Shown: piece by piece, positions 1 through 64,000 of the stretch
How the letters are laid out: every line of letters begins with the position of its first letter
Numbering within the stretch: position 1 is the first letter of the stretch
Source: Clostridium sp.
GTDB lineage: Bacteria > Bacillota > Clostridia > Clostridiales > Clostridiaceae
Length of the DNA stretch: 64,000 nucleotides
Assembly: GCF_021372645.1 (NCBI RefSeq)
Contig: NZ_JAJFUC010000047.1
Span: forward strand, 32,599 to 96,598
Reading direction: 5' to 3'
Notes under the pieces: generated by a model
Database searches by the model: none
What the model was told of the DNA's origin: nothing
What the model saw: the letters and a program-made list of their open reading frames with translations, nothing else
Made by a program: the position numbers and the translations under genes

Positions 1-1
1 A

Positions 2-841
2 GCTCAAAAGGGATTTATTTTATCATCTGCAAACTCAATTAACATTGGAAGACTTGTACCTCAAATAGTGTATTATTTTTATGGATATTTTAATTTAGTA
101 AATCAAGGGATAATAAAAAAAGATGATGCTATAAATGTAGTAGTTCCAACTGGTAACTTTGGAAACATTTTAGCGGGCTATTATGCTAAACAAATGGGAC
201 TACCAATAGATAAATTTATTTGTGCATCAAATGAAAACAAAGTTTTAACAGACTTCTTTGAAACAGGGGTATATGATAAGAAGAGAGAACTTGTTTTAAC
301 AGAATCACCATCTATGGATATTCTTGTTTCATCAAATCTTGAAAGATTATTATTTGAAGCAAGTGGAAGAGATGCTGAAATTGTTAGTCAATTAATGAAA
401 GATTTAAACACTAAAGGTGTTTACGAAGTAAATGAAAAGGTAAAAAGCTTCATAAAAGAATTCTATGGAAACTTTGCAAATACTGAAGAAGTATATGCAG
501 CTATAAAAGAAGTTTATGAAAAAGATAATTATTTAATGGATACTCATACAGCTGTAGCATATGTAGTTAAAAACAAATATGTAGAAGAAACTAAAGATGA
601 TAAACCAGCTTTAATACTTTCAACAGCAAGTCCATTTAAATTCCCAAGAAGTATTTGTAATGCACTTAATATTGATGTAGAAAAAATAAATGATTTTAAA
701 GTGTTAGAAAAGTTATCAACTGAAACAAGTAGTAAAATACCAAATAGCTTAAGCACTTTAGAAACAGCTAAAATATTACATGATGAAGTTTGGGATAAGT
801 CAGAAATGAGAGATGCTCTACTTTCTTACTTAAACTCATAG
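2..841 (+). CDS. thrC: Threonine synthase, 3' part (5' end outside window)
   Basis: This is the C-terminal 279 residues of threonine synthase, the PLP enzyme that converts O-phosphohomoserine to threonine. The reading frame is open from base 2, so the gene starts to the left of the window. Motifs seen are SANSINIGRL close to the left edge and VVPTGNFGN about 35 residues later, a glycine-rich PLP phosphate-binding loop typical of the fold-type II family. The C-terminus (ILSTASPFKFP) also matches the clostridial ThrC form. Only 12 bp separate it from thrB, so the two are co-transcribed. Identification is firm from the motifs plus the thrB neighbour. Confidence 0.95.
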   Translation, partial: AQKGFILSSANSINIGRLVPQIVYYFYGYFNLVNQGIIKKDDAINVVVPTGNFGNILAGYYAKQMGLPIDKFICASNENKVLTDFFETGVYDKKRELVLTESPSMDILVSSNLERLLFEASGRDAEIVSQLMKDLNTKGVYEVNEKVKSFIKEFYGNFANTEEVYAAIKEVYEKDNYLMDTHTAVAYVVKNKYVEETKDDKPALILSTASPFKFPRSICNALNIDVEKINDFKVLEKLSTETSSKIPNSLSTLETAKILHDEVWDKSEMRDALLSYLNS

Positions 842-853
842 AGGAAATAGCGT

Positions 854-1750
854 ATGATTAAAGTTAGAGTACCAGCTACATCAGCAAATATGGGACCTGG
901 ATTTGATTCATTAGGAATAGCATTAAATTTATATAATGATTTTGAATTTAGAGAATTAGAAAATGGTTTAAAATTTAAGGGAATGCCAGAAGAATTCTGT
1001 AATGAAAAAAATATAATTTATGAAGCAATGAAATATTGTTTTGATAAAGCGGGCTATAAAATAAAAGGATTGGAAATAAGCGAACTTAAACAAGATGTAC
1101 CAGTATCTAGGGGTCTTGGAAGTAGCTCTACGTGTATAGTTGGGGGACTAGTAGGAGCTAACGAAATCTTAGGCAAGAAGTTTTCAGAAAATGAATTATT
1201 AGAGATGGCTGTAGAAATTGAAGGTCATCCAGATAATGTTGCACCAGCACTACTTGGGGGTATGGTTGTTGCAATAGTTGATGAAAGCAAGACTTTCTAT
1301 GATAAAGTAGATGTAAAAAAAGGAATTAAGTTTGTTTCAATAATTCCTAATTTTAGATTATCTACAAAAAAAGCAAGAAGTGTAATTCCAAAAGAGATAA
1401 GCTTAAAAGAAGGGGTTTATAATGTTTCAAGAGCAGCTCTTATGGTAGCTTGTTTTTCAAGTGGTAAATATGAATTAATAAAATATGCATGCAAAGATGC
1501 CTTTCACCAAAACTACAGAAGTAAGTTAATTCCTGGTTTTGAAGAGGTGTATAATAAGAGCTATGAATTAGGAGCATTAGGGTGCTACTTAAGTGGAGCA
1601 GGTCCAACAATAATGGCGATTATTAACGAAGAAGATGAGCGCTTTAGCAATGAGCTTAAGAAATTTTTAAGAATAAAAGGATTGGAATGGGATATATTAG
1701 AGTTATCTATTGATGATGCGGGGGCAACCATTATAGAAGGTACAAATTAA
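854..1750 (+). CDS. thrB: Homoserine kinase
   Basis: A 298-residue GHMP-family kinase that phosphorylates homoserine, making the substrate used by the adjacent thrC product. The N-terminus PATSANMGPGFDSLG and the ATP loop PVSRGLGSSST (about residues 83-93) are diagnostic. EGHPDNVAPALLGG near the middle and the C-terminal LSGAGPTI motif complete the GHMP pattern, and the length is normal. A GAGG ribosome site lies between thrC and this ATG. The stop codon overlaps the next start by one base (TAATG), so translation of the downstream ACT protein is probably coupled. Confidence 0.96.
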   Translation: MIKVRVPATSANMGPGFDSLGIALNLYNDFEFRELENGLKFKGMPEEFCNEKNIIYEAMKYCFDKAGYKIKGLEISELKQDVPVSRGLGSSSTCIVGGLVGANEILGKKFSENELLEMAVEIEGHPDNVAPALLGGMVVAIVDESKTFYDKVDVKKGIKFVSIIPNFRLSTKKARSVIPKEISLKEGVYNVSRAALMVACFSSGKYELIKYACKDAFHQNYRSKLIPGFEEVYNKSYELGALGCYLSGAGPTIMAIINEEDERFSNELKKFLRIKGLEWDILELSIDDAGATIIEGTN

Positions 1751-2187
1751 TGAGTGGAGATTACTTAGTTATAGATAAACGGGTTTTACCTGATGTTTAT
1801 GAAAAAGTTCTTTTTACAAAGAAACTATTAAAAGATGGAAAAGTAAAAGAAATAACAGAAGCAGTAAAAATAGCAGGTATAAGCAGAAGTGTATATTATA
1901 AGTATAAAGATTTTGTATTTGATTTTTCAGAAACATCTGAAGGAAGAAAAGTTACTTATAATATAATTTTAAAAAATGAAAAGGGTGTTTTATCTAATAT
2001 AAGTAATTATATAGCAGAAAAAGGCGGAGATATTTTGACTATAAATCAAGGTATACCTCTAAATGGATATGCTAACTTAAGTATAACAATAGATCTTTCA
2101 ACTGTGGATGGGGATATAAAAACATTAACCGATGGCTTGCTTAGCATTAAGAATGTGGAGAAGGTCGAGTTTATTGGGATGGAATAA
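1750..2187 (+). CDS. ACT domain protein, UPF0735/PheB type
   Basis: A 145-residue cytosolic protein of the ACT-domain family called UPF0735 or PheB-like. The N-terminal half contains a predicted helix-turn-helix-like stretch (ITEAVKIAGISRSVYYKYKD, about residues 36-55). The C-terminal half (from about residue 70) is an ACT fold, a small amino-acid-binding module. Such genes often sit at the end of hom/thr operons in clostridia and are thought to sense an amino acid, but no defined function is established. The one-base overlap with thrB and the strong terminator just after it place it as the last gene of this operon. Confidence 0.85.
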   Translation: MSGDYLVIDKRVLPDVYEKVLFTKKLLKDGKVKEITEAVKIAGISRSVYYKYKDFVFDFSETSEGRKVTYNIILKNEKGVLSNISNYIAEKGGDILTINQGIPLNGYANLSITIDLSTVDGDIKTLTDGLLSIKNVEKVEFIGME

Positions 2188-2257
2188 TACAAACTTGATT
2201 AGGTTAAGTTAAAAATACTTAGTGTTATATTTTAAATTGAAGATATAAAAAGTGTAT

Positions 2258-2300
2258 AAAAGTTAGGAAATAGGAGGTAATCCTGTTTCCTAACTTTTTT
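2258..2300 (+). terminator. Rho-independent terminator of thr operon
   Basis: The arms AAGTTAGGAAA (2260-2270) and TTTCCTAACTT (2286-2296) are perfect complements. Inside them AGGA/TCCT extends the stem around a GGTAA loop, and a T run follows. This ends the thrC-thrB-ACT transcript. The convergent gene that ends at 2330 may share it. Confidence 0.9.
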
Positions 2301-2329
2301 GCCTAAAATAATGAGAATAATAAAGAAGA

Positions 2330-3394
2330 TTACTGTTTTGCCGAAAATGTTCTATGATATGGAATTCTAATTATAAATCTTGTTTCATCAAATTTATAAG
2401 ATGTATCTTCTAGAGGAGGTTTATTATTAACTAAATTCATACCTACCGTATAAAGTGCTACAGCTGTGTCGTTAGGATCTTCAACAACAGTACCTGTCAT
2501 AAAATTTTTTCTTATTAAATCTTGAGCAGCTTGTATTCCGTCAATTCCAAAAACAGGAATGTTTTTTGCTGCATCTCCTTTGTTATAACCATACTTTTGT
2601 AATGCTTCAATAGCTCCTATTGCCATTGCATCATTATTTGAAATTATTACTTCTATTCTGTTATTATATGTGAGAAATAACGATTCAATAGCATTTTTAG
2701 CTAATTCTTGGCTCCAGTTAGCAACCTGTAATGCAAGTTTTTGAGTTTTTATTCCTGCATTTTCAATTGTTGAAATAGAAGACATTGTTCTATCAATTGC
2801 TCCTATATTATCAAGTTTACCTTGTAACATTATATACTGCATTATGTTATCACTATTTTTATCTATACTTGATTTATTTTTATTCCATTCATCGGCAACA
2901 AGTTTTCCTTGCAGAGTGCCAGCTTCTTTAGGATAGGTTGTTATAATAGCAAATTTTTTATAATCTTTCATTTTATTTGTTATACTTGAGATTGGTTCAG
3001 AATTAAAGAGAAGTAATGGTATATTTTTTTGTTTGACTTTATCAATAAAGCTTTCTACTACATTTGTGTTCGTATCAACTAAATTTACTAATAAAAGATC
3101 AATATTATTTCGCAGTAAAGTGTCTAAAGTCTCATCTTGTATAGATTGATTGTTTTTTGCATCAAAAAAAGTGAATTTAACTGTATTTTCATTCTTTCTT
3201 TGAATATTTTCTAAACCTTGTTTAACTAGAGCTATGTATGGATCATCAATATTAGATACTAATACTCCTACGTCAACTTGCTTTCGAGTATCAGCATTTG
3301 AACTAATATATAAATTATTCTCAGTACTACCTATTAGGATAGGAGTTATGATAAGTGTAATTATAATAAGTATTATCTTTTTTAATAATTTCAT
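2330..3394 (-). CDS. Galactose-type sugar-binding lipoprotein/periplasmic-binding protein
   Basis: A 354-residue secreted substrate-binding protein of the MglB/ribose-binding class (type I periplasmic-binding fold). The start is placed at 3394 because GGAGG (3401-3405 on the complement) precedes that ATG by 6 nt. The N-terminus is a hydrophobic signal or anchor segment (MKLLKKIILIIITLII). The motif VISNNDAMAIGAIEAL and then VFGIDGI are characteristic of galactose/glucose-binding proteins. No permease or ATPase gene adjoins it, so it may serve a remote transporter or act as a sensor ligand-binding partner; that role is inferred. It is transcribed convergently with the thr operon. Confidence 0.85.
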   Translation of the reverse strand: MKLLKKIILIIITLIITPILIGSTENNLYISSNADTRKQVDVGVLVSNIDDPYIALVKQGLENIQRKNENTVKFTFFDAKNNQSIQDETLDTLLRNNIDLLLVNLVDTNTNVVESFIDKVKQKNIPLLLFNSEPISSITNKMKDYKKFAIITTYPKEAGTLQGKLVADEWNKNKSSIDKNSDNIMQYIMLQGKLDNIGAIDRTMSSISTIENAGIKTQKLALQVANWSQELAKNAIESLFLTYNNRIEVIISNNDAMAIGAIEALQKYGYNKGDAAKNIPVFGIDGIQAAQDLIRKNFMTGTVVEDPNDTAVALYTVGMNLVNNKPPLEDTSYKFDETRFIIRIPYHRTFSAKQ

Positions 3395-3609
3395 TTTAAT
3401 CCTCCATATCATTATTTTAATGATAATATTTATTTTTAGATTATGTTTTAATTAAAAATTTATACTATGTAATTCCTCGATATAGATGGACTGTTTATAT
3501 ATTATTTATATATCATTTATAAAAAAATTACACATGACTTTTATACTTAAATTAAGTTGTTAATAGATAGGTTAGGTTAATAGCTAAAAAATAAAAGGAG
3601 ATGTAAACT

Positions 3610-4485
3610 ATGAAAAGTAAAAAAATTAAAACAATAATGGTTACAGCATTAACTGGATGTATGTTATTATCAGTTACTGTAGTGGCATCAGCAAGTGGAG
3701 CTTCCGGATATGAAACATATAAAAGTGCAGCAAAAAATATAGTAGTTACGGATAATGCCACATTCTCAACATCCTTTGATGTAAAGGATAATGGAAATAC
3801 TAGCATCTCAGGAACTAGTGTAGAAAAGCTTGAAGGTACTAATAATTCTTCAATTACAAATATAAAAATTGGGGATGTTACAAAAGAAACTGAAACAAGT
3901 AGAATAGATGGTAAATCTATTGTAAAAGATGGAGAAAATTATTATTCTAGAGACAATAATGGTAAAGAGAAGAATGTGAGAATGGAGAAAAAATTTGATG
4001 CTTCATCAAGTAGAGCAAAACTAGGAGAAATGGTTTTAGACACTTTAGTTGGAGATGTTAAAAATCAATTTGTTGTAGATGGAGATACAATTAGTGTAAA
4101 TCTTGAAGGTGCACAAATTCCTGAACTTGCAAAATTAGCTATTTCAGCAGCTGCTGAAGAGCAAAATAATAAAAAAGATAATAATAAAGGTGAAGCTGGA
4201 AAAGATGGATTAAAAGACGCATTAAAAAGTATACCCAATTTAAAAAATGTGGATATTAAATCTTTGAGTATAACTGCCAAAGTAAATGGAAGTACATTGA
4301 CTGATAATGCTTTTAAAATTGTAATTACTGGCGAAGATGAAAGTGGTGTTTCACATGAATTTGAAGTATCTGCAGATACTACAATTAGTGGCGTAAATTC
4401 AACAAAAGCAGATTCAATTGATACAACAGGCAAGCAAGTTCAAACTATGCAAGACATGATGAATAGTAAACAACACTTAAAATAA
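3610..4485 (+). CDS. Secreted hypothetical protein
   Basis: A 291-residue exported protein with a clear N-terminal signal peptide (MKSKKIKTIMVTALTGCMLL, then ASA-like cleavage sites near residue 28). The mature part begins YETYKSAAKN and is rich in Thr, Asn, Lys and Asp. A low-complexity Asn/Lys stretch (EEQNNKKDNNKGEAGKDG, about residues 183-200) splits it in two. No catalytic motif was recognised. RBS AAAGGAG lies at the usual distance from the ATG. The following ABC transporter/two-component operon is separated by a terminator-like repeat, so co-regulation is possible but not shown. Confidence 0.7.
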   Translation: MKSKKIKTIMVTALTGCMLLSVTVVASASGASGYETYKSAAKNIVVTDNATFSTSFDVKDNGNTSISGTSVEKLEGTNNSSITNIKIGDVTKETETSRIDGKSIVKDGENYYSRDNNGKEKNVRMEKKFDASSSRAKLGEMVLDTLVGDVKNQFVVDGDTISVNLEGAQIPELAKLAISAAAEEQNNKKDNNKGEAGKDGLKDALKSIPNLKNVDIKSLSITAKVNGSTLTDNAFKIVITGEDESGVSHEFEVSADTTISGVNSTKADSIDTTGKQVQTMQDMMNSKQHLK

Positions 4486-4570
4486 TAAGCAGAATATAGA
4501 AATTAATAGCAAAATTAATATGTATTTTAGATATATATTAAAGATATTCAAGATGTAGCTAAATACAAAG

Positions 4571-4656
4571 GCTGTCTCAAAGTTAAATTTGAAAAGAAGA
4601 ACTATTAAAATTGTAGAATTTAGATTTTTGATTTATAAGCTTTGAGACAGTTTTTT
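4571..4656. repeat. Inverted-repeat element, terminator-like
   Basis: CTGTCTCAAAG (4572-4582) and its exact complement CTTTGAGACAG (4640-4650) flank a 57-nt AT-rich core, and a T6 run follows the right arm. It can act as a terminator for the upstream secreted-protein gene. The GCTGTCTCAAA end also resembles the short terminal repeats of MITE-like or IS1182-derived debris common in clostridia; that reading is inference. Confidence 0.55.
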
Positions 4657-4675
4657 GAAAAAAGGAGAAATTAGT

Positions 4676-5401
4676 ATGGTACCTGTACTTAAAGTAAATG
4701 AGTTAACAAAGACATACAAAAATGGTCGTGGAATTATAGATATATCTTTTGAAATGGAAAAAGGAGATATTTTTGGTTTACTTGGTCCAAATGGTTCTGG
4801 AAAAACTACTACTATGAAAATTATCACTGGTTTGTCATATGCAGACAAAGGAAGTGTTCAAATATTGGGAAGTGATTCTTTAGAAGAAAGTTCAAAGGCA
4901 TTTGAAGAAATTGGATGTCTTATTGAGGCACCAGCAATTTATGATTATCTTACAGCTAGAGAAAATCTAAAACTTGCAGCAAATTATTATTCAGAAATTA
5001 AAGTGCCAAGAATAGATGATATGCTTACACAAACAGGATTAATAAAATATGCGAATGAAAAGGTCAAAGACTTTTCACTTGGAATGAAGCAACGCTTAGG
5101 GCTTGCTCTAGCTTTAATATCTAAACCTAAGTTAGTGATTTTAGATGAACCTACTAATGGCTTAGATATAGAAGGAACTGTAGATATTAGAGAAATTATA
5201 ATGAAACAAGCAAAGCTTGGAATAACATTTCTTGTTTCAAGTCATATTTCTCATGAGATAGAACTTATGTGTAATAAAGTTGGCATTATAAAGGAAGGGA
5301 AATTATTAAATGTAACATGTATGAAAAATGCACTGGATGAATGTGAAACTTTAGAAAAATATTTTCTTAAATACGTTGGAAGAAAGGGGGAAGAGGTATG
5401 A
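4676..5401 (+). CDS. ABC transporter ATP-binding protein (BcrA/ABC-2 class)
   Basis: A 241-residue ATPase subunit of an ABC-2 type exporter. The ATG at 4676 is preferred over upstream TTG codons because AAAGGAG (4661-4667) sits 8 nt before it. Walker A is GPNGSGKTTT (residues 37-46); the signature region is SLGMKQRLGLA, and Walker B plus the switch is LVILDEPTNGLD. Length and order match the bacitracin/lantibiotic-resistance type ATPases (BcrA-like). The last codons overlap the permease start by 4 bp (ATGA). With the histidine kinase and regulator that follow, it is probably an antimicrobial-peptide or envelope-stress exporter; the substrate is unknown. Confidence 0.9.
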   Translation: MVPVLKVNELTKTYKNGRGIIDISFEMEKGDIFGLLGPNGSGKTTTMKIITGLSYADKGSVQILGSDSLEESSKAFEEIGCLIEAPAIYDYLTARENLKLAANYYSEIKVPRIDDMLTQTGLIKYANEKVKDFSLGMKQRLGLALALISKPKLVILDEPTNGLDIEGTVDIREIIMKQAKLGITFLVSSHISHEIELMCNKVGIIKEGKLLNVTCMKNALDECETLEKYFLKYVGRKGEEV

Positions 5402-6135
5402 ATACAATAAGAATCGGAATAATTAATGAAAGCACAAAACTATTTAAAAGAAGTAAGTACAAAATTTTATTAATTTGTATTGGAATATTATGTATGGATC
5501 TAGGCTTAATAAGTAATTTTACAGGCGGTTTAATTAATGTTTCATTATCTAATCTTCCATTAAATTTATTATCAATATTGACTACTGTTCTGATTCCGTT
5601 AGTTATTTTTATGGCAGTTGCGGATTTATTTGCAGCAGAACAAGAAAATGGAACAATTAAAGCTGTAATAACAAGACCCATAAGTAGAAATGAAATTCTT
5701 ATTTCAAAGATGATATCTATTTTGATTTATGTGACAAGCATTTTAATAATCACATTTATAATAGGTTTAGTTATGGGAATATTCTTTGGAAGAACACAAG
5801 TAATAAATATTCCCGAGATTTTTATTGCATACGTCGTATCAATATTACCTATAATACCAATAATTTTCCTCTCGATACTAATATCACAATTATCAAAAAG
5901 TAGCTCTTCTTCAGTAATGCTTTCAGTGTTAATTTATATTATAATTATGTTAATTGGAATAATTTTTCCTTCAATATCATCAATAATATTTATTTCATAT
6001 ACAAGTTGGTATAAACTTTTTATTGGAGCTCAAATGCCAATAAAATCAATATTAATAATTGTAGGACTGCTCATGGGATATTCTTTAATATTTTTTTCAG
6101 GAGCATATGAATTATTTGAAAAGAAGGAATATTAA
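5398..6135 (+). CDS. ABC-2 family transporter permease
   Basis: A 245-residue integral membrane protein with about six hydrophobic segments. It pairs with the ATPase gene that it overlaps by 4 bp. The FAAEQENGTIKAVITRPISR stretch after the second segment is the conserved cytoplasmic loop of ABC-2 permeases (BcrB/NosY type). It would form the membrane pore of the exporter whose ATPase is encoded upstream. No substrate can be deduced from sequence. Confidence 0.88.
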   Translation: MNTIRIGIINESTKLFKRSKYKILLICIGILCMDLGLISNFTGGLINVSLSNLPLNLLSILTTVLIPLVIFMAVADLFAAEQENGTIKAVITRPISRNEILISKMISILIYVTSILIITFIIGLVMGIFFGRTQVINIPEIFIAYVVSILPIIPIIFLSILISQLSKSSSSSVMLSVLIYIIIMLIGIIFPSISSIIFISYTSWYKLFIGAQMPIKSILIIVGLLMGYSLIFFSGAYELFEKKEY

Positions 6136-6136
6136 T

Positions 6137-6162
6137 ATAACTAGGAGGGACCTCTTAGTTAT
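6137..6162 (+). promoter_or_regulatory. Intercistronic hairpin containing an AGGAGG decoy
   Basis: The arms ATAACTA and TAGTTAT, plus GGAGG facing CCTC, form a compact hairpin between the permease and kinase genes. A second, unpaired AGGAGG at 6173-6178 is the likely real ribosome site for the kinase. The hairpin could adjust relative expression or mRNA stability; function is inferred only from pairing. Confidence 0.5.
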
Positions 6163-6188
6163 GTGATAAATTAGGAGGATATCTTATT

Positions 6189-7661
6189 ATGATGATAAAA
6201 AAGCGTCTTACTATTTCTAATATTCTCATGTTAGTAGTTCCAGCAATACTAATAGTAGCAATTGCTGGAGGCGTGCTTGAGGGTTTTACAGAGATATATG
6301 GGAAAAAGATAAAAGTTTTAGATGATAATAATGGAACTTATTATGTACATAAAGTTTTAAATTCCTATAGCAAAAATTTAAAAAATTATAATGAAGAAGA
6401 TGAAGAAGATAAAAAAATTGAAGAAGTTCTTAAAGAAGTAGGATATAATTTAATAATTACCAGAGATGAAGAAACAATCTTTTCAAATTTAACTGATGAA
6501 GATAAAAATTCTATTTCTAAGGTGCAAAGTGATGTGCTTTCTTCATCAGATTCAATAGTACTTGAAGTTAACTCTGTTTGTTTAATCAAAAATAGTTTCA
6601 TAAAAGATGATAAACATATTAATATTATTGCAGTTAAATCAAATAATTTAATGAGTAGAGAGCATATGAAAGCTGAAGTTAAAACTTTTTTTGTAAGCTA
6701 TATGGGAATTGTATTTGTAATAGCATTACTTATTATTATATTAACAAATGGTATATTATCATCACGTGTAGCTAAAAGTTTAATTGAACCTTTAGATTTA
6801 TTAAGTTATGGTGCAGGGCAAATCGAAGAAGGTAACCTTGATTTTAAAATGAATTATCAAGGAAAGGATGAATTTGCAAAGGTTTGTGCTGATTTTGATA
6901 AAATGAGAATTAGATTGCAAGAATCTGTTCAAATGCAATTAAAATATGAAGAAGATAGAAAAGATTTAGTAGTAGGAATATCTCATGATTTACGTACTCC
7001 ACTTACAACAATTAAGGGATATATTAAAGGATTAAAAGATGGTGTTGCAAATACTCCTGAAAAATGTGAAAGATATCATGATATTATATATAATAAAGCT
7101 TGTGATATGGATATGCTAGTTGATAAATTATTTTTGTTCTCTAAGCTAGATACAGGAAAATTTCCTTTCCGTTTTGAAAAAGTATATTGCAATGAATTTT
7201 TAAGAAGTTTCTTTAAAAGTGCTACAGATGAATTTGAGAGAAAAGGTATTAATTTATTTTATGAGAATAATTGTAATAATAATATTTTGATTAATATTGA
7301 CTCTGAAGAAATAAATAGAGTTTTGATGAACATACTTGAAAATAGTGCAAAATATAAAACTAGTGATTACGGAAATGTAAATATTACAGTAAATAAACAA
7401 GAAAATAATATTGTTTTAAGGATTAAAGACGATGGACCAGGAGTTTTAGAAGAGAATCTTTCACGTTTATTTGTTAGTTTTTATAGAGGAGATGTGGCAA
7501 GAACTAATCCAAGTGAGGGTAGTGGACTTGGACTTTCTATTTCTGAACATATAGTTAAGGCACATGGGGGGAAAATTACTGCTGAAAACATGGATGGACT
7601 TGTCATTACTATAACGTTACCAATTAGTAGTCAAGATGAAGTGCACGAAGAAAATATTTAA
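6189..7661 (+). CDS. Sensor histidine kinase
   Basis: A 490-residue membrane histidine kinase. It has two transmembrane segments (about residues 10-30 and 170-190) around an extracytoplasmic sensor of about 140 residues. A HAMP linker follows, then the H-box GISHDLRTPLTT with the phospho-accepting His266. The ATPase part shows the N-box (NILENSAKYK), DDGPG (G1) and GSGLGLSI (G2). It lies 50 bp before the response regulator and directly after the ABC-2 genes, so it likely controls that exporter. The ligand is unknown. Confidence 0.92.
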   Translation: MMIKKRLTISNILMLVVPAILIVAIAGGVLEGFTEIYGKKIKVLDDNNGTYYVHKVLNSYSKNLKNYNEEDEEDKKIEEVLKEVGYNLIITRDEETIFSNLTDEDKNSISKVQSDVLSSSDSIVLEVNSVCLIKNSFIKDDKHINIIAVKSNNLMSREHMKAEVKTFFVSYMGIVFVIALLIIILTNGILSSRVAKSLIEPLDLLSYGAGQIEEGNLDFKMNYQGKDEFAKVCADFDKMRIRLQESVQMQLKYEEDRKDLVVGISHDLRTPLTTIKGYIKGLKDGVANTPEKCERYHDIIYNKACDMDMLVDKLFLFSKLDTGKFPFRFEKVYCNEFLRSFFKSATDEFERKGINLFYENNCNNNILINIDSEEINRVLMNILENSAKYKTSDYGNVNITVNKQENNIVLRIKDDGPGVLEENLSRLFVSFYRGDVARTNPSEGSGLGLSISEHIVKAHGGKITAENMDGLVITITLPISSQDEVHEENI

Positions 7662-7712
7662 TATATATATGTATGTTCAATTAGTTTGATAAAGGCATAA
7701 TGGGGGAGAAAA

Positions 7713-8411
7713 ATGAGGAAAATATTGATTATAGAAGATGATGAACTTATTGCAGAATTAGAAAGAGATTATCTTGAAATAAACGGATTTGAAACAGAGA
7801 TAGCAATGACTGGAGATAAAGGATTAGAGCTTGCATTAAATAAGGAATTTGATTTAATACTTTTAGATTTAATGCTTCCTAGTAAAGATGGATTTCAGAT
7901 TTGTAGAGAAATAAGAAATAGTAAAGAGATACCTATAATAATGGTTACAGCAAAAAAAGAGTCTATAGATAAGATTAGAGGACTTGGACTTGGAGCAGAT
8001 GACTATATTGTTAAACCTTTTGATCCTAGTGAACTCGTAGCTAGAGTAAATGCACATCTCTCACGTTACGATAGATTAACAACAGTAGAAAAAAAAGAGG
8101 ATACAGAACTTGGTGTTATAAATTTTGGGAGATTAAAAATATTAACACAGGCATGGAGAGTATATGTTGATGAAAAAGAAGTTAAATTTGCAAACAAAGA
8201 ATTTGAACTGTTATTATTTTTAGCGACTAATCCTAATATTGTATTTTCAAAGGCAACTCTTTTAGATAGAATCTGGGGGTTAGATTGTTTTGGAGATGTT
8301 GCTACTGTCACAGTGCACATTAATAGAATACGAGAAAAGATTGAAGAGGATAGTAGTAATCCTAAATTTATAGAAACTGTATGGGGGGCAGGTTATAGAT
8401 TCAAAATATAA
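7713..8411 (+). CDS. OmpR-family response regulator
   Basis: A 232-residue two-domain regulator. The receiver domain carries the acidic pair IEDD near the N-terminus, phospho-acceptor Asp52 in LLDLMLPSKDG, and the conserved Lys in IVKPF. The C-terminal winged helix ends VETVWGAGYRFKI-like, as in OmpR/PhoB proteins. RBS GGGGGAG precedes the ATG. It is partner of the kinase just upstream, and probably activates the ABC-2 operon or a resistance gene set. Confidence 0.93.
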   Translation: MRKILIIEDDELIAELERDYLEINGFETEIAMTGDKGLELALNKEFDLILLDLMLPSKDGFQICREIRNSKEIPIIMVTAKKESIDKIRGLGLGADDYIVKPFDPSELVARVNAHLSRYDRLTTVEKKEDTELGVINFGRLKILTQAWRVYVDEKEVKFANKEFELLLFLATNPNIVFSKATLLDRIWGLDCFGDVATVTVHINRIREKIEEDSSNPKFIETVWGAGYRFKI

Positions 8412-8458
8412 TTGTTCACTTTATAGAAAATCATATAATTTCTAAATTTAATTTAAAG

Positions 8459-8493
8459 TACTTCATTAGTATAAATGCTGATGAAGTATTTTT
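8459..8493 (+). terminator. Terminator after ABC/two-component operon
   Basis: TACTTCATTAG (8459-8469) pairs with CTGATGAAGTA (8478-8488) with one G-T wobble over 11 bp. The loop is 8 nt and a T5 run follows. Confidence 0.85.
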
Positions 8494-8544
8494 ATGTTCA
8501 TATTTTTAAAAATAATAAGTTTTCATGTATTAAGAGATACTTAA

Positions 8545-8612
8545 AATAATAACAAGCCAGTATACGTGTCTATTTTGTCTGATGCAAAATAAATCTACCT
8601 ACTGACTTGCTA
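8545..8612 (-). terminator. Branched hairpin terminator of the phospholipase-like gene
   Basis: Outer arms CAAGCCAGTA and TACTGACTTG pair with one mismatch, and an inner TATTTTG/CAAAATA hairpin sits between them. On the minus strand it follows the stop codon at 8620 and is succeeded by a T-rich tract. Confidence 0.6.
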
Positions 8613-8619
8613 TTTTCTT

Positions 8620-9234
8620 TCATATGCCTAAATTAGATAATTTCAATTGCTTTTTAGGGTAATCAATATTATTTGACGAATTAATATTGAAATTAAAAAT
8701 GGTAGAGCAAACAAAAGAACTAATTTGCACACAATGTTTAATATCCCAAAAGTAAGATGAGTCCCCTTTAATATAGTTACTTAATGTATTATCAATTAAA
8801 GTTTTTATAGAAGATATGTTATGAAAAGTTAAGTTCGAATTATTTGATTTATTGTGAATTCGATTTTTAAAAATATGAAAATTGCTAAATAAATATTTTT
8901 GCAATTCACGTTCATATTTCAAATGATATGAAATATTACCAATTGAGCCAGATATATGAGAATTACAACAAAAATCACAAAGATAATGTACAATTATTCC
9001 TAGTTGCATTGAATAATAAGCATTAAATTTCTTAATGGATAGAAGCTCTTCTATTTTTTTATTAATATATACAAGAGATTTTTGCATATAATGAGGATGA
9101 GTTTTAACAAGCCAACTTTGATCAACCATTACAAGACCAAAATTAAACATAAACTTAGAAAATCCTTTTGGAATAGAATTTATATTTTTGATTAAGGATA
9201 ATTCGCCTAATTTAACATGAGTTTTTACTTTCAT
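8620..9234 (-). CDS. Zinc-dependent phospholipase C-like protein
   Basis: A 204-residue protein of the zinc-dependent phospholipase C/S1-P1 nuclease-like superfamily. No signal peptide is evident. Visible features are HV near the N-terminus, VKTHPHY (about residues 43-49) and IVHYLCDFCCNSHISG (about residues 86-101), whose His and Asp residues correspond to the metal-binding helix of the family. Members of this size are common in Clostridium beside unrelated genes and have not been assigned a substrate. It is a monocistronic gene with a GGAGAG ribosome site. Confidence 0.7.
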   Translation of the reverse strand: MKVKTHVKLGELSLIKNINSIPKGFSKFMFNFGLVMVDQSWLVKTHPHYMQKSLVYINKKIEELLSIKKFNAYYSMQLGIIVHYLCDFCCNSHISGSIGNISYHLKYERELQKYLFSNFHIFKNRIHNKSNNSNLTFHNISSIKTLIDNTLSNYIKGDSSYFWDIKHCVQISSFVCSTIFNFNINSSNNIDYPKKQLKLSNLGI

Positions 9235-9439
9235 AATTAATCTCTCCTCATAATAATAAATTTTGTATATAAATTAATTAAAACATAAAAGTGTTAAGAT
9301 TTAACTTAATCATAAATCAATCTTATAAATTTGATATAAATCAAATATAAACAATATGTAAATTTATTTAGTTAACATGTTATGCTAGTAAAAAGTAAAA
9401 ATCAAGAAATATTTAACCTAAGATGAAAGTCTAAAATTA

Positions 9440-9476
9440 TAGATATTCAAAGTGCAGTTTTCACGTTGAATATCTA
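9440..9476. terminator. Hairpin downstream of the truncated dioxygenase gene
   Basis: TAGATATTCAA (9440-9450) and TTGAATATCTA (9466-9476) are perfect 11-bp complements with a 15-nt loop. It lies between the 3' end of the minus-strand gene at 9504 and the upstream region of the 8620-9234 gene. A terminator role is likely although the T run is weak. Confidence 0.5.
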
Positions 9477-9503
9477 CAATTTAATATAAGCTAAAATATT
9501 ATT

Positions 9504-10076
9504 CTAGAATTTAAAACAAAGGTAACTTAAATTTCCCAATTCATAACTTCTAAACAGAATTTCAGGATTTGAGCTTTTACTGCTACCTAGAGCTATAAAC
9601 AATGGAACAAAATGGTCTGCAGTTGGAACTGCTAAATTAGAATGAGGAGCTAAATCTCTATAGTTAAAAAGAGAATTGAAGTCTTTATTTTTTATTTTAT
9701 CAATTAACCAATCATTAAATTCCTGTGCCCAGGAATCTACAGATGTTTGTTCCCAGTTAACTAATCTTAAATTATGAACAGTATTTCCACTACCAATTAC
9801 TAAAATATCTTCTTCACCAAGATCTTTAATAGCATTACCAATATTAACTTGATTTTCAATAGGTAAATGAGAATTTATAGAAATTTGTATAATAGGTATA
9901 TCAGCATCTGGATAAAGATGTTTTAGAAGAGTCCAAGCTCCATGATCCAAACCTCTAGTTAAGTCTTTTTTCACTTCAATCCCTTGCTTTTTGAGTTTAT
10001 TTTCAATTTCAGATGCAATTAGAGCGCAACCTTTTGCTTCATAATTTAATTTGATAAAGTTCTTTAGGAAATCCAT
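9504..10076 (-). pseudogene. 5'-truncated extradiol ring-cleavage dioxygenase (YgiD/LigB type)
   Basis: The 190 readable residues match the C-terminal two-thirds of YgiD-like 4,5-DOPA extradiol dioxygenases (class III, LigB fold). Motifs are GLDHGAWTLL, PIIQISIN, IGSGNTVHNL and VPTADHFVPLFIALG. Family members are about 260 residues. The missing first ~70 residues carry the catalytic HGSPM-type metal ligands, so the product should be inactive. The coding homology stops abruptly at about 10076, where sequence related to the 3' half of a sigma-gene terminator begins, indicating a deletion or recombination junction. Confidence 0.8.
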
Positions 10077-10182
10077 AAAAAACTAACAAGTTCTTTTTTA
10101 TTGTAGTAAAACGCACGAGTCATAGATGATAAAATAGCTGCATATTTAATTTAATTAAAAAAATAATATAAGTTTTTATTTG

Positions 10183-10225
10183 TTTTGTCAGATTTTTGAA
10201 TGACATTACGAAATATATTATATAA
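10183..10225 (+). promoter_or_regulatory. ECF-type promoter A (array unit 1)
   Basis: TGTCAG (10186-10191) lies 15 nt before TACGAA (10207-10212), inside a conserved TTTTGTCAGATTT and ATTACGAAATATATTATATAA context. The same arrangement occurs at 11649, 12386, 13714 and 42944. This is the layout expected of an autoregulated ECF sigma promoter. Here it faces a sigma remnant and then anti-sigma gene 1. Confidence 0.8.
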
Positions 10226-10331
10226 AGTTCAAAAAGATTTTTCTAAGAAGCGTAGTTTTGAAAGTTAATACTATTGATAAAAAAGCATCTAGACATGCAG
10301 AAGTTAAAAAGTATAAGGAGGAATTTTAGAA
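10226..10331 (+). pseudogene. Sigma-factor 3' remnant, unit 1
   Basis: About 100 bp related to the last ~35 codons of the intact sigma gene at 13782-14336, beginning at its SSKDISKN region. LKVNTIDKKAS is still readable, then the frame is lost. Promoter A is joined directly to it, so about 450-500 bp of the sigma gene has been deleted. The AAGGAGG that serves the following GTG start is retained, leaving anti-sigma gene 1 under the original promoter. Confidence 0.75.
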
Positions 10332-11453
10332 GTGGAAAACAAATTGTTTGAAGAATTAGATAATTTAAATATTAAAAACACAACTTTATTATTAGATGAA
10401 GATATTAATTTATCAATAGATTATCTGACTAGGAAACGTATTGAAAAATCCATAAAGAAAAAGATAGGTCATTATGAGAAAAGCAATATTCGTATAGAAA
10501 AAATAAATGATATTTTAGGAGAAATTTTTATGAAAAGAAAAATAGCTTTAGCATTATCAGTTGGTGTAGTTTTAAGTTTAGGTGGAGGAGTATATGCACA
10601 TGCCAAAACTACTCCAGTCGCATATGTTAGTGTGGATATTAATCCAAGTGTTGAATTAGGGGTAAATGCTTTTGATGAGGTAGTTTCCACTGAAGCCTAT
10701 AATGAAGATGGCAAAAAAGTATTGGAAGGAACTAATTTAGTGAACAGTGATGTTGATGATGCTGTTAGTACTGTAATTTCAAATGCAATTTCTGATGGAT
10801 ATATAACTCAAGATGCTACAACTACATCTGCAGTTGCAGTTGAAATTACTACATCTACAGATAAGGAAAATGTGGCAACTGAATTGAATGAATCTTTAAA
10901 AGAAGTTGCTGATAAGACATTAGATAACAATAATGTGGATGCAGAAGTTGAAACTGAAAAAGTAGCTCTTGCAAGAAGGGATGAAGCAAGAAAACTTGGA
11001 ATAACACCTGGGAAGTTAAATCTTATACAAAAGCTTCAAGAATTAGATCCAACAATAACTGTTGAAGATTACAAAGATAGTTCTGTAAAAGATATACAAA
11101 AGAAAGCTAAAGAATTGAGAAAAGATAATAAGAGTAATGCAGTTACTACAGAGGAGAATACAAACACTACAGATACAAGTACTGATGTAACTGCTGATGA
11201 AAATATTAATACTTCTTCTAATAATAATGGTAACAGTAAAAAAGAAGAACATAGCAATTCAAATAGTATAAAAGAAGAAAGTAATAGTTCAAATGATAAA
11301 GAAAAAGATACTATAACTATACCTTCAAAACAAAATAATAGTAATAATCTAAATTCACAAAATAATAATAGTAACAATTCAAATCCAGAAAAGAATAATA
11401 ATTCAAAATCACAAAATAATAGTAGCAATAAAGAAAAAAACAAAAATGATTAA
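10332..11453 (+). CDS. RsgI-like transmembrane anti-sigma factor 1
   Basis: A 373-residue single-pass membrane protein starting at GTG 10332 behind AAGGAGG. Parts in order: a cytosolic region of about 66 charged residues (putative sigma-binding part); one transmembrane segment (about 70-91); and an extracytoplasmic domain beginning AYVSVDINPSVELGV. That motif is the conserved core of RsgI proteins, with Asn104-Pro105 where RsgI self-cleaves. A helical EARKLGITPGKLNLIQKL segment and a roughly 115-residue disordered Asn/Ser/Lys/Glu tail follow. By analogy with B. subtilis RsgI the tail could sense the wall. It is one of three paralogues at this locus. Confidence 0.8.
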   Translation: MENKLFEELDNLNIKNTTLLLDEDINLSIDYLTRKRIEKSIKKKIGHYEKSNIRIEKINDILGEIFMKRKIALALSVGVVLSLGGGVYAHAKTTPVAYVSVDINPSVELGVNAFDEVVSTEAYNEDGKKVLEGTNLVNSDVDDAVSTVISNAISDGYITQDATTTSAVAVEITTSTDKENVATELNESLKEVADKTLDNNNVDAEVETEKVALARRDEARKLGITPGKLNLIQKLQELDPTITVEDYKDSSVKDIQKKAKELRKDNKSNAVTTEENTNTTDTSTDVTADENINTSSNNNGNSKKEEHSNSNSIKEESNSSNDKEKDTITIPSKQNNSNNLNSQNNNSNNSNPEKNNNSKSQNNSSNKEKNKND

Positions 11454-11468
11454 TTAAATTATAAAATC

Positions 11469-11552
11469 AGTGGTTTATATTTAATATAAACCACTAATTT
11501 TATGTATAAACATTTAGATTGAATTTTGTAACAATAATTCAATCTAAATGTT
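11469..11552 (+). terminator. Two successive hairpins after anti-sigma 1
   Basis: The first hairpin pairs AGTGGTTTATATT with AATATAAACCACT (11469-11495) and is followed by TAATTTTAT. The second has perfect 17-bp arms (11509-11525 and 11536-11552) around a 10-nt loop and no T run. The first is the likely terminator; the second could protect the 3' end or serve the opposite strand. Confidence 0.7.
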
Positions 11553-11644
11553 ATATGTGATATACGTGCATAGATGAGGGTGAAAAGAGAGATAAGTATT
11601 TATGAATAATTATACTAATAATAAATATTATATTTTTTATTAAC

Positions 11645-11687
11645 TTTTTGTCAGATTTACTAACTGTATTACGAAATATATTATATG
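11645..11687 (+). promoter_or_regulatory. ECF-type promoter B (truncated sigma)
   Basis: TGTCAG (11649-11654), 15 nt, TACGAA (11670-11675). It is almost identical over 45 bp to promoter D at 13714, including the following TATATTATAT tract. It directs the truncated sigma copy. Confidence 0.8.
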
Positions 11688-11716
11688 AATAAAATTTGAT
11701 AGAAAGAAGGTGCACT

Positions 11717-12217
11717 TTGATTTCTGATATTGAATTACTTAAGTTATTGAATAATAAGCCCGAAGTAGGTCTAAAAATGATGATGGATAACTACATGGCA
11801 CTTATTTATACAATAATATTTAATAAACTTTCTGGTATGTATTCAAAAGAAGATATAGAAGAATGTGTAAGTGATGTCTTTCTTGAAGTATTTCATTACA
11901 AAAATAGAATTAATACGCAAAAAAGTTTTATTAAAGTATTGTTGGAAATTATAGCAAAAAGAAAAGTTATAGATATGTATAGAAAAAATAAGAATAATAA
12001 TGAAATTTATATAGATGATGTATCAGTTCATTTAAATACTATATCAGATGATGTAGTACGCTCGATCTTATTAAAAGAGAGCAATTCACAATTAATAGGT
12101 GATATAAAGTCTTTGGGTGAACCTGATAGTGAAATAATTATAAGAAAGTACTATTTAAATCAAAGATTAAAAGATATTTCTAAGAATACTGGGTTGAGAG
12201 TTAGTATCTATGCATAA
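11717..12217 (+). pseudogene. ECF sigma factor lacking the region-4 recognition helix
   Basis: A 166-residue product that is closely related to the intact sigma encoded at 13782 up to SKNTGLRVS, then diverges to IYA and stops. The last 20-odd residues (NTIDKKVSRCMQKLKKV in the intact copy), which form the DNA-recognition part of sigma region 4.2, are gone. Region 2 (DIEECVSDVFLEVFHYKNRI and the following RNA-polymerase contact helices) is intact. It probably cannot recognise promoters but could still bind RNA polymerase or an anti-sigma. TTG 11717 follows an AAGAAGGTG ribosome site, as in the intact copy. Confidence 0.75.
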
Positions 12218-12261
12218 CTAATAAACCATTTTAAAACATGAATGGTTAAAATTGAGATTGA

Positions 12262-12302
12262 AAAGAGCTAGTTAGTATTAAAACTAACAAGCTCTTTTTT
12301 AT
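12262..12302 (+). terminator. Terminator after truncated sigma
   Basis: AAGAGCT plus GTTAG pair with CTAAC plus AGCTCTT around an AT-rich loop, followed by T6. The 3' half of an equivalent terminator is found at 10083-10104, next to the broken dioxygenase gene. Confidence 0.8.
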
Positions 12303-12382
12303 TATAATAAAACACATAAATTATAAATAAAAATTATTTTCATAATTAGTTGAATTAAATAAATAATGTAATTTGCTATTTG

Positions 12383-12425
12383 TTTTGTCAGATTTTAAGG
12401 TGACATTACGAAATGCATTATATAA
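12383..12425 (+). promoter_or_regulatory. ECF-type promoter C (array unit 2)
   Basis: TGTCAG (12386-12391), 15 nt, TACGAA (12407-12412). The flanks resemble promoter A more than B or D. It leads into a sigma remnant and anti-sigma gene 2. Confidence 0.8.
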
Positions 12426-12469
12426 ATCAAATTAAGGCATTTTTTTGGAAGTTTTAAAGAATATACCAT

Positions 12470-12586
12470 TCATATCAGAGTTTTAAGGATTTTTCTGAGA
12501 ATCTTGGTTTGAAAGTTAATACTATTGATAAAAAGGCATCTAGATGCATGCAGAAGCCCAAAAATTATTAGGAGGGATTTTTAGAA
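12470..12586 (+). pseudogene. Sigma-factor 3' remnant, unit 2
   Basis: Only the end of a sigma gene is left; NLGLKVNTIDKKASRCMQK is still readable before the frame ends at a TAG. The AGGAGGG serving the next GTG is preserved. As in unit 1, the body of the sigma gene has been deleted between the promoter and this remnant. Confidence 0.75.
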
Positions 12587-13606
12587 GTGGAAAACAAATT
12601 GTTGGAAAATTTAGATGGTTTAAATATTAAGAACACTACTTTATTATTAGATAAAGATATTAATTTATCAGTGGATTATTTTACTAGGAAACGTATTGAA
12701 AAGTCCATAAAGAAAAAGACAGGTTATTATGAAAAGAGAAATATTGTTATAGAAAAGATAAGTGATACTTTAGGAGGAATTTTCATAAAAAAAAAGATAG
12801 CGTTAGCATTAGCAGTTGGGGTAATGTTAATTTCAAGTGGAGGCGGATATGCATATGCTAAAGCTCCAGTGGCGTATGTTAGTATGGATATTAATCCAAG
12901 CGTTGAATTAGGTGTAAATGTTTTTGAAAAAGTAGTATCAGTTGAAGCGTATAATGAAGATGGTGAAAAAATATTAGAAGGTACTAATTTATTAAACTCT
13001 GAGATTGATTATGCAGTTAGTATTGTAATTTCAAATGCCATTTCTGAAGGATATATAAATGAGGATGGTTCATCTGCAATTGAAATTACTACATCTACAA
13101 ATAAAGAAAAGGTTGCAACCAAATTAGATGAATCTTTAAAAGAAGTTGCTGATGAAACATTAAATAACAGTAATTTTGATGCTGAAGTTAAAACCGAAAA
13201 AGTTGCTCTTGCAAGAAGAGATGAAGCAAGAAAACTTGGAATAACACCTGGTAAGTTAAATCTTATACAAAAGCTTCAAGAATTAGATCCAACTATAAAT
13301 ATAGATGATTATAAATCTAGTTCTGTAAAGGACATACAAAAGAAAACTAAAGAATTAAGAAAAGATTATAAGAGTAATGAAGTCACTGCAGATGATAGTA
13401 CAAACACTAATACAAGTGTTGATGTAATTACTTATGAGAATACTGATAATTCTTCTAATAATAATGCTAATAGTAAAAAAGAAGAAAATAATAGTGCAAA
13501 TAATAAAGAAAAAGATACTACAAATACATCCGAAAAACAAAATAATAGTAATAATTTAAATTCACAAAATAATAATAGCAATAAAGAGAAAAATAAGAAT
13601 AATTAA
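12587..13606 (+). CDS. RsgI-like transmembrane anti-sigma factor 2
   Basis: A 339-residue paralogue of the proteins at 10332 and 14337. It has a cytosolic N-terminus (residues 1-66), a transmembrane segment (about 69-91), and the AYVSMDINPSVELGV motif with Asn103-Pro104 as the expected self-cleavage bond. The conserved EARKLGITPGKLNLIQKL helix and a shorter Asn/Ser/Lys-rich disordered tail (about 85 residues) follow. In the other two copies an internal ATG behind a ribosome site occurs at codon 67; here the codon is ATA (12785), so only the full-length form can be made. GTG start behind AGGAGGG. Confidence 0.8.
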   Translation: MENKLLENLDGLNIKNTTLLLDKDINLSVDYFTRKRIEKSIKKKTGYYEKRNIVIEKISDTLGGIFIKKKIALALAVGVMLISSGGGYAYAKAPVAYVSMDINPSVELGVNVFEKVVSVEAYNEDGEKILEGTNLLNSEIDYAVSIVISNAISEGYINEDGSSAIEITTSTNKEKVATKLDESLKEVADETLNNSNFDAEVKTEKVALARRDEARKLGITPGKLNLIQKLQELDPTINIDDYKSSSVKDIQKKTKELRKDYKSNEVTADDSTNTNTSVDVITYENTDNSSNNNANSKKEENNSANNKEKDTTNTSEKQNNSNNLNSQNNNSNKEKNKNN

Positions 13607-13629
13607 TACAACAAAAGTCCTGCAAGCAC

Positions 13630-13672
13630 ATTTACGTAGAACTATTGACATAAGGATAGTTTCTACGTAAAT
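13630..13672 (+). terminator. Hairpin after anti-sigma 2
   Basis: The arm ATTTACGTAG plus AACTAT (13630-13645) pairs with ATAGTT plus TCTACGTAAAT (13656-13672), with one unpaired base. No long T run follows. Confidence 0.55.
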
Positions 13673-13710
13673 AATTAAGATAATAATAAATATTATGTTT
13701 TTTATTAACT

Positions 13711-13755
13711 TTTTGTCAGATTTACTAATTGTATTACGAAATATATTATATAAAT
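13711..13755 (+). promoter_or_regulatory. ECF-type promoter D (intact sigma)
   Basis: TGTCAG (13714-13719), 15 nt, TACGAA (13735-13740). It lies 41 bp before the TTG start of the only intact sigma gene, consistent with autoregulation. Confidence 0.82.
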
Positions 13756-13781
13756 CAAATTTGATAGAAAGAAGGTGCACT

Positions 13782-14336
13782 TTGATTTCTGATATTGAAT
13801 TACTTAAGTTATTGAATAATAAGCCCGAAGTAGGTCTAAAAATGATGATGGATAACTACATGGCACTTATTTATACAATAATATTTAATAAAATTTCCGG
13901 TATGTATTCAAAAGAAGATATAGAAGAATGTGTAAGTGATGTCTTTTTTGAAGTATTTCATTACAAAAATAGAATTGATCTGGAAAAGGGATCAATTAAA
14001 GCATTTTTAGCAATTATAGCAAAAAGAAAAGCCATAGATATGTATAGAAAAAATAAGAATAATAATCACATCCATATAGATGATGTATCACAAGATTTAT
14101 ATAGTATAGTAGATGATGTAGCTGATTCAATATTATTAAAAGAGAGTAATTCAGTGTTAATAGATGCTATAAAGTCTTTAGGGGAACCTGATAGTGAAAT
14201 AATTATAAGAAAGTATTATTTGTATCAAAGTTCAAAAGATATTTCTAAGAATATTGGTTTGAAGGTTAATACTATTGATAAAAAAGTATCCAGATGTATG
14301 CAAAAACTAAAAAAAGTGCTAGGAGGGATTATATAA
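13782..14336 (+). CDS. ECF-like sigma-70 family factor, intact
   Basis: A 184-residue RNA polymerase sigma factor with region 2 (about residues 20-90, KEDIEECVSDVFFEVFHYKN) and region 4 (about 125-180, SKDISKNIGLKVNTIDKKV). Start TTG 13782 is chosen because AAGAAGG lies 6 nt upstream. The ATG at 13695 lies upstream of the promoter elements and cannot be used by this promoter. Its stop codon directly abuts the GTG of anti-sigma gene 3 with no gap, so sigma and sensor are translationally coupled. It is the only complete sigma of the four copies here and presumably drives all five TGTCAG/TACGAA promoters. Confidence 0.88.
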   Translation: MISDIELLKLLNNKPEVGLKMMMDNYMALIYTIIFNKISGMYSKEDIEECVSDVFFEVFHYKNRIDLEKGSIKAFLAIIAKRKAIDMYRKNKNNNHIHIDDVSQDLYSIVDDVADSILLKESNSVLIDAIKSLGEPDSEIIIRKYYLYQSSKDISKNIGLKVNTIDKKVSRCMQKLKKVLGGII

Positions 14337-15530
14337 GTGGAAGATAAATTATTTGAAGTATTAGATAATTTGAATATTAGAGACACTAAATTACTATTAG
14401 ATAAAGATATTAACTTATCATTAGATTCTTCTACTAGAAAACGTATTGAAAGATCTATAAAGAAGAAGACAGGCTATTATAATGAAAATAATATAATTAT
14501 AAATAAAATAAATAATCTTTTAGGGGGAATTTTTATGAAAAAAAGAATAGCTTTAGCTCTATCGGTTGGTGCAATTTTAAGTTTAGGTGGAGGAACATAT
14601 GCATATGCTAAGACACCAGTCGCATACGTGAGTTTAGATATTAATCCAAGTGTTGAATTAGGTGTAAATGCTTTTGATAAAGTAGTATCAGTTGAAGCCT
14701 ATAATGATGATGGTGAAAAGGTATTAGAAGGTACTAATTTAATAAACTATGATATTGATAATGCTGTTAGTACTGTAATTTCAGATGCAATTTCTGATGG
14801 ATATATTCATGCGGATGGTTCATCTGCAATCGAAATTACTACGTCTACAGACAAGGAAAAAGTTGCAACTGAATTAGAAGAATCTTTAAAAAATGTAGCT
14901 GATGAAACATTAAATAACAATGATGTAGAGGCTGAAGTTGAAACTGAAAAAGTAGCTCTTGCAAGAAGAGATGAAGCAAGAAAACTTGGAATAACACCTG
15001 GTAAGTTAAATCTTATACAAAAGCTTCAAGCAATAGATCCAACAATAAATGTAGAAGATTATAAATCTAGTTCTGTAAAGGACATTCAAAAGAAAACTAA
15101 AGAATTAAGAAAAAATAGTAAGAGTGATGAGGTTACTATAGATAATAGCACAAATACTGAAATAAATACGGATACAAATGCGGATGTAGTTACTGGAGAA
15201 AGTACTCAAGAGGGAACTTTATCTAAAACATCAGTTGATTCAGAAGAAGCTACAGTTATAGAACGAGAAAGAAATAGTAATTGTTCTAATAATAAAGATA
15301 ATGCTAAAAAAGAAGAAGACAGTAATTTAAATAGTAAACAAGAAGAAAAGAGTAATGGCAATGAAGAAAAAAAGACTACAACTACAACAACTCAAAAACA
15401 AAATAATGGTAACAATGTAAATTCACAAGAAAATAATAATTCTTCAAATTCAGAAAAGAGTAATTCATCAAATTCAAAAAGCAATAATAATTCAAGCTCA
15501 CAAAATAAAGGCAAAAGCAAGAATAACTAA
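14337..15530 (+). CDS. RsgI-like transmembrane anti-sigma factor 3
   Basis: A 397-residue membrane anti-sigma partnered with the intact sigma immediately upstream. Residues 1-66 are cytosolic, about 69-91 span the membrane, and AYVSLDINPSVELGV holds Asn103-Pro104. The helical EARKLGITPGKLNLIQKL segment follows. The tail is the longest of the three (about 145 residues) and is almost wholly Asn, Ser, Lys, Glu and Thr. An internal ATG (14535, residue 67) follows AGGGGGAATTTTT, so a second product beginning at the transmembrane segment is possible. Classification as anti-sigma rests on the RsgI-type core and the sigma neighbour. Confidence 0.82.
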   Translation: MEDKLFEVLDNLNIRDTKLLLDKDINLSLDSSTRKRIERSIKKKTGYYNENNIIINKINNLLGGIFMKKRIALALSVGAILSLGGGTYAYAKTPVAYVSLDINPSVELGVNAFDKVVSVEAYNDDGEKVLEGTNLINYDIDNAVSTVISDAISDGYIHADGSSAIEITTSTDKEKVATELEESLKNVADETLNNNDVEAEVETEKVALARRDEARKLGITPGKLNLIQKLQAIDPTINVEDYKSSSVKDIQKKTKELRKNSKSDEVTIDNSTNTEINTDTNADVVTGESTQEGTLSKTSVDSEEATVIERERNSNCSNNKDNAKKEEDSNLNSKQEEKSNGNEEKKTTTTTTQKQNNGNNVNSQENNNSSNSEKSNSSNSKSNNNSSSQNKGKSKNN

Positions 15531-15581
15531 TTAAATCATAAGAAAGTATGAAAAAATAATTAAATAAAATTATACTTAAGA

Positions 15582-15626
15582 AAAGATAGGATAGTTCAAA
15601 AAGTAAACTATCCTATCTTTCTTTAT
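15582..15626 (+). terminator. Terminator closing the sigma/anti-sigma array
   Basis: AAAGATAGGATAGTT (15582-15596) and AACTATCCTATCTTT (15606-15620) form a perfect 15-bp stem with a 9-nt loop; the downstream tract is T-rich. Confidence 0.9.
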
Positions 15627-15713
15627 ATTGTTAAATTTGTTTTATTTAATAAGGTAATTCTATAACTAATTTTTATAGGTTAATAAACAAAAAAAATGTT
15701 CTAATTATGTATA

Positions 15714-15800
15714 TAAGTTGTGATAATGAAATTATATTGTAGATAGCAACTTCAATCTTAAAAAGTTAATGCTACTATAAACTCTTTACTGCAACTTATA
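15714..15800. ncRNA. Structured repeat element, copy 1
   Basis: An 87-nt segment that resembles 28382-28463 in order, length and several blocks (GATAATGAA, TTATATT, CTTTA then GCAACTTATAT). AGTTG/CAACT closes a long stem and TAGCA/TGCTA forms an inner one. The inner stem is conserved as a stem but not as sequence relative to copy 2. On the minus strand a T8 run follows about 20 nt after the closing stem. It could be a small RNA or a mobile palindromic repeat. The rest of 15627-16120 shows only AT-rich sequence and the cspA leader. Confidence 0.5.
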
Positions 15801-16140
15801 TATAAGTTTAGTTAATATAATTATTATTGTCTGTGATTTTATCACATAATTATAATTTTACTTTTGATAGTTACTTCTGATTTTTGTGAATTTTGAATTT
15901 TAAACTTTATTGAGATTTATTTCCGTACTAATCTAGTTTTAATAAAGTTTAGTTTACATAATAATTATTATATAAATTAAAATTTAGAATTCTATATATG
16001 TTATATGCTAGTTTTTATTCTTTCTTATATTTATTTTAGGTTAATCTCTTCTTTTTATAAATATTTCATTATTAATGTTTAAATTTAATTCTTTTAACAA
16101 ATACTATGCATGATAATTAATGCATAAGGAGAGATTTTGT

Positions 16141-16350
16141 ATGGCTAAAATAACTGGTGTAGTTAAATGGTTTGATGCAGAAAGAGGATATGGATTTATA
16201 TCTTGCAATAAAGGAGATGATGTTTTCGTACATCATTCACAAGTCAAAGAAAAAGGTTCTGAGAAAGATTTACATGAAGATGAAAGCGTGACCTTTGATA
16301 TTGAAAATGGTGAAAAGGGTCCTATGGCTATAAATATTCAAAAAATATAA
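16141..16350 (+). CDS. cspA: Cold-shock protein
   Basis: A 69-residue single cold-shock domain. RNP1 GYGFIS and RNP2 DVFVHHS are present, with GVVKWFDAERGYGFI at the N-terminus. The ATG at 16141 follows AAGGAGAGA; a GTG or ATG further upstream would add non-family residues. It binds single-stranded RNA or DNA and acts as an RNA chaperone. The roughly 500 bp ahead of it are free of genes and could hold a long leader, as is common for csp genes. Confidence 0.95.
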   Translation: MAKITGVVKWFDAERGYGFISCNKGDDVFVHHSQVKEKGSEKDLHEDESVTFDIENGEKGPMAINIQKI

Positions 16351-16378
16351 TAAAGCTGCCATAAAATAAAGAAAGTAC

Positions 16379-16424
16379 GGGACAGTAGATAGTTTTATAT
16401 AAAAACAAAACTATCTACTGTCCC
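16379..16424. terminator. 18-bp hairpin after cspA
   Basis: GGGACAGTAGATAGTTTT (16379-16396) pairs perfectly with its complement at 16407-16424 around a 10-nt loop. No immediate T run follows, so it may be a 3' stabiliser with termination at the next hairpin. Confidence 0.65.
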
Positions 16425-16491
16425 AGCAATTTAATTTTTTAATACTTTTTTACAAATTAAAAAAAGTCATAAGAAAATCTTATAACTCTTC

Positions 16492-16536
16492 AAAAAAGAA
16501 CAAAATTATCTTCTGTTATTTTGTTCTTTTTTAATT
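16492..16536. terminator. Bidirectional terminator between cspA and carD
   Basis: AAAAAAGAACAAAAT (16492-16506) and ATTTTGTTCTTTTTT (16518-16532) form a perfect stem flanked by A and T runs, so it works in both directions for these convergent genes. Confidence 0.85.
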
Positions 16537-16697
16537 CTTCTACAAGCAACACATGTTGTAGGTTCATTAATTAACATAATTTTCAAAAGGAGAAGTTTAC
16601 ATATCTATAAAAAAACCTTTTTTGACTTATATTCTTTATGTATAACATGTTTCAACAAAACAACAAGTCTTTTTGATTTGTGACATATGACTTAATT

Positions 16698-17189
16698 TTA
16701 AAATAACATAGAAACATCCAATAAACTAGTAGCTTCATCATTAGATAAGTTTTTTGATTGAGATATTTCTTCTATTACAATTTTTTTTGTACTACTTAGC
16801 ATTTGTTTTTCACTTGAATTTAAATTATGTTCCTTTTTAAGTTGAGTAAGATTACATATAACTTCAAGATAAGCATCTAAAGTTCCTGACTTTATTTTTA
16901 CTTCATTAATGGCTTTTCTTTCTTTAAAATTAATTTTAGAAAATTCATCTGTCTCATCTAAAAATTTCTTAATACCATTTAAACTATTGTCTAAAGTTTT
17001 AGAATCGCTTACTAATCTCATATTTGATGGTTCTATTCTGCTAAGTGGCAATGTTAATTTCATAGTATTATTAAATAATTGAATTGTATAATATTTTTCT
17101 TTTTCACCTTTAAAATCTTTTTCTTCTATAATATCAATTACACCTATCCCTTGGCTTGGATAGACAATTTTATCTCCTATATTAAACAA
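16698..17189 (-). CDS. CarD-family transcriptional regulator
   Basis: A 163-residue CarD/CdnL protein. The N-terminal RNA-polymerase-interacting domain (FNIGDKIVYPSQGIGVIDII, a Tudor-like fold shared with TRCF) spans residues 1-60. The helical C-terminal part (about 70-160) is the DNA-contacting half. Such proteins bind the RNA polymerase beta subunit and stabilise open complexes, often at stress or rRNA promoters. It is monocistronic; a GGAGG-type site precedes the ATG. Confidence 0.85.
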   Translation of the reverse strand: MFNIGDKIVYPSQGIGVIDIIEEKDFKGEKEKYYTIQLFNNTMKLTLPLSRIEPSNMRLVSDSKTLDNSLNGIKKFLDETDEFSKINFKERKAINEVKIKSGTLDAYLEVICNLTQLKKEHNLNSSEKQMLSSTKKIVIEEISQSKNLSNDEATSLLDVSMLF

Positions 17190-17369
17190 ATAATTACCTC
17201 CTACCTCAATAATTTAATATTTTCTTTAATTTTCTCTTGTTTTCTTAGATTTTTAAATTTATATCTTAAAGTAACTCAATAGATATATGGTGTTATGTTG
17301 AATAAATAGAATTATTTTGATGAAGCACTCTAGATGTCCCCAATATATCTTTAATTTTTCAATAATTTG

Positions 17370-17735
17370 AAGGTATTCACCTCGAAAGCTCTAATGCTGA
17401 TCCTACCATATCTCCCTGAGTACACCACTTAGTAGTGCCTCTATTATTCCTTCGTTCTGCATTTTAGAGCAGGTGCTGCGTTAATCCTTGTATACTGAGT
17501 CATTTAAGCCCTAATGGGGGTTTTTACGTGCTTAACCTTACTCATTTTTATATGCTGTCGCACTTGCTTCTATAAGAAGCAGTCGTAACGTAATTCCTAT
17601 AAATAGCGTTTTATTGGACTATTATCAAACAAATCTTAAAGGAAAAAAGGCTAAAGTAGCTATAATACACAAAAGCATAAATTATATTTTTGCGGTTCTC
17701 CGAGATAAAACACCGTTTGAGTAAAGAGATCCTAA
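17370..17735 (+). mobile_element. IS110-family transposase 3' remnant and flanking IS debris
   Basis: From about 17540 the frame reads PYSFLYAVALASIRSSRN and then LLDYYQTNLKGKKAKVA, with YIFAVLRDKTPF further on before a TAG (17720-17722). This is the C-terminal end of an IS110-type DEDD transposase. Upstream codons are interrupted by stops. The stretch 17370-17530 is richer in GC than its surroundings and non-coding; it could be the remnant of the IS non-coding (bridge-RNA) end, which is inference. The remaining 17740-18100 is AT-rich with nothing recognisable. Confidence 0.65.
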
Positions 17736-18210
17736 AATACATAAACAAATGTTTTTAGAAAATAAAACTTTAAATAAGGCTGCTTAATTTATCATCCAAA
17801 TTTTGTAACCATTCGTGTTTTTAAATGGTTTGTTTCTTATGCACTTTTTTATAAAAAATATTTTTTATTTTTTTGCTTGACTATTATTAGCTAGTCTATT
17901 TTGTCTTATTATATTTAGTATAACATATTATTTACTTTTTTCAAAATTTTATTTTATCATGAATGTATTAGCATGTCAATATATTTTATGAAAACTTTAC
18001 CATTTGAATATTTATTTATATTTTAGAAAAGTTCTATTATAAACTCTACTTAATATTGTAAATGTAGAATTTTCTTTTTTTGTTTTCATACATTAAATTT
18101 TAGAGTATAATAAATTAGGAAAAGAAAACTTGATATGTAAAGTTTAATAATCAGTTTTCTTAAGATATTATAGTTATTATAATAAATATAAATTATACGG
18201 AGGTCGTAAC

Positions 18211-19077
18211 ATGTTAGTATCATCTAAAGAAATGTTAAACAAAGCTAGAGAAGGAAAATATGCAGTTGGCCAATTCAACATTAATAACTTAGAATGGACA
18301 AAAGCAATATTATTAACTGCACAAGAAAACAATTCACCAGTTATTTTAGGTGTATCTGAAGGTGCTGGAAAATATATGACTGGATACAAAACTGTATCTG
18401 CAATGGTTAAAGCAATGATCGAAGAATTAAATATCACTGTACCAGTTGCATTACACTTAGATCACGGTAGTTATGAAGCAGCTAAAGCTTGCATAGAAGC
18501 TGGATTTTCATCAATCATGTTTGATGGATCTCACTATCCAATAGCTGAAAATATAGAAAAAACTAAAGAATTAGTTGCTATAACTAATGCAAAAGGACTT
18601 TCTTTAGAAGCGGAAGTTGGTTCAATTGGTGGAGAAGAAGATGGAGTTATAGGAAAAGGCGAAGTTGCTGATGCAAATGAATGTAAGCAAATCGCTGATT
18701 TAGGAGTTACTATGTTAGCTGCTGGAATCGGAAACATCCATGGAAAATATCCTTCTAACTGGGCTGGATTAGATTTTGATGCATTAGCTAAAATCGAAGA
18801 AGCAGTTGGAACTTCTATGCCATTAGTATTACATGGTGGTACTGGAATTCCAGAAGATATGATAAAGAAAGCTATATCTTTAGGAGTTGCTAAGATCAAC
18901 GTTAACACTGAATGTCAATTAGTATTCCAAGAGGCTACTAGAAAATATATTGAAGCTGGAAAAGACTTAGAAGGAAAAGGATTTGACCCAAGAAAATTAT
19001 TAAATCCTGGATTTGAAGCTATTAAAGTTTGTGTTAAAGAAAAAATGCAATTATTTGGTTCAATAAACCAAGCTTAA
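18211..19077 (+). CDS. fba: Class II fructose-bisphosphate aldolase
   Basis: A 288-residue zinc-dependent aldolase of glycolysis and gluconeogenesis. Metal and substrate motifs are visible: VALHLDHG (about residues 78-85), FDGSHYP, EAEVGSIGGEEDG, GIGNIHGKYP, LVLHGGTGIP and KINVNTECQ. Length is normal. RBS GGAGG precedes the ATG. TATAAT at 18106-18111 with a weak -35 17 bp upstream is the likely promoter. It is monocistronic, with its own terminator. Codon choice (many GCT, GAA and GGT/GGA) suggests strong expression. Confidence 0.97.
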   Translation: MLVSSKEMLNKAREGKYAVGQFNINNLEWTKAILLTAQENNSPVILGVSEGAGKYMTGYKTVSAMVKAMIEELNITVPVALHLDHGSYEAAKACIEAGFSSIMFDGSHYPIAENIEKTKELVAITNAKGLSLEAEVGSIGGEEDGVIGKGEVADANECKQIADLGVTMLAAGIGNIHGKYPSNWAGLDFDALAKIEEAVGTSMPLVLHGGTGIPEDMIKKAISLGVAKINVNTECQLVFQEATRKYIEAGKDLEGKGFDPRKLLNPGFEAIKVCVKEKMQLFGSINQA

Positions 19078-19090
19078 TTTCATTTATAAA

Positions 19091-19125
19091 AGAGGAGTAT
19101 CTATGTATAGATGCTCTTTTTTTAA
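19091..19125 (+). terminator. fba terminator
   Basis: AGAG and ATCTAT pair with ATAGAT and CTCT across a small internal bulge, followed by T7. Confidence 0.8.
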
Positions 19126-19187
19126 TATTTATCACTCGTATTTCTTTCTTCACAATTAAATATCATAAGCGAAAATCTCTAATTTAT

Positions 19188-19592
19188 TTATATGTATTTA
19201 TCTATCATTTTAGTTTTATCAAATGTATTATTTATAATTAGTCTTAAAGCTGACTCTAATTCTACTTTTTTACTATTATATTCATTTTTATAATGGTATT
19301 CTAAGAGCCATGAATTATTTTTATTTCTTATAAGCATATTTAAAATCTCTATGCTATCTTTATCTGTTAAATTATATTTATTTAAAACTCTAAAAATATC
19401 CATAATCTTATCATTAATATTTTTATAATTGAAACTCCTTTTAATGCACGCTAGTTCTGAAATATACATAGTATCATTTATAATTTCAAAAGCTGAATAT
19501 TCATAAATATTATTTTTCTTCTTTAAACCATCGTGTAAAAGATTTAATATATATATAAACACTCCAACATCTCCTTGATAAGAATTAAGCAT
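19188..19592 (-). CDS. Hypothetical protein
   Basis: A 134-residue mostly helical, Asn/Ile/Lys-rich soluble protein (begins MLNSYQGDVGVFIYILNLLH). There is no signal peptide, no recognisable motif and only a weak ribosome site. It stands alone between fba and IS debris. It may be a genuine orphan gene; the AT-rich codon use resembles neighbours. Confidence 0.5.
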   Translation of the reverse strand: MLNSYQGDVGVFIYILNLLHDGLKKKNNIYEYSAFEIINDTMYISELACIKRSFNYKNINDKIMDIFRVLNKYNLTDKDSIEILNMLIRNKNNSWLLEYHYKNEYNSKKVELESALRLIINNTFDKTKMIDKYI

Positions 19593-19908
19593 TTTAGCTA
19601 TAATATTTTCTCAATTTATAAAACTTCTGTAAATAATATTATTTAAAGAAGTTTTAGTTACTATACACTTATCCAAAATTACTTATACGTTTACATTAGC
19701 TGTACAATTTTTAAGTCTTTCCCCTTTTTATATTATTCTACATATATGTTCTACTTTCCTTCTTATATATATTTTTTTGTATTATTTTTACTTTTTACTG
19801 TTAATTAATATAAAACTATGATAAATTCCAAATAGATTTTTTACTCCTGTAGTTTAAAGCTAAAGCCTTTAAATAGTATCAGTTTTTATGTCTTTAGAAA
19901 TTATAAGG

Positions 19909-20339
19909 GGGGATTGCAAAATGATTTTTCAAATCATTTTGAGCAACATCCTCTTTTTATGTATTTTTAAATAAACAGAGTAAAAATCTATGATAAAAAT
20001 GAGTCCATTTTGAGTTAATAATTATTTTTGAACATGACAAAAATTCAATCTTCACATTATTTTTCCCTTTGGTTAAAAATCTTCGAAATCCATAATCCTC
20101 TTTTAAAACTCCAAAAGCACCTTTAACTTGAATTGACCTGTTCATTCGTAATAGAATTCCTTCTGGTGTTGTTATATTATCTAAAGATTTTTGTCTTTTT
20201 TCAATAAATGTTTTATATACCTACATTTTTCTATTATCTTTAGCTTTCGTACATTTTGATTTATACTCACAATCATTGCAGCTTTCGCATTCGTAGATGG
20301 TTACATCTGCTTCATATCCTGATTTTGACTTTCTTATTT
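19909..20339 (-). mobile_element. IS1182-family transposase 3' remnant
   Basis: Minus-strand translation gives a Cys-rich segment (YECESCNDCEYKSKCTKA) followed by NRKM and an in-frame TAG. It then continues RMNRSIQVKGAFGVLKEDYG and FRRF, the typical C-terminus of IS1182 transposases. The left end (19909-19960) carries AAAATGATTT and AAATCATTTT arms, consistent with an IS end hairpin. The 5' part of the element is missing; it abuts the penicillin-binding-protein fragment at 20339. Confidence 0.75.
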
Positions 20340-20647
20340 TAGTTCCACTTTACAGTATAGTCTTTACCTATTTCTCTTGTCATAGTTATAGTATTTGAAA
20401 ATTCTAATTCTCCACATAATGTATTCATAGTTGCATCGTAATCTATTGTTGCTACATTGCTATTATTTTCAACCTTTTTAACTTCAATCTTAATATTACT
20501 AGCTTGAATACCTTCATATATTCTTTTATTTCTTGCAACAAAGTCTTCTTTAGAAAGTTTTTGCTTAGTCTCACCATTAGTTAGTTCATACATTTTTTCG
20601 TAATCTTTTGCATTTATTAAATTCATATATTCCTGAAATTCAATATT
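20339..20647 (-). pseudogene. MecA_N-type domain fragment of a penicillin-binding protein
   Basis: Residues FQEYMNLINAKDYEKMYELT and then KLSKEDFVARNKRIYEGI correspond to the NTF2-like domain that lies N-terminal to the transpeptidase in MecA-like class B penicillin-binding proteins. The upstream frame is closed seven codons before the ATG, so the signal anchor is absent. The downstream transpeptidase domain has been replaced by IS1182 sequence at the KWN residues. It is a relic left by transposition or deletion. Confidence 0.7.
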
Positions 20648-20853
20648 TTACCAACTTATTTTTTTTTAATTCGTCTAAATAAATTTTATCTTGTATAATT
20701 GGATATACTAAATAAAAATACTATTTATAGTTGGTGTTATATCCAATAATGTTTTATAATAGTATATGATGAGCTTTTTTTCCTATTTATAACAAGTTTA
20801 TATTTCATAAGTAGTTAAGCTTATTAAAATTAATTTAGGAGGTCATTATTTTT

Positions 20854-21903
20854 ATGAAGATATTAAAGTATTTGCTTATATTTGTACCTATAAGCTTCAT
20901 CGCAGAATTCATACATGCATCCCCATCAATAATGTTTATACTCGCAGCATTCTCTATAATTCCTTTAGCAGGACTTATGGGGGAAGGAACAGAAGAAATT
21001 TCATTTTATTCAGGTCCTAAAATAGGTGGATTTTTAAATGGTACTTTTGGAAATGCCACAGAACTTATAATATCATTTTTTGCTCTTAAAGAAGGTCTTT
21101 TTGAAGTTGTTAAATCTTCAATAGCTGGTGCTGTAATAGGAAATGTATTATTAGTACTTGGTGCTAGTATGCTTGCTGGAGGATTAAAGTACAAAACTCA
21201 AACTTTTAATAAAAAAGTTGTTGAAGTTTCCTCAAGTATGTTATTATTTGCAGTTGTTGGTTTATGTGTACCTGCATTATTTACACATACCGTAGATCCT
21301 TCTCTTTTAAATACAAGATATGAAGGGCTAAGTATAGTTGTTGCAATAATAATGATCACAATATACATATTAAGCTTAATTTTTTCATTCTTCACACATA
21401 AAGATATCTATGTAGTTAATTCTGAAGAAGAAGGTGAGGCTACTGCTAAGTGGTCCTTAAAAAAATCAATATCAATATTAGTTGTTGCTACTGCATTAAT
21501 AGCTATTGAAAGTGAATTCTTAGTAAATGGCATAGAATCCATAACAAAAAGCTTAGGTCTTAGTGAGTTTTTTGTTGGTATAATAATAATTCCTATAATA
21601 GGAAATGCAGCTGAACATAGTACAGGTATTGTTATGGCAATGAAGAATAAGATGGATGTAGCTTTAGAGATTGCTATAGGCTCTAGTCTACAAATAATAC
21701 TATTTGTAGCTCCAATACTAATATTCATAAGCTTAATCTTTACTCCTATGAGTATTATATTTAATACCTTTGAATTAATAGCTCTTATAGTAGCAGTATT
21801 AATAGCTAACAGAGTCTCCAATGATGGTGAGTCTAATTGGTTAGAAGGTGTGCAACTACTTGCTGTATATTTCATAATTGCAGCTTCATTTTTTATTCTA
21901 TAG
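20854..21903 (+). CDS. Calcium/proton exchanger (Cax family)
   Basis: A 349-residue integral membrane antiporter of the CaCA superfamily with about 11 hydrophobic segments. The two inverted alpha-repeats are visible: GGFLNGTFGNATELIIS in the first half and GNAAEHSTGIVMAMKNKMD in the second. These carry the acidic residues that bind Ca2+. It exports calcium in exchange for protons. RBS GGAGG; monocistronic, with a terminator at 22024. Confidence 0.92.
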   Translation: MKILKYLLIFVPISFIAEFIHASPSIMFILAAFSIIPLAGLMGEGTEEISFYSGPKIGGFLNGTFGNATELIISFFALKEGLFEVVKSSIAGAVIGNVLLVLGASMLAGGLKYKTQTFNKKVVEVSSSMLLFAVVGLCVPALFTHTVDPSLLNTRYEGLSIVVAIIMITIYILSLIFSFFTHKDIYVVNSEEEGEATAKWSLKKSISILVVATALIAIESEFLVNGIESITKSLGLSEFFVGIIIIPIIGNAAEHSTGIVMAMKNKMDVALEIAIGSSLQIILFVAPILIFISLIFTPMSIIFNTFELIALIVAVLIANRVSNDGESNWLEGVQLLAVYFIIAASFFIL

Positions 21904-22023
21904 CTCAATTATTTAAAATCTGTCTCCCAGCATCTGAATTATTGAAATTTACATCAATTACTTTAAATGATATTACTAAAAACATGATCGAACAACAAAA
22001 TAAATTTAAAATATAACATTTAC

Positions 22024-22060
22024 AAAAGAGATATTTTCATTGGTGAAAATATCTCTTTAT
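22024..22060 (+). terminator. Terminator of the Ca2+/H+ exchanger gene
   Basis: AAAGAGATATTTTCA (22025-22039) pairs exactly with TGAAAATATCTCTTT (22044-22058) around a 4-nt loop. It may also serve the convergent gene ending at 22146. Confidence 0.85.
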
Positions 22061-22145
22061 CTATCAAAAATCTACTTTTTCTATTCTTAATAGTAATATC
22101 TATTTCTGAATATAGGTTTGATTAAAATCGTATAATAAGTTTTAT

Positions 22146-22907
22146 TTATTGTGCTATAGTAGCAGCCTTCACTGCTTTTTTTGCTTCACGAGCTTCCTTA
22201 ATTTTTTCTTTTGCTTCCTTGTTAGTAGCACCTGTAATATCTACTCCTAATTTTGTAGCTTTTTCTGAAAGTTTTTCAGTTACTACTTGTTTTTTTGCTT
22301 CACGAGCTGCTTTTATTTTTGCTCTTGCATCTTCCTTTGTTAATCCTGTAATATCAACTCCAAGTTTTGCTGCTTTTGCTGTTTGAATTTTAATTCTTGC
22401 ATCTTCATTTGATAGGCCTGTAATATCTACCCCAAGTTCTGTTGCCTTTTTAGTAAGTCTTTCAAGATTTTTAGCTTCAATAGCTTCATGTATTTTAGAT
22501 TTTGATTCTTCAGTAGATAATCCTGTTATATCAATTCCAAGTACTGCTGCTTTTGCCGAAACTTTTTCATCTGTATCTAGCTTTTTATCTTCAAGGGCTG
22601 CTTGTATTTTAGCTTTTGCCTCTTCCTTTGATAATCCTGTAATATCTACGCCAAGCTTTGCAGCTCTTGCGCTTTGAATTCTACCCTTTGCATCTTCCTT
22701 TGAAAGACCTGTAATATCTACTCCAAGTTTTGCTGCCTTTTGAGTAAGTTTTGCAAGTTTGTCTGCTTCACTAACTTGTTGTGTTTCAACGTTTGCCATA
22801 TTAGTTGTTGAATCATGTGCAGTAATATCAGTAGCTAATGCTGGCACAATACTTGACATTGAAATCATAGCTGTAATAGCAATTCCTAATAGTTTATTCT
22901 TTTTCAT
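22146..22907 (-). CDS. Secreted protein with six LGVDITG repeats
   Basis: A 253-residue exported protein. A signal peptide of about 26 residues (ending PALA) precedes a Lys/Ala/Glu-rich helical protein built on six repeats of LGVDITGLSKEDAKxxI type, starting at residues 61, 85, 123, 158, 182 and 220. Spacings run 24, 38, 35, 24, 38, so a larger unit has itself been duplicated. There are no enzymatic motifs. It lies just downstream of, and in the same direction as, a response-regulator/kinase operon, but a terminator hairpin separates them. A surface or spore-envelope role is a guess. Confidence 0.75.
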   Translation of the reverse strand: MKKNKLLGIAITAMISMSSIVPALATDITAHDSTTNMANVETQQVSEADKLAKLTQKAAKLGVDITGLSKEDAKGRIQSARAAKLGVDITGLSKEEAKAKIQAALEDKKLDTDEKVSAKAAVLGIDITGLSTEESKSKIHEAIEAKNLERLTKKATELGVDITGLSNEDARIKIQTAKAAKLGVDITGLTKEDARAKIKAAREAKKQVVTEKLSEKATKLGVDITGATNKEAKEKIKEAREAKKAVKAATIAQ

Positions 22908-22945
22908 AATTATCTCTCCTTTTATTATATATTTTTTTGAATGTA

Positions 22946-22994
22946 AATTAATAAAAATGTACTTGCAACTTAGTAATAACTAGTTACAAGTACA
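22946..22994 (-). terminator. Terminator of the kinase/regulator operon
   Basis: On the minus strand GTACTTGTAACT pairs with AGTTGCAAGTAC (one mismatch) and is followed by ATTTTTATTAATTT. It lies between the kinase stop (23123) and the repeat-protein start (22907). Confidence 0.75.
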
Positions 22995-23122
22995 TAATAA
23001 CGTTCTTTTGTGAAATTTATGTGAAATAAATTAATTAAAATTATACTTTTAGGTATTATTTACTATATTTAATTCCAACTACTTCAGTTTTTTAAGTTTT
23101 TTGACAAAACTATATAAATTGT

Positions 23123-24550
23123 TTATTTGCCTAGTTTATCACCTAAAATAGGTATTTCAACAGAAAACCTTACACCGTCATCTATATTTTCTACTTTAGC
23201 AATACCTCCATGAAGTTGCGCTATTAATTTTACAATTGCCAGTCCTACCCCATGCCCTCCATATTTCCTAGACCTTGATTTATCTACTTTATAATATAAA
23301 TCCCAAATTTTTTCAATATCTTCCATTAGTATATGATTTCCTGTATTAAAAACACTTATTTCTATTCCATTTTCATTTTTTTCAGCAGTCAATTGAATAA
23401 AATTTCTTCCCTCTACATGATCAATAGCATTCGTAATAAAATTGTTTACAGCTTTCTCTAACATATCACGATCAGCAGATATTACATAATTACTTACGCA
23501 CTTAAAATCAAAAGTAATACCTTTGTCAATAAATGTAGGCTTAAATCGTTCTGCTATTTTAGATATAAATTCACCACTATCAAAATTGGTTGTATTCATT
23601 TCAATCATTCCTGCTTCCATCTTAGAATGATTTAAAAGTTCACGTACTAAGTTGTCCATTCTATCACATTCTTCCACTAGTACTGAACAATACTTCGCCA
23701 TTTTTTCCTTATCATCTACCACACCATATTTTAGACCTTCAGCATATCCCTTAATTATTCCTATTGGAGTTTTTAATTCATGGGACATATTACTAACAAG
23801 TTGTTTTCGACGTTCTACATCCTGCTTAAGCTCATTAATACTAGAACTTAATTTTTCAGAAATTCTATTAATGCTTTGCCCTAATTTTCCAATTTCATCT
23901 TGTGACTCAATATGTACAAGTTTATCAAATTCAAGGTTTGATATATTCTCTGCAACATTACTCATTTCTATAATAGGTTTTGTTATTTTCTTTGAAAAGA
24001 TAAGTATTATTATGCCACCAATTAAAATCACAATGAAGCCTGCAATTAGATAGAATTGATTTGCTATTGAAACACTTTGGTCAATACTCTTAAAAGGTTT
24101 TTTTAGAATAATGTATTCTCCATTACTCATCTTTAATACAAAAACTAATTTGTTTGTTTGATCATTGTTTTTTTCTTCAGTATAATATAAAAATTTCTTT
24201 GAAAGTTTCTTTTCATTATCTAAAATAATTTGTTTAATTTCTTTGGATAAACGTTTACCATTAGCATCCTTTTGTGGGCTAATAGAATTGTATTCGATGT
24301 TGAAATTTTGATCAACAATGGTTGTTCTTATATTTTCAATATTCTCTATGGTGCTTATGTACTCATAGCTATTTTCTTTATTCCTAATATACTCACTGCT
24401 AATTTTTTCACTTGTCGATATAAGTATACCTTTGTTTTTATAAATATAATATGATTCTAGAAATATTGAATTTATAAATATACCCAATGCTACTAAGGAA
24501 ACCATAAATATTGAAAATATTAAAAATAGCTTTGTCTTAATTGTATTCAT
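23123..24550 (-). CDS. Sensor histidine kinase
   Basis: A 475-residue membrane kinase with transmembrane segments at about residues 7-28 and 166-186, an extracytoplasmic sensor of about 135 residues between them, and a HAMP domain (KKITKPIIEMSNVAENISNL). The H-box is NMSHELKTPIGIIKGY; the N-box NNFITNAIDHV and G2 GGHGVGLAI are normal. Its first four bases overlap the end of the regulator gene, so the pair is translated together. The signal is unknown. Confidence 0.92.
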   Translation of the reverse strand: MNTIKTKLFLIFSIFMVSLVALGIFINSIFLESYYIYKNKGILISTSEKISSEYIRNKENSYEYISTIENIENIRTTIVDQNFNIEYNSISPQKDANGKRLSKEIKQIILDNEKKLSKKFLYYTEEKNNDQTNKLVFVLKMSNGEYIILKKPFKSIDQSVSIANQFYLIAGFIVILIGGIIILIFSKKITKPIIEMSNVAENISNLEFDKLVHIESQDEIGKLGQSINRISEKLSSSINELKQDVERRKQLVSNMSHELKTPIGIIKGYAEGLKYGVVDDKEKMAKYCSVLVEECDRMDNLVRELLNHSKMEAGMIEMNTTNFDSGEFISKIAERFKPTFIDKGITFDFKCVSNYVISADRDMLEKAVNNFITNAIDHVEGRNFIQLTAEKNENGIEISVFNTGNHILMEDIEKIWDLYYKVDKSRSRKYGGHGVGLAIVKLIAQLHGGIAKVENIDDGVRFSVEIPILGDKLGK

Positions 24551-25224
24551 AATTTTTTCACCTCAAACATATAGCCACTACCCCGAACTGTCTTTATATA
24601 CTCACTACATTTTAAAAGTTTAGCCCTTAAAGTTTTTATATGTGTATCTATAGTTCGTATATCTCCATCAAAGTCATATCCCCATACTTTGTATAATATT
24701 TGTTCTCGTGTTAATACTCTATCACTATTTTTCACAAAATAAATAAGAAGACTATATTCTTTATGGTTTAATTCAACTTCTAAATCATCTACTCTTACTT
24801 TATGTGTTGTTTGGTTTATTTTTATTTGTCCTGCAATTATTTCATCAAATCTTGCTTTCTTTAATTTTCTTACAATGGTATTGAGACGAGCAACAAATAT
24901 TTTATAACTAAACGGTTTGGCAATATACTCATCTGCTCCTTTCTCAAGTCCAAAAATCTCATTTTTTTCGTTTGCTAGTGCTGTTAACATTATTATAGGC
25001 ACATCTGAATGTTCCCTAATTTCATTAAGGACTTCCCACCCATCATATTTAGGCATCATTACATCCAATATTATAAGATCAATATCATTTGATCCAAAGA
25101 AAATATCAATTGCTTCTTTTCCATCACTTGCTTCAACTGGAATATAACCTTCATTTTTCACTATATCACACACAAGATCTCTAAAAACTGGTTCATCCTC
25201 TGCTATAAGAATTTTAATACCCAT
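24547..25224 (-). CDS. OmpR-family response regulator
   Basis: A 225-residue regulator from ATG 25224; a GTG two codons upstream is also possible. The receiver domain carries AEDEP, phospho-acceptor Asp54 in ILDVMMPKYDG and the IAKPF lysine. The winged-helix output domain ends VRGSGYMFEVKKL. It is the first gene of an operon with the kinase at 23123 and partner to it. The neighbouring repeat-protein gene is a plausible target. Confidence 0.92.
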   Translation of the reverse strand: MGIKILIAEDEPVFRDLVCDIVKNEGYIPVEASDGKEAIDIFFGSNDIDLIILDVMMPKYDGWEVLNEIREHSDVPIIMLTALANEKNEIFGLEKGADEYIAKPFSYKIFVARLNTIVRKLKKARFDEIIAGQIKINQTTHKVRVDDLEVELNHKEYSLLIYFVKNSDRVLTREQILYKVWGYDFDGDIRTIDTHIKTLRAKLLKCSEYIKTVRGSGYMFEVKKL

Positions 25225-25344
25225 ATACACACACCCTTAGATATATTTTTTATTACTATAATAACATAATTAATAGTATTAGTAATTATAAAATCATAAG
25301 GCTTATGATTATACGTATAGCTTTTTACTTTGGGTATCTATATG

Positions 25345-26265
25345 CTAAAACCATTTGTTTTTCTTAAACCAAAGCACACAAATAACAACTATACTAATAC
25401 TTATTAATATAACAATGGGATAACTATAACTCCAACTATATTCTGGCATATTAAAATTCATTCCATACCATCCTACTATTAGAGTAAGTGGCAAAAATAT
25501 TGTTGTAACAACTGTAAACAGCTTCATTAAAGTATTCTGATTTATATCTACTTGAGCTTGATATGCTTCTCTAACTTGTGTAACATAATCTCTTAAATTA
25601 TTTACGCCTTGATATAATCTATTAATACGATTAGTAAACATTCTAAAATATTTAATTGTCTTTTTCTCTATAAGTTCATTATCATTTTCTTCAATAGATT
25701 CTGCAATATTTAAAAGTCGTTCATAGTAACGTTTTAGCTTTAACAATTTTTTTCTAAGGATAATTATTTTATTTAAATAATTATCCTCTTTTGAAGTTAT
25801 TAATCCTTCTTCAAGCTTTGTAATTTCTTGTTCAATACTTTCGATGAAGTATGTATCTTCTGACGTAAGTCTATCAAAGAATATATAAAGCATTTTACTA
25901 AGGTTTGTAAATTTAATTTCGCTAGCTTTAGTTTTAGAAATTATGTCATCTATAGTAGAATTGTTATCACATATAAATACAAGAAGATTTTTAGAAAAAA
26001 TTATACATACTTTCTTTGATGGCTTTAATACATCATTAATTTCAGGAATTTTTAGACATATGTAATCAAATCCCTCATAACTCTCAAATTTAGATGATCT
26101 TCCATTTATACATTCATAAGATATCTTTTCATTTATATTAAGCTTGCCAGCCACCAATTCCAATTGTTCAAATTTAATAGCACTAACAAATGACTTATCA
26201 GTATTTAAACTTATATTATCAATAGAGTCTTCAGTTAAAGTATCATTATTTAAAGAATATATCAT
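25345..26265 (-). CDS. CorA-family divalent cation transporter
   Basis: A 306-residue protein with a large cytosolic N-terminal region and two C-terminal transmembrane helices. The signature YGMNF ends the first helix (LTLIVGWYGMNF), which lines the pentameric Mg2+ pore, and a Lys-rich tail follows the second. ATG 26265 is used because GGTG lies just ahead. It is monocistronic. Transport of Mg2+, or Co2+/Ni2+, is inferred from the family. Confidence 0.9.
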   Translation of the reverse strand: MIYSLNNDTLTEDSIDNISLNTDKSFVSAIKFEQLELVAGKLNINEKISYECINGRSSKFESYEGFDYICLKIPEINDVLKPSKKVCIIFSKNLLVFICDNNSTIDDIISKTKASEIKFTNLSKMLYIFFDRLTSEDTYFIESIEQEITKLEEGLITSKEDNYLNKIIILRKKLLKLKRYYERLLNIAESIEENDNELIEKKTIKYFRMFTNRINRLYQGVNNLRDYVTQVREAYQAQVDINQNTLMKLFTVVTTIFLPLTLIVGWYGMNFNMPEYSWSYSYPIVILISISIVVICVLWFKKNKWF

Positions 26266-26392
26266 TATTATCACCTGTTTTTCAATATTTTACTATATTC
26301 TATCATATAGACATGACTCTGAACAATAAATCTTTAATACATATTGAGTAAGTAAAAGTGAAGATTTATTCTATTTTTTATATAAAAAATAG

Positions 26393-26433
26393 AAATGAGT
26401 CATATTAAGAAAAAATCTTAATATGACTCATTT
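26393..26433 (-). terminator. Terminator of the chemoreceptor gene at 26487
   Basis: Perfect 16-bp arms (26395-26410 and 26416-26431) with a 5-nt loop. A second short palindrome, CTATTTTTTATATAAAAAATAG, lies at 26371-26392. Confidence 0.8.
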
Positions 26434-26486
26434 ATGACTATTTTCAAATAAACTGAATATTCTCCATTTATATAGAAATAGATGCT

Positions 26487-28178
26487 TTATACTTTAAAAT
26501 TAGATATCTGTTCTTTTAATTTTTTCGAATTTGTTTTAGCCTTTAATGCCTCATTTAATACATCATTAGATTTATTATTTACGCCTAAAACTCTATTGGC
26601 TATAACTGAAGTTCCATCTGCTCCTTCAGTAGCTGCACTTGCTACCCCATCTATAGTTCTTAGTATATTTTCTACAGATAATAAAAGTTCTTCCGAAGTT
26701 GTACTTAAATCTAATGAAAAATCTTTATAATATAAAGCATCATTATTATATTGGTGGCTTATCTCAACTAAAGTTTTATAATCTTTTAATACTCTATTTT
26801 CTATAAAACTAAGCATATTGTTGGAATTATCAGTCAAATCTTCAACAGAAGATAATATAATTTCTGTTGTGCTTTGTATTTTATTTATAGTATCGCTAGA
26901 TTGTTCTGCTAATTTTCTTATTTCTTCTGCTACTACACTAAATCCTCTACCAGCTTCACCAGCCCTTGCAGCTTCTATAGCTGCATTAAGTGCAAGTAAG
27001 TTAGTTTGCGAGGTTATTTGAAGTATAGAATCTGATAAAACATTTATTTGCTCTACAGCTTTAGCTTTTTCAATGGAATGTTTCAATCTAAGCTCTGTCT
27101 CTTTAAACATTTTCTCAGTTTCCTTTTGATTATTTTCTGAAGTCCCCATTATATTTTTAGCTTTTTCACTTATATAAGTTGCTTTTTCTTCAACACATTG
27201 TGATTTTTTCGCCATAGAATTAACTATTACTTCGATTTCTTTCGAAGTTGCTGACATTTCTTCTGCTGATGCTGCTGTTTCTTCTATACTTGCTGAGAGT
27301 TCTTCTGTGGTAGCTGAAACTTCTTCTACATCATCATTTAGATATTCCACTTTATTATTTATTGTTTCAATAACATTATCTATATCTTTGTATACAATTG
27401 CTACACTGCTTATCAAGTCTTTTAAAGAATTCTGAACCTTATTGATTGATAATACTATATCCTCGATTTCATCGTTTGTTTTTATGTTTATATTATCCGT
27501 TAAATCTCCATCACCTATTTTACCTAAAACATTTTGTATTTTCATAATATTTTTACTTATTTTCTTAGAGTATACATAAACCATAATGAAAGCTAAAATA
27601 CTTAAAATAACAACTGTAAAAATTATTGTTTTTAATAAAGTAGTTCTAACACTTTCAAACATACTTGTGTCTATATCTACACCTGTAATAGCTATAATCT
27701 TTCCTTCAGAATTTTTAATTGGTGCATAAGCAGAAATAAAAGTACCATACTCATCTGTTTCTGATTTATCGGTTACCGTAACTTTACCTTTAAAAGCTTC
27801 TTCCATCTTGCTATCCATAGTATAATCTTCTAGAAATTCTGATGGTTCTACTGAAACGTCAACTAAAAATTTAGCTTGAGTATCCTGTACCTTTAAAAGT
27901 GTATAAAAATTCCTTGCAACACTTTTTGATTTAGCTGAACTCATTGAACTCAATATATCTTGATATTCTACACTATCTTCTGATTTATCTTTTATAACCT
28001 TTTCAAGTTTGTTTCCATCAATACAGCTGTTTAACTCTGAAACACATTGCGTAGCTGTTTCTTTAAGTTCCTTTTCAAATTTATCGAACATAATGAAATT
28101 CACTGAAACTAAGATTATAGCCATAGCAAATAAAATCGTTAACATCATTTTTAATATTTTTGTCCCAAACTTACTCAT
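26487..28178 (-). CDS. Methyl-accepting chemotaxis protein
   Basis: A 563-residue transmembrane chemoreceptor. TM1 spans about residues 11-30; a single-Cache-like sensor of about 155 residues follows (contains [21 protein letters not shown]). TM2 is about 188-208, then HAMP, then a long helical signalling domain whose hairpin tip reads [27 protein letters not shown] site precedes the ATG. The attractant is unknown. A structured element lies 200-300 bp upstream. Confidence 0.93.
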
Positions 28179-28339
28179 ATTTCACCCCTAAAATAATATT
28201 ACTTGTATCATAACAATTAGTATTTATTTTAAATTCTCGTAATTTTCAACAGATTTTTTCTCTTCATATCAAATTTATTTTGAATTTTTAATAAAAATTC
28301 AAATTATTGTAAAGTCATTCTAAATGTATTTTTACATAT

Positions 28340-28480
28340 ATATAAATGATCTATATTAAGAATAAAATCTTAATATAGATCAGTTGCGATAATGAACTTA
28401 TATTACAGTTAATGGCACAGAGCTAACACTTAAGTATGCACTGTAAAATCTTTAACGCAACTTATATAGATCATTTATAT
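28340..28480. ncRNA. Structured repeat element, copy 2, within nested inverted repeats
   Basis: An outer 17-bp inverted repeat (28340-28356 and 28464-28480) encloses two things. One is a 15-bp hairpin (28347-28361 with 28368-28382). The other is an 82-nt core (28382-28463) related to 15714-15800, with AGTTGCG/CGCAACT and TTACAGT/ACTGTAA stems. The hairpin and the outer repeat share sequence and so cannot form together. Located between two chemoreceptor genes, it could be a terminator plus leader, a small RNA or a mobile repeat. Confidence 0.55.
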
Positions 28481-28584
28481 TTTATTATTTTATAAACTTA
28501 TAAAAAATAACGTCCTTATATATTGCTTTTGCCACATAAGTTAGACTCCACCAGAATTTATTTCACAAGTCTTTCTTCAAAATA

Positions 28585-29874
28585 TTAAATAACTCTTAAT
28601 ACTTCCACTCCCATATTAGAATTTTTTTCAATAGCTTTAATAGTATTATCTATATGAGCAAAAATCTCTTTTGATAGTTTTTCAGCTTGTAAATATAAGT
28701 TTTGTGCTTGTGCTTGATTATTTATATTAACTGAATTAACCATCTTTGTTCCCATGCTATGCAATTCATTATGTACTTTATCAATGGCTGTCCATTCTTT
28801 AACTATATCAGGATGAGTTATATTCATAGAATGATAAAAATGTCCAAAAGCACATTTTTTTGAATTTGTTTGAATAGGATAAGTTTTCATTTCATCTAAA
28901 ATTCGTTTTAAATTTATCATCCAATTATTATGAGCTTCTTTAGCTTTTAATAAGTTATTTAACAATTCCTCATTTGTTATTGCATTTATTCCACCATTTA
29001 AAGATGATATCATATCTTTTATAATTTCACTAAGCTCGTTATCAATTTTTGATATTTGTTTTGCATTTTCTGCACTTTGAGTGGCATCAGCATGAATTTC
29101 CTGTGTCATGTAGTTTAACTTTTCTGCATCTTTAGTTGATGAATCCATAGCTAAATTTATTTGTTTTGTTGCTTCTTTTATGTCTCCCATAGATTCTGAT
29201 ATTTGATCAACATCTTTAATTGTATCCTTAAGAAGTAATACATTTTCTTCAATGGTATCTTGTATCGTATCCAATTTTGAATTCATGTTATTAGTAGAGT
29301 TTATTGTATTATCAATACTTTCTTTACCATCTGTGGCTGCCTTATGTATATTATTCATAAAAACTCTCATGTCATCTAATCTTGTTTTAGTGCTATCTGC
29401 TAATTTTCTAATTTCATCAGCTACAACTGCAAAACCTTTCCCCGCTTCTCCTGCACGTGCAGCTTCAATAGAAGCATTTAGTGCTAATAAATTTGTTTGC
29501 TCTGCTATCTCTTCAACTCCATTTACTATTTTATTTACTTTATTAGCCATATTAACTAGTTGATTTATTTGTTCATTCATTGTACTTACATCTGTTATAA
29601 CATTTTCTTTTAAGGCCTTAACTTCATTTAATTGCAGTATGCTTTCATCATTTTTTTGAACTAAAGCATGTGAAGATTTAGATAGCTGATTCATTGTATT
29701 AGAAGTATAAACTATTGAATTATTTACTTGATTCATACTTGCAGTAATTTCTTCTACTATGGCAAGATTAGATTCACTTACCATTGACATATCTTTTGCA
29801 AAATCAATTAATTTATTAGCTGAATATGTTGTTTTAACATCAAAGTCACTTAAAGAAGAAGTGCTACTTAACAT
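28585..29874 (-). CDS. Soluble chemoreceptor with C-terminal CZB domain (main frame)
   Basis: A 429-residue reading frame holding an MCP signalling domain (tip [20 protein letters not shown]) and a C-terminal chemoreceptor zinc-binding (CZB) domain. That domain shows [10 protein letters not shown] and [10 protein letters not shown] with the expected His and Cys ligands. No transmembrane segment is present, so it is a cytosolic receptor, probably for redox or zinc signals. Its natural N-terminus is in the -1 frame at 29868-30059; this ATG is almost certainly internal. Confidence 0.85.
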
Positions 29875-30059
29875 TTTTTTGAACTTATAGACATTTTCTT
29901 TTCATTCTCTAAAAGTCTATCAAAGTGTTTAACCAAAGTTTTATGAATAGGATAATCTACCTTAAAATTTTCAACTACTTTACCACTAATCCTATCTTCA
30001 ACATTTTTAATTATACAAACTGCTTCATCACATGGTGCTTTTTTAAAGAATTTCATCAT
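29868..30059 (-). CDS. N-terminal piece of the CZB chemoreceptor (frame -1 to main part)
   Basis: Sixty-three codons ([20 protein letters not shown] then [19 protein letters not shown]) with a good GGGAGAG site before the ATGs. They end S-S-K-K-C-stop exactly where the main frame begins M-L-S-S. The junction is TC-AAAAAAA-TG: seven A residues forming an A_AAA_AAA slippery heptamer. A -1 slip there joins both halves without loss. Either a one-base deletion has inactivated the gene or slippage produces the full receptor. Confidence 0.75.
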
Positions 30060-30326
30060 AACTCTCCCTTCAAATTTTAACAATTCTCTATATTTTTAGA
30101 AATATTTAATTTAAAAATTTATAACTGAATTTATAATATTTTAATTTAAGTATATAGATACTAACAATATAATGCAATATATGTAAAAAAAAATTTTTTT
30201 AACAATCTTTGCTATATGTGGACTACAACTTTTGCATTATATACATAAAATTCTAGCTTAATTTTTTTGCTATGTTAAATGTGATATATAAATTTATTTC
30301 ATTCCCAATAACTCTATAGCATGGAA

Positions 30327-32174
30327 TCAAGATGGCAATTTTCCCATTTGGCTAATCACCATTTTATAATATTGTCCCTTTTTATCCATAAGACTTTTAT
30401 GATTTCCCCTTTCTAATATTCTTCCATCACCAATTACCATAATGTAATCAGCATCTATAATGGTAGACAAACGATGTGCTATCAAAAAACTTGTGCGATT
30501 CTTCATTAAACTTAGCAATGCATGCTGAATGTCTTTTTCAGTTTTTGTATCAACACTACTGGTTGCTTCATCTAAAATTAAAATAGGACTATCACATAAT
30601 ACTGCTCTAGCAATGGATACGAGTTGCCGTTGCCCCTGACTTAAATTATCTGTAGCTCCAGACATCATTGTATGATACCCTTTTGGTAATTTATCAATAA
30701 AATCGTGAGCATGAGCTATTTTAGCAGCGTTTATTACCTGTTCATCAGTTGCATCCTTTTGTGAGTAACGAATATTATCCATAATTGTACCAGTAAAAAG
30801 ACAGGTGTCTTGTAGCACTACTGAAAAGCATTTTTTAAGGCTATTTCGTTTTAAATTTGTGATTGGTTCATTATCAATTAAAATTCTGCCACTGTCAACA
30901 TCATAAAAGCGAGTGAGAAGATTGACAATAGTAGTTTTCCCTGCACCGGTTTCACCTACTAAAGCAACTGATTCTCCTGCTTTGACGCTAAAGTTTATAT
31001 TATTTAATATAGGAGTAGACTTATCATATGAAAAACACACATTTTCAAAAGTAACATCACCATTTGGATGCTCTATATCAATAGCATTTTGAATATCAGC
31101 GCATTCCTCTTCATTATCCAAAATTTCAAAAACACGTTCTGCTCCGGCAAGTGCTGATTGAATGGTATTGAACATACCTGCAACGGAATTAAGTGGTTGC
31201 GAAAATTGTTTTGAATAACTCATAAAACTAACCACAGTTCCAACGTTCAGGCCGTATCTTACTGACAATACACCACCTACAATGGCAACAATTGCGAAAA
31301 TTAAATTGTTGATAACATTCATAAGTGGCATCATATATCCAGACCATATTTGTGCCTTATTACTGCTTTCATACAGTTTTTCATTAATTTCTTCAAACTG
31401 TTTTAGAATATCCTGTTGCTTACCAAAGGCTTTTACCATTTTTAATCCCAGTATATTTTCCTCAATTACTCCATTGAGTGAACCAAGACTTTTCTGCTGT
31501 GCCGAAAAATAAGCACGACTTTTTGATGCAATTACACGTGTTAAAAGCATCACAAGAGGAATACATAATAAAACAACTAGTGTAAGGGGTACATTTAGTA
31601 TTATCATAACTACAAAAGAACCCACTAGTGTTAAAACACTTGATATTAATTGTGTAGTTGTTTGTGCAATAGTAGAGCTAATATTGTCTACATCATTTGT
31701 AATTCTGCTCATTATATCACCGTGAGAGCTTGTATCATAGAACTTCAATGGAATTTTTTGCATCTTTTCAAAAAATTCTGTACGTATGACAAGGACAAGC
31801 TTTTGTGAAACTTTAAGCATAATAACTCCATTGAGACATGAAATGAGCCAATTGGCTACATATAAGGCCACAATTATCATTAAAAGCCACATAATCGTTT
31901 TTGTGTCAACTGTTCTAGTTGTAATTTTAAAGGTATCAAAGGTTTTTCCTATAAAGTAAGGAATTGCAACAGAAATAACTGACGAAAAAGCTGTAAGTAT
32001 CATAGCTGCAAAGATTGTTTTAGCAAAGCGCATATATATTTTTATGATACGCATTAGTGTACCTTTTGTATTTTTAGGTTTTGCAGTTGGTGCAAAACGG
32101 TTTCCACCGTGACCTCCCATTCTCCCACCAATAGATGGTACTTTTGCTTCTGCTCTAGAAAATTGTTGTGCCAT
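30327..32174 (-). CDS. ABC exporter half-transporter, subunit B
   Basis: A 615-residue fused membrane plus ATPase half-transporter (MsbA/LmrCD-like). About 60 residues of cytosolic Gly-rich N-terminus precede six transmembrane helices. The ATPase domain has Walker A GETGAGKTT, signature LSQGQRQL and Walker B ILILDEATSSVD. The partner gene starts 6 bp upstream on the same strand, so the two form a heterodimeric exporter like YfiBC or LmrCD, commonly for drugs or lipids. Confidence 0.92.
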   Translation of the reverse strand: MAQQFSRAEAKVPSIGGRMGGHGGNRFAPTAKPKNTKGTLMRIIKIYMRFAKTIFAAMILTAFSSVISVAIPYFIGKTFDTFKITTRTVDTKTIMWLLMIIVALYVANWLISCLNGVIMLKVSQKLVLVIRTEFFEKMQKIPLKFYDTSSHGDIMSRITNDVDNISSTIAQTTTQLISSVLTLVGSFVVMIILNVPLTLVVLLCIPLVMLLTRVIASKSRAYFSAQQKSLGSLNGVIEENILGLKMVKAFGKQQDILKQFEEINEKLYESSNKAQIWSGYMMPLMNVINNLIFAIVAIVGGVLSVRYGLNVGTVVSFMSYSKQFSQPLNSVAGMFNTIQSALAGAERVFEILDNEEECADIQNAIDIEHPNGDVTFENVCFSYDKSTPILNNINFSVKAGESVALVGETGAGKTTIVNLLTRFYDVDSGRILIDNEPITNLKRNSLKKCFSVVLQDTCLFTGTIMDNIRYSQKDATDEQVINAAKIAHAHDFIDKLPKGYHTMMSGATDNLSQGQRQLVSIARAVLCDSPILILDEATSSVDTKTEKDIQHALLSLMKNRTSFLIAHRLSTIIDADYIMVIGDGRILERGNHKSLMDKKGQYYKMVISQMGKLPS

Positions 32175-32179
32175 GTATT

Positions 32180-33898
32180 TTACGCCTCCTTGCTGCTTTC
32201 TATTTGTGTTTTATAAATATCTTGATATATTTTGCAATTCTGCATAAGCTCATTATGTGTACCATATCCAACTTTTATCCCATTGCTGATTACTAAAATT
32301 TTATCCGCAAACATGGCTGTCCCACAGCGTTGAGTAATAGTAATTATGGTTTGGTTTCTTGTTTTAGACTTTAGATTTTCTAGCACTTTAGCTTCAGTTA
32401 CTGCGTCTAGTGCGCTGGTTGCATCATCTAGTATAAGTACTGAAGAATTTTTAAGTATTCCGCGAGCTATTGAAATGCGTTGCTTTTGCCCACCTGAAAC
32501 ATTAACTCCAGCGCTTCCTAAAAAACTTTCATAGCCATTTTTCATCTTCAGAGCAAAACCCGCTTGTGCCTTATTTGCAGCCTGATGTAACATTTCATTT
32601 GTGGCCTCCTTGTTACCCCATCTAATATTTTCAGCAATAGAGCCTGAAAAAAGCATTGGTTTTTGTGGTACAATAGCAATATTATTGCGCACTGAATCAA
32701 TATTTAGTGCTTTAATATCACAGCCGTTAACCAAAATTTTTCCACTGTTTACATCATAAAATCGCAAAAGTAACCAAGCAATTGTAGATTTACCGCTTCC
32801 TGTTGGTCCAATTATTGCTAAACTTTGTCCATTTTTAATAGAAAATGATAGATCTTTTAAGGCAGGCACACCACTGCCATTAGGGTATGAAAATGTGACG
32901 TTTTTAAACTCAATGTCACCATTTAATTCTTTTATTTCACCACTTTGAGTAAAATCTCCATCATAATCAAATACTTCTTTAATACGTGTGGTAGAAGCCT
33001 TTGTTCTCACAAAGGTATTAAATACATTTGTTATCATAATTAAAGATGTAAGAATTTGTGCCATATAAATTGTAAATGCTGTAATATCACCTGTGTTTGC
33101 AAGATTTAAAGAAAACAACCTGCTCCCAGTGAAAATTACAATTACTGTACCAATTCCAACGGCAAGTGTCATAAGTGGTGACACTAAGGTAATAACCATT
33201 TGAGATGATATATACTTTTCCATTAAATTCTTATTTGCATTTTCAAACTTATGCGTTTCCTTGCCATATGTTCCAAAGGCCTTAACCAAGCGCACTCCTA
33301 TAAGATACTCCTGCACAACTGAATTTACCTTATCCATAGCATTTTGTAATTTATAAAAACGAGGATAGCTTAACTTCATGCTAACTATAATAAGAATAAC
33401 AACAACTACTACTACACTGTAAATAATAAGACTTAGCTTAAAATTAAGCAAAGTTGCAAGTACGATACTTCCAACACATGTAATAGGCGCTTTTAGAAAA
33501 ATTCGCATAATTCCATTTACAAACTGTGTGATTTGTGCTGTATCGTTTGTCATACGTGTAATAAGTGAACCACTTTCAATTTTATCAGCACTTGCTTCAG
33601 AAAAATATAAAATTTTTTCAAACAAATCATATCGCAAATTTGCTCCCATACGTTGGGATACTTTACTTGCCAAAATATTTCGAGTAACTGCAAAGCAGGC
33701 TCCAATAGCAGTGACTATAAGCATAAGCATCCCCCAATAATAAACCTTAGAAAGTGACCCTTGTTCAATTCCTGTATTAATGATATTTGACATAAGTGTA
33801 GGACCAAGCAAATCGCAAATTGCCTCAAATGCAACGCAAGAAACAGCTACCCCAAACGGAATTTTATATTTTTTAAAGTACTTGCTGTATAAGTTCAT
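32180..33898 (-). CDS. ABC exporter half-transporter, subunit A
   Basis: A 572-residue half-transporter with six N-terminal transmembrane helices. Walker A is GPTGSGKST and the signature is VSGGQKQRISIARG. Walker B is VLILDDATSALD, where the catalytic Glu after the Walker B Asp is replaced by Asp. That is typical of the degenerate site in heterodimeric exporters. It is translated first, 6 bp ahead of subunit B. The substrate is not deducible. Confidence 0.92.
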   Translation of the reverse strand: MNLYSKYFKKYKIPFGVAVSCVAFEAICDLLGPTLMSNIINTGIEQGSLSKVYYWGMLMLIVTAIGACFAVTRNILASKVSQRMGANLRYDLFEKILYFSEASADKIESGSLITRMTNDTAQITQFVNGIMRIFLKAPITCVGSIVLATLLNFKLSLIIYSVVVVVVILIIVSMKLSYPRFYKLQNAMDKVNSVVQEYLIGVRLVKAFGTYGKETHKFENANKNLMEKYISSQMVITLVSPLMTLAVGIGTVIVIFTGSRLFSLNLANTGDITAFTIYMAQILTSLIMITNVFNTFVRTKASTTRIKEVFDYDGDFTQSGEIKELNGDIEFKNVTFSYPNGSGVPALKDLSFSIKNGQSLAIIGPTGSGKSTIAWLLLRFYDVNSGKILVNGCDIKALNIDSVRNNIAIVPQKPMLFSGSIAENIRWGNKEATNEMLHQAANKAQAGFALKMKNGYESFLGSAGVNVSGGQKQRISIARGILKNSSVLILDDATSALDAVTEAKVLENLKSKTRNQTIITITQRCGTAMFADKILVISNGIKVGYGTHNELMQNCKIYQDIYKTQIESSKEA

Positions 33899-34030
33899 AT
33901 TTGTTATCCCTTTCTTTCGTTTAAAGTATAATTCTCACATCATATTATACATCTTTTTTACTCTAAAACTAACAGTTATAGTCACAACATATCTAGTTCT
34001 ATTGATAATAGAAAGCTAATTTATGTAGTC

Positions 34031-34232
34031 TCATTCTTCTTCATACTCTGATTTAACTGTATTATAAACCTCTTTGGGATCAGTAATTAAGTCCTTCTTT
34101 AAAATTGTCAATAAACCAGTACCTGTATACTCAGGGTATAATTGAACCTTTACTATTGTCGCAAGCAACAAGAAGCCCTAATACAACTGTAATTAATAAA
34201 GTTCCTACGATTCTTTTAATATTTTTATTCAT
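34031..34232 (-). pseudogene. Frameshifted small lipoprotein gene
   Basis: The ATG at 34232 opens MNKNIKRIVGTLLITVVLGL then LVAC, a lipoprotein-like signal with a Cys at the lipobox. Nine codons later the frame stops. A second frame continues EYTGTGLLTILKKDLITDPK and then EVYNTVKSEYEEE. The two parts fit one small exported protein broken by a frameshift. Confidence 0.5.
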
Positions 34233-34311
34233 ATTATCACTCACTCTTTTAAATTTGTTTTTATTAGATTTTCTTTTTATTAAGTTTTACTATAATTTTA
34301 ATTTCATATGA

Positions 34312-34500
34312 GAAAACACACACTATAATTCAACTCCAGGAGATTATGATACAAATAAATTAACGGACATCCATTCATCAGAGTCAGACCCTTCTTCTTA
34401 TGATAGAAATATAAGGCAGGCTACTAGTAAATATATTTATAATTCAAATGACAGAAACATTAAAAGTGAAAATAGTTACACGTTATACAGAACTCAATAG
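34312..34500 (+). pseudogene. Reading-frame remnant without start codon
   Basis: An open frame of about 60 codons with no start codon, hydrophilic and Ser/Asn/Tyr-rich (HYNSTPGDYDTNKLTDIHSS, ending TLYRTQ). It is preceded by a TGA in frame. It looks like the 3' end of a lost gene; no family recognised. Confidence 0.3.
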
Positions 34501-34540
34501 CTGATAATATATGGACCTGTTGTGAGTGTTTTGCTGAATC

Positions 34541-34580
34541 TATTATTATAGGCAGGAATTAATTCCTGCCTATAATAATA
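34541..34580. terminator. Perfect 40-bp palindrome
   Basis: The arms TATTATTATAGGCAGGAATT and its exact complement meet with no spacer. As RNA it forms a strong hairpin on either strand, and it lies 29 bp beyond the stop of the minus-strand gene at 34609. It is best read as a terminator; the absence of any loop interruption is unusual. Confidence 0.6.
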
Positions 34581-34608
34581 TTAGTTAATAAAGAGAATTT
34601 CTTTAAAA

Positions 34609-34821
34609 TTACACTGTATCATTCTGTTCTTTTTTAAAGAAAATAAGATAAACTATTTCAAGAATTCCAACTGTATTTACTATTAAGAGCGTAATAAACC
34701 ATACTAATTGTTTATTACGGGCAGAATGCCAAAGGGCTATACCTTTCCAGACAATTGACCAAGCAATTAATAAATAAAGTATCGGACTATTTGGATTTAA
34801 AACTTGCATTATATTACTCAT
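34609..34821 (-). CDS. Small membrane protein, DUF5652-like
   Basis: A 70-residue protein with two transmembrane helices (PILYLLIAWSIVWKGIALW and LVWFITLLIVNTVGILEIVY) and the WHSARNKQ loop typical of DUF5652 proteins. ATG 34821 is chosen because GGGAGGG lies 4-8 nt upstream; the longer open frame adds only unrelated residues. Function unknown. Confidence 0.75.
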   Translation of the reverse strand: MSNIMQVLNPNSPILYLLIAWSIVWKGIALWHSARNKQLVWFITLLIVNTVGILEIVYLIFFKKEQNDTV

Positions 34822-35046
34822 TTTTTCCCTCCCAATAGAGATATTTTTATTGCACAAGTTAATACATAATAATTTATAATTTAATGTCATTTAATAAGTC
34901 TATTTTATCATATAATCATAATAAAATACCTTTTTACCTCTTCTAAATAAAAAGCAACTCTAAACTAAAAGTCTAAAGCTGCTCTTAACTTTTTAAGATT
35001 TCAATAAAAAACAATATTGCTTTCATATCACATATAATATCAGCCA

Positions 35047-35604
35047 CTAATTAAAATACTTTGCTTCTAATTCTTCTAGAATTTCAATATAATGAACCTG
35101 AATACCATTTTTATCTGCTTCTTCTTCAAAGGATTGTGTTTGTCTATTTATACTATCTAATACTTCTGGTGCAAGCTCTTTCGCAGCAAAGGTATATACT
35201 ATTGAATCTTCTTTGCTGATATGTCTTACCATGTGATTAGTATAACCAATTGCATTAGCAATAACATCCAACATGCTTTCTTCTTCTCCGGACTTCATGC
35301 GTTTAAGAGCTTCTCTTAATTCGCTGATAAATAATCTACCCCAGTCGTGTTCTACAAGCATTCCATGTGTAACTACGTTTGTTCCGATTTTGCCCAAATT
35401 AACCACCATTTCTTTAAAAAGGAACTTCTCCTCTTTTCCATGATGATGAGCATCTGCATAATTACGAACAAAGTCAATCATTTTATCAAAGTCTTCATAA
35501 CAGATTTCTCCACTTTCTAAAATTCTATTGCATGCCTTTCTCATAACCTTAAGCATCCTGATGATATTTTTATGTTCTTCTATCATTAATTCAATACTAT
35601 TCAT
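35047..35604 (-). CDS. Hemerythrin domain protein
   Basis: A 185-residue four-helix bundle of the HHE hemerythrin family. Visible iron-ligand candidates are EEHKNI near the N-terminus, DAHHHGKEEKFLF (about residues 50-62), HGMLVEHDWGR (about 81-91) and NHMVRHISKED. Such proteins bind a di-iron centre and act in oxygen or nitric-oxide handling. It is 7 bp downstream of the gene at 35612 and likely expressed from the operator-bearing promoter at 36386-36435. Confidence 0.88.
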   Translation of the reverse strand: MNSIELMIEEHKNIIRMLKVMRKACNRILESGEICYEDFDKMIDFVRNYADAHHHGKEEKFLFKEMVVNLGKIGTNVVTHGMLVEHDWGRLFISELREALKRMKSGEEESMLDVIANAIGYTNHMVRHISKEDSIVYTFAAKELAPEVLDSINRQTQSFEEEADKNGIQVHYIEILEELEAKYFN

Positions 35605-35611
35605 TTCATCA

Positions 35612-36214
35612 TCACCTTCTTATCATATTAGTAACTTCATCAACCTTTTCGTACTCCAAAACTGTTCCTATAAGCATACCCTTTATAAATTCTTCTCTAA
35701 GGGAATAATAGATATTTATATCTCCACCTACTTCTTCCCAATAGTTTTTATGTACACAGATACTTCTCCTCCATACTACTTTTTCTTCACTTTCTTCAAT
35801 TACTGTATTTGCATGATCACAAGGCATTCCATCTAACAAGCTGTCATTGATTACTTTGTATGCCTCTGCTGCATTATCTGTATTAATAGATTCTGATTTT
35901 TCTTTACCTTTTTTCTTAAAAATTGATTCAATTTTTGTAATTATATCTGGATTCTTTTCTTTAAGTAATGTTACACTATAAGCTAATTTGCATTCTATTA
36001 TGGCTATTTGATTCTGTAACCATCCATGAATATTTCCTTCATCTATAACCTTTTCTAAAGATTTTGTCTCAGATACACCATATTTCGTATCTAATTCCTC
36101 TCTTAACCCTGGTTGTAAGTCTTCGCTTAATCTTAAAATTTCTTCTACTATATCTTGTTGAATTTGTATTTTATTATATAGCCAAAAATGAATTGGTCCT
36201 AAAAATGCGCTCAT
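35612..36214 (-). CDS. Conserved clostridial protein beside hemerythrin
   Basis: A 200-residue soluble protein starting MSAFLGPIHFWLYNKIQIQQ. It has the central motif DGMPCDHANTV and a C-terminal RRSICVHKNYW, giving candidate Cys/His metal ligands. No defined family name can be given from sequence alone. It is co-directional with the hemerythrin gene (7-bp gap), and a DUF1858 remnant just upstream suggests an original three-gene redox operon. Confidence 0.75.
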   Translation of the reverse strand: MSAFLGPIHFWLYNKIQIQQDIVEEILRLSEDLQPGLREELDTKYGVSETKSLEKVIDEGNIHGWLQNQIAIIECKLAYSVTLLKEKNPDIITKIESIFKKKGKEKSESINTDNAAEAYKVINDSLLDGMPCDHANTVIEESEEKVVWRRSICVHKNYWEEVGGDINIYYSLREEFIKGMLIGTVLEYEKVDEVTNMIRR

Positions 36215-36272
36215 ACCTTATCTCCTTATATTCCTTTTAATTATTATTGCAACTTATATACACTTACTTACA

Positions 36273-36380
36273 TTATTTATTTAATGCTTCTAATAATTTT
36301 TCTAAGTTTATTCCATGAACCTTAGCAGCCTCTTCAATTGTTTCTGCCTGAAGTAATAAGTTATTATTTTTAATGGTTAC
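36273..36380 (-). pseudogene. DUF1858 domain protein, C-terminal remnant
   Basis: A start-less frame reads NNLLLQAETIEEAAKVHGIN and then LEKLLEALNK before TAA. This matches the end of DUF1858 domains (ScdA N-terminal-like), which normally include an upstream Cys-x-x-Cys; that part is missing. It lies between the promoter at 36386 and the 35612 gene, so the remnant is now leader sequence. Confidence 0.6.
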
Positions 36381-36385
36381 TCTCT

Positions 36386-36435
36386 ATGTCATAGTATATT
36401 ACTTAATTTATTTTCAATCTGTAACATATGTTACA
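36386..36435 (-). promoter_or_regulatory. Crp/Fnr-type operator and promoter, hemerythrin operon
   Basis: The palindrome TGTAACATATGTTACA (36420-36435) lies upstream of a TATACT -10 box (36393-36398 on the complement). The predicted start site is 36386, so the operator centre falls at -41.5, the class II activator position of Crp/Fnr proteins. About 55 bp around it are repeated at 37391-37450. The regulator gene at 39017 is the obvious candidate. Confidence 0.7.
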
Positions 36436-36521
36436 ATATTTTTTTTATTTACAGTTATACTCCTTGTTGCAAACAAGCTTTTAAATCATCATCTGGTTCA
36501 CTTATAGCTTGTAAGTTAAAA

Positions 36522-37286
36522 TCATTTGTCTAACTTTTTTCCAACTGCAGCAAGGTATACTACAAATTCTTTATCCCCGTCTAGTTCTAAAAGTGTATCT
36601 ATCATTTTCTGGTCATATATGCCTATAGCACAAGTTCCAGCTCCAACAGATTCACTAGCTAAATAAAGATTTTGGCATACGTGTCCAATATCTATTAGAA
36701 TTTTTTTATGAGCTGTAATATCAAACTTCCACTCAGAACGATATGGAATCGTACTCCATGCAAATATAACTGAAGCTTTCTTAGCAAAATTAGGTACAAA
36801 AGGCTGTTCCAGAGTAATCTCATCTATTTTTTTATCTATTCCTTCTATTTCAAACATTAATAGAAGTTTATGATTTAATGGATCATATGTATATATCCCT
36901 TTTTTTATTGATACCACGTTCAAAATGAACAGATATGTTTCAAAAGAATGTGTTGCACCACTACAAGGAACTGTTCTAAACGTAAGCCCAGCCTTATTGG
37001 TACCAGTAATCCCCTGAGTCGCCCATAATAAATATGATAGTTCCTCAAGACTCATTGCCTCATTAGAATAAAACCTTGTGCTTCTTCTTTCACTTATACA
37101 CTCATAGATATTTTGTTTTTTTACAACGTCTCCACTTACCTTTGGAAGATCAATAATATCACAAAATGAGCTATATGGTTTAACACTATCTGGCTGAGGT
37201 ATTCCTTTCATTTTATCAGTTTTTATATTTTTAAACTCATCAAAGTTAGACTTTAGAAATTTTCTCTGTTCTTCATATCTTTCCAT
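36522..37286 (-). CDS. SagB-type nitroreductase-family dehydrogenase
   Basis: A 254-residue FMN-dependent oxidoreductase of the SagB/ThcOx nitroreductase group. ERRSTRFYSNEAMSLEELSY (about residues 67-86) is the FMN-binding N-terminal motif, followed by LLWATQGITG. SGATHSFETYLFI and GAGTCAIGIYD are further conserved parts. No azole-peptide synthesis genes are nearby, so it is a stand-alone clostridial member. Its promoter carries the same operator as the hemerythrin operon, suggesting joint control by a Crp/Fnr protein. Confidence 0.85.
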   Translation of the reverse strand: MERYEEQRKFLKSNFDEFKNIKTDKMKGIPQPDSVKPYSSFCDIIDLPKVSGDVVKKQNIYECISERRSTRFYSNEAMSLEELSYLLWATQGITGTNKAGLTFRTVPCSGATHSFETYLFILNVVSIKKGIYTYDPLNHKLLLMFEIEGIDKKIDEITLEQPFVPNFAKKASVIFAWSTIPYRSEWKFDITAHKKILIDIGHVCQNLYLASESVGAGTCAIGIYDQKMIDTLLELDGDKEFVVYLAAVGKKLDK

Positions 37287-37398
37287 AATTTCTCTCCTCT
37301 CTGTTTACTAAATAATATAAGATTCCATAGAAGTTAATTTTGTTTAACTTATGAATTTATTGTATTATTGAAATCAGCTTTAAAACTGTTTATTCTAT

Positions 37399-37448
37399 AT
37401 GTCATAGTATATTACCTAATTTATTTTTAATCTGTAACTCATGTTACA
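37399..37448 (-). promoter_or_regulatory. Crp/Fnr-type operator and promoter, nitroreductase
   Basis: TGTAACTCATGTTACA (37433-37448) with TATACT (37406-37411 on the complement). The predicted start site is 37399, so the centre is again at -41.5. The surrounding sequence is a near-copy of 36381-36437. Confidence 0.7.
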
Positions 37449-37493
37449 ATTTATTTTTTTATTCATACCTATTTTTAATTTATTGTCTAAAAA

Positions 37494-37847
37494 TTATACT
37501 TTAGGTGTAAATAGACAATATCCTATTTCATCACACCTTTTCTTCATATCTTCCCATGTTTCCTTTTCTGTTATAGATTCTATTGCTGTATATAATTCAT
37601 CATCAAACATACATGTAAAATATTGACCTTGATATATAAACCTTGCTATTACTTTAGAATCCTTTTTATCATTTTTAGTTGGACTATTGTCTTCTAATTC
37701 TTTTGTTTTATTAACATGATAAGGATTTACTAAACATAATCTTATGCCTCTATTTTTCAAATAGTAGGCGATGTTCTTCCAGTAATGACCCGTTGGCTCC
37801 ATACCTACAAGAGTATGAACTGTTCCATATTTTTTAGGTTTATACAT
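37494..37847 (-). mobile_element. IS110-family transposase fragment (DEDD domain)
   Basis: A 117-codon piece reading LVGMEPTGHYWKNIAYYLKN, then RLCLVNPYHVNKTKELEDNS, with KNDKKDSKVIARFI further on. This is the middle of the RuvC-like DEDD domain of IS110 transposases, with E of GMEPTG and the DxKD acidic residues visible. Both the N-terminus and the Tnp-20 C-terminus are missing. It has inserted upstream of the nitroreductase promoter. Confidence 0.85.
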
Positions 37848-37926
37848 CTTAGCGAATAAACTATCTATTATTTGAATATGAATTACAAGTTTATAAACAA
37901 TTAATTTTCTTAATTAGAACTTATAT

Positions 37927-37970
37927 ATAATAAAAACTACTGTGATAATGCTCACAGTAGTTTTTATTAT
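37927..37970. terminator. 19-bp hairpin upstream of the HPP gene
   Basis: Perfect 19-bp arms (37927-37945 and 37952-37970) with a 6-nt loop and A/T runs on both sides, able to terminate in either direction. Confidence 0.8.
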
Positions 37971-38019
37971 ATTATGCTATTCTAGTTTAAATATTATTAA
38001 ATATACTAAGGAGGTAAAA

Positions 38020-38550
38020 ATGAAAAAAATTTTTTCTTATATTATGGCTTTAATTCATCATCAACACAATTTTTTTTTACTAAATAAGGCTAAGAAATCA
38101 TTATTAATAGGACTATGTGTTTTTACATGTGTTTTTATAATAACTAAATTGGGATATTATTCTAAAGTAACATTATTGATTCCACCTATAGCAGCCAGTT
38201 GTGTAATAATTTTCACACTACCACAAAGTCCATTTTCTAGTCCAAAAAATATTTTATTAGGGCATGTGCTTAGTGGATCTATTGGTGTAATTATTGCAAA
38301 CTTAATGGGAGTTACTTCATTAAGTTTATCTATTGCATTAAGCTTAACCGTATTTTCCATGTTAGTAACAGATACTTTGCACCCTCCTGCAGGAGCAACT
38401 ACGATTTTAATTATGCTAACTAACGCTAAATGGTATTTTATTTTTTTTCCACTAGGAATAGGAGCTATTATACTATGTATGATCTCAATTTTCTATAGGA
38501 AACTACATGAATTTATAAAAAAACAGAATCCATCAAATTTTTCTATATAG
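38020..38550 (+). CDS. HPP-family membrane protein
   Basis: A 176-residue protein with four to five transmembrane helices and the family motif LHPPAGATT (about residue 122). ATG 38020 follows AAGGAGG. Plant and cyanobacterial HPP proteins have been linked to nitrite transport, which would suit the adjacent redox and nitrogen-oxide genes; for this protein the role is inference. Terminator hairpin at 38554. Confidence 0.82.
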   Translation: MKKIFSYIMALIHHQHNFFLLNKAKKSLLIGLCVFTCVFIITKLGYYSKVTLLIPPIAASCVIIFTLPQSPFSSPKNILLGHVLSGSIGVIIANLMGVTSLSLSIALSLTVFSMLVTDTLHPPAGATTILIMLTNAKWYFIFFPLGIGAIILCMISIFYRKLHEFIKKQNPSNFSI

Positions 38551-38553
38551 AGA

Positions 38554-38585
38554 TAGCGCCAACATTTCCCGCAATATTGGCGCTA
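38554..38585. terminator. Hairpin between HPP gene and small ORF
   Basis: TAGCGCCAA (38554-38562) and TTGGCGCTA (38577-38585) form a GC-rich 9-bp stem shared by two convergent transcripts. Confidence 0.6.
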
Positions 38586-38631
38586 CTCCATATAATATAT
38601 TAGTAACATTTATTACTATCTTGAGTTCTCA

Positions 38632-38736
38632 CTATAGGGTGTTAACTGTATCTTCTGTAATATCTCTAAGATTGTTCCCCGCTGAATATAATCTATCCGT
38701 TAAACCATTGGATTTTCTAGTTCTAAATATATTCAT
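38632..38736 (-). CDS. 34-residue small protein
   Basis: ATG 38736 is preceded by AAGGAG at 6 nt. The peptide begins MNIFRTRKSNGLTDRLYSAG and ends with an acidic, Thr-rich tail, so it is basic at the N-terminus and acidic at the C-terminus. No family recognised. A Crp/Fnr-type operator at 38885 lies in the right place to activate a transcript reading into it (predicted start site 38851). Convergent to the HPP gene. Confidence 0.5.
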   Translation of the reverse strand: MNIFRTRKSNGLTDRLYSAGNNLRDITEDTVNTL

Positions 38737-38850
38737 TTATTCTCCTTGTGTAATTCTTCTCTCATCATTAAAGTACTTCTGAAATCTTCTTAAAACTTAT
38801 ATTTTATATCACTTGGTATTTATTCAATTTATATACATAAAATACATTTA

Positions 38851-38900
38851 TATTTACATGATAACAATTACCATATAAATATAATGTAACATATGTTACT
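38851..38900 (-). promoter_or_regulatory. Crp/Fnr-type operator, third site
   Basis: TGTAACATATGTTACT (38885-38900). Reading left, TATCAT (38858-38863 on the complement) would give a start at 38851 and an operator centre at -41.5. Reading right, it lies about 115 bp before the Crp/Fnr gene, near a class I distance from TATAAT at 38971. It may therefore serve the small ORF, autoregulation, or both. Confidence 0.6.
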
Positions 38901-39016
38901 ATATTATTTAATCAATTATAGATTTCCAAAAAATATTTATAACATAATTAATCTTTGATTTACTTTATGTTATAATAAAATTTCAAAATACAAAGAAGAT
39001 ATGGAGAAATTTATTA

Positions 39017-39703
39017 ATGAATATAGTAAGTTTAACTGATATTGCTAATCTATCAATTTTCAATAATTTAAATACTACTACACTAGAAAATTTGAGATGT
39101 AAAGCAACAAAATTCAAATTAGATAAAGGACGTTTATTATTTTTTGAAAAAGACATTGTTAATTCAGTTTATATAGTATTAGAAGGTAAAGTATCTTTAT
39201 TTAGAACCTTAGCGGATGGACACAAAAAGATTTTTTTTATATTAAATGAAGGTGAAATAATAAATGAAGTAATATTTGATAATTTACCCACGTCTGTATC
39301 CTGTGAAGCTTTTGATGATAGCATTATTTTGGCATTTAACAAGACTGACTTGTTAAATATTATGAGCACAGATTTTCAGTTAACTGAAAAAATTATAAAT
39401 CATATGAGTAAAAAAATTAGAAGACTTTATAGACAGCTAAAAAATACAGTACCCATAAAAGTTGATAAAAGAGTAGCTGCTAAACTTTGGAAATTATCTA
39501 AAGATTATGGTATTGAATTAGAAGATGGAACTCTTATTGATTTAAATATAAGTATCTCATATTTAGCAGACATGATAGGAAGTGCAAGAGAAACCATTTC
39601 GCGTTGCCTTAGAAAGTTAGAAAAAAACGGATTAATAAAATTTGAAGGAAAAAAAATAATAGTTATAAACATAAAAAATTTATCTAAATACTTTAAGGAA
39701 TAA
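39017..39703 (+). CDS. Crp/Fnr-family transcriptional regulator
   Basis: A 228-residue regulator: cyclic-nucleotide-binding-like sensor domain (about residues 12-125), dimer helix (about 130-150), and a winged helix whose recognition region reads IGSARETISRCLRKLEKNG. The SARETISR motif is the DNA-reading helix and fits GTAAC half-sites of the kind found nearby. No N-terminal Cys cluster is seen, so it is not a classical 4Fe-4S Fnr. Given its targets it may sense nitric oxide or redox as HcpR-type proteins do; that is inference. Confidence 0.88.
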   Translation: MNIVSLTDIANLSIFNNLNTTTLENLRCKATKFKLDKGRLLFFEKDIVNSVYIVLEGKVSLFRTLADGHKKIFFILNEGEIINEVIFDNLPTSVSCEAFDDSIILAFNKTDLLNIMSTDFQLTEKIINHMSKKIRRLYRQLKNTVPIKVDKRVAAKLWKLSKDYGIELEDGTLIDLNISISYLADMIGSARETISRCLRKLEKNGLIKFEGKKIIVINIKNLSKYFKE

Positions 39704-39745
39704 TTATATTTTACTAAAATATCTAAAAGAGCCTGTATAAATTAA

Positions 39746-39934
39746 TCAAGTAATTCCTTCTGCTTCTTCTACTGTAAAAAGGTTATCAAGACGATTGCCT
39801 ACTCTATATTTCCTACCAAACTTTCCGCCTAAATAGATTGCTACACCTTCCTTTTCTATATCCATGGCTTTAAATGGACATACGCTTATACATTTTTCAC
39901 AATTTAAGCATTCTTTATAATTCTGGACAGCCAA
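39746..39934 (-). pseudogene. Nitrite/sulfite reductase-type 4Fe-4S fragment
   Basis: Sixty-two codons read ECLNCEKCISVCPFKAMDIE and then AIYLGGKFGRKYRVGNRLD. The CxxCxxCxxxCP cluster followed by a GG-K/R-G segment matches the ferredoxin-like end of AsrC or assimilatory-type sulfite/nitrite reductases. The siroheme-binding N-terminal part is absent, so this is the 3' relic of a deleted gene beside the Crp/Fnr regulator. Confidence 0.65.
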
Positions 39935-40087
39935 AAATTTAACACAATTAATTTAATGATTTACTCTCTTCATTACGTCATTATATTATAGAAGAGAAAA
40001 TTAGTAAAAAAATTTTACCTTAGAGATATAGTTGTTAAGATTGTATAAATATTTTTAAAATAAATATATTTATCTGAAATAGCTATT

Positions 40088-40957
40088 TTATAAATCATTG
40101 CCATACTGCTCAATAATAAAATCTATGAAATACCTACTTGCAATTGGTAATATGTTTTTGTCTTTATATGCTAATGCAATTGTACGAAAAATTTGGGGTG
40201 ATACTTCTTTTGTCACAATGCTGTAGTGTAATCTGTGTAAGATTAATTTGGGTAAAATGGCAATTCCTAACCCTTTTTCAATCATAGACATTATTGTATA
40301 ATCATCATGAACTTGATATTGAACATTAGGGTATAAATTATTTTTTTTAAAAATCTCTAGTGGACTACTTAACTGACCTTCATCTAATAAAATAAAAGGC
40401 TCATAGGATAATTCTTCTAAAGTTACTTTGTTATAACTAGACAAAGGGTGATCTATAGGCAGTACTGCCAGCATTTCATCTCTTTTTAAAGGGACAGTAG
40501 TAAGACCCGATACCGCATCAGGATTTACAAATCCAAAGTCAACACCGCCTTCCTTTACCCATATGGAAATACTTGTATAATCACCTTGCTTAAGTTCAAA
40601 TTGAACAGAAGGATACATTTCTTTGAAGTCTTTTATCAACTGAGGAAGCCAATTAGAAGAAACACTCGAAAAGGTTCCTATTCGAATAATTCCACTCTGT
40701 AGTCCTTGCATTTCTCTATGTTTTTCTATCAGCTCTCTGTTAGCATAATATATATTTTTTATATATGGCAAAATTTCTTCACCATCAGGAGTTAGAGTAA
40801 TCCCTTTTCTTGAACGCATAATAAGTGTTGTGGAGAGTTCTTCTTCTAGTGAGTGTATCATCTGACTAATTGCTGATTGTGTATATCCAAGTTCTTTAGC
40901 AGCTTTAGTAAAACTGCTTGTCTCAATTATTTTCATAAAAGCATTATAACGTTTCAT
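40088..40957 (-). CDS. LysR-family transcriptional regulator
   Basis: A 289-residue LysR protein. The N-terminal winged helix (FMKIIETSSFTKAAKELGYT then QSAISQMIHSLEEEL) is followed by an effector-binding domain. It is divergent from azlCD and probably controls branched-chain amino-acid export. Its promoter (TTGACA, 17 bp, TATAAT) is a perfect consensus and overlaps that of azlC. Confidence 0.92.
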   Translation of the reverse strand: MKRYNAFMKIIETSSFTKAAKELGYTQSAISQMIHSLEEELSTTLIMRSRKGITLTPDGEEILPYIKNIYYANRELIEKHREMQGLQSGIIRIGTFSSVSSNWLPQLIKDFKEMYPSVQFELKQGDYTSISIWVKEGGVDFGFVNPDAVSGLTTVPLKRDEMLAVLPIDHPLSSYNKVTLEELSYEPFILLDEGQLSSPLEIFKKNNLYPNVQYQVHDDYTIMSMIEKGLGIAILPKLILHRLHYSIVTKEVSPQIFRTIALAYKDKNILPIASRYFIDFIIEQYGNDL

Positions 40958-40967
40958 TTCCTTACCT

Positions 40968-41026
40968 CATTGACATTAGTAAAATTAATATTATCATTAT
41001 AAATATTCATTTTACTAATGTCAATG
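40968..41026. promoter_or_regulatory. Overlapping face-to-face promoters in a 17-bp inverted repeat
   Basis: CATTGACATTAGTAAAA (40968-40984) and its exact complement (41010-41026) each supply a TTGACA -35. The plus promoter continues to TATCAT (40992-40997, 16-bp spacer) for azlC. The minus promoter continues to TATAAT (41001-40996, 17-bp spacer) for the LysR gene. The -10 boxes overlap, so only one polymerase can bind at a time. The repeat is also a likely LysR operator. Confidence 0.75.
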
Positions 41027-41074
41027 AAGGTTGTAAAATAGTATTACTTTAAGAAAACGGAAGGAAGAATTAGA

Positions 41075-41854
41075 ATGGACAATAAAATCGACTGTTTGCA
41101 AAGCAGTCAGTTTATAAAAGGTTTCGATAAAAAAATATACCCGTTAAGTAACATGAGTTTTTGGAAAAAAGGTCTTCAGGATGGCATACCCATTGCTCTT
41201 GGATACATTGCAGTTTCATTTACTTTTGGTATTTCAGCCCAAAATACTGGTCTCACTGCTTTTCAGGCTGTTATCATGTCTGTAACTAATATTACATCAG
41301 CAGGACAATTTGCATCCCTAGAATTGATTAAAGCATCTGCTAGTCTTCTGGAGATGGCAGTTACTCAACTAATTATTAATCTGAGATATTGTTTAATGTC
41401 ATGTTCTCTGTCCCAAAAATTAAGTAAGAATACTTCATTGATACATAGGTTTTTAATTGCAATAGGAATTACAGATGAGATATTTGGAATTTCAGTATGT
41501 TCAGAAGGAAAACTAAATCCATTTTATACATATGGACTAATGACTGTAGCTGTGCCGGGCTGGGCACTTGGAACTTTCTTAGGTGTGGTATCTGGTAATA
41601 TTCTTCCATCAAGAGTTCTAAGCGCATTAAGTGTAGCTCTTTATAGTATGTTCATTGCAGTAATAATTCCACCTACAAAAGAAAATAAAGTCATAGCTGG
41701 TGTGATTATGCTTTCTATGGTTTTAAGTCTGCTGTTTACAAAGACGACTTTACTTAATCAAATATCATCAGGTTTCCGAATTATTATTCTGACAGTTTTA
41801 ATTTCTGGAATTGCAGCAGTTCTGTTTCCCATAAAGGAGGATACTAATGAGTAA
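41075..41854 (+). CDS. azlC: AzlC-family branched-chain amino-acid exporter subunit
   Basis: A 259-residue membrane protein of the AzlC family (KKGLQDGIPIALGYIAVSFT then FGISAQNTGL at the N-terminus, with about six helices). AzlC with AzlD exports branched-chain amino acids or their analogues. RBS GGAAGG precedes the ATG. It overlaps azlD by 8 bp, and is divergent from the LysR gene. Confidence 0.9.
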   Translation: MDNKIDCLQSSQFIKGFDKKIYPLSNMSFWKKGLQDGIPIALGYIAVSFTFGISAQNTGLTAFQAVIMSVTNITSAGQFASLELIKASASLLEMAVTQLIINLRYCLMSCSLSQKLSKNTSLIHRFLIAIGITDEIFGISVCSEGKLNPFYTYGLMTVAVPGWALGTFLGVVSGNILPSRVLSALSVALYSMFIAVIIPPTKENKVIAGVIMLSMVLSLLFTKTTLLNQISSGFRIIILTVLISGIAAVLFPIKEDTNE

Positions 41855-42155
41855 TAATATATACATATATATTCTAATAATGGCAAGTGTAACTTATTTA
41901 ATCAGATTAATTCCAATTACATTAATACAAGAAGAAATTAAGAATACTACCATTCGTTCTTTTTTATACTATGTGCCTTATGTTACTTTAGCAGCGATGA
42001 CTTTTCCATCAATTCTTAATGCAACTGCAAGTATATGGTCTGCATTATCTGCTCTTATCATAGCAACAGTACTTGCTTATAAAGGGACTAGCTTGTTTAA
42101 AATTTCTTTGGCCTCATGTTTTATTGTTTTTTTTATAGAACTTTTTTTATGCTGA
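41847..42155 (+). CDS. azlD: AzlD-family transport protein
   Basis: A 102-residue, three- to four-helix membrane protein (VTYLIRLIPITLI; YVPYVTLAAMTFPSIL). It is the small partner of AzlC and overlaps that gene by 8 bp. Confidence 0.9.
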   Translation: MSNNIYIYILIMASVTYLIRLIPITLIQEEIKNTTIRSFLYYVPYVTLAAMTFPSILNATASIWSALSALIIATVLAYKGTSLFKISLASCFIVFFIELFLC

Positions 42156-42251
42156 AGCCTTATCACGTATATTTCATTTGACTGCCTTTAGGTAACGTCT
42201 TCAAAAAAACTATATCTTTATACATTAAAATAACCCATGACAATCCAAATT

Positions 42252-42524
42252 TTAGATTTTCATGGGTTTCAACGAAATAGAAATTGCCTTTTTACCTTCA
42301 AAACTCATTACTATAAGAAATTTTCTCTTAAAGCCTTTAATCATAGCGTTTAGCTGATTTTTAGAAATTCCTGCAACATAGTAATCATTTTTAAACGAAC
42401 TATCTTTAATTTCCTTTGCTTTTTCAGCTATCTTTTTAGATACATATAATACAGGCAATAACTTATTATCTACCTTGTAAGACTCAATATTTCCAGTTAA
42501 TTTACCTTTTTTCATTTCAACCAT
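42252..42524 (-). CDS. Hypothetical protein
   Basis: A 90-residue basic protein (MKKGKLTGNIESYKVDNKLL then PVLYVSKKIAEKAKEI). No family recognised. A likely start is the second methionine at 42515. It stands alone after azlCD. Confidence 0.5.
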   Translation of the reverse strand: MVEMKKGKLTGNIESYKVDNKLLPVLYVSKKIAEKAKEIKDSSFKNDYYVAGISKNQLNAMIKGFKRKFLIVMSFEGKKAISISLKPMKI

Positions 42525-42627
42525 ACTATATAAAGGGCTGACTTACGGACAGTTATTTGTATTAAGTATACTTATTTTCTGTAGAATGAGCATATTGTAT
42601 TATAATTACAATGGAAATGAATAAAAT

Positions 42628-42885
42628 TTAAAACCTCTGTCTCCAAGCAATACAACTTCCTTGTATTATAGTTGTGGTCGGCAAACCTACTTCTATTTTA
42701 CAATGGAGGTTTTGTTTTTTCTACTCATAGCTAAAAGCTTTTTAGAACTACAAGTCTAACCTGTGGTATTCAATATACAATAATATATTGCGATTATACT
42801 TTGTATAAGTCCAATAAATCTGCTTATAACAGTAAGCAAAGTGACAGCAAATTCAGTATTAAATTGGATTTGCCGTCACTTTTCT
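42628..42885. terminator. Two hairpins in the gap before the L,D-transpeptidase
   Basis: AAAACCTC near 42630 can pair with GAGGTTTT near 42706 across about 68 nt. Further right, AAAGTGACAGCAAAT (42838-42852) pairs with ATTTGCCGTCACTTT (42868-42882) with one mismatch and is followed by T. The second is a good terminator; the first is only suggestive. Otherwise 42530-42940 shows no gene. Confidence 0.55.
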
Positions 42886-42940
42886 AATAATTTTAACTCT
42901 TTTTTTATAAATTAAAAAAATTATATTAATTTATTATTTA

Positions 42941-42978
42941 TTTTGTCAGATTTTTAAATATATTTACGAATTATATAA
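42941..42978 (+). promoter_or_regulatory. ECF-type promoter E (L,D-transpeptidase)
   Basis: TGTCAG (42944-42949), 15 nt, TACGAA (42965-42970) followed by TTATATAA. This is the same -35, spacer length and -10 as the four promoters of the sigma/anti-sigma array 30 kb away. It lies about 107 bp before the ATG. Confidence 0.78.
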
Positions 42979-43076
42979 GGGTACATCCTGCTTATATATT
43001 GTAAATATATAAAGTTTCATAATTTAAAAGAGGATAAAAATTAAAAAAATAACAGAAGAGAAAAGGAAATAATTAA

Positions 43077-43916
43077 ATGAAAAAAACAATTTTAAGTGTA
43101 GCTGTTGCAGAAATTATAATAAGTTGCAGTATGCAAACAAACGCTCATGCCGCAACTATAAATAATACAAATGATTCTAATAAGAATACATCTACAATAT
43201 CTACATTACAGAAAAGCGAAAAAGTAATTTCTATAGGTTCGAAAGGTGACGTTGTAAGGAGTATACAACGATTGTTGAATTCTCTGGAAGGTTGTAATAT
43301 TCAGGAGGACGGATTATATGGGGCAGAAACTTATAATGCCATAATTAAATATCAAGCTAAAAATGCCTTAAAACAAGATGGTATTGTAGGTAAACAGACA
43401 ATAGCGAAATTATTGAGTATTGATGTCAACTCTAAATTAAATACTACAAATTCAAACACTGAAAATGGAACGAAAGCAACCAAGGTACAGACCGTAAATG
43501 AAATGATAATATCCGAATTAAATTCAAAAGAAATAAATTCAGATACAGATTACTTCGTAGCTGTAAGTAAATCACAAAGACAAGTGTATATTTATCACAA
43601 GGAGTATGATTCTTGGGTAAATATAAAAGTATTCACTTGTAATATAGGATCACCTGATAGCCCAACTATAGAAGGGAATTTTTATAGTGGATTAAAAGGT
43701 AAAGAACTAAGGATAAATGAAACATGTGTAAAATATTTTACACAAATAAGCGGGAACTATCTATTTCATAGTGTCCCTTATAATGATATTGGAGAAGTTA
43801 TAGATGGTAGATTAGGTGAAGCAGTATCTCATGGATGTGTTAGACTTTCTTTAGAGGATTCTAAATACATCTATGATACTATTCCAGCAAAAACTGGAAT
43901 TAAAATCATTAAATAA
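43077..43916 (+). CDS. L,D-transpeptidase with peptidoglycan-binding domain
   Basis: A 279-residue exported enzyme: signal peptide (about 27 residues), PG_binding_1 domain (about 52-115, GSKGDVVRSIQRLLN), and a YkuD transpeptidase domain (about 155-278). HSVPYN and SHGCVRL hold the catalytic His and Cys. It makes 3-3 cross-links or attaches proteins to peptidoglycan outside the membrane. The ECF promoter E links it to the sigma factor encoded at 13782. Confidence 0.93.
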   Translation: MKKTILSVAVAEIIISCSMQTNAHAATINNTNDSNKNTSTISTLQKSEKVISIGSKGDVVRSIQRLLNSLEGCNIQEDGLYGAETYNAIIKYQAKNALKQDGIVGKQTIAKLLSIDVNSKLNTTNSNTENGTKATKVQTVNEMIISELNSKEINSDTDYFVAVSKSQRQVYIYHKEYDSWVNIKVFTCNIGSPDSPTIEGNFYSGLKGKELRINETCVKYFTQISGNYLFHSVPYNDIGEVIDGRLGEAVSHGCVRLSLEDSKYIYDTIPAKTGIKIIK

Positions 43917-43961
43917 AAAATTAATAATATCTATTCAAGCAGAATAATGGTCATTTTTTGG

Positions 43962-44038
43962 CGTAGTTCAAAAATTAAATTTAGGTTATTGATATTGCAA
44001 TATTCAGGTCACTAGCTTTTATAAAATTTGAACTACAC
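43962..44038 (+). terminator. Terminator of the L,D-transpeptidase gene
   Basis: GTAGTTCAAA and TTTGAACTAC arms flank a loop that itself contains a small ATATTGCAATAT palindrome, followed by a CCCTCTCTTTTATTTT tract. Confidence 0.65.
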
Positions 44039-44238
44039 CCTCTCTTTTATTTTAAATTTATTTCTAATTTTATCTTTATCTTTATTCTAATCGAGATTTC
44101 AAAACCTCATTCATAGAAATTCTATTAACCTTTTTCTTACTTAAAGCCTTTGAAATTTCATAAGTCATATATATATTATATATAAATTTAAAGATTTCTG
44201 CATATACTAAACATAGTATAGAAAGGAAGATTGAGTTT

Positions 44239-44805
44239 ATGAATAAAAGTATGAAAATAATATTAGTCATAGTTGGGATTTTAATAATCTTAGCTATTCC
44301 TGTAGGTGGCTACAATAGCTTAGTTTCTCTTGAACAAAATGTTAATTCAGCATCATCAAATATTGATACTCAATTACAAAGAAGATCTGATTTAATTCCT
44401 AATTTAGTTAGTACTGTTAAAGGATATGCTACTCAAGAAAAAACTATCTTCACAGATATAGCTAATGCGAGAAGTAAATTAGCTGGTGCTACCAATGTAT
44501 CAGATAAAGCTAATGCAGATACTGAGCTTTCTGGTTCTCTTTCAAGATTATTAGCTATTGTTGAGAATTATCCTGATTTAAAATCAAATCAAAATTTTAG
44601 AGATTTATCAATTCAATTGGAGGGAACAGAAAATAGAATTGCAGTTGCTAGACAAGATTATAATACTGCTGTAAATAATTATAATACTAAAAGAAGAAGA
44701 TTTCCTAGCAATATAATATCCTCATTATTTGGTTTTGCAGAAAAACCGCTTTATAAAGCAAGTGAGGGTGCAAAAGAAGTTCCATCCGTGGATTTCGCCA
44801 AGTGA
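44239..44805 (+). CDS. LemA family protein
   Basis: A 188-residue protein with one N-terminal transmembrane helix and a long helical body. Family motifs are NVNSASSNIDTQLQRRSDLI, PNLVSTVKGYA, and NYPDLKSNQNF. RBS AAGGAAG. It overlaps the TPM-domain gene by 4 bp, a very common LemA-YgcG pairing of unknown envelope function. Confidence 0.92.
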   Translation: MNKSMKIILVIVGILIILAIPVGGYNSLVSLEQNVNSASSNIDTQLQRRSDLIPNLVSTVKGYATQEKTIFTDIANARSKLAGATNVSDKANADTELSGSLSRLLAIVENYPDLKSNQNFRDLSIQLEGTENRIAVARQDYNTAVNNYNTKRRRFPSNIISSLFGFAEKPLYKASEGAKEVPSVDFAK

Positions 44806-45590
44806 AAATAATTACTAAAAACAGATTTTTTAACTTATTTATATGTTTTCTTCTTTTAGTAATTTCGCTTTTATCTTATCCTGTAAGTGCTGATATTAAA
44901 ATTCCTTCTCCAACAAGTTATAAATATTTAAATGACTATGCTAATGTAATTAATGAGACAGAACGAGATAACATACTTTCTATAGGAAAAGAATTAGAAG
45001 ATAAAACAGGTGCACAAGCCGTTGTAGTTATAATAGACTCAACTAATAATATTCCTATTGAAGACTACGCTATTAATCTCTTCAGAACTTGGGGTATTGG
45101 TCAAAAGAATAAGGATAATGGTTTATTAATACTTTTAGCTGTAAATGACAGAGCTTGGAGAGTAGAAGTTGGTCGCGGACTTGAAGGCGCTATTCCTGAT
45201 GCATTAAGTAACAGAGTTATGGAATCAATTGCAAAGCCTAGTCTTATACAAGGCAAATATGGTGAGGGATTACTTAACTCTTATAGTGCATTGTGTGATT
45301 ATGCCGCCAAAGAATATAATGTTACTTTAGATAAATCTTTAAACATATCCATGACTGAGAATAATACTATTTCTAATACTAATGTTAAAATTTTTGGTGG
45401 CATTTTTATAGGTTTGATGTTACTAGATTTAATATTTAACAGAGGAAGAATTTCTTTAACTCTTTTACAACTTATCTTTATAAACAGTTTATTTAGAGAA
45501 CGTGGGCCTAGAGGTGGATCTTCTGGTGGTGGCTTTGGCGGTTTTGGTGGTGGATCTTCTGGTGGTGGAGGTTCTAGTGGAAGTTGGTAA
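44802..45590 (+). CDS. TPM domain protein (YgcG family)
   Basis: A 262-residue membrane protein: signal peptide, a TPM domain (about residues 38-160; TGAQAVVVIIDSTNN, GLLILLAVNDRAWRVEVGRG), a C-terminal transmembrane segment and a Gly/Ser-rich tail. The tail GGGFGGFGGGSSGGGGSSGS is typical. Translation is coupled to lemA by ATGA overlap. Confidence 0.9.
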   Translation: MKIITKNRFFNLFICFLLLVISLLSYPVSADIKIPSPTSYKYLNDYANVINETERDNILSIGKELEDKTGAQAVVVIIDSTNNIPIEDYAINLFRTWGIGQKNKDNGLLILLAVNDRAWRVEVGRGLEGAIPDALSNRVMESIAKPSLIQGKYGEGLLNSYSALCDYAAKEYNVTLDKSLNISMTENNTISNTNVKIFGGIFIGLMLLDLIFNRGRISLTLLQLIFINSLFRERGPRGGSSGGGFGGFGGGSSGGGGSSGSW

Positions 45591-45605
45591 AAGTACTTAG
45601 TATAT

Positions 45606-45634
45606 AAGATAATTATTTTTAAAATAATTATCTT
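45606..45634 (+). terminator. Terminator after lemA/TPM operon
   Basis: AAGATAATTATTTT and AAAATAATTATCTT arms lie back to back, followed by TTATTTAT. Confidence 0.75.
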
Positions 45635-45702
45635 TATTTATAGTTATTATAATTTTCTCAAATTCTGCAATTTCTTTGAAATATTCTACAATATTTTAAC
45701 TT

Positions 45703-45972
45703 TTATCTATCGTGGTTAGGATTACTATTAATTTTATTAATTGCTTTTGTAACTTCTACTATTATATCTGTCTCAACTTGTTGCTTAGTACTCTCTAATT
45801 TAGCCATTATCTCGCCTAAAGGTGTGGCTACATAATGCGGCTTTAAATTATTAAGTGCAAGTGCAAAAATATCTCTTTTGCATTTTTCACATTTACATCC
45901 ATCTACTTTTTCTAATAAAATATCCATATACTCTTGTACCCATACTTCCACATAATTAATAACATCATTCAT
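45703..45972 (-). CDS. ComFB-like late competence protein
   Basis: An 89-residue protein with CKCEKCKRDIFALALNNLKP then HYV, the zinc-binding Cys signature of ComFB. No comFA or comFC is adjacent. Its biochemical role is not established, though some ComFB proteins bind cyclic dinucleotides. GGGGAG site upstream. Confidence 0.8.
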   Translation of the reverse strand: MNDVINYVEVWVQEYMDILLEKVDGCKCEKCKRDIFALALNNLKPHYVATPLGEIMAKLESTKQQVETDIIVEVTKAINKINSNPNHDR

Positions 45973-45999
45973 TATTTTTCTCTCCCCTTATTAAAACTT

Positions 46000-46280
46000 T
46001 CAATCTTTTCTAATCTCTTTTCTGCTAACCAATGTCACTCTCCATGATTTACCATCAATATAACTACAACATTAATACTATTATAAGATAATTATTTCTT
46101 TTCACTGTTTTTTATTGTAATATCACTCTAAAATATATAATATATAATATATTATATATTTTCAAGACATAATATAGATATTCAATTCTAAATTAAAATT
46201 ATACTAGGTATTATATTCAACATTTACTGCGCTCATACGTGCAGATAAACAAAGAAATTATATGCATATGCATCTGACAA
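46000..46280. other. Gap with AT palindrome only
   Basis: No gene was found in this stretch. A near-perfect palindrome of A and T (about 46130-46162) could form a hairpin. Nothing else is recognisable. Confidence 0.5.
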
Positions 46281-46487
46281 TTAATATTCAAAACCTGAAA
46301 TAATTCCATTTTTATATCCATCTGTACTGTATTCTCCGGCGGTAGAACAAAGTGTAACATTTGAAGAAACCAGATTTGATAATTCTAATATTATTTCTAC
46401 ATTTGAAAATAAGACAACACCTTTATTAATATTTGCTTTGGTAAAATTTGATGCTTCTTGTGAATTTGAGAAAACTAATGATTTCAT
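46281..46487 (-). pseudogene. FIST-domain protein, N-terminal fragment
   Basis: Sixty-eight codons (MKSLVFSNSQEASNFTKANI, ending VTLCSTAGEYSTDGYKNGII then SGFEY and a stop). CSTAGE is characteristic of FIST_N sensory domains, which are normally over 350 residues with FIST_C. The rest of the gene is absent. Confidence 0.6.
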
Positions 46488-46572
46488 AATATTTAATATA
46501 TTAATATATTAATGTATTCTTAAATTATCAAATGCTTTTTTACCTATGACTGTATACATATTTAATACTTCA

Positions 46573-47771
46573 TTATTTGCTAACTTTTATTTCTTTAGCT
46601 ATATTTATAAGTTCTTCTCTTTCATTTAGCTTTGGATTTTGCATAACTAACTTTAAGAGATATTTTAAAGTCTCTCCTATTATTTTTCCTTTATCAAATT
46701 CTAATTTTATTAAATCTTCACCATTTATCTTTAAATCTTTTAAACTGAAACATTCATTTTGAGCTAATATCATATCTAATTTACTTTCAACGCTAATTAA
46801 GTTTAACAATCTCTCATTAGCATACTCATGATTTTGAGCTAGTACATCTGCCTGTTGAATTTTTATTAAATCTCTTAAAAATTCTTCCCCAATTTTGTTT
46901 AGCATTTTCTTTACTGATAGCTTACTTTTTAATGTACAATCATGATATTTTATCAAAGTTAAAACTTTATTTATCATGTTATTATCATATTTCAGATCTT
47001 TAAGTATGTTTTCTGCCATTGTTACCGATTCCTTAGGATGAGCATAATAATGAGAAATTCCATTTTCATCTGTTGTCTTTGTTTTTGTCTTTCCTAAATC
47101 ATGTAAGAGCATAGTTAACCTTAAGTGAAGACTTGACTCTATAGATTCTGTTGCTACAAGTGTATGCTCATATAAATCATAAATATGATAAGGATTGTTT
47201 TGGTTAAAATCATAAAGTTCATTTATACCAGGTATAATATATTCTAAAATTCCACATTCTTTTAAAGTTTCTATTTTTCTAGGATTACTAATTAATGTTT
47301 TATTAAATTCTTCTCTTATTCTTTCTCTAGATATATTTTTTATCTTATCCTTAAGTTCTTTTATTGTGAATAATACCTTTTCATCGATTTTAAAATCCAA
47401 TTGTGCTGAAAATCTAATTGCTCTAAGCATTCTTAAAGCATCTTCATTAAACCTTTTTTTAGGCTCACCTACAGTTTTTATTATTCTATTATTTAAATCT
47501 TGCATTCCACCAAAATAATCTACTAAACCATCTTTTTCATTATATGCCATAGCATTAATTGTAAAATCTCTTCTTGCTAAATCTTCTTTTAAAGAGCTTA
47601 CAAACTTAACCTCTTTAGGATGCCTATTATCCTCATATTCACCATCAGTTCTATAAGTGGTAACTTCGTATCCTTCCTTATTTATCATAACTGTAACGGT
47701 TCCATGCTTAAGCCCAGTCAAGGCAACTTTATCAAATAATTTCATCACTTCTTCTGGATTAGCTTTAGTTG
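46573..47771 (-). CDS. cca: CCA-adding enzyme, exon 2
   Basis: This is the 3' 1199 bp of the tRNA nucleotidyltransferase gene, from TTKANPEEVMKLFD onward. Motifs include RRDFTINAMAYNEKDGLVDY and EDALRMLRAIRFSAQL (nucleotide recognition) and an HD-type domain with LTMLLHDLGK. Joined to exon 1 (49129-49270) after removal of the group II intron it gives a 446-residue protein of normal length with no frame disruption. The enzyme adds or repairs the CCA end of tRNAs. Confidence 0.9.
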
Positions 47772-49128
47772 ATAACAATAGGTAAGACTTTGATGTAATC
47801 TCTATCTTTTCCCCTGCTTCACACCGTACGTGAGTCTTTCGAACTCATACGGCGTTCCAACAATTGATTGTCTTTTTAAATTAAATAACTGAATTTTCTA
47901 CTAACTTTCTTAAAGAATTGACACGTTTAATCCCTTGTCATCAAGTGACAATAACCCTAGATATTTCTCAATGGTATCTATTTTTGTACAATGGATTAGC
48001 TTCTGATATCCTATTCTTTAATCGTATTTCCAAGGTTTTTGTTACTAAGAAATTTATTTGCTTAAAGTCCAATGATAAGTTTAAACCCTAAAAACTCTGT
48101 ATAATTCTTTCTCAGATTAGTTTATTTTGAATATGTACTACAAATTCCCCTGTATTTATATCCTTAAAGTAACTTATATCAAGACTATCAGTTCCAACAG
48201 TTGTTGACCCCTTATTTTTCTTAATCTTTCTATATGCTAGTAAGATATTATTTTTAGAACTTATATACTGCATTAATTTAGTAAATTTCTTATTGCTACT
48301 AGATTGATTGTACAGATTGTCAAATATGCTTTGTATTGTGTAATATTCATTATTTCTTAGCGTCTGTCTTTTCTCTAGTTTTAAGCTTTCCTCCAAGTCT
48401 ATTACTTCCTCCTTTGTATAACTACAAATTAAGTTTCATATCTCTTAGTCTTACTCAAACCTTGGATTCATTCATTTATTTAATTGTCAAATATCAATTG
48501 TCTAGTGGCTATAGCTAAATTATCGTTACAATAATTATCTTAGCTTTGTGCCACCACTCTCACTTAGATTAAGATAAGTTATAGAAACAATCTTTTCCTT
48601 ATCAATATTTCATAGATAGTAAAATCTCCATATTCTAAGCTTTCCTTGTTCCGTTATCACTATCTTTACATATATCCGTAGGTCGTTAGTCTGAGCCTGT
48701 AAGCTTGATAATGCCTATAACATTATATGGATTTTCATAACATAAAATCTTACTAATCCACACTTACCACACTTATGTGTTGCATTCATTTCTAAATACT
48801 CTGGGTTTAAACCCGTACATTCCCAACTTCGTCAGCTACTTTAGTAGCATCCTAACCATAGATGTTTTATAGACATCCGACCTATCACCACTCGACTACC
48901 TCTAGTTCGCATTTCGTAGTATAACTAAGCTATACCTTACGGTGGTTCTCAGTCGCCTTCACCGAGCTTTTAACCCTTCAATGTTTACTCATTGAAACGC
49001 TAATCGGAGTATTAATGGAAACCCTTCAAGACGTTACTCTATCATTTGATTTCTCGTAATAACAGTTCTTAATTTCTGAATTTAATCAGCTAATAAGGCT
49101 AATCTTTTCAATTAGCAACAAGTCGCAC
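47772..49128 (-). mobile_element. Group II intron with internal deletion, inserted in cca
   Basis: On the minus strand the intron begins GTGCGACTTG (49128 downward) and ends ATTGTTAT (47772). A canonical domain V hairpin is seen at 47821-47856 (GCCGTATGAG, TTCGAAAG loop region, CTCACGTACGG), followed by a domain VI-like stem with an A-rich branch region. Length is 1357 nt, about half of a complete intron with its protein gene, because most of the reverse transcriptase is missing. Exon flanks rejoin in frame. Confidence 0.88.
48112..48396 (-). pseudogene. Group II intron reverse transcriptase/maturase, N-terminal stub
   Basis: Ninety-four codons from TTG 48396 (behind GGAGGAAG) read LRNNEYYTIQSIFDNLYNQS and then NNILLAYRKIKKNKGSTTVG, the N-terminal region of LtrA-like intron proteins. 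The palm (YADD) motif, maturase and endonuclease parts are deleted; the text jumps to the intron 3' domains. Confidence 0.85.
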
Positions 49129-49270
49129 TTATATCCCAATCTTTAGGATGCTTTTGTAAAATACTATCCCTAACACATCCTCCAACTATATAAGCCTCAT
49201 ACCCATTATTAATTAAAGTATTTATTATAAACTTAACATCTTGAGGTATATTAATATTCACATTCATCAT
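49129..49270 (-). CDS. cca: CCA-adding enzyme, exon 1
   Basis: The first 47 codons and one base of cca (ATG 49270 or 49267, behind GAGGAG). It reads GYEAYIVGGCVRDSILQKHP and then KDWDI, the catalytic GGxVRD and DxD-type metal motif of class II CCA enzymes. The intron interrupts immediately after this motif; adding CA from exon 2 completes a Thr codon. Confidence 0.9.
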
Positions 49271-49307
49271 CTCCTCGTCATATTACAAATTCCTATAATT
49301 TTTATGG

Positions 49308-49352
49308 AAAATAAGCTGCTCTCAAAATTATTCTGAGAACAGCTCATTTTTC
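49308..49352 (-). terminator. Terminator of the RpiR-family gene
   Basis: GCTGTTCTCA and TGAGAGCAGC (minus strand) pair with one mismatch, followed on that strand by a T-rich tract. Confidence 0.75.
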
Positions 49353-49413
49353 ATATTTCTTGTCTTTATATAAGGTTTAGTGTATCTTTAACTTTTTATT
49401 TCTTCTAAACGCC

Positions 49414-50310
49414 TTAATCATCTGCTACATTTCTATTGTTAATTGAATATACATTATATGTTTGCCATATTTTTTCTAAGTTTCCAAATACATCAGATAT
49501 ATTTTCTTTTTCTCTCATTCCAACAGCAATAATTAATGCATTTATTACTGATAATGGCGCAACTAACGAGTCTACAAATGAAGCCATATTACTTTGTGCT
49601 ATTAATGTATAATCTGCTTTAGATGCTAAAGGTGATAATAAACTATCTGTAAGCGCAACTACTTTTGCATTTCTATCTTGAGCGAATGTCAAAGCATCAA
49701 TTGTCTTAGCTGCATATCTTGGGAATCCAATTCCAATAACTAAATCACCTTCACCTACATTTATCATTTGTTCAAAAACATCTGAAATACCATAACTTAC
49801 AGTCTTTACATTTTGCAGTATTATATTTAGATAAAATCCTAAAAATTCTGCAAGAGCTGTTGAACTTCTAAGTCCTATTATATATATTCTTTGTGCTTCA
49901 AATATATTTTTCACAACATCTTCAAAAGTATTTTGATTTATTTTTTCTAAAGTAGCTCTAATATTTTCCATATCCGCTTTTAGTACACCCTTTAAAGCAT
50001 CTCCATCAGAAAAATAATCATTTCTAAGTTCTAACCTTTGAACTGTAGTAAGTTTATTCTTTATAAGTTCTTGCAAAGATTTTTGCAATTTGGGATATCC
50101 TGAAAATCCAAGCTCAGTTGCAAATCTCACAACTGTTGATTCGGATACTCCTACAGATACTCCAAGCTTAGCTGCTGTCATAAATGCAGCTTTGTCATAA
50201 TATTTTAATATGTATTCAGCTATTAATTTTTGACCTTTACTTAACCTTATAAATTTACCTTGAATTAATCTCATTAAATCTTTGCTATTTTCATTATTTA
50301 TTTCATCCAT
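49414..50310 (-). CDS. MurR/RpiR-family transcriptional regulator
   Basis: A 298-residue regulator with an N-terminal HTH_6 domain (GVSVGVSESTVVRFATELGF then SGYPKLQ) and a C-terminal SIS sugar-phosphate-binding domain (RIYIIGLRSSTALAEFLGFY; GIGFPRYAAKTI). ATG 50310 is preferred because AGAAAGG lies 6 nt before it. Targets and ligand are unknown; no sugar gene adjoins. Confidence 0.88.
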   Translation of the reverse strand: MDEINNENSKDLMRLIQGKFIRLSKGQKLIAEYILKYYDKAAFMTAAKLGVSVGVSESTVVRFATELGFSGYPKLQKSLQELIKNKLTTVQRLELRNDYFSDGDALKGVLKADMENIRATLEKINQNTFEDVVKNIFEAQRIYIIGLRSSTALAEFLGFYLNIILQNVKTVSYGISDVFEQMINVGEGDLVIGIGFPRYAAKTIDALTFAQDRNAKVVALTDSLLSPLASKADYTLIAQSNMASFVDSLVAPLSVINALIIAVGMREKENISDVFGNLEKIWQTYNVYSINNRNVADD

Positions 50311-50484
50311 ATTTTGCCTTTCTGCCATCAAATTGAATAATATCAACTTAATTTTATCATCTTATTTCCAAATGTACAATAAATAACTGATTTTTCAAAG
50401 TAAATTTTAAAAATTTGCAATATTTTTTTTATTCGCCTTCAGTATAATTTAATTATATTTTTAAATCTTATTAGAATCTAGTTC

Positions 50485-51195
50485 TTATAAGCTATTTATA
50501 TAATTTATTTCATCTTCGCTTAAATCCCTATATTCTCCTCTTTTCAAATATCCAAGCTTTATTCCTCCAATAGATATTCTCTTTAATGATAATACTTCAT
50601 GATTTAATTCTGCGCACATTTTTCTTATTTGTCTATTCTTTCCTTCATGAATCCCAATCTCTATAGTTGATATACCTTTATCATAACTTATGATTTTAAC
50701 TTCTGCTGGAGCAGTTATATATCCCCCAATATCTATACCTATTTCAAACTTTTTAATATCTTTATCAGTTATTTCACCATTAACTACTGCTATATATTTT
50801 TTTACAATCTCTACTCTTGGATGAATTATTTTATTATATATTTCTCCATCATTTGTTAGTAATAATAATCCTGAACTATCATAATCCAATCTCCCAATTG
50901 GATATATTCTTTCTTTTACCTTTACTATATCTAAAATAGTATCCCTACCTTTTTCATCCTTTACAGAACTTATGTAACCTTCTGGTTTGTTAAGCATTAT
51001 ATATACTTTATTTTCTTCCTTACTTATTATTTTCCCTTCATATTCCACTATATCTTTTAATGGATCAACTTTGATTCCAACTTCATTAACTAAAACTCCA
51101 TTAACTTTAACTTTTCCTGAAAGTATTATTTCTTCACACTTTCTTCTTGAAGCCACTCCACAACTTGCCATATATTTTTGCAATCTTTCTTCCAT
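50485..51195 (-). CDS. rluB: rRNA pseudouridine synthase, RsuA/RluB type
   Basis: A 236-residue enzyme with an N-terminal S4 RNA-binding domain (RLQKYMASCGVASRRKCEEI) and the RsuA/RluB catalytic motif YPIGRLDYDSSGLLLLTND with the nucleophilic Asp. It modifies 23S or 16S rRNA. GGAGTG lies 9 nt before ATG 51195. The exact target rRNA position is not determinable here. Confidence 0.88.
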   Translation of the reverse strand: MEERLQKYMASCGVASRRKCEEIILSGKVKVNGVLVNEVGIKVDPLKDIVEYEGKIISKEENKVYIMLNKPEGYISSVKDEKGRDTILDIVKVKERIYPIGRLDYDSSGLLLLTNDGEIYNKIIHPRVEIVKKYIAVVNGEITDKDIKKFEIGIDIGGYITAPAEVKIISYDKGISTIEIGIHEGKNRQIRKMCAELNHEVLSLKRISIGGIKLGYLKRGEYRDLSEDEINYINSL

Positions 51196-51415
51196 AATTT
51201 TAATCACTCCATAATTTTAATATCTCTACTTACTTCATTTTCGTCGTTTGATATCTTAAATTATATCTTTTTCAGCTACATAATACAACTTTTCTGAATA
51301 TAAGCCCCAAAAATTTGTTTTTTATTGAAAATCAAGCCTTAATAAAGTCGTATTCATCTTAGGAAAACTTCACTGGAAGAGAAGAATCACCTTATAATTT
51401 CATATAAACAAATAA

Positions 51416-51443
51416 TAGAAACGCTAAAACTAGCGTTTCTATC
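51416..51443. terminator. Terminator hairpin
   Basis: ATAGAAACGCT and AGCGTTTCTAT arms with a 6-nt loop, between two minus-strand genes. Confidence 0.75.
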
Positions 51444-51495
51444 ATCTAACACTAAGGCTACTTTTCAGTTATCGTCCTTAAGATTAATCAAATTA

Positions 51496-51723
51496 CTAGA
51501 AAAATCCTCCGCAGCCTCTTCCACCGCCAAGAAATATAATAAATAAAATCCAAAGCCAAGCGCCACTACCAAATCCACCGCAGCCACCAAAGCCACTGCC
51601 AAAGCCACCGAAGCCTCCATTGCAGCAACTATTATTATTGCAACAACTATTATTATTGCAACAACAATCATTATTACAGCAAGAATTGCATCTGCAGCAA
51701 CAATTACTAGAATGTTTAGACAT
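51496..51723 (-). CDS. Cys/Asn-rich and Gly-rich small protein with C-terminal hydrophobic helix
   Basis: A 75-residue protein from ATG 51723 (behind AGGAGATG). The first 35 residues are almost only Cys, Asn and Ser in CCNNNSCC-like units. Then comes a GGFGGFGSGFGG block and a hydrophobic segment ALWLWILF-like (AWLWILFIIFLGG). The tail resembles YjcZ-type sporulation proteins and the head resembles cysteine-rich spore-coat proteins. Function unknown; real gene likely because of the strong ribosome site. Confidence 0.6.
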   Translation of the reverse strand: MSKHSSNCCCRCNSCCNNDCCCNNNSCCNNNSCCNGGFGGFGSGFGGCGGFGSGAWLWILFIIFLGGGRGCGGFF

Positions 51724-51871
51724 GTTTATCATCTCCTATTCTTTTGTTATTATATCTTATTCAAGTTTTACATTTTTTGTTCTTTAATATTTGAAAATAA
51801 ATATAGAAACTGCATGTGAAAAGTATCGACAATTCACATACTGTTTTTATTTACAATTAGACAAAATATTT

Positions 51872-52548
51872 TTATTTAGGTCTTGCAATCATAGCCATTG
51901 TAGATGTGTACTTTCCATTAAGAGTAGGTTCTATAATTGTAAATATATTTGCAAACCCAACTAATGCAGCTACTACATATCCTATAATTATCGCAAAAGT
52001 TTTATTTTTTAACATTAAGAATGGTTTTTCTATATAATTTCTTTTTTTAAATGAAATATATGCAATCGCTAAGAATAAGTATGGCAAAGTCATTGCAATA
52101 TTTGTCATGTCTACTAATAATTTCAAAAAAATACTTTTGCACTACTTCCACCCATTGAAATAAATAAAACCATCACTGCTACTATAATTGTTTGAACAGT
52201 CATTGCATTTATTCGCATATCGTTTTTATCAATATTCGCCATTTTCCCTGGCCAAAATTTTGCTAGGGTTCCTTCTATTAATTGTTTAAGTGATGCATAT
52301 GATAAAGTGAAAAATGCTCCTGTTAATGCTAAAAACATAGATAATTCAACAAATCTAGCAATCCAATTACCAAGTTGTATAGCTACACAATTTCTTAATC
52401 CTATTGACTCTCCAATAGAATATCCTAAATTATTCATGACAACATAAGTAATATTTACCATCCATGATGAATATATACCGCCTTTCTCTTCTTTAAATGC
52501 TGATCCATATTCAGCCATCATAAATGCGAATGGTATAGTAAATTAATT
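51872..52548 (-). pseudogene. APC-family amino-acid permease (YjeM-like), broken
   Basis: Two frames overlap at a T7 run (52127-52133). The first reads FAFMMAEYGSAFKEEKGGIY through GGSSAKVFF; the second continues KLLVDMTNIAMTLPYLFLAI and ends at MIARPK. Together they match the central and C-terminal helices of YjeM-like amino-acid antiporters. The N-terminal helices and the last part are absent, so this is a remnant with an added frameshift. Confidence 0.75.
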
Positions 52549-52565
52549 ATTATTAGTTAGTTAAA

Positions 52566-52590
52566 AGCTACCTAATTTTAGGTAGCCTTG
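52566..52590. terminator. Small terminator hairpin
   Basis: AAGCTACCTAA and TTAGGTAGCCTT arms with a short loop, between the permease remnant and the oxidoreductase fragment. Confidence 0.65.
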
Positions 52591-52609
52591 TATTAAGAAA
52601 ATTTTTATT

Positions 52610-53139
52610 CTAACATAATTTTTGACTAAAAATATTATCTAGATTAACTTTTTTAACCCTTTCTCTAATTTCATTTATATCAGTGGTATAAAGATTAAGT
52701 TCTTTCATCCTTTTAAAATATCCCGACCCAGCAAAAGTATACCTATCTTTCCTTCCTTCTCTAGTTCCAGCCTTTTCATTTGCATAAGTTATCAAATCAC
52801 CAATGGCAATAGATGAAGGAAGTATTAAAAGTGATATTCCCATAACTAATCTTACAGCGTTATGTCCAGCTAAAGTTCCAGTACAAATCGCTTCAGTATG
52901 ACCAACAAATAATCCACTTTTTTCACCAGCACAGAACAAGTTGTCTACTCCTGTAACTTTTAAATCATTAGTCCTTGGTGCAACTGATAAATATCTAATT
53001 GAATTTCCTTTACTACCTGCATATGGATCAACATATTTTGCATTTTCTAGTCCTTTTATTTTCCTTAATTTGTGCAATGGATAATAAGTAGTCATTAGCT
53101 TAGCATGTGCAGTATATTCGAAAGGACAAGCTATATTAT
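52610..53139 (-). pseudogene. GidA/TrmFO-like FAD-dependent oxidoreductase, C-terminal fragment
   Basis: The frame opens without a start codon at about 53139 (CPFEYTAHAKLMTTYYPLHK). It contains the FAD motif NLFCAGEKSGLFVGHTEAIC and then TGTLAGHNAVR. The N-terminal FAD-binding GxGxxG part is missing. It is the 3' half of a deleted gene. Confidence 0.7.
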
Positions 53140-53389
53140 ATTATTTGAGTCGCATAGCTTCTGCATTACATCATCAATATCTAATATATTACTGGAAAAT
53201 ACATTAGGTGAAAAAATCAAAAAAATTAGGTCAAGCTTAGGACTTTCACAAAATCAATTTGGAGAAAAACTCAACAGAGCTCTTACGACTGTTGCAAATT
53301 GGGAAAATGGAGTTAGAAAACCACCACAAGATATTTTAGATCATATAATAAATATGTATAAACTAGATAAGAATTATTTTAAAATGTAA
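53105..53389 (+). CDS. XRE-family helix-turn-helix protein or fragment
   Basis: The last 60 codons read LGEKIKKIRSSLGLSQNQFG then EKLNRALTTVANWENGVRKP, a standard Cro/CI-type helix-turn-helix. The first 30 residues in this frame are unrelated and no good ribosome site exists, so the gene has probably lost its 5' end to the junction with the neighbouring oxidoreductase fragment. Possibly phage-derived. Confidence 0.5.
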   Translation: MCSIFERTSYIILFESHSFCITSSISNILLENTLGEKIKKIRSSLGLSQNQFGEKLNRALTTVANWENGVRKPPQDILDHIINMYKLDKNYFKM

Positions 53390-53418
53390 AAAATTTTGAA
53401 GCTACCAAAAAGGAACGC

Positions 53419-53586
53419 TTATTTGTCAGATGGGGCGTTCTTTTCTTCTGTCTTAAAATTTATTTTAAAACCTCTTATGCCAACTTCTAGATTAAATTCA
53501 CAATTTTTCGAATTACTTCTTAAAGTTCTATTAACTAATATCACTAGCAATACTAATATTGATAATATTAACACTCCAATTATCAC
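53419..53586 (-). CDS. 55-residue small membrane protein
   Basis: GTG 53586 follows AGGGGGTGG. The peptide has an N-terminal transmembrane helix (IIGVLILSILVLLVILV) and a hydrophilic tail ending KNAPSDK. It overlaps the hairpin AAGGAACGC/GCGTTCTT at 53411-53442. The size and layout resemble small prophage-encoded membrane peptides; the function is unknown. Confidence 0.5.
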   Translation of the reverse strand: MIIGVLILSILVLLVILVNRTLRSNSKNCEFNLEVGIRGFKINFKTEEKNAPSDK

Positions 53587-53770
53587 AATCTAATACCACC
53601 CCCTTAGACTACTATTTCTAATAGCCCAAGGCGGAAAACGTACAACCACCGCAACCCATCTTTGCGGAAAACATAAAATTATTATATCATTATTTATTTT
53701 TATATGGAATATTTTTATTATGCATAATTAATAAAAGCTAGGAAATTTAATCCTAGTTTTTTAATATTTC

Positions 53771-54202
53771 TTATATCAATTGTTGTCCATTTGAATCTTT
53801 TATATTTCCGCATAAAATTAATACGAATTCTACAAACGCCCAAATTCCAACAACTATAAGCGAAATTCCGAGTGTGAAAAAACATAAAACAGTACATAGC
53901 AATTGAGCAATGCCTATACCTATATATCCAAGATAAAATCTATGAATGCCTAGATATCCAAAAAAGAAAGCAAGTAACGCCGCTACTATTTTCTGCTTAG
54001 AATTTGTAGTGGCTTGCATAGATATTTTATGCACTCTTTTTAATCATACCCCACAACTTAAACATACTTCTGATTTAGGATTAGGAACTGAACTTCCACA
54101 CTCAGGGCAATATCTTCTACCTTTACCATTTTGTACACCACATTTAACACAAATTATAGCCTTATCGTTTTATCATTTTTATCCATATCCTCTACAATAC
54201 AT
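53771..54202 (-). pseudogene. Zinc-ribbon plus TM2-domain protein with nonsense codons
   Basis: From ATG 54202 (AGGAGG site) the frame starts MYCRGYG, meets stops, then reads AIICVKCGVQNGKGRRYCPE and SEVCLSCGV, stop TGA, then in the same frame KISMQATTNSKQKIVAALLA. The last part (53771-54034) is an 87-codon TM2 domain with IHRFYLGY. The ancestor was one double-zinc-ribbon/TM2 protein. The TM2 part alone could still be made from GTG 54034. Confidence 0.7.
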
Positions 54203-54388
54203 ATTAATTCCTCCTATTTTACAATTACAATATTATTGTATATCATTTGGTACTCTTGTAAAATTTGATTAAATTAATCTATTTAAAGGAAAATAAAGAT
54301 ATAGAATTTTATTAACTCCCATGCACCTTAGTTGCATATTTTTCATATATTCTGTCAATAATTTTAAAGAAAATATAATTCACCAATT

Positions 54389-54432
54389 TAAATAGAGATA
54401 GCAATTAAGTCCCCCCCTGCTATCTCTATTTT
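54389..54432. terminator. Terminator hairpin
   Basis: AATAGAGATAGCA and TGCTATCTCTATT arms around a loop containing a C7 run, followed by T5. Confidence 0.8.
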
Positions 54433-54552
54433 TATTTAGTTGTATATTATATGAATTATTTGTCAAATATATTAAATGCATGAGTTTCCTATATATCATA
54501 ATATTATTTAACATAAAAAAGATGTAGCCAAATTAATGACTGCATCTTTTTT

Positions 54553-54699
54553 CTATCTATTCAATTCATTCATTACATACTCATTAATAGTATCTTCTTC
54601 ACCTTTAAATATCTCTGCTAAATATAATATAGTTTCTTGCTTATCTTCTGGAAGGTCTTTTATTGTTTCTATTAATGCTTTTATTTTTATATCACTCAT
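54553..54699 (-). CDS. 48-residue hypothetical protein
   Basis: ATG 54699 has GGTGG 5-9 nt upstream. The acidic helical peptide begins MSDIKIKALIETIKDLPEDK and ends with an NEYVMNELNR motif. Small accessory protein of unknown function; a hairpin (54521-54556) overlaps its stop codon. Confidence 0.5.
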   Translation of the reverse strand: MSDIKIKALIETIKDLPEDKQETILYLAEIFKGEEDTINEYVMNELNR

Positions 54700-54899
54700 A
54701 AAACCACCGCCTTAATATTATATTATAGTTATAATTATTAGAATTTAAAGCATTATTATTTTACAATGATTGTATATTTTTCCATGTTATTTTTGAATAA
54801 ACTATAATAATTTACTAATACTATTACTGCGCTGATCTCTATTTTAAATTAATTATTACAAAAAGCAGTAGTTGGATTGCTTCTAACTACTGCTCAACA

Positions 54900-55109
54900 C
54901 TAAATTAAACTCACTTCTTTATCTATACATCCTTCATTCTGTGCTTGAATTAATAACTTATTGTGTAACATTCTTGTTTTATTAATATCAAGCAAAAAAT
55001 CTTGTTTATTATCATATGTTACATCTTTATATTCCATAGATTGGTCATACAAAGCTACTAGACCATGTAATATTGTTAACATTTCAATTTCATCTAATTT
55101 TATTTCCAT
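54900..55109 (-). CDS. 69-residue hypothetical protein
   Basis: ATG 55109 follows GAGGTG. It is a helical acidic protein (MEIKLDEIEMLTILHGLVAL). No family recognised; accessory or phage-type. The gap 55115-55490 shows a small ACAGCCA/TGACTGT hairpin and nothing else. Confidence 0.5.
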   Translation of the reverse strand: MEIKLDEIEMLTILHGLVALYDQSMEYKDVTYDNKQDFLLDINKTRMLHNKLLIQAQNEGCIDKEVSLI

Positions 55110-55491
55110 ATAAAACACCTCATAAATTCTATTTCATTATGTATATGTGATTGTATTTGGAAATTTACATAATAACTTTTACTTTTTCGCAACTGATTTT
55201 TAGACAAAAAAATACAGCCAATTAATGACTGTATTTTTATATAATTTTAAGAGAGAGAATTATGAGTCTTGGGGTTTTTGATATCTTTTGTATGTCTATA
55301 TAATAACATATTTATTCAAAATATTCCATATTGTTTGATAATATTTCTTTATTATTTTTCGACAAATGAAAAGCAGTAGTGGATTGCTCCTGGCTACTGT
55401 CTATTAACTAATTTTAATTAATTTATAAATAAGGATTTAATTTTTATGAAAAAACGTAATTAGCTATTCTGCTAATTTTTCTAAAAGCCTC

Positions 55492-55614
55492 TTAATTTAT
55501 AGAATTTGTATTTAAAATATTCTTATCAACGGCTGAATTTAATTTTTCTTTTATTTCATCTTTATAAACCCTTACTATTTTGCCATCTTTGTTATTAATG
55601 ATATCTAATATCAT
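55492..55614 (-). CDS. 40-residue hypothetical protein
   Basis: ATG 55614 is preceded by GGGAG at 9 nt. The peptide is MILDIINNKDGKIVRVYKDE and a charged helical tail. Size, orientation and spacing match the other small genes in this accessory stretch. Confidence 0.35.
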   Translation of the reverse strand: MILDIINNKDGKIVRVYKDEIKEKLNSAVDKNILNTNSIN

Positions 55615-55943
55615 TTCTGAAATAACTCCCAATAAAAAATAATTAATATTTATTATATAATGTTATTAAGTAATATATCAGATTTTATTAAAATATTTTT
55701 ATATATACATAGAAGCTATTTAAGGTGCTTTAAAAGAATACTAAAAATATATTAAACTATAATACTATATTCTAATATATTTTAAATTGTACACACTGGT
55801 GGTAAATGGGTGGAATCTTATATAATTGCCACCCATTATTCTCTCAAATTCATTATTTTATTCATGTCTATTTTTAGTTAAAAAATTAATGGTACATTTT
55901 ATTTAATCCTAGCTTTTATTATTTAGTATATCAGAATAGTAAT

Positions 55944-56723
55944 TTAGCCTTGATCTTTCAAACTAAGTAATATTTTATGCATATCTTCTAAATCTTCTTT
56001 ACTAAGTGATTGAAAATCATTTAACTTTTCCTGAATTGTTTCTATAACTTCACTTTTATATGATTTATCTTTTTTCTTATAAGATAAAAAATAAGTAGCT
56101 ATAGTACCAGTTAACATTCCTACAAAGCCTATGCCAACTAACATTAACAATGCAGCTATTATTCTACCGATATTTGTTACTAGGCTTATATCTCCATATC
56201 CTACAGTGGTAGTTGTTACAAAGCTACACCACAGTGAATCAGCAAAAGTTTTATCTTCTGTAATAGAAATTCCAAATGCTCCAATAAAAACTGTTACTAT
56301 TGTTATTATTAATATATATTGAAAATTATTAGTCTTTAAAAACTTATCTGCTCTATTTTTTAATTTATATATTAAAACTGCAAATCGTACTAATTTAGAT
56401 AGCTTTGCTAATTTTAATACTCTAGCAAATTTAAATATTCTTAAGGATTGGAACATAGTATTAAATGGAATTATAGAAATAAGATCTATTTTATTATTCT
56501 TTATAAATCTAAGTTTGTTTTCACTTAAAAATAACCTTACCATATAATCTATTATAAAAATAATCCATATAATTTTATCTAAAATATCTAGTATATATGT
56601 AATGTTATTTGATAGATCTAATGTTAATTGAATTAAAATTATTGTACAAGCTATCAATGACAATATAGCAATAAATATTTCATAATATAATTTCTTATTT
56701 ATTTTAATTAAAAATTTCCCCAT
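55944..56723 (-). CDS. Voltage-gated-type potassium channel
   Basis: A 259-residue six-helix ion channel. The S4-like segment SLRIFKFARVLKLAKLSKLV holds regularly spaced Arg/Lys, and the pore has the K+ filter TTTTVGYGD. A short cytosolic coiled tail (IETIQEKLNDFQSLSKEDLE) follows. It fits the bacterial Kv-like family (Ion_trans_2). Monocistronic; not phage-related. Confidence 0.92.
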   Translation of the reverse strand: MGKFLIKINKKLYYEIFIAILSLIACTIILIQLTLDLSNNITYILDILDKIIWIIFIIDYMVRLFLSENKLRFIKNNKIDLISIIPFNTMFQSLRIFKFARVLKLAKLSKLVRFAVLIYKLKNRADKFLKTNNFQYILIITIVTVFIGAFGISITEDKTFADSLWCSFVTTTTVGYGDISLVTNIGRIIAALLMLVGIGFVGMLTGTIATYFLSYKKKDKSYKSEVIETIQEKLNDFQSLSKEDLEDMHKILLSLKDQG

Positions 56724-56941
56724 AACATCACCCTATTAATAATAGTATATTATTTGTATCTTTTGTCAATAAATCTATTTTTAAGAAAAAAATTAAAGGT
56801 ATAGGATTAACTCTCATCCCCTTCATATATGTATTGGCTAGTATTGTGCAATTTACCCAATATGCATTATATCATATTTATAATTCAAATTTAAACGAAA
56901 AATAAAAGGGCAGCACAGAAAATTTACTTCCCCATGCTGCC

Positions 56942-57589
56942 CTAAAAATCTGTCCTATCCATTTGAGCATTACATGTAAGGTAAGAGGCTTGAATTGATA
57001 CTAAAGCATCAAATTCATTTTGAGTTAATGAGATTCCTTTTCCATCTAATGCAGATTTTATTACCAGAGCATACTTATTATTAACCCAATCTTTTAACAT
57101 AGATGTTGCCTGTTCTTCTGTGACCTCTGAAATGCCTTGTATTTCTTCCCCTGTCATTCCATAACCTAATGTTAATACTCCAACTTCATCTAGGTATGGT
57201 GTAGCTGAAAAACCTTCCCAAGATTTAATAAAATCAATAAGCTTATCTGATACTAAACTTGTTTCCAGCATATGGCCATCTTTATCAAAAGTATATTTCT
57301 TACCATCAATATTTACAGTACAATTTATATAACATGAACCCATATAGCCATTACTGTCAGGCTCTAGATAATACCACACGCCCTTTAATTGAATCCATCC
57401 TGTTTTCATATCTCCGCTAGTTTCATCGAGATAATACCATCTTTTATCTTTATCTTGAAACCATCCAGTATTCATTACTCCGGTAACTTCATCCAAGTGG
57501 TACCATTTATTATTATCTTTTATCATTAGTTGCGCACCATTTCCATTGTGACATAATAATACGCCTTCTTTCTTATTTTTATACTACAT
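56942..57589 (-). pseudogene. Prophage endolysin with cell-wall-binding repeats, damaged
   Basis: Two to three Trp/Tyr-rich repeats (GWFQDKDKRWYYLDETSGDM type) are followed by a lysozyme-like domain: KSWEGFSATPYLDEVGVLTL then GYGMTGEEI. The ancestral start appears to be ATG 57589, but codon 2 is TAG; translation could begin at ATG 57526. The C-terminus diverges after FDALVSIQ and stops early, so the enzyme domain is incomplete. It lies just after the holin part of the fusion gene, the usual lysis-module place. Confidence 0.75.
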
Positions 57590-57625
57590 AATATGGAAGA
57601 GTAACCTTAATGGCTACTCTAAAAA

Positions 57626-58249
57626 TTAAGCTTGTACTGCTGCTTGTACTTTGCTTAATTGATCCTTAAGACTTGCATTTTCTACTTGTAGACTAGTATT
57701 AGAATCTTGTAATTGCTTAAGAGCATCAACTTGACTTAACACTACATCCTTACCTTGATTTATTTCTCCTGCAACTGCTTGGCGTAACTCTGCAACATCA
57801 TTTGAAGTAAGTTCTGGAAATTTAGCAAGTAGTAATTTATCAAATTCGTCTGCCTTACTAGAAATTTTTTCTTGAATAGTTTCTCTGATCCTAAAGTTTT
57901 CTTCAACTATATTCGAAACTTCCTTTGCTGCAGTAATATAGTTTTGATGTTTTAATAATGTTTCTTCTAATCCTGCTTTTATTAGTCTCTTGCCAAGTAC
58001 CTCAATTATTAATTTTAAAACTGATTTTATCATTTTACATTCCACTATAAGTACGCTTATTTTTTCATCATTTTGTGTGCATACTTTTTTACTTTTTGTG
58101 TGCGCACCTTTTTTATCTTTAGACCAACTATATCTAGTCTTCCATGACTTAACAGTATTAATGGATACTTCATATTTCTCTGCTATCTCTTTATACTTCA
58201 TTCCTTTTAGATAGTCTTCTTCTGCAAGTTCATATTTCTCTTTAACCAT
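57626..58249 (-). CDS. Fusion ORF: terminase small-subunit N-terminus joined to LLH holin C-terminus
   Basis: A 207-residue frame. Residues 1-60 ([20 protein letters not shown] then [21 protein letters not shown]) are the HTH start of a phage terminase small subunit. From about residue 80 the text is LLH-family holin ([20 protein letters not shown] then [11 protein letters not shown]), ending in a coiled coil. In intact phages these genes flank some 20-30 kb of head and tail genes, so an in-frame deletion removed the morphogenesis module. Confidence 0.75.
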
Positions 58250-58359
58250 CTCTCATTGTCACCACCTCCGGTAGGTTAGATATTTACATTGCTATCTTTT
58301 ATTTATTTTTCTCATATTATTTATAAACATAATAAAAATAACCTTAGAAAAATCTAAGG

Positions 58360-58611
58360 TTACTCATTCACAAGTTTTATAAAATTTTCATTTTTCATTA
58401 ATGTTGAAATATACATACTTGAAATCGTAAAAAATATGTTTATAATTGGCAGGATACTTATAATTATTAAACTTATACATAGTTTCCAATTATATTTATT
58501 ACTCTTAAAGTTTATATTATTCTTATTTACAAATACTCTAATTAAAAGTAATATCAAAGATATGCAACTTAATCTTATTGATATTGAATATAGATAAAAT
58601 ATATCATTCAA
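58360..58611 (-). CDS. Small membrane protein
   Basis: An 83-residue protein with two transmembrane helices (IRLSCISLILLLIRVFV and LCISLIIISILPIINIFF). No family; probably a prophage cargo gene. Ribosome site AAGGAG overlaps the region at 58612-58617. Confidence 0.55.
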   Translation of the reverse strand: MNDIFYLYSISIRLSCISLILLLIRVFVNKNNINFKSNKYNWKLCISLIIISILPIINIFFTISSMYISTLMKNENFIKLVNE

Positions 58612-58687
58612 CTCCTTTGATTTTAAATTTTACACTTCCATTATACACCATATTTAATTATATTCCATCCAAATATTATACTTATTA

Positions 58688-58870
58688 TTATCTTTTCTTT
58701 TTACTATTCTTAAAACATTCCTCTATATCTCTATCATTAAATGGATAATAAAATAATTCCATCTTTTCACAATCTTCTTTGCAGCATTTACATTCAATTG
58801 GAGACTTAGCACACTCAACTATGCCTTTGTTAAACTTTATATTTAGTTTTAATTTATTTCTTTAGCTCAT
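58688..58870 (-). pseudogene. Small Cys-rich protein gene with nonsense codon 3
   Basis: A good AAAGGAG leads ATG 58870, but codon 3 is TAA. The same frame then continues open for 55 codons with VECAKSPIECKCCKEDCEKM, a probable zinc-binding cluster, and a basic end. It is phage-type and recently inactivated, or started downstream from a non-ATG codon. Confidence 0.5.
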
Positions 58871-58914
58871 GTGTAAATCTCCTTTCTGTTTTATTTCATT
58901 AAAACAGAACTCTA

Positions 58915-59094
58915 CTATGAGTTCTTCAGTTTATCTGCTATAAATTTATTATATTGATTCAGTGCTGCATTTAATATTTGACTTGCAGCTACAACCTCAG
59001 GATCTATTAAGTTCCCATTATTTTCATCAATTAATTCTTCCATTTGTGTTCTTAGCTTTTCGATATCTTTTAGTAAGTCTTCTATTTCTGACAT
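58915..59094 (-). CDS. Spo0E-family aspartyl-phosphate phosphatase
   Basis: A 59-residue two-helix protein from ATG 59094 (GAGGTG site). Helix 1 has IEDLLKDIEKLRTQMEELID; helix 2 has DPEVVAASQILNAALNQYNK. This matches the Spo0E-like family, which dephosphorylates the sporulation regulator Spo0A. It sits inside the prophage remnant, right after a hairpin leader, so it could be a phage-borne brake on sporulation. Confidence 0.72.
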   Translation of the reverse strand: MSEIEDLLKDIEKLRTQMEELIDENNGNLIDPEVVAASQILNAALNQYNKFIADKLKNS

Positions 59095-59144
59095 AACATT
59101 CACCTCTAGATTATTATGTCCCAAAATATTTATTAATAAGCATA

Positions 59145-59216
59145 TTAAAAATACCCCGTATCGTCTACACATCTCCCAAGTATAAACTTAGGGCTTCAAC
59201 TTTACAGGGTATTTTA
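59145..59216 (-). promoter_or_regulatory. Structured leader/attenuator before the Spo0E-family gene
   Basis: On the minus strand AAAATACCCTGTA pairs with TACGGGGTATTTT (13 bp, one G-T). Inside, CCCTAAGT pairs with ACTTGGG (59175-59193). Purine-rich single-stranded segments AAGTTGAAG and AGATGTGTAGACGA face each other between the two stems, and a T5 run ends the outer stem. It lies 51 nt before the ATG. It may be a terminator or a ligand- or protein-controlled attenuator. Confidence 0.6.
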
Positions 59217-59566
59217 TATATAGGTATAATATGTTTTTAGGAGTGGTAATTAACCTCATATTAGGAATAGAGTTAATTGGTTTTTATACACTCACTATAA
59301 TATTCGTTATTAAGTCTAATTTTCTGACATGAAAATATAAATTTAATAAAATTATTATACAGCCAAAAAAACACCTATATTTCTATAAGTGCATTTTGGT
59401 ATAAAAGAGGTATTGAGAATTTATGAGAGTTTACATTTTAATAACCTTGTCCAATTTACATAATGGGTAATATGTTTTCCTTGGATTCTTTACACTTTAT
59501 ATTATTTCATATTTAAAGTGCAACTTTCTATACATTTTTAGTGCAATTTTAGTGCAATATCTCCTT
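59217..59566. other. Gene-free gap in prophage region
   Basis: No convincing gene in either strand. A few repeated short motifs (TTTTAGTGCAAT twice at 59538-59558) are seen, and otherwise AT-rich sequence. Confidence 0.5.
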
Positions 59567-59741
59567 CTATAATCTTATTGCATGCCCACATGTTCTGCAT
59601 GTACAATATCCACCAATTTCTACATTACATTTTTCATCAGATTCTCTATTATCTTTATTGTTACATTATATTACATTCTTTTAATTTATTACAGAAACAT
59701 TCATTTTCCTTATCTTTATCTCTAATAATACAGCTCATCAT
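59567..59741 (-). pseudogene. Small Cys-rich zinc-ribbon gene, frameshifted
   Basis: ATG 59741 opens MMSCIIRDKDKENECFCNKL, stopping after about 27 codons. A second frame continues NNKDNRESDEKCNVEIGGYC then TCRTCGHAIRL. The halves make one small zinc-binding protein split by a one-base shift; typical prophage cargo. Confidence 0.5.
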
Positions 59742-59953
59742 AAGAACTTCCGTTCGGTTTTTTCTTTTATTGTATATTAAAAAGCACCACAATTGCAATT
59801 TATTGTGATGCTTATATAATTAGTATTGCGAATTAAATTTTTTAATTATCTCATAGAATTTTTTCTGCTAACAAACCACTATTCTTCTAATTAACATGCA
59901 TGAATATTATTATGGATATTACGTAAAATACAGAAAGAAAGGTGGTTAATCTA

Positions 59954-60271
59954 ATGAAAAAGTTTATTACTATATTTTCTATTTTTTTATTTCTATCATT
60001 TAGTATGAATATAACAACGACAGTAGCACAGCCAAAAAAAGTTTCAGAAGGATTTTACTACGCAAAGGATATAAATATAATGGAAAATGTTAAGTATACT
60101 ATTCAAAATGTTTCTCCTAGTTATGAATCTTTTATTATTATCTTTGACGATAAAGAAAGGATACAACAAGCTGCTCGTTTAGAACCTAATTCACAAAAGC
60201 ATATTCTACTACCTATTAAATCTAACTACAAGATTACAATCATTGGTAAAGGTGAGTTAACCTTTTCTTAG
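59954..60271 (+). CDS. Secreted hypothetical protein
   Basis: A 105-residue exported protein from ATG 59954 (AAAGGTGG site). The signal peptide (MKKFITIFSIFLFLSFSMNI) is followed by a small beta-rich domain. It is the only plus-strand gene in the prophage stretch and may be a lysogenic-conversion or independent cargo gene. Function unknown. Confidence 0.65.
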   Translation: MKKFITIFSIFLFLSFSMNITTTVAQPKKVSEGFYYAKDINIMENVKYTIQNVSPSYESFIIIFDDKERIQQAARLEPNSQKHILLPIKSNYKITIIGKGELTFS

Positions 60272-60275
60272 AATT

Positions 60276-60309
60276 TGAAAGTCTTTATATAGCGTAAGGA
60301 CTTTCAATA
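60276..60309 (+). terminator. Terminator of the secreted-protein gene
   Basis: TTGAAAGTC and GACTTTCAA arms with inner TTA/TAA pairing and a short loop. Confidence 0.75.
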
Positions 60310-60433
60310 CTCCGAGCAACCCTTTAGGATTCTAATACCTCGCAATTGTCTTTAATCTATTTCCATAAACGTATATAGATTTAGGTGCAATATTAATAAT
60401 TTTTAATTCGTAAAATCTACACATCACGCAGTT

Positions 60434-60760
60434 TTATTTTCTATTTCTATTAACTTCAACTTGCATTTCATCAGAAAAAACACACCATTTCAACCCATCT
60501 TTAAAGTAAACTTCATCATTTGTATCATCTGGAACTGAACTATCAACAATTTTTTCAAATAAATTGCCCTTGTAGATAGGTTTAAATCTCCATATTCCAT
60601 TTTTGTCATAATCTACTCTTAATAAAGTTCCATCGCTAAATGCTATTGTCTCATCTGAGCAATCATACGCATTAAATTCTTTTTCTAACTCCCCACTTAT
60701 TTCAATTAAATCATCACTTGCACCAGTAACTACGGTTCCACTTAATACTTCTATATTCAT
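60434..60760 (-). CDS. Hypothetical phage protein
   Basis: A 108-residue acidic protein (GTVVTGASDDLIEISGELEK; GTLLRVDYDKNGIWRFKPIY). It resembles clostridial phage early-region proteins of unknown role. Followed by further early-region genes upstream on the same strand. Confidence 0.6.
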   Translation of the reverse strand: MNIEVLSGTVVTGASDDLIEISGELEKEFNAYDCSDETIAFSDGTLLRVDYDKNGIWRFKPIYKGNLFEKIVDSSVPDDTNDEVYFKDGLKWCVFSDEMQVEVNRNRK

Positions 60761-60799
60761 TTTTATTTCTTCACTTTAATCTACATATTTCGTATAAAA

Positions 60800-61141
60800 T
60801 TAAATTTTTAAAAATCCTATTTCTTTTCCTTTTGTTTGTATCTTTTTCATACCTTCATCTGTATAGCCCCAATGGGGGCAATATAATCCACTGTAACCAT
60901 TTCTACCATTTGAATGTTTGCCTGTTATTATCCATTCTTTAAAATCATGAACTAATCCCCATAATGCACCTCCATGACTAAAACCTCTATCTTTCCAAAC
61001 ACTTCTAAGATGTATTTTTTCTTGTGTATAATCATCTATATAAAATACCGTTGTTTTTCCTTCTATAAATTTAGCAACCTTATCTTTTGATTTACTGTAA
61101 AAAAATCTTCTGTCTATACTTTCTCTTTCTCTCTCGGACAA
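60800..61141 (-). CDS. Hypothetical phage protein, start uncertain
   Basis: A 113-codon frame with the Trp/Gly-rich body HLRSVWKDRGFSHGGALWGL and LYCPHWGYTDEGMKKI. The N-terminal SERERES part overlaps the end of the replisome-organizer frame. It may be a separate gene or the displaced 3' part of a fused one. Confidence 0.5.
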   Translation of the reverse strand: MSERERESIDRRFFYSKSKDKVAKFIEGKTTVFYIDDYTQEKIHLRSVWKDRGFSHGGALWGLVHDFKEWIITGKHSNGRNGYSGLYCPHWGYTDEGMKKIQTKGKEIGFLKI

Positions 61142-61554
61142 TTTTGGGACTCTGGAAGGACATTGTCCTCGCTTTTAGGTACATGCCTTTGCTTCCTTTT
61201 CTTCTCTGCCCATTTTGTCTCAGCTCCAACCATATTTTCAAGTTGAGAAAGATATAATCCACCACTTTCTAATACTTGTACTAACCCTATTCCTTTGAAA
61301 AGTTCCATTGCTACCCTAACAGTATCTTTTTCTGTATTAGTTATCTCTGAAAGTTTTTTAATATCATATGGAATTAACATATTTCCTACATTTCTAATTA
61401 ATATTCCATCAGTTCTTAATGACTTCAAACACAATTTCAGATAAAATAAGCAATATTCTTTTCTATTTTCTTGATCCTCAATCCATTGAATGGTATCATC
61501 ATTAAAAAAATCTTCTTTAAGTTTTAACCAATAGTATTTTTTTGGTTCTGCCAT
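61114..61554 (-). CDS. Phage replisome organizer N-terminal domain, probably truncated
   Basis: A 146-residue product from ATG 61554 (GGAAGTG site). YYWLKLKEDFFNDDTIQWIE then LFYLKLCLKSLRTDGILIR is the conserved winged-helix start of clostridial phage replication initiators (DnaD-like partners). Family members are about 250 residues; here the frame ends after NCPREKEKV, so the C-terminal domain is lost. Confidence 0.75.
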   Translation of the reverse strand: MAEPKKYYWLKLKEDFFNDDTIQWIEDQENRKEYCLFYLKLCLKSLRTDGILIRNVGNMLIPYDIKKLSEITNTEKDTVRVAMELFKGIGLVQVLESGGLYLSQLENMVGAETKWAEKKRKQRHVPKSEDNVLPESQNCPREKEKV

Positions 61555-61662
61555 AATTTTCACTTCCTTAGTTGAATAATTTCTTAAAATTTTGCATATA
61601 ATAAAATAGGTTCATAATTAAATCCACTTATTTTTTCATTGTCAGCCCCTGATAAAAGGGGC

Positions 61663-62358
61663 TTATTTTATTTCTAATCCTGGTACTGCTACATAAGTTT
61701 TTATACCAGTTAATTCTTCAATCTCTTTCTGAAATCGGCTAGGATTACCATTATCGTGCGATATATGAATCAATGTTATATCTTTTGTTTTTCTTAAATT
61801 CCAAAACTTCAAAGTATCTTTTAAAGTTTCCAATGACATATGACTTTTAATAGTTCTAGCTCTCCACGGTGGTAATGTTGGTAACACATCTTCTGAATAA
61901 TTACATTCGATTAATATATGATCTATATCCATGAATGTGTTTTTTAAATAATAAGTATCTGTAGCAAACAATACTTTTCCTAATTCTTTGTGATATATTA
62001 AAAATCCTAATGGTTCATTCACATCATGTTGAGTATTAAATGGAACTATTGTAAATTTACCTATACTTTGTGATTCTCCATGTCTTAAAATATTAACTCT
62101 GTAATCATCTATCCCTATTTCTTCCTTTGTGCCTTGAGATAAATAAATATCTATTCCTTTTCCCCTCATAGGCACAATTGATTTACAATGATCCTTATGT
62201 GAGTGAGTTATCAAACATCCTACAACTTTATCAATTTTATAATTTAATGCTTGAATTATTTTCTTTTCATGTATTCCACATTCCAGTATCAATATTTCTT
62301 TTTCAGTTTCTAGGAAGTAGCTGTTTCCTGTACTTCCTGTAGCTATAACTCTAATCAT
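61663..62358 (-). CDS. MBL-fold metallo-hydrolase (phage-type)
   Basis: A 231-residue metallo-beta-lactamase-fold hydrolase. Motif LITHSHKDHCKSI carries the HxHxDH metal ligands; further ligands occur in LFATDTYYL and LIHISHDNG. Phages of clostridia often carry such a gene beside a recombination ATPase. Its TTG/ATG start overlaps the stop of the preceding remnant (TAATG). Confidence 0.85.
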   Translation of the reverse strand: MIRVIATGSTGNSYFLETEKEILILECGIHEKKIIQALNYKIDKVVGCLITHSHKDHCKSIVPMRGKGIDIYLSQGTKEEIGIDDYRVNILRHGESQSIGKFTIVPFNTQHDVNEPLGFLIYHKELGKVLFATDTYYLKNTFMDIDHILIECNYSEDVLPTLPPWRARTIKSHMSLETLKDTLKFWNLRKTKDITLIHISHDNGNPSRFQKEIEELTGIKTYVAVPGLEIK

Positions 62359-63640
62359 TAAAATGGTTCATCTCCCATTTCCATTTGTTTAGCTGCTCCA
62401 TTATTAACTGACTATCTGTATTACCTATTTGATTTACTGATTCTGCATTGTCTATAAACACTGGAGCACTAACCCCATAGTGTTCACATAAAGTATTTAA
62501 GATTCTTAATTACTTGCAGTATTTGCATCACCAAATGGAACTCCATTTACAAGAGCTTCACATGTTTCTCTCAATCCACCATTTCCTTGATTTTCAAATA
62601 GCTTAAATGTTACTGCACCTTTGAATTTCTTATTGATACTATCTTCTAATAGTTCAACCTTTGTTCTTATAAACTCTTCACTAAGATATTGTTGACCTTC
62701 TAATTCAGCAATTTTAATTTGTAATTGCTTTTCCTCTTCATTAAGTTCTTCCATTCTCCTTTTTAAATCTTCATTAACATCCTTCTTACCTAAAGTGATG
62801 TTTATCTCTTCTAATTCATCTTGTAAGGCTTTCTTCTTGGTTTTAAGTTCTGTATTATCATTAGATATAAATTGGTCTATCTGAGCCTGTATTCCATCAA
62901 TTTGAGTTTGTAACCCCTCTTCACCTTCAACCTTAATTACTTCTGCATGTAGAAATATTAAATTTTTCTTCTACATTAGTTTTAATTTCTTCAACCTTAT
63001 CTGAATCATATTCTCTACAGCAATGAGGACAACTAGATTGTGTTTCATCAAATTCAAAGACTTTATCATTCTCAACATGAAATTCATTAAGTAAAGCTAC
63101 TTTTTGAGCTGATTTCTTTTGTATGTCATTCTTAATGATTTCAATATCATCACTAACTCTATCTCGTTTATTTCCTAAACTTTGAATATTGAAAGCTACT
63201 TCTTGAACTTTACTTCTAACTTCATTAATCTTCTCTTGTACTTCAAATAATGGTTTAACTGATTCTGAATGTGCTTTATTCCTTTTCTCACTAAGTTCAT
63301 TTTTAAGTTTGAATAATTCATCTTGCAATTTAAGTTTTTCTTCACTAGCTTTACTGCTATCTGCAATTTGTTCATCCAAAGAGTTTATAGATCCTTGTAT
63401 AATTCTTTTTCTAATTTTAAGTGCTGCAACATCAATTATTTTTATATTGTTATTACATTCATCTATCCTCGCTGGAATAGATTTAACTTCTTCCATGTGA
63501 ATCCTTTCCGAATAAGGTCCACATAAAAGCATCAAATATGGTTGATTTTCCTGTTCCATTTTCACCTTGGATAGTTGTTAAAGTTTCAAAATTTATTGTT
63601 AATTCTTTAATTCTTTTGAAGTTTTAAGTATTAATTTAAT
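62359..63640 (-). pseudogene. SMC/RecN-like phage ATPase, multiply frameshifted
   Basis: At least four frame changes break one gene. Pieces: FETLTTIQGENGTGKSTIFD (Walker A, about 63510-63610); a coiled coil with a Cys-Pro-His-Cys hook (62933-63480); HAEVIKVEGEEGLQTQIDGI through NGVPFGDANTASN (62506-62950); then APVFIDNAESVNQIGNTDSQ (Walker B). The end then runs into AAKQMEMGDEPF, the acidic tail of a different gene (SSB-like). So both point shifts and a deletion occurred. Confidence 0.7.
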
Positions 63641-63667
63641 AAATTTAATTTTCAATTCTTTTACCCC

Positions 63668-63838
63668 CTATTTGCTTGAATAATTTTTATCGTATTCATA
63701 AGATGAACATTTCATTTCGTCTACTTCTTCTTTATTTTCCTCTGAATACCAGCTGAAATCTTTCATTTCAATTGTATCTGCTTTGCACATATCACTTTTA
63801 TTATGTGTACAAGTCTTTGCATTACATCTAACTAACAA
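63668..63838 (-). CDS. DUF1540-like small Cys protein
   Basis: A 56-residue protein from TTG 63838 (GGGAGG site). RCNAKTCTHNKSDMCKADTI has the spaced Cys pattern of DUF1540 zinc- or metal-binding modules, followed by an acidic tail. It overlaps the end of the upstream gene by 11 bp. Confidence 0.6.
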   Translation of the reverse strand: MLVRCNAKTCTHNKSDMCKADTIEMKDFSWYSEENKEEVDEMKCSSYEYDKNYSSK

Positions 63839-64000
63839 CTTGCATTCCTCCCTCCATGTGATATAATGGAGTTGAATTTTTAGCTATGCTACTTTGAACG
63901 CTTTGGTCGGGGTTCTTGGTAGCTTTTTTAGGTCTTCCAGAATTAAAACATCTTGTTTTAGATTTTGGTTTTAGTTCTCTTTCAATTTTTTGTTGTTGTC
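63828..64000 (-). CDS. Phage protein, C-terminal end (gene continues past window)
   Basis: The frame is open from the right edge and reads QQQKIERELKPKSKTRCFNS then GRPKKATKNP, ending at 63828. It is basic and Gln/Lys-rich. No family can be assigned from the tail only. Confidence 0.5.
   Translation of the reverse strand, partial: QQQKIERELKPKSKTRCFNSGRPKKATKNPDQSVQSSIAKNSTPLYHMEGGMQVVS

Follow-up and report, generated by a model that had tools for sequence, protein, structure and literature searches.

The closest described relatives of the locus analysed here are the SigI-RsgI pairs of Bacillus subtilis and Clostridium thermocellum, in which a membrane anti-sigma factor carries an RsgI_M (SEAL) sensor with a conserved N-P cleavage motif. 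The SEAL name and a three-step model of release by RsgI are given in excerpts of PMC12203970, and a link between SigI-RsgI of B. subtilis and wall defects is described in excerpts of PMC7478892. SigI is defined by a SigI-specific C-terminal domain in place of region 4, and its promoters have a -10 CGAA with conserved AT downstream (PMC4711584, in excerpt). Their -35 element is C-rich. C. thermocellum also contains sigma24C, which is an ECF sigma factor. Excerpts of PMC3990059 group the sigma24C-Rsi24C pair with RsgI-like anti-sigma pairs and term the sigma factor a sigma-24 type factor; Rsi24C has a GH5-like module associated with polysaccharide sensing. ECF41 sigma factors, which have a large C-terminal extension, serve few targets through TGTCACA-N16-CGTC (PMC3426412, in excerpt). 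In the ECF30-type sigmaV-RsiV pair, a membrane anti-sigma system of Firmicutes, DUF4179 holds a signal-peptidase site (PMC6066255, in excerpt). Among the matches listed in a search of titles and abstract starts of the open-licence PMC literature, we found no account of the sigma/anti-sigma/ldt system described below.

The window, which is the whole stretch of 64,000 nucleotides of Clostridium DNA that was analysed, contains an array of sigma and anti-sigma genes at 10186-15530 and, farther downstream, a gene for a predicted L,D-transpeptidase (ldt). The motif TGTCAG-N15-TACGAA stands in front of both. We consider it likely that this motif is a promoter read by the ECF sigma factor encoded at 13782-14336, which would activate its own operon, extra anti-sigma copies and a few distal genes, with ldt as the one clear distal target here. 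The features of the window are as follows.

10186-10212, + strand: P1, putative ECF-type promoter of orphan anti-sigma A; exact motif, start codon 119 nt on
10214-10331, + strand: sigma gene 3'-end remnant, leader of anti-sigma A; local alignment to the intact sigma 3' end, score 109 (best of 50 shuffles 27)
10332-11453, + strand: orphan anti-sigma A, 373 aa, RsgI_M; PF23750 119.6 bits (cut-off 25.3), DINPS, N104-P105
11649-11675, + strand: P2, putative ECF-type promoter of the truncated sigma gene; exact motif, start codon 41 nt on
11717-12217, + strand: truncated sigma gene, 166 aa, lacking the final helix of region 4; TIGR02937 40.2 bits, just under the cut-off of 42.9; same end as the copy in genome G004
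12386-12412, + strand: P3, putative ECF-type promoter of orphan anti-sigma B; exact motif, start codon 174 nt on
12453-12586, + strand: sigma gene 3'-end remnant, leader of anti-sigma B; score 122 (best of 50 shuffles 30)
12587-13606, + strand: orphan anti-sigma B, 339 aa, RsgI_M; PF23750 119.9 bits, N103-P104
13714-13740, + strand: P4, putative ECF-type promoter of the intact sigma/anti-sigma pair; exact motif, start codon 41 nt on
13782-14336, + strand: intact ECF sigma gene, 184 aa, TTG start; PF04542 32.9 bits (cut-off 24), PF08281 23.7 bits (under the cut-off of 25.7), TIGR02937 72 bits (cut-off 42.9)
14337-15530, + strand: paired anti-sigma C, 397 aa, RsgI_M; PF23750 121 bits, solved RsgI chains match from residue 104
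42847-42873, + strand: terminator-like hairpin ending 70 nt upstream of the P5 motif; consensus scan, 1 found against 0.3 expected in the scanned stretch
42944-42970, + strand: P5, putative ECF-type promoter of ldt; exact motif, conserved before 5 of 5 ldt orthologs
43077-43916, + strand: ldt, PG_binding_1 and YkuD domains, 279 aa, predicted L,D-transpeptidase; PF03734 52.6 bits (cut-off 23.4), PF01471 49.9 bits (cut-off 23), SHGCVRLS

The window sigma factor has the ECF architecture, with 184 aa (about 180-200 are expected) and regions 2 and 4 only. Where SigI has its specific domain, this protein has a region 4 match that runs to the protein end (PF08281, E 3.7e-5 though under the cut-off, ending at residue 176 of 184). 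The CGAA and a conserved AT downstream of it are shared with SigI promoters, whereas the -35 element is TGTCAGA instead of a C-rich sequence. As a whole, TGTCAGA-N16-CGAA resembles the ECF41 motif, but the sigma factor is without the large C-terminal extension of that group and its gene is followed by one for a membrane anti-sigma factor.

The three anti-sigma factors of the window each consist of an N-terminal part of about 65 residues, one hydrophobic segment, RsgI_M (E about 1e-34) and an Asn/Ser/Lys-rich tail. The tail stands in place of the GH5-like module of Rsi24C, a protein likened to these by description, not by sequence. In a Pfam search at E<=0.001 only RsgI_M was found, with neither the RsgI N-terminal sigma-I-binding domain nor, in contrast to RsiV, DUF4179. 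Anti-sigma C was also compared with solved structures. Five chains (8hep_B, 8u9o_B, 8her_B, 8heq_B and 8hdj_B, two of these matches being weak with E 0.035 and 0.092) begin to align at residue 104, which is the Pro in DIN103-P104S; a sixth, 8t9n_A, aligns from residue 96. Residue 104 corresponds to the first residue of the C-terminal piece in RsgI self-cleavage, which we take to occur at the N-P bond. With PF23750, the structural matches and N103-P104 as predicted cleavage site, the anti-sigma factors are, judged by their sequences, a combination of an ECF-type binding domain with an RsgI-type (SEAL) self-cleaving sensor. DINPS is kept in 29 of 29 anti-sigma factors from 16 Clostridium genomes, a set that was chosen by a looser form of the same motif and that equals in number the 29 found by similarity; one of the 29 (G004, 100-kb site) is without the N-terminal part. 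Just past the hydrophobic segment, AYAK or AHAK was seen by eye in most of the 29 (about residues 86-92 of the protein encoded at 14337-15530). This resembles a signal-peptidase site and could possibly serve for an alternative first cut.

The first-pass annotation had placed TGTCAG-N15-TACGAA at 10186, 11649, 12386, 13714 and 42944, and all five positions were confirmed as exact matches on the + strand. This count compares with 0.01 expected, and five or more were reached in 0 of 100 shuffles. The fixed spacer also held: when lengths of 11-20 nt were counted, the five matches all fell at 15 nt and none at the other nine lengths. Each site is followed in the same direction by a start codon 41-174 nt past the motif end. 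Four of the five are clear of any ORF of at least 60 aa; the only overlaps of the site at 13714 are with an antisense ORF of 72 aa and with the sigma ORF where its mechanical start is over-long. The sequence common to the sites extends beyond the short motif, to TTTGTCAGATTT-N10-TTACGAA.

The search was extended to the assembly from which the window comes (3.12 Mb, 105 contigs, 93.5% complete). Seven exact short-motif sites were found in it, with 0 for the reversed control. Six lie outside recognisable genes. The annotation had named equal frequency inside coding regions as the outcome that would refute its reading, and this was not observed. The remaining site, on contig C88, was set aside as a chance match, being inside an ORF that by eye resembles a response regulator and without the ATTT extension. 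With 0-1 mismatch, TTTGTCAGATTT-N10-TTACGAA gave six sites, five in the window and one on contig C57; four belong to the array, one to ldt and one is orphaned. A spacing control with the long motif one base shorter gave 3 matches, all with 3 mismatches, against 4 for its reversed control. The C57 site (L017:883-910) is most like the ldt promoter and has OrfB/TnpB-like and DDE transposase genes nearby, with no recognisable target. It is perhaps a second target promoter severed by insertion elements.

The distribution of the motif across the genus was compared with that of the sigma gene in a sample of 68 genomes. A close sigma homologue (E<1e-50) occurs in 16 of them, and the best match elsewhere is 2.9e-24. 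At up to one mismatch, the motif has 35 sites, which fall in exactly the same 16 genomes (reversed control 0). All 52 genomes without a close sigma homologue are also without the motif at this stringency, though some have distant ECF relatives. The Fisher p of 7e-16 for this co-occurrence overstates the evidence, since the sigma threshold was chosen once the gap had been seen and the 16 genomes are mutually related. The core pattern TGTCAGAT-N15-CGAA, which was picked from sites already seen, matched 47 times in the 16 genomes and once in the reversed control. In these genomes every sigma gene, whether intact (17) or truncated (2), has a site upstream. Among 46 unique core sites, which include one from genome G204 outside the genus, conservation continues past the bases fixed by the pattern: T stands at +8 in 43, and a TATATTATR stretch is conserved at +28 to +36, with a purine at +36 in 41. 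This A/T stretch lies at the expected transcript start. From these sequence features, the motif is very probably an ECF sigma promoter with TTGTCAGATTT-N10-TTACGAA-N-TATATTATR (TGTCAGA-N16-CGAA) as its best form.

The fifth site had been said to precede a gene for a wall cross-linking enzyme, and the prediction for this gene agrees. Ldt has a PG_binding_1 domain and a YkuD domain with the HGC catalytic motif (SHGCVRLS), as expected of a YkuD L,D-transpeptidase; a signal peptide was seen by eye, and the best solved relative is 4xxt_A. An ldt ortholog (E<=1e-40) is found in five of the 68 genomes, all among the 16 sigma carriers, and the motif lies 103-110 nt ahead of the start in all five. When the five upstream regions were aligned, the sequence was diverged farther up, conserved at TTGTCAGATTTTT...TTACGAA, partly variable after that and conserved again ahead of the start codon. 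In this alignment of orthologs, the motif before ldt is a sharp footprint. No sigma-A-like promoter was found on the + strand from 42500 to ldt in a consensus scan, in which promoter matches occur at chance level. On the - strand at 42920-42949, CTGACA (TGTCAG reversed) opens an 11-of-12 sigma-A-like match that faces away from ldt, also at chance level.

These observations bear on who reads the motif. The promoters could be real and yet serve, at ldt or at the array, mainly a different ECF sigma factor of the cell. ECF promoters can overlap, and several distant ECF relatives (28-36% identity) are encoded in Clostridium genomes. The motif is nevertheless absent, at up to one mismatch, from all 52 genomes without the close sigma, some of which have such distant relatives, and we regard this explanation as improbable. 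A DNA-binding regulator whose site is not a promoter would fit a bipartite motif of fixed spacing. Against it, the motif is non-palindromic, keeps a single orientation to the gene and has ECF-like geometry, the A/T stretch is conserved at the expected start, and the motif co-occurs with a sigma gene; this makes a regulator site very unlikely. Even less credence is given to the idea that a mobile element copied promoter DNA of the array to a place before ldt, where it has no function. P1 and P5 do have 28 of 40 upstream bases in common, and the C57 site that resembles the ldt promoter sits among transposase genes, but a functionless copy is hard to reconcile with a motif kept in five orthologous ldt upstream regions whose surroundings farther up have diverged.

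The size of the regulon is a separate matter. The first-pass annotation had predicted a cell-wall regulon with a defined promoter code. The code is borne out, being of ECF type and common to the array and ldt, while the breadth is not: the window's own genome has six sites, and of 17 distal core sites across the 16 genomes, 6 have an envelope gene behind them. These genes are ldt in five species and a Wzz-like gene once; the other 11 distal sites precede small, mixed or unrecognisable targets. If the sigma factor governed a larger cell-wall regulon through further promoters that depart from the motif, this would agree with those six envelope genes and with weaker sites with GCGAA or ACATTT near envelope genes in genome G023. 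Relaxing the motif argues otherwise. The seventh-best long-motif site of the own genome has 3 mismatches, a level at which the reversed control also yields 2, and with 2 mismatches permitted the 16 genomes give 48 sites against 14 in the control. Weaker targets are not callable over this rise in background, and the broad regulon appears unlikely to us. Points that count against the preferred reading, a promoter of the window sigma factor with few distal genes, are the C57 site without a recognisable gene, the control level at 2 mismatches, the minority of envelope genes among the distal sites and, from the wider comparisons below, the lack of a clear motif in G192 and the 15 of 24 exact matches that are ahead of neither a sigma gene nor ldt. 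The genes under the motif look like a small set, less uniformly cell wall than had been proposed.

Most of the 47 core sites (30) precede the sigma/anti-sigma genes themselves: 18 stand before the 17 intact sigma genes, one of which has two sites, 2 before truncated sigma genes and 10 before orphan anti-sigma genes. Beyond these, five precede ldt, three a gene for a 67-aa protein and one a regulator that by eye is RpiR-like. One lies 310 nt from a Wzz gene, which is followed by an AAA_31 gene resembling CpsD. Four precede small genes of unassigned function and two a possible small RNA, both groups in the close relatives G031 and G048, and one (contig C57) precedes nothing recognisable. The motif is 94-95 nt upstream of the 67-aa gene in G004, G022 and G056 (L144, L145 and L143). 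This gene had no match in the window's own genome; remote homologues are present in G002, G013, G023 and G048, and G007 has a fragment interrupted by stops. In the two close relatives (L192 from 1195 and L193; contigs G031 C110 and G048 C78), the core motif is followed by about 150 nt without a convincing gene and then by a strong hairpin with a T-rich tail, possibly a sigma-dependent small RNA.

The computed results are the motif, its co-occurrence with the sigma gene, its conservation before ldt, the domain make-up, the conserved cleavage motif and the extra anti-sigma genes; we infer the binding of sigma to the motif, the signal, the proteolytic steps and the effect on the wall. At rest, the membrane anti-sigma factors would hold the sigma factor through their cytosolic domain of about 65 residues. 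A disturbance of wall or membrane would drive apart the two fragments left by self-cleavage of the SEAL (RsgI_M) sensor, after which a site-2 protease and a cytosolic protease would remove the anti-sigma factor, as published for RsgI. By analogy with SigI-RsgI of B. subtilis, a wall defect is a plausible signal. A member of Peptidase_M50, the site-2 protease family, is present in the own genome, as it is in 14 of 14 control genomes. The freed sigma factor would fire P1-P5 and yield more sigma; anti-sigma factor made from three genes would bring shut-off. Ldt, as a predicted secreted peptidoglycan L,D-transpeptidase, would add 3-3 cross-links.

The array itself is the more interesting part, with a probable sensor exchange, recurrent extra anti-sigma genes behind the sigma factor's promoter and a sigma gene retained without its recognition helix. 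All four sites in it had been described as lying before sigma/anti-sigma units. This is correct for 13714, which precedes an intact pair; those at 10186 and 12386 precede an anti-sigma gene only, and that at 11649 a truncated sigma gene. The sites are partly copies of one another. Those at 11649 and 13714 have 36 of 40 upstream and 38 of 40 downstream bases identical, and those at 10186 and 12386 have 33 of 40 upstream bases identical, so the five motif sites are not five independent events.

Sigma 3'-end remnants in the leaders of anti-sigmas A and B make it probable that each of these units once had a sigma gene and lost the greater part of it. In the 16 genomes, 12 of the 29 anti-sigma genes are orphans and 17 are paired; a tree of the 29 splits the two kinds with a single label change, at a support (72/87) that is not firm. 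For ten of the 12 orphans the leader was compared with the 3' end of the sigma gene, and eight beat the best of 50 shuffles, narrowly in G007 (34 against 27) and G003 (29 against 26). With 50 shuffles, the remnant was not detected in the leaders of G002 and the G004 100-kb copy. A core site lies upstream of 10 of the 12 orphans; for the other two the candidates are weaker, with 5 mismatches in G033 and 4 in G021.

The truncated sigma proteins of the window (166 aa, ...VSIYA) and G004 (164 aa, ...VSAYA) have the same end point, past which the intact proteins run on with NTIDKKVSRCMQKLKK, presumably the -35 recognition helix of region 4. Amino acid identity between the truncated and intact window proteins is 0.97 over the first ~60 codons and 0.74 over codons 90-165. 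Such near-identity of P2 and these first codons with P4 and the start of the intact gene points to gene conversion. The dN/dS (omega) value is 0.43 between the two truncated genes and 0.11 for the intact pair, which indicates weaker constraint on a reading frame that is uninterrupted in both species. The truncated gene may encode a decoy for anti-sigma factor or be in slow decay; if the decoy role is true, a sigma-like protein that is retained although it lacks the DNA-reading helix would be unusual among regulators. We tentatively raise, as a reading that is possible rather than likely, that the array is a feedback device of broken duplicates kept by selection. Orphan anti-sigma factors under the sigma factor's promoter would then act as a brake, and a sigma protein without the -35 recognition helix as a decoy that absorbs anti-sigma factor without firing promoters, giving opposing feedback arms. 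The same reading includes that the anti-sigma sensor of the clade was swapped for the self-cleaving SEAL while promoter code and sigma-binding domain were kept.

The sensor exchange was examined outside the genus. When 84,980 species genomes were scanned for exact matches to TTGTCAGATTT-N10-TTACGAA, 24 stretches were found. Six lie before a sigma gene of the present type and three before ldt, and at least five of these nine records are genomes already among the 16. The 15 that are ahead of neither comprise 10 inside mechanical ORFs of at least 120 aa, one before a DUF3993 gene (Sutcliffiella) and four without an ORF close by. Three motif-preceded sigma genes were found outside Clostridium: one in Acetivibrio alkalicellulosi, at 55% identity to the window protein, one in a MAG that bears the label Dehalococcoidia (47%) and one in an uncultured Anaerotignum (40%). 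A family search in 206 genomes (E<=1e-35) added two sigma factors outside the genus, in G204 (55%) and G192 (46%). The G204 motif has 2 mismatches; near the G192 sigma gene no motif was found with up to 5 mismatches, and the best candidate, with 6, keeps TGTCAGA and not CGAA.

The first ~50 anti-sigma residues are common to the window and these five outside relatives (0, 1, 0, 0 and 0 of 1000 shuffles were as good), with BLAST E values for the N-terminus of 2.6e-5 to 0.12, two of the five being weak. In the sensor part, nothing comparable to that of the window and no recognisable SEAL sensor was found in the five. DUF4179, the domain of RsiV, scored 30.5 bits in one of the five, over the cut-off of 30.1, fell short of it in another and was undetected in three. 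We read these comparisons as suggesting an old origin for the promoter code and the binding domain, with a later gain of the SEAL sensor by the Clostridium clade; the reverse course is a less favoured possibility. A sensor exchange in the clade of the array is probable.

The locus offers a specific promoter code that links one wall enzyme to a membrane-signalled ECF system of Clostridium, and solvent-producing species are among the probable carriers of the system. It also suggests how such switches may evolve: the sensor is exchanged with no change of promoter or sigma-binding domain, and after operon duplication the sigma gene is lost from copies whose promoter and anti-sigma gene persist, which adds negative feedback.

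Two neighbourhoods showed further features. In G023 (L140:2609-6224), two similar motif variants lie 3.6 kb apart with a DegS-like sensor kinase gene in between, one before a Phage_rep_org_N gene and the other 310 nt ahead of Wzz. At L085:3433-4666 (- strand), a second sigma-like gene and then a gene for an RsgI_M protein adjoin a present-type sigma gene with a DUF4179 anti-sigma gene; an ECF-type sigma factor with an RsgI_M anti-sigma factor is thus not confined to Clostridium.
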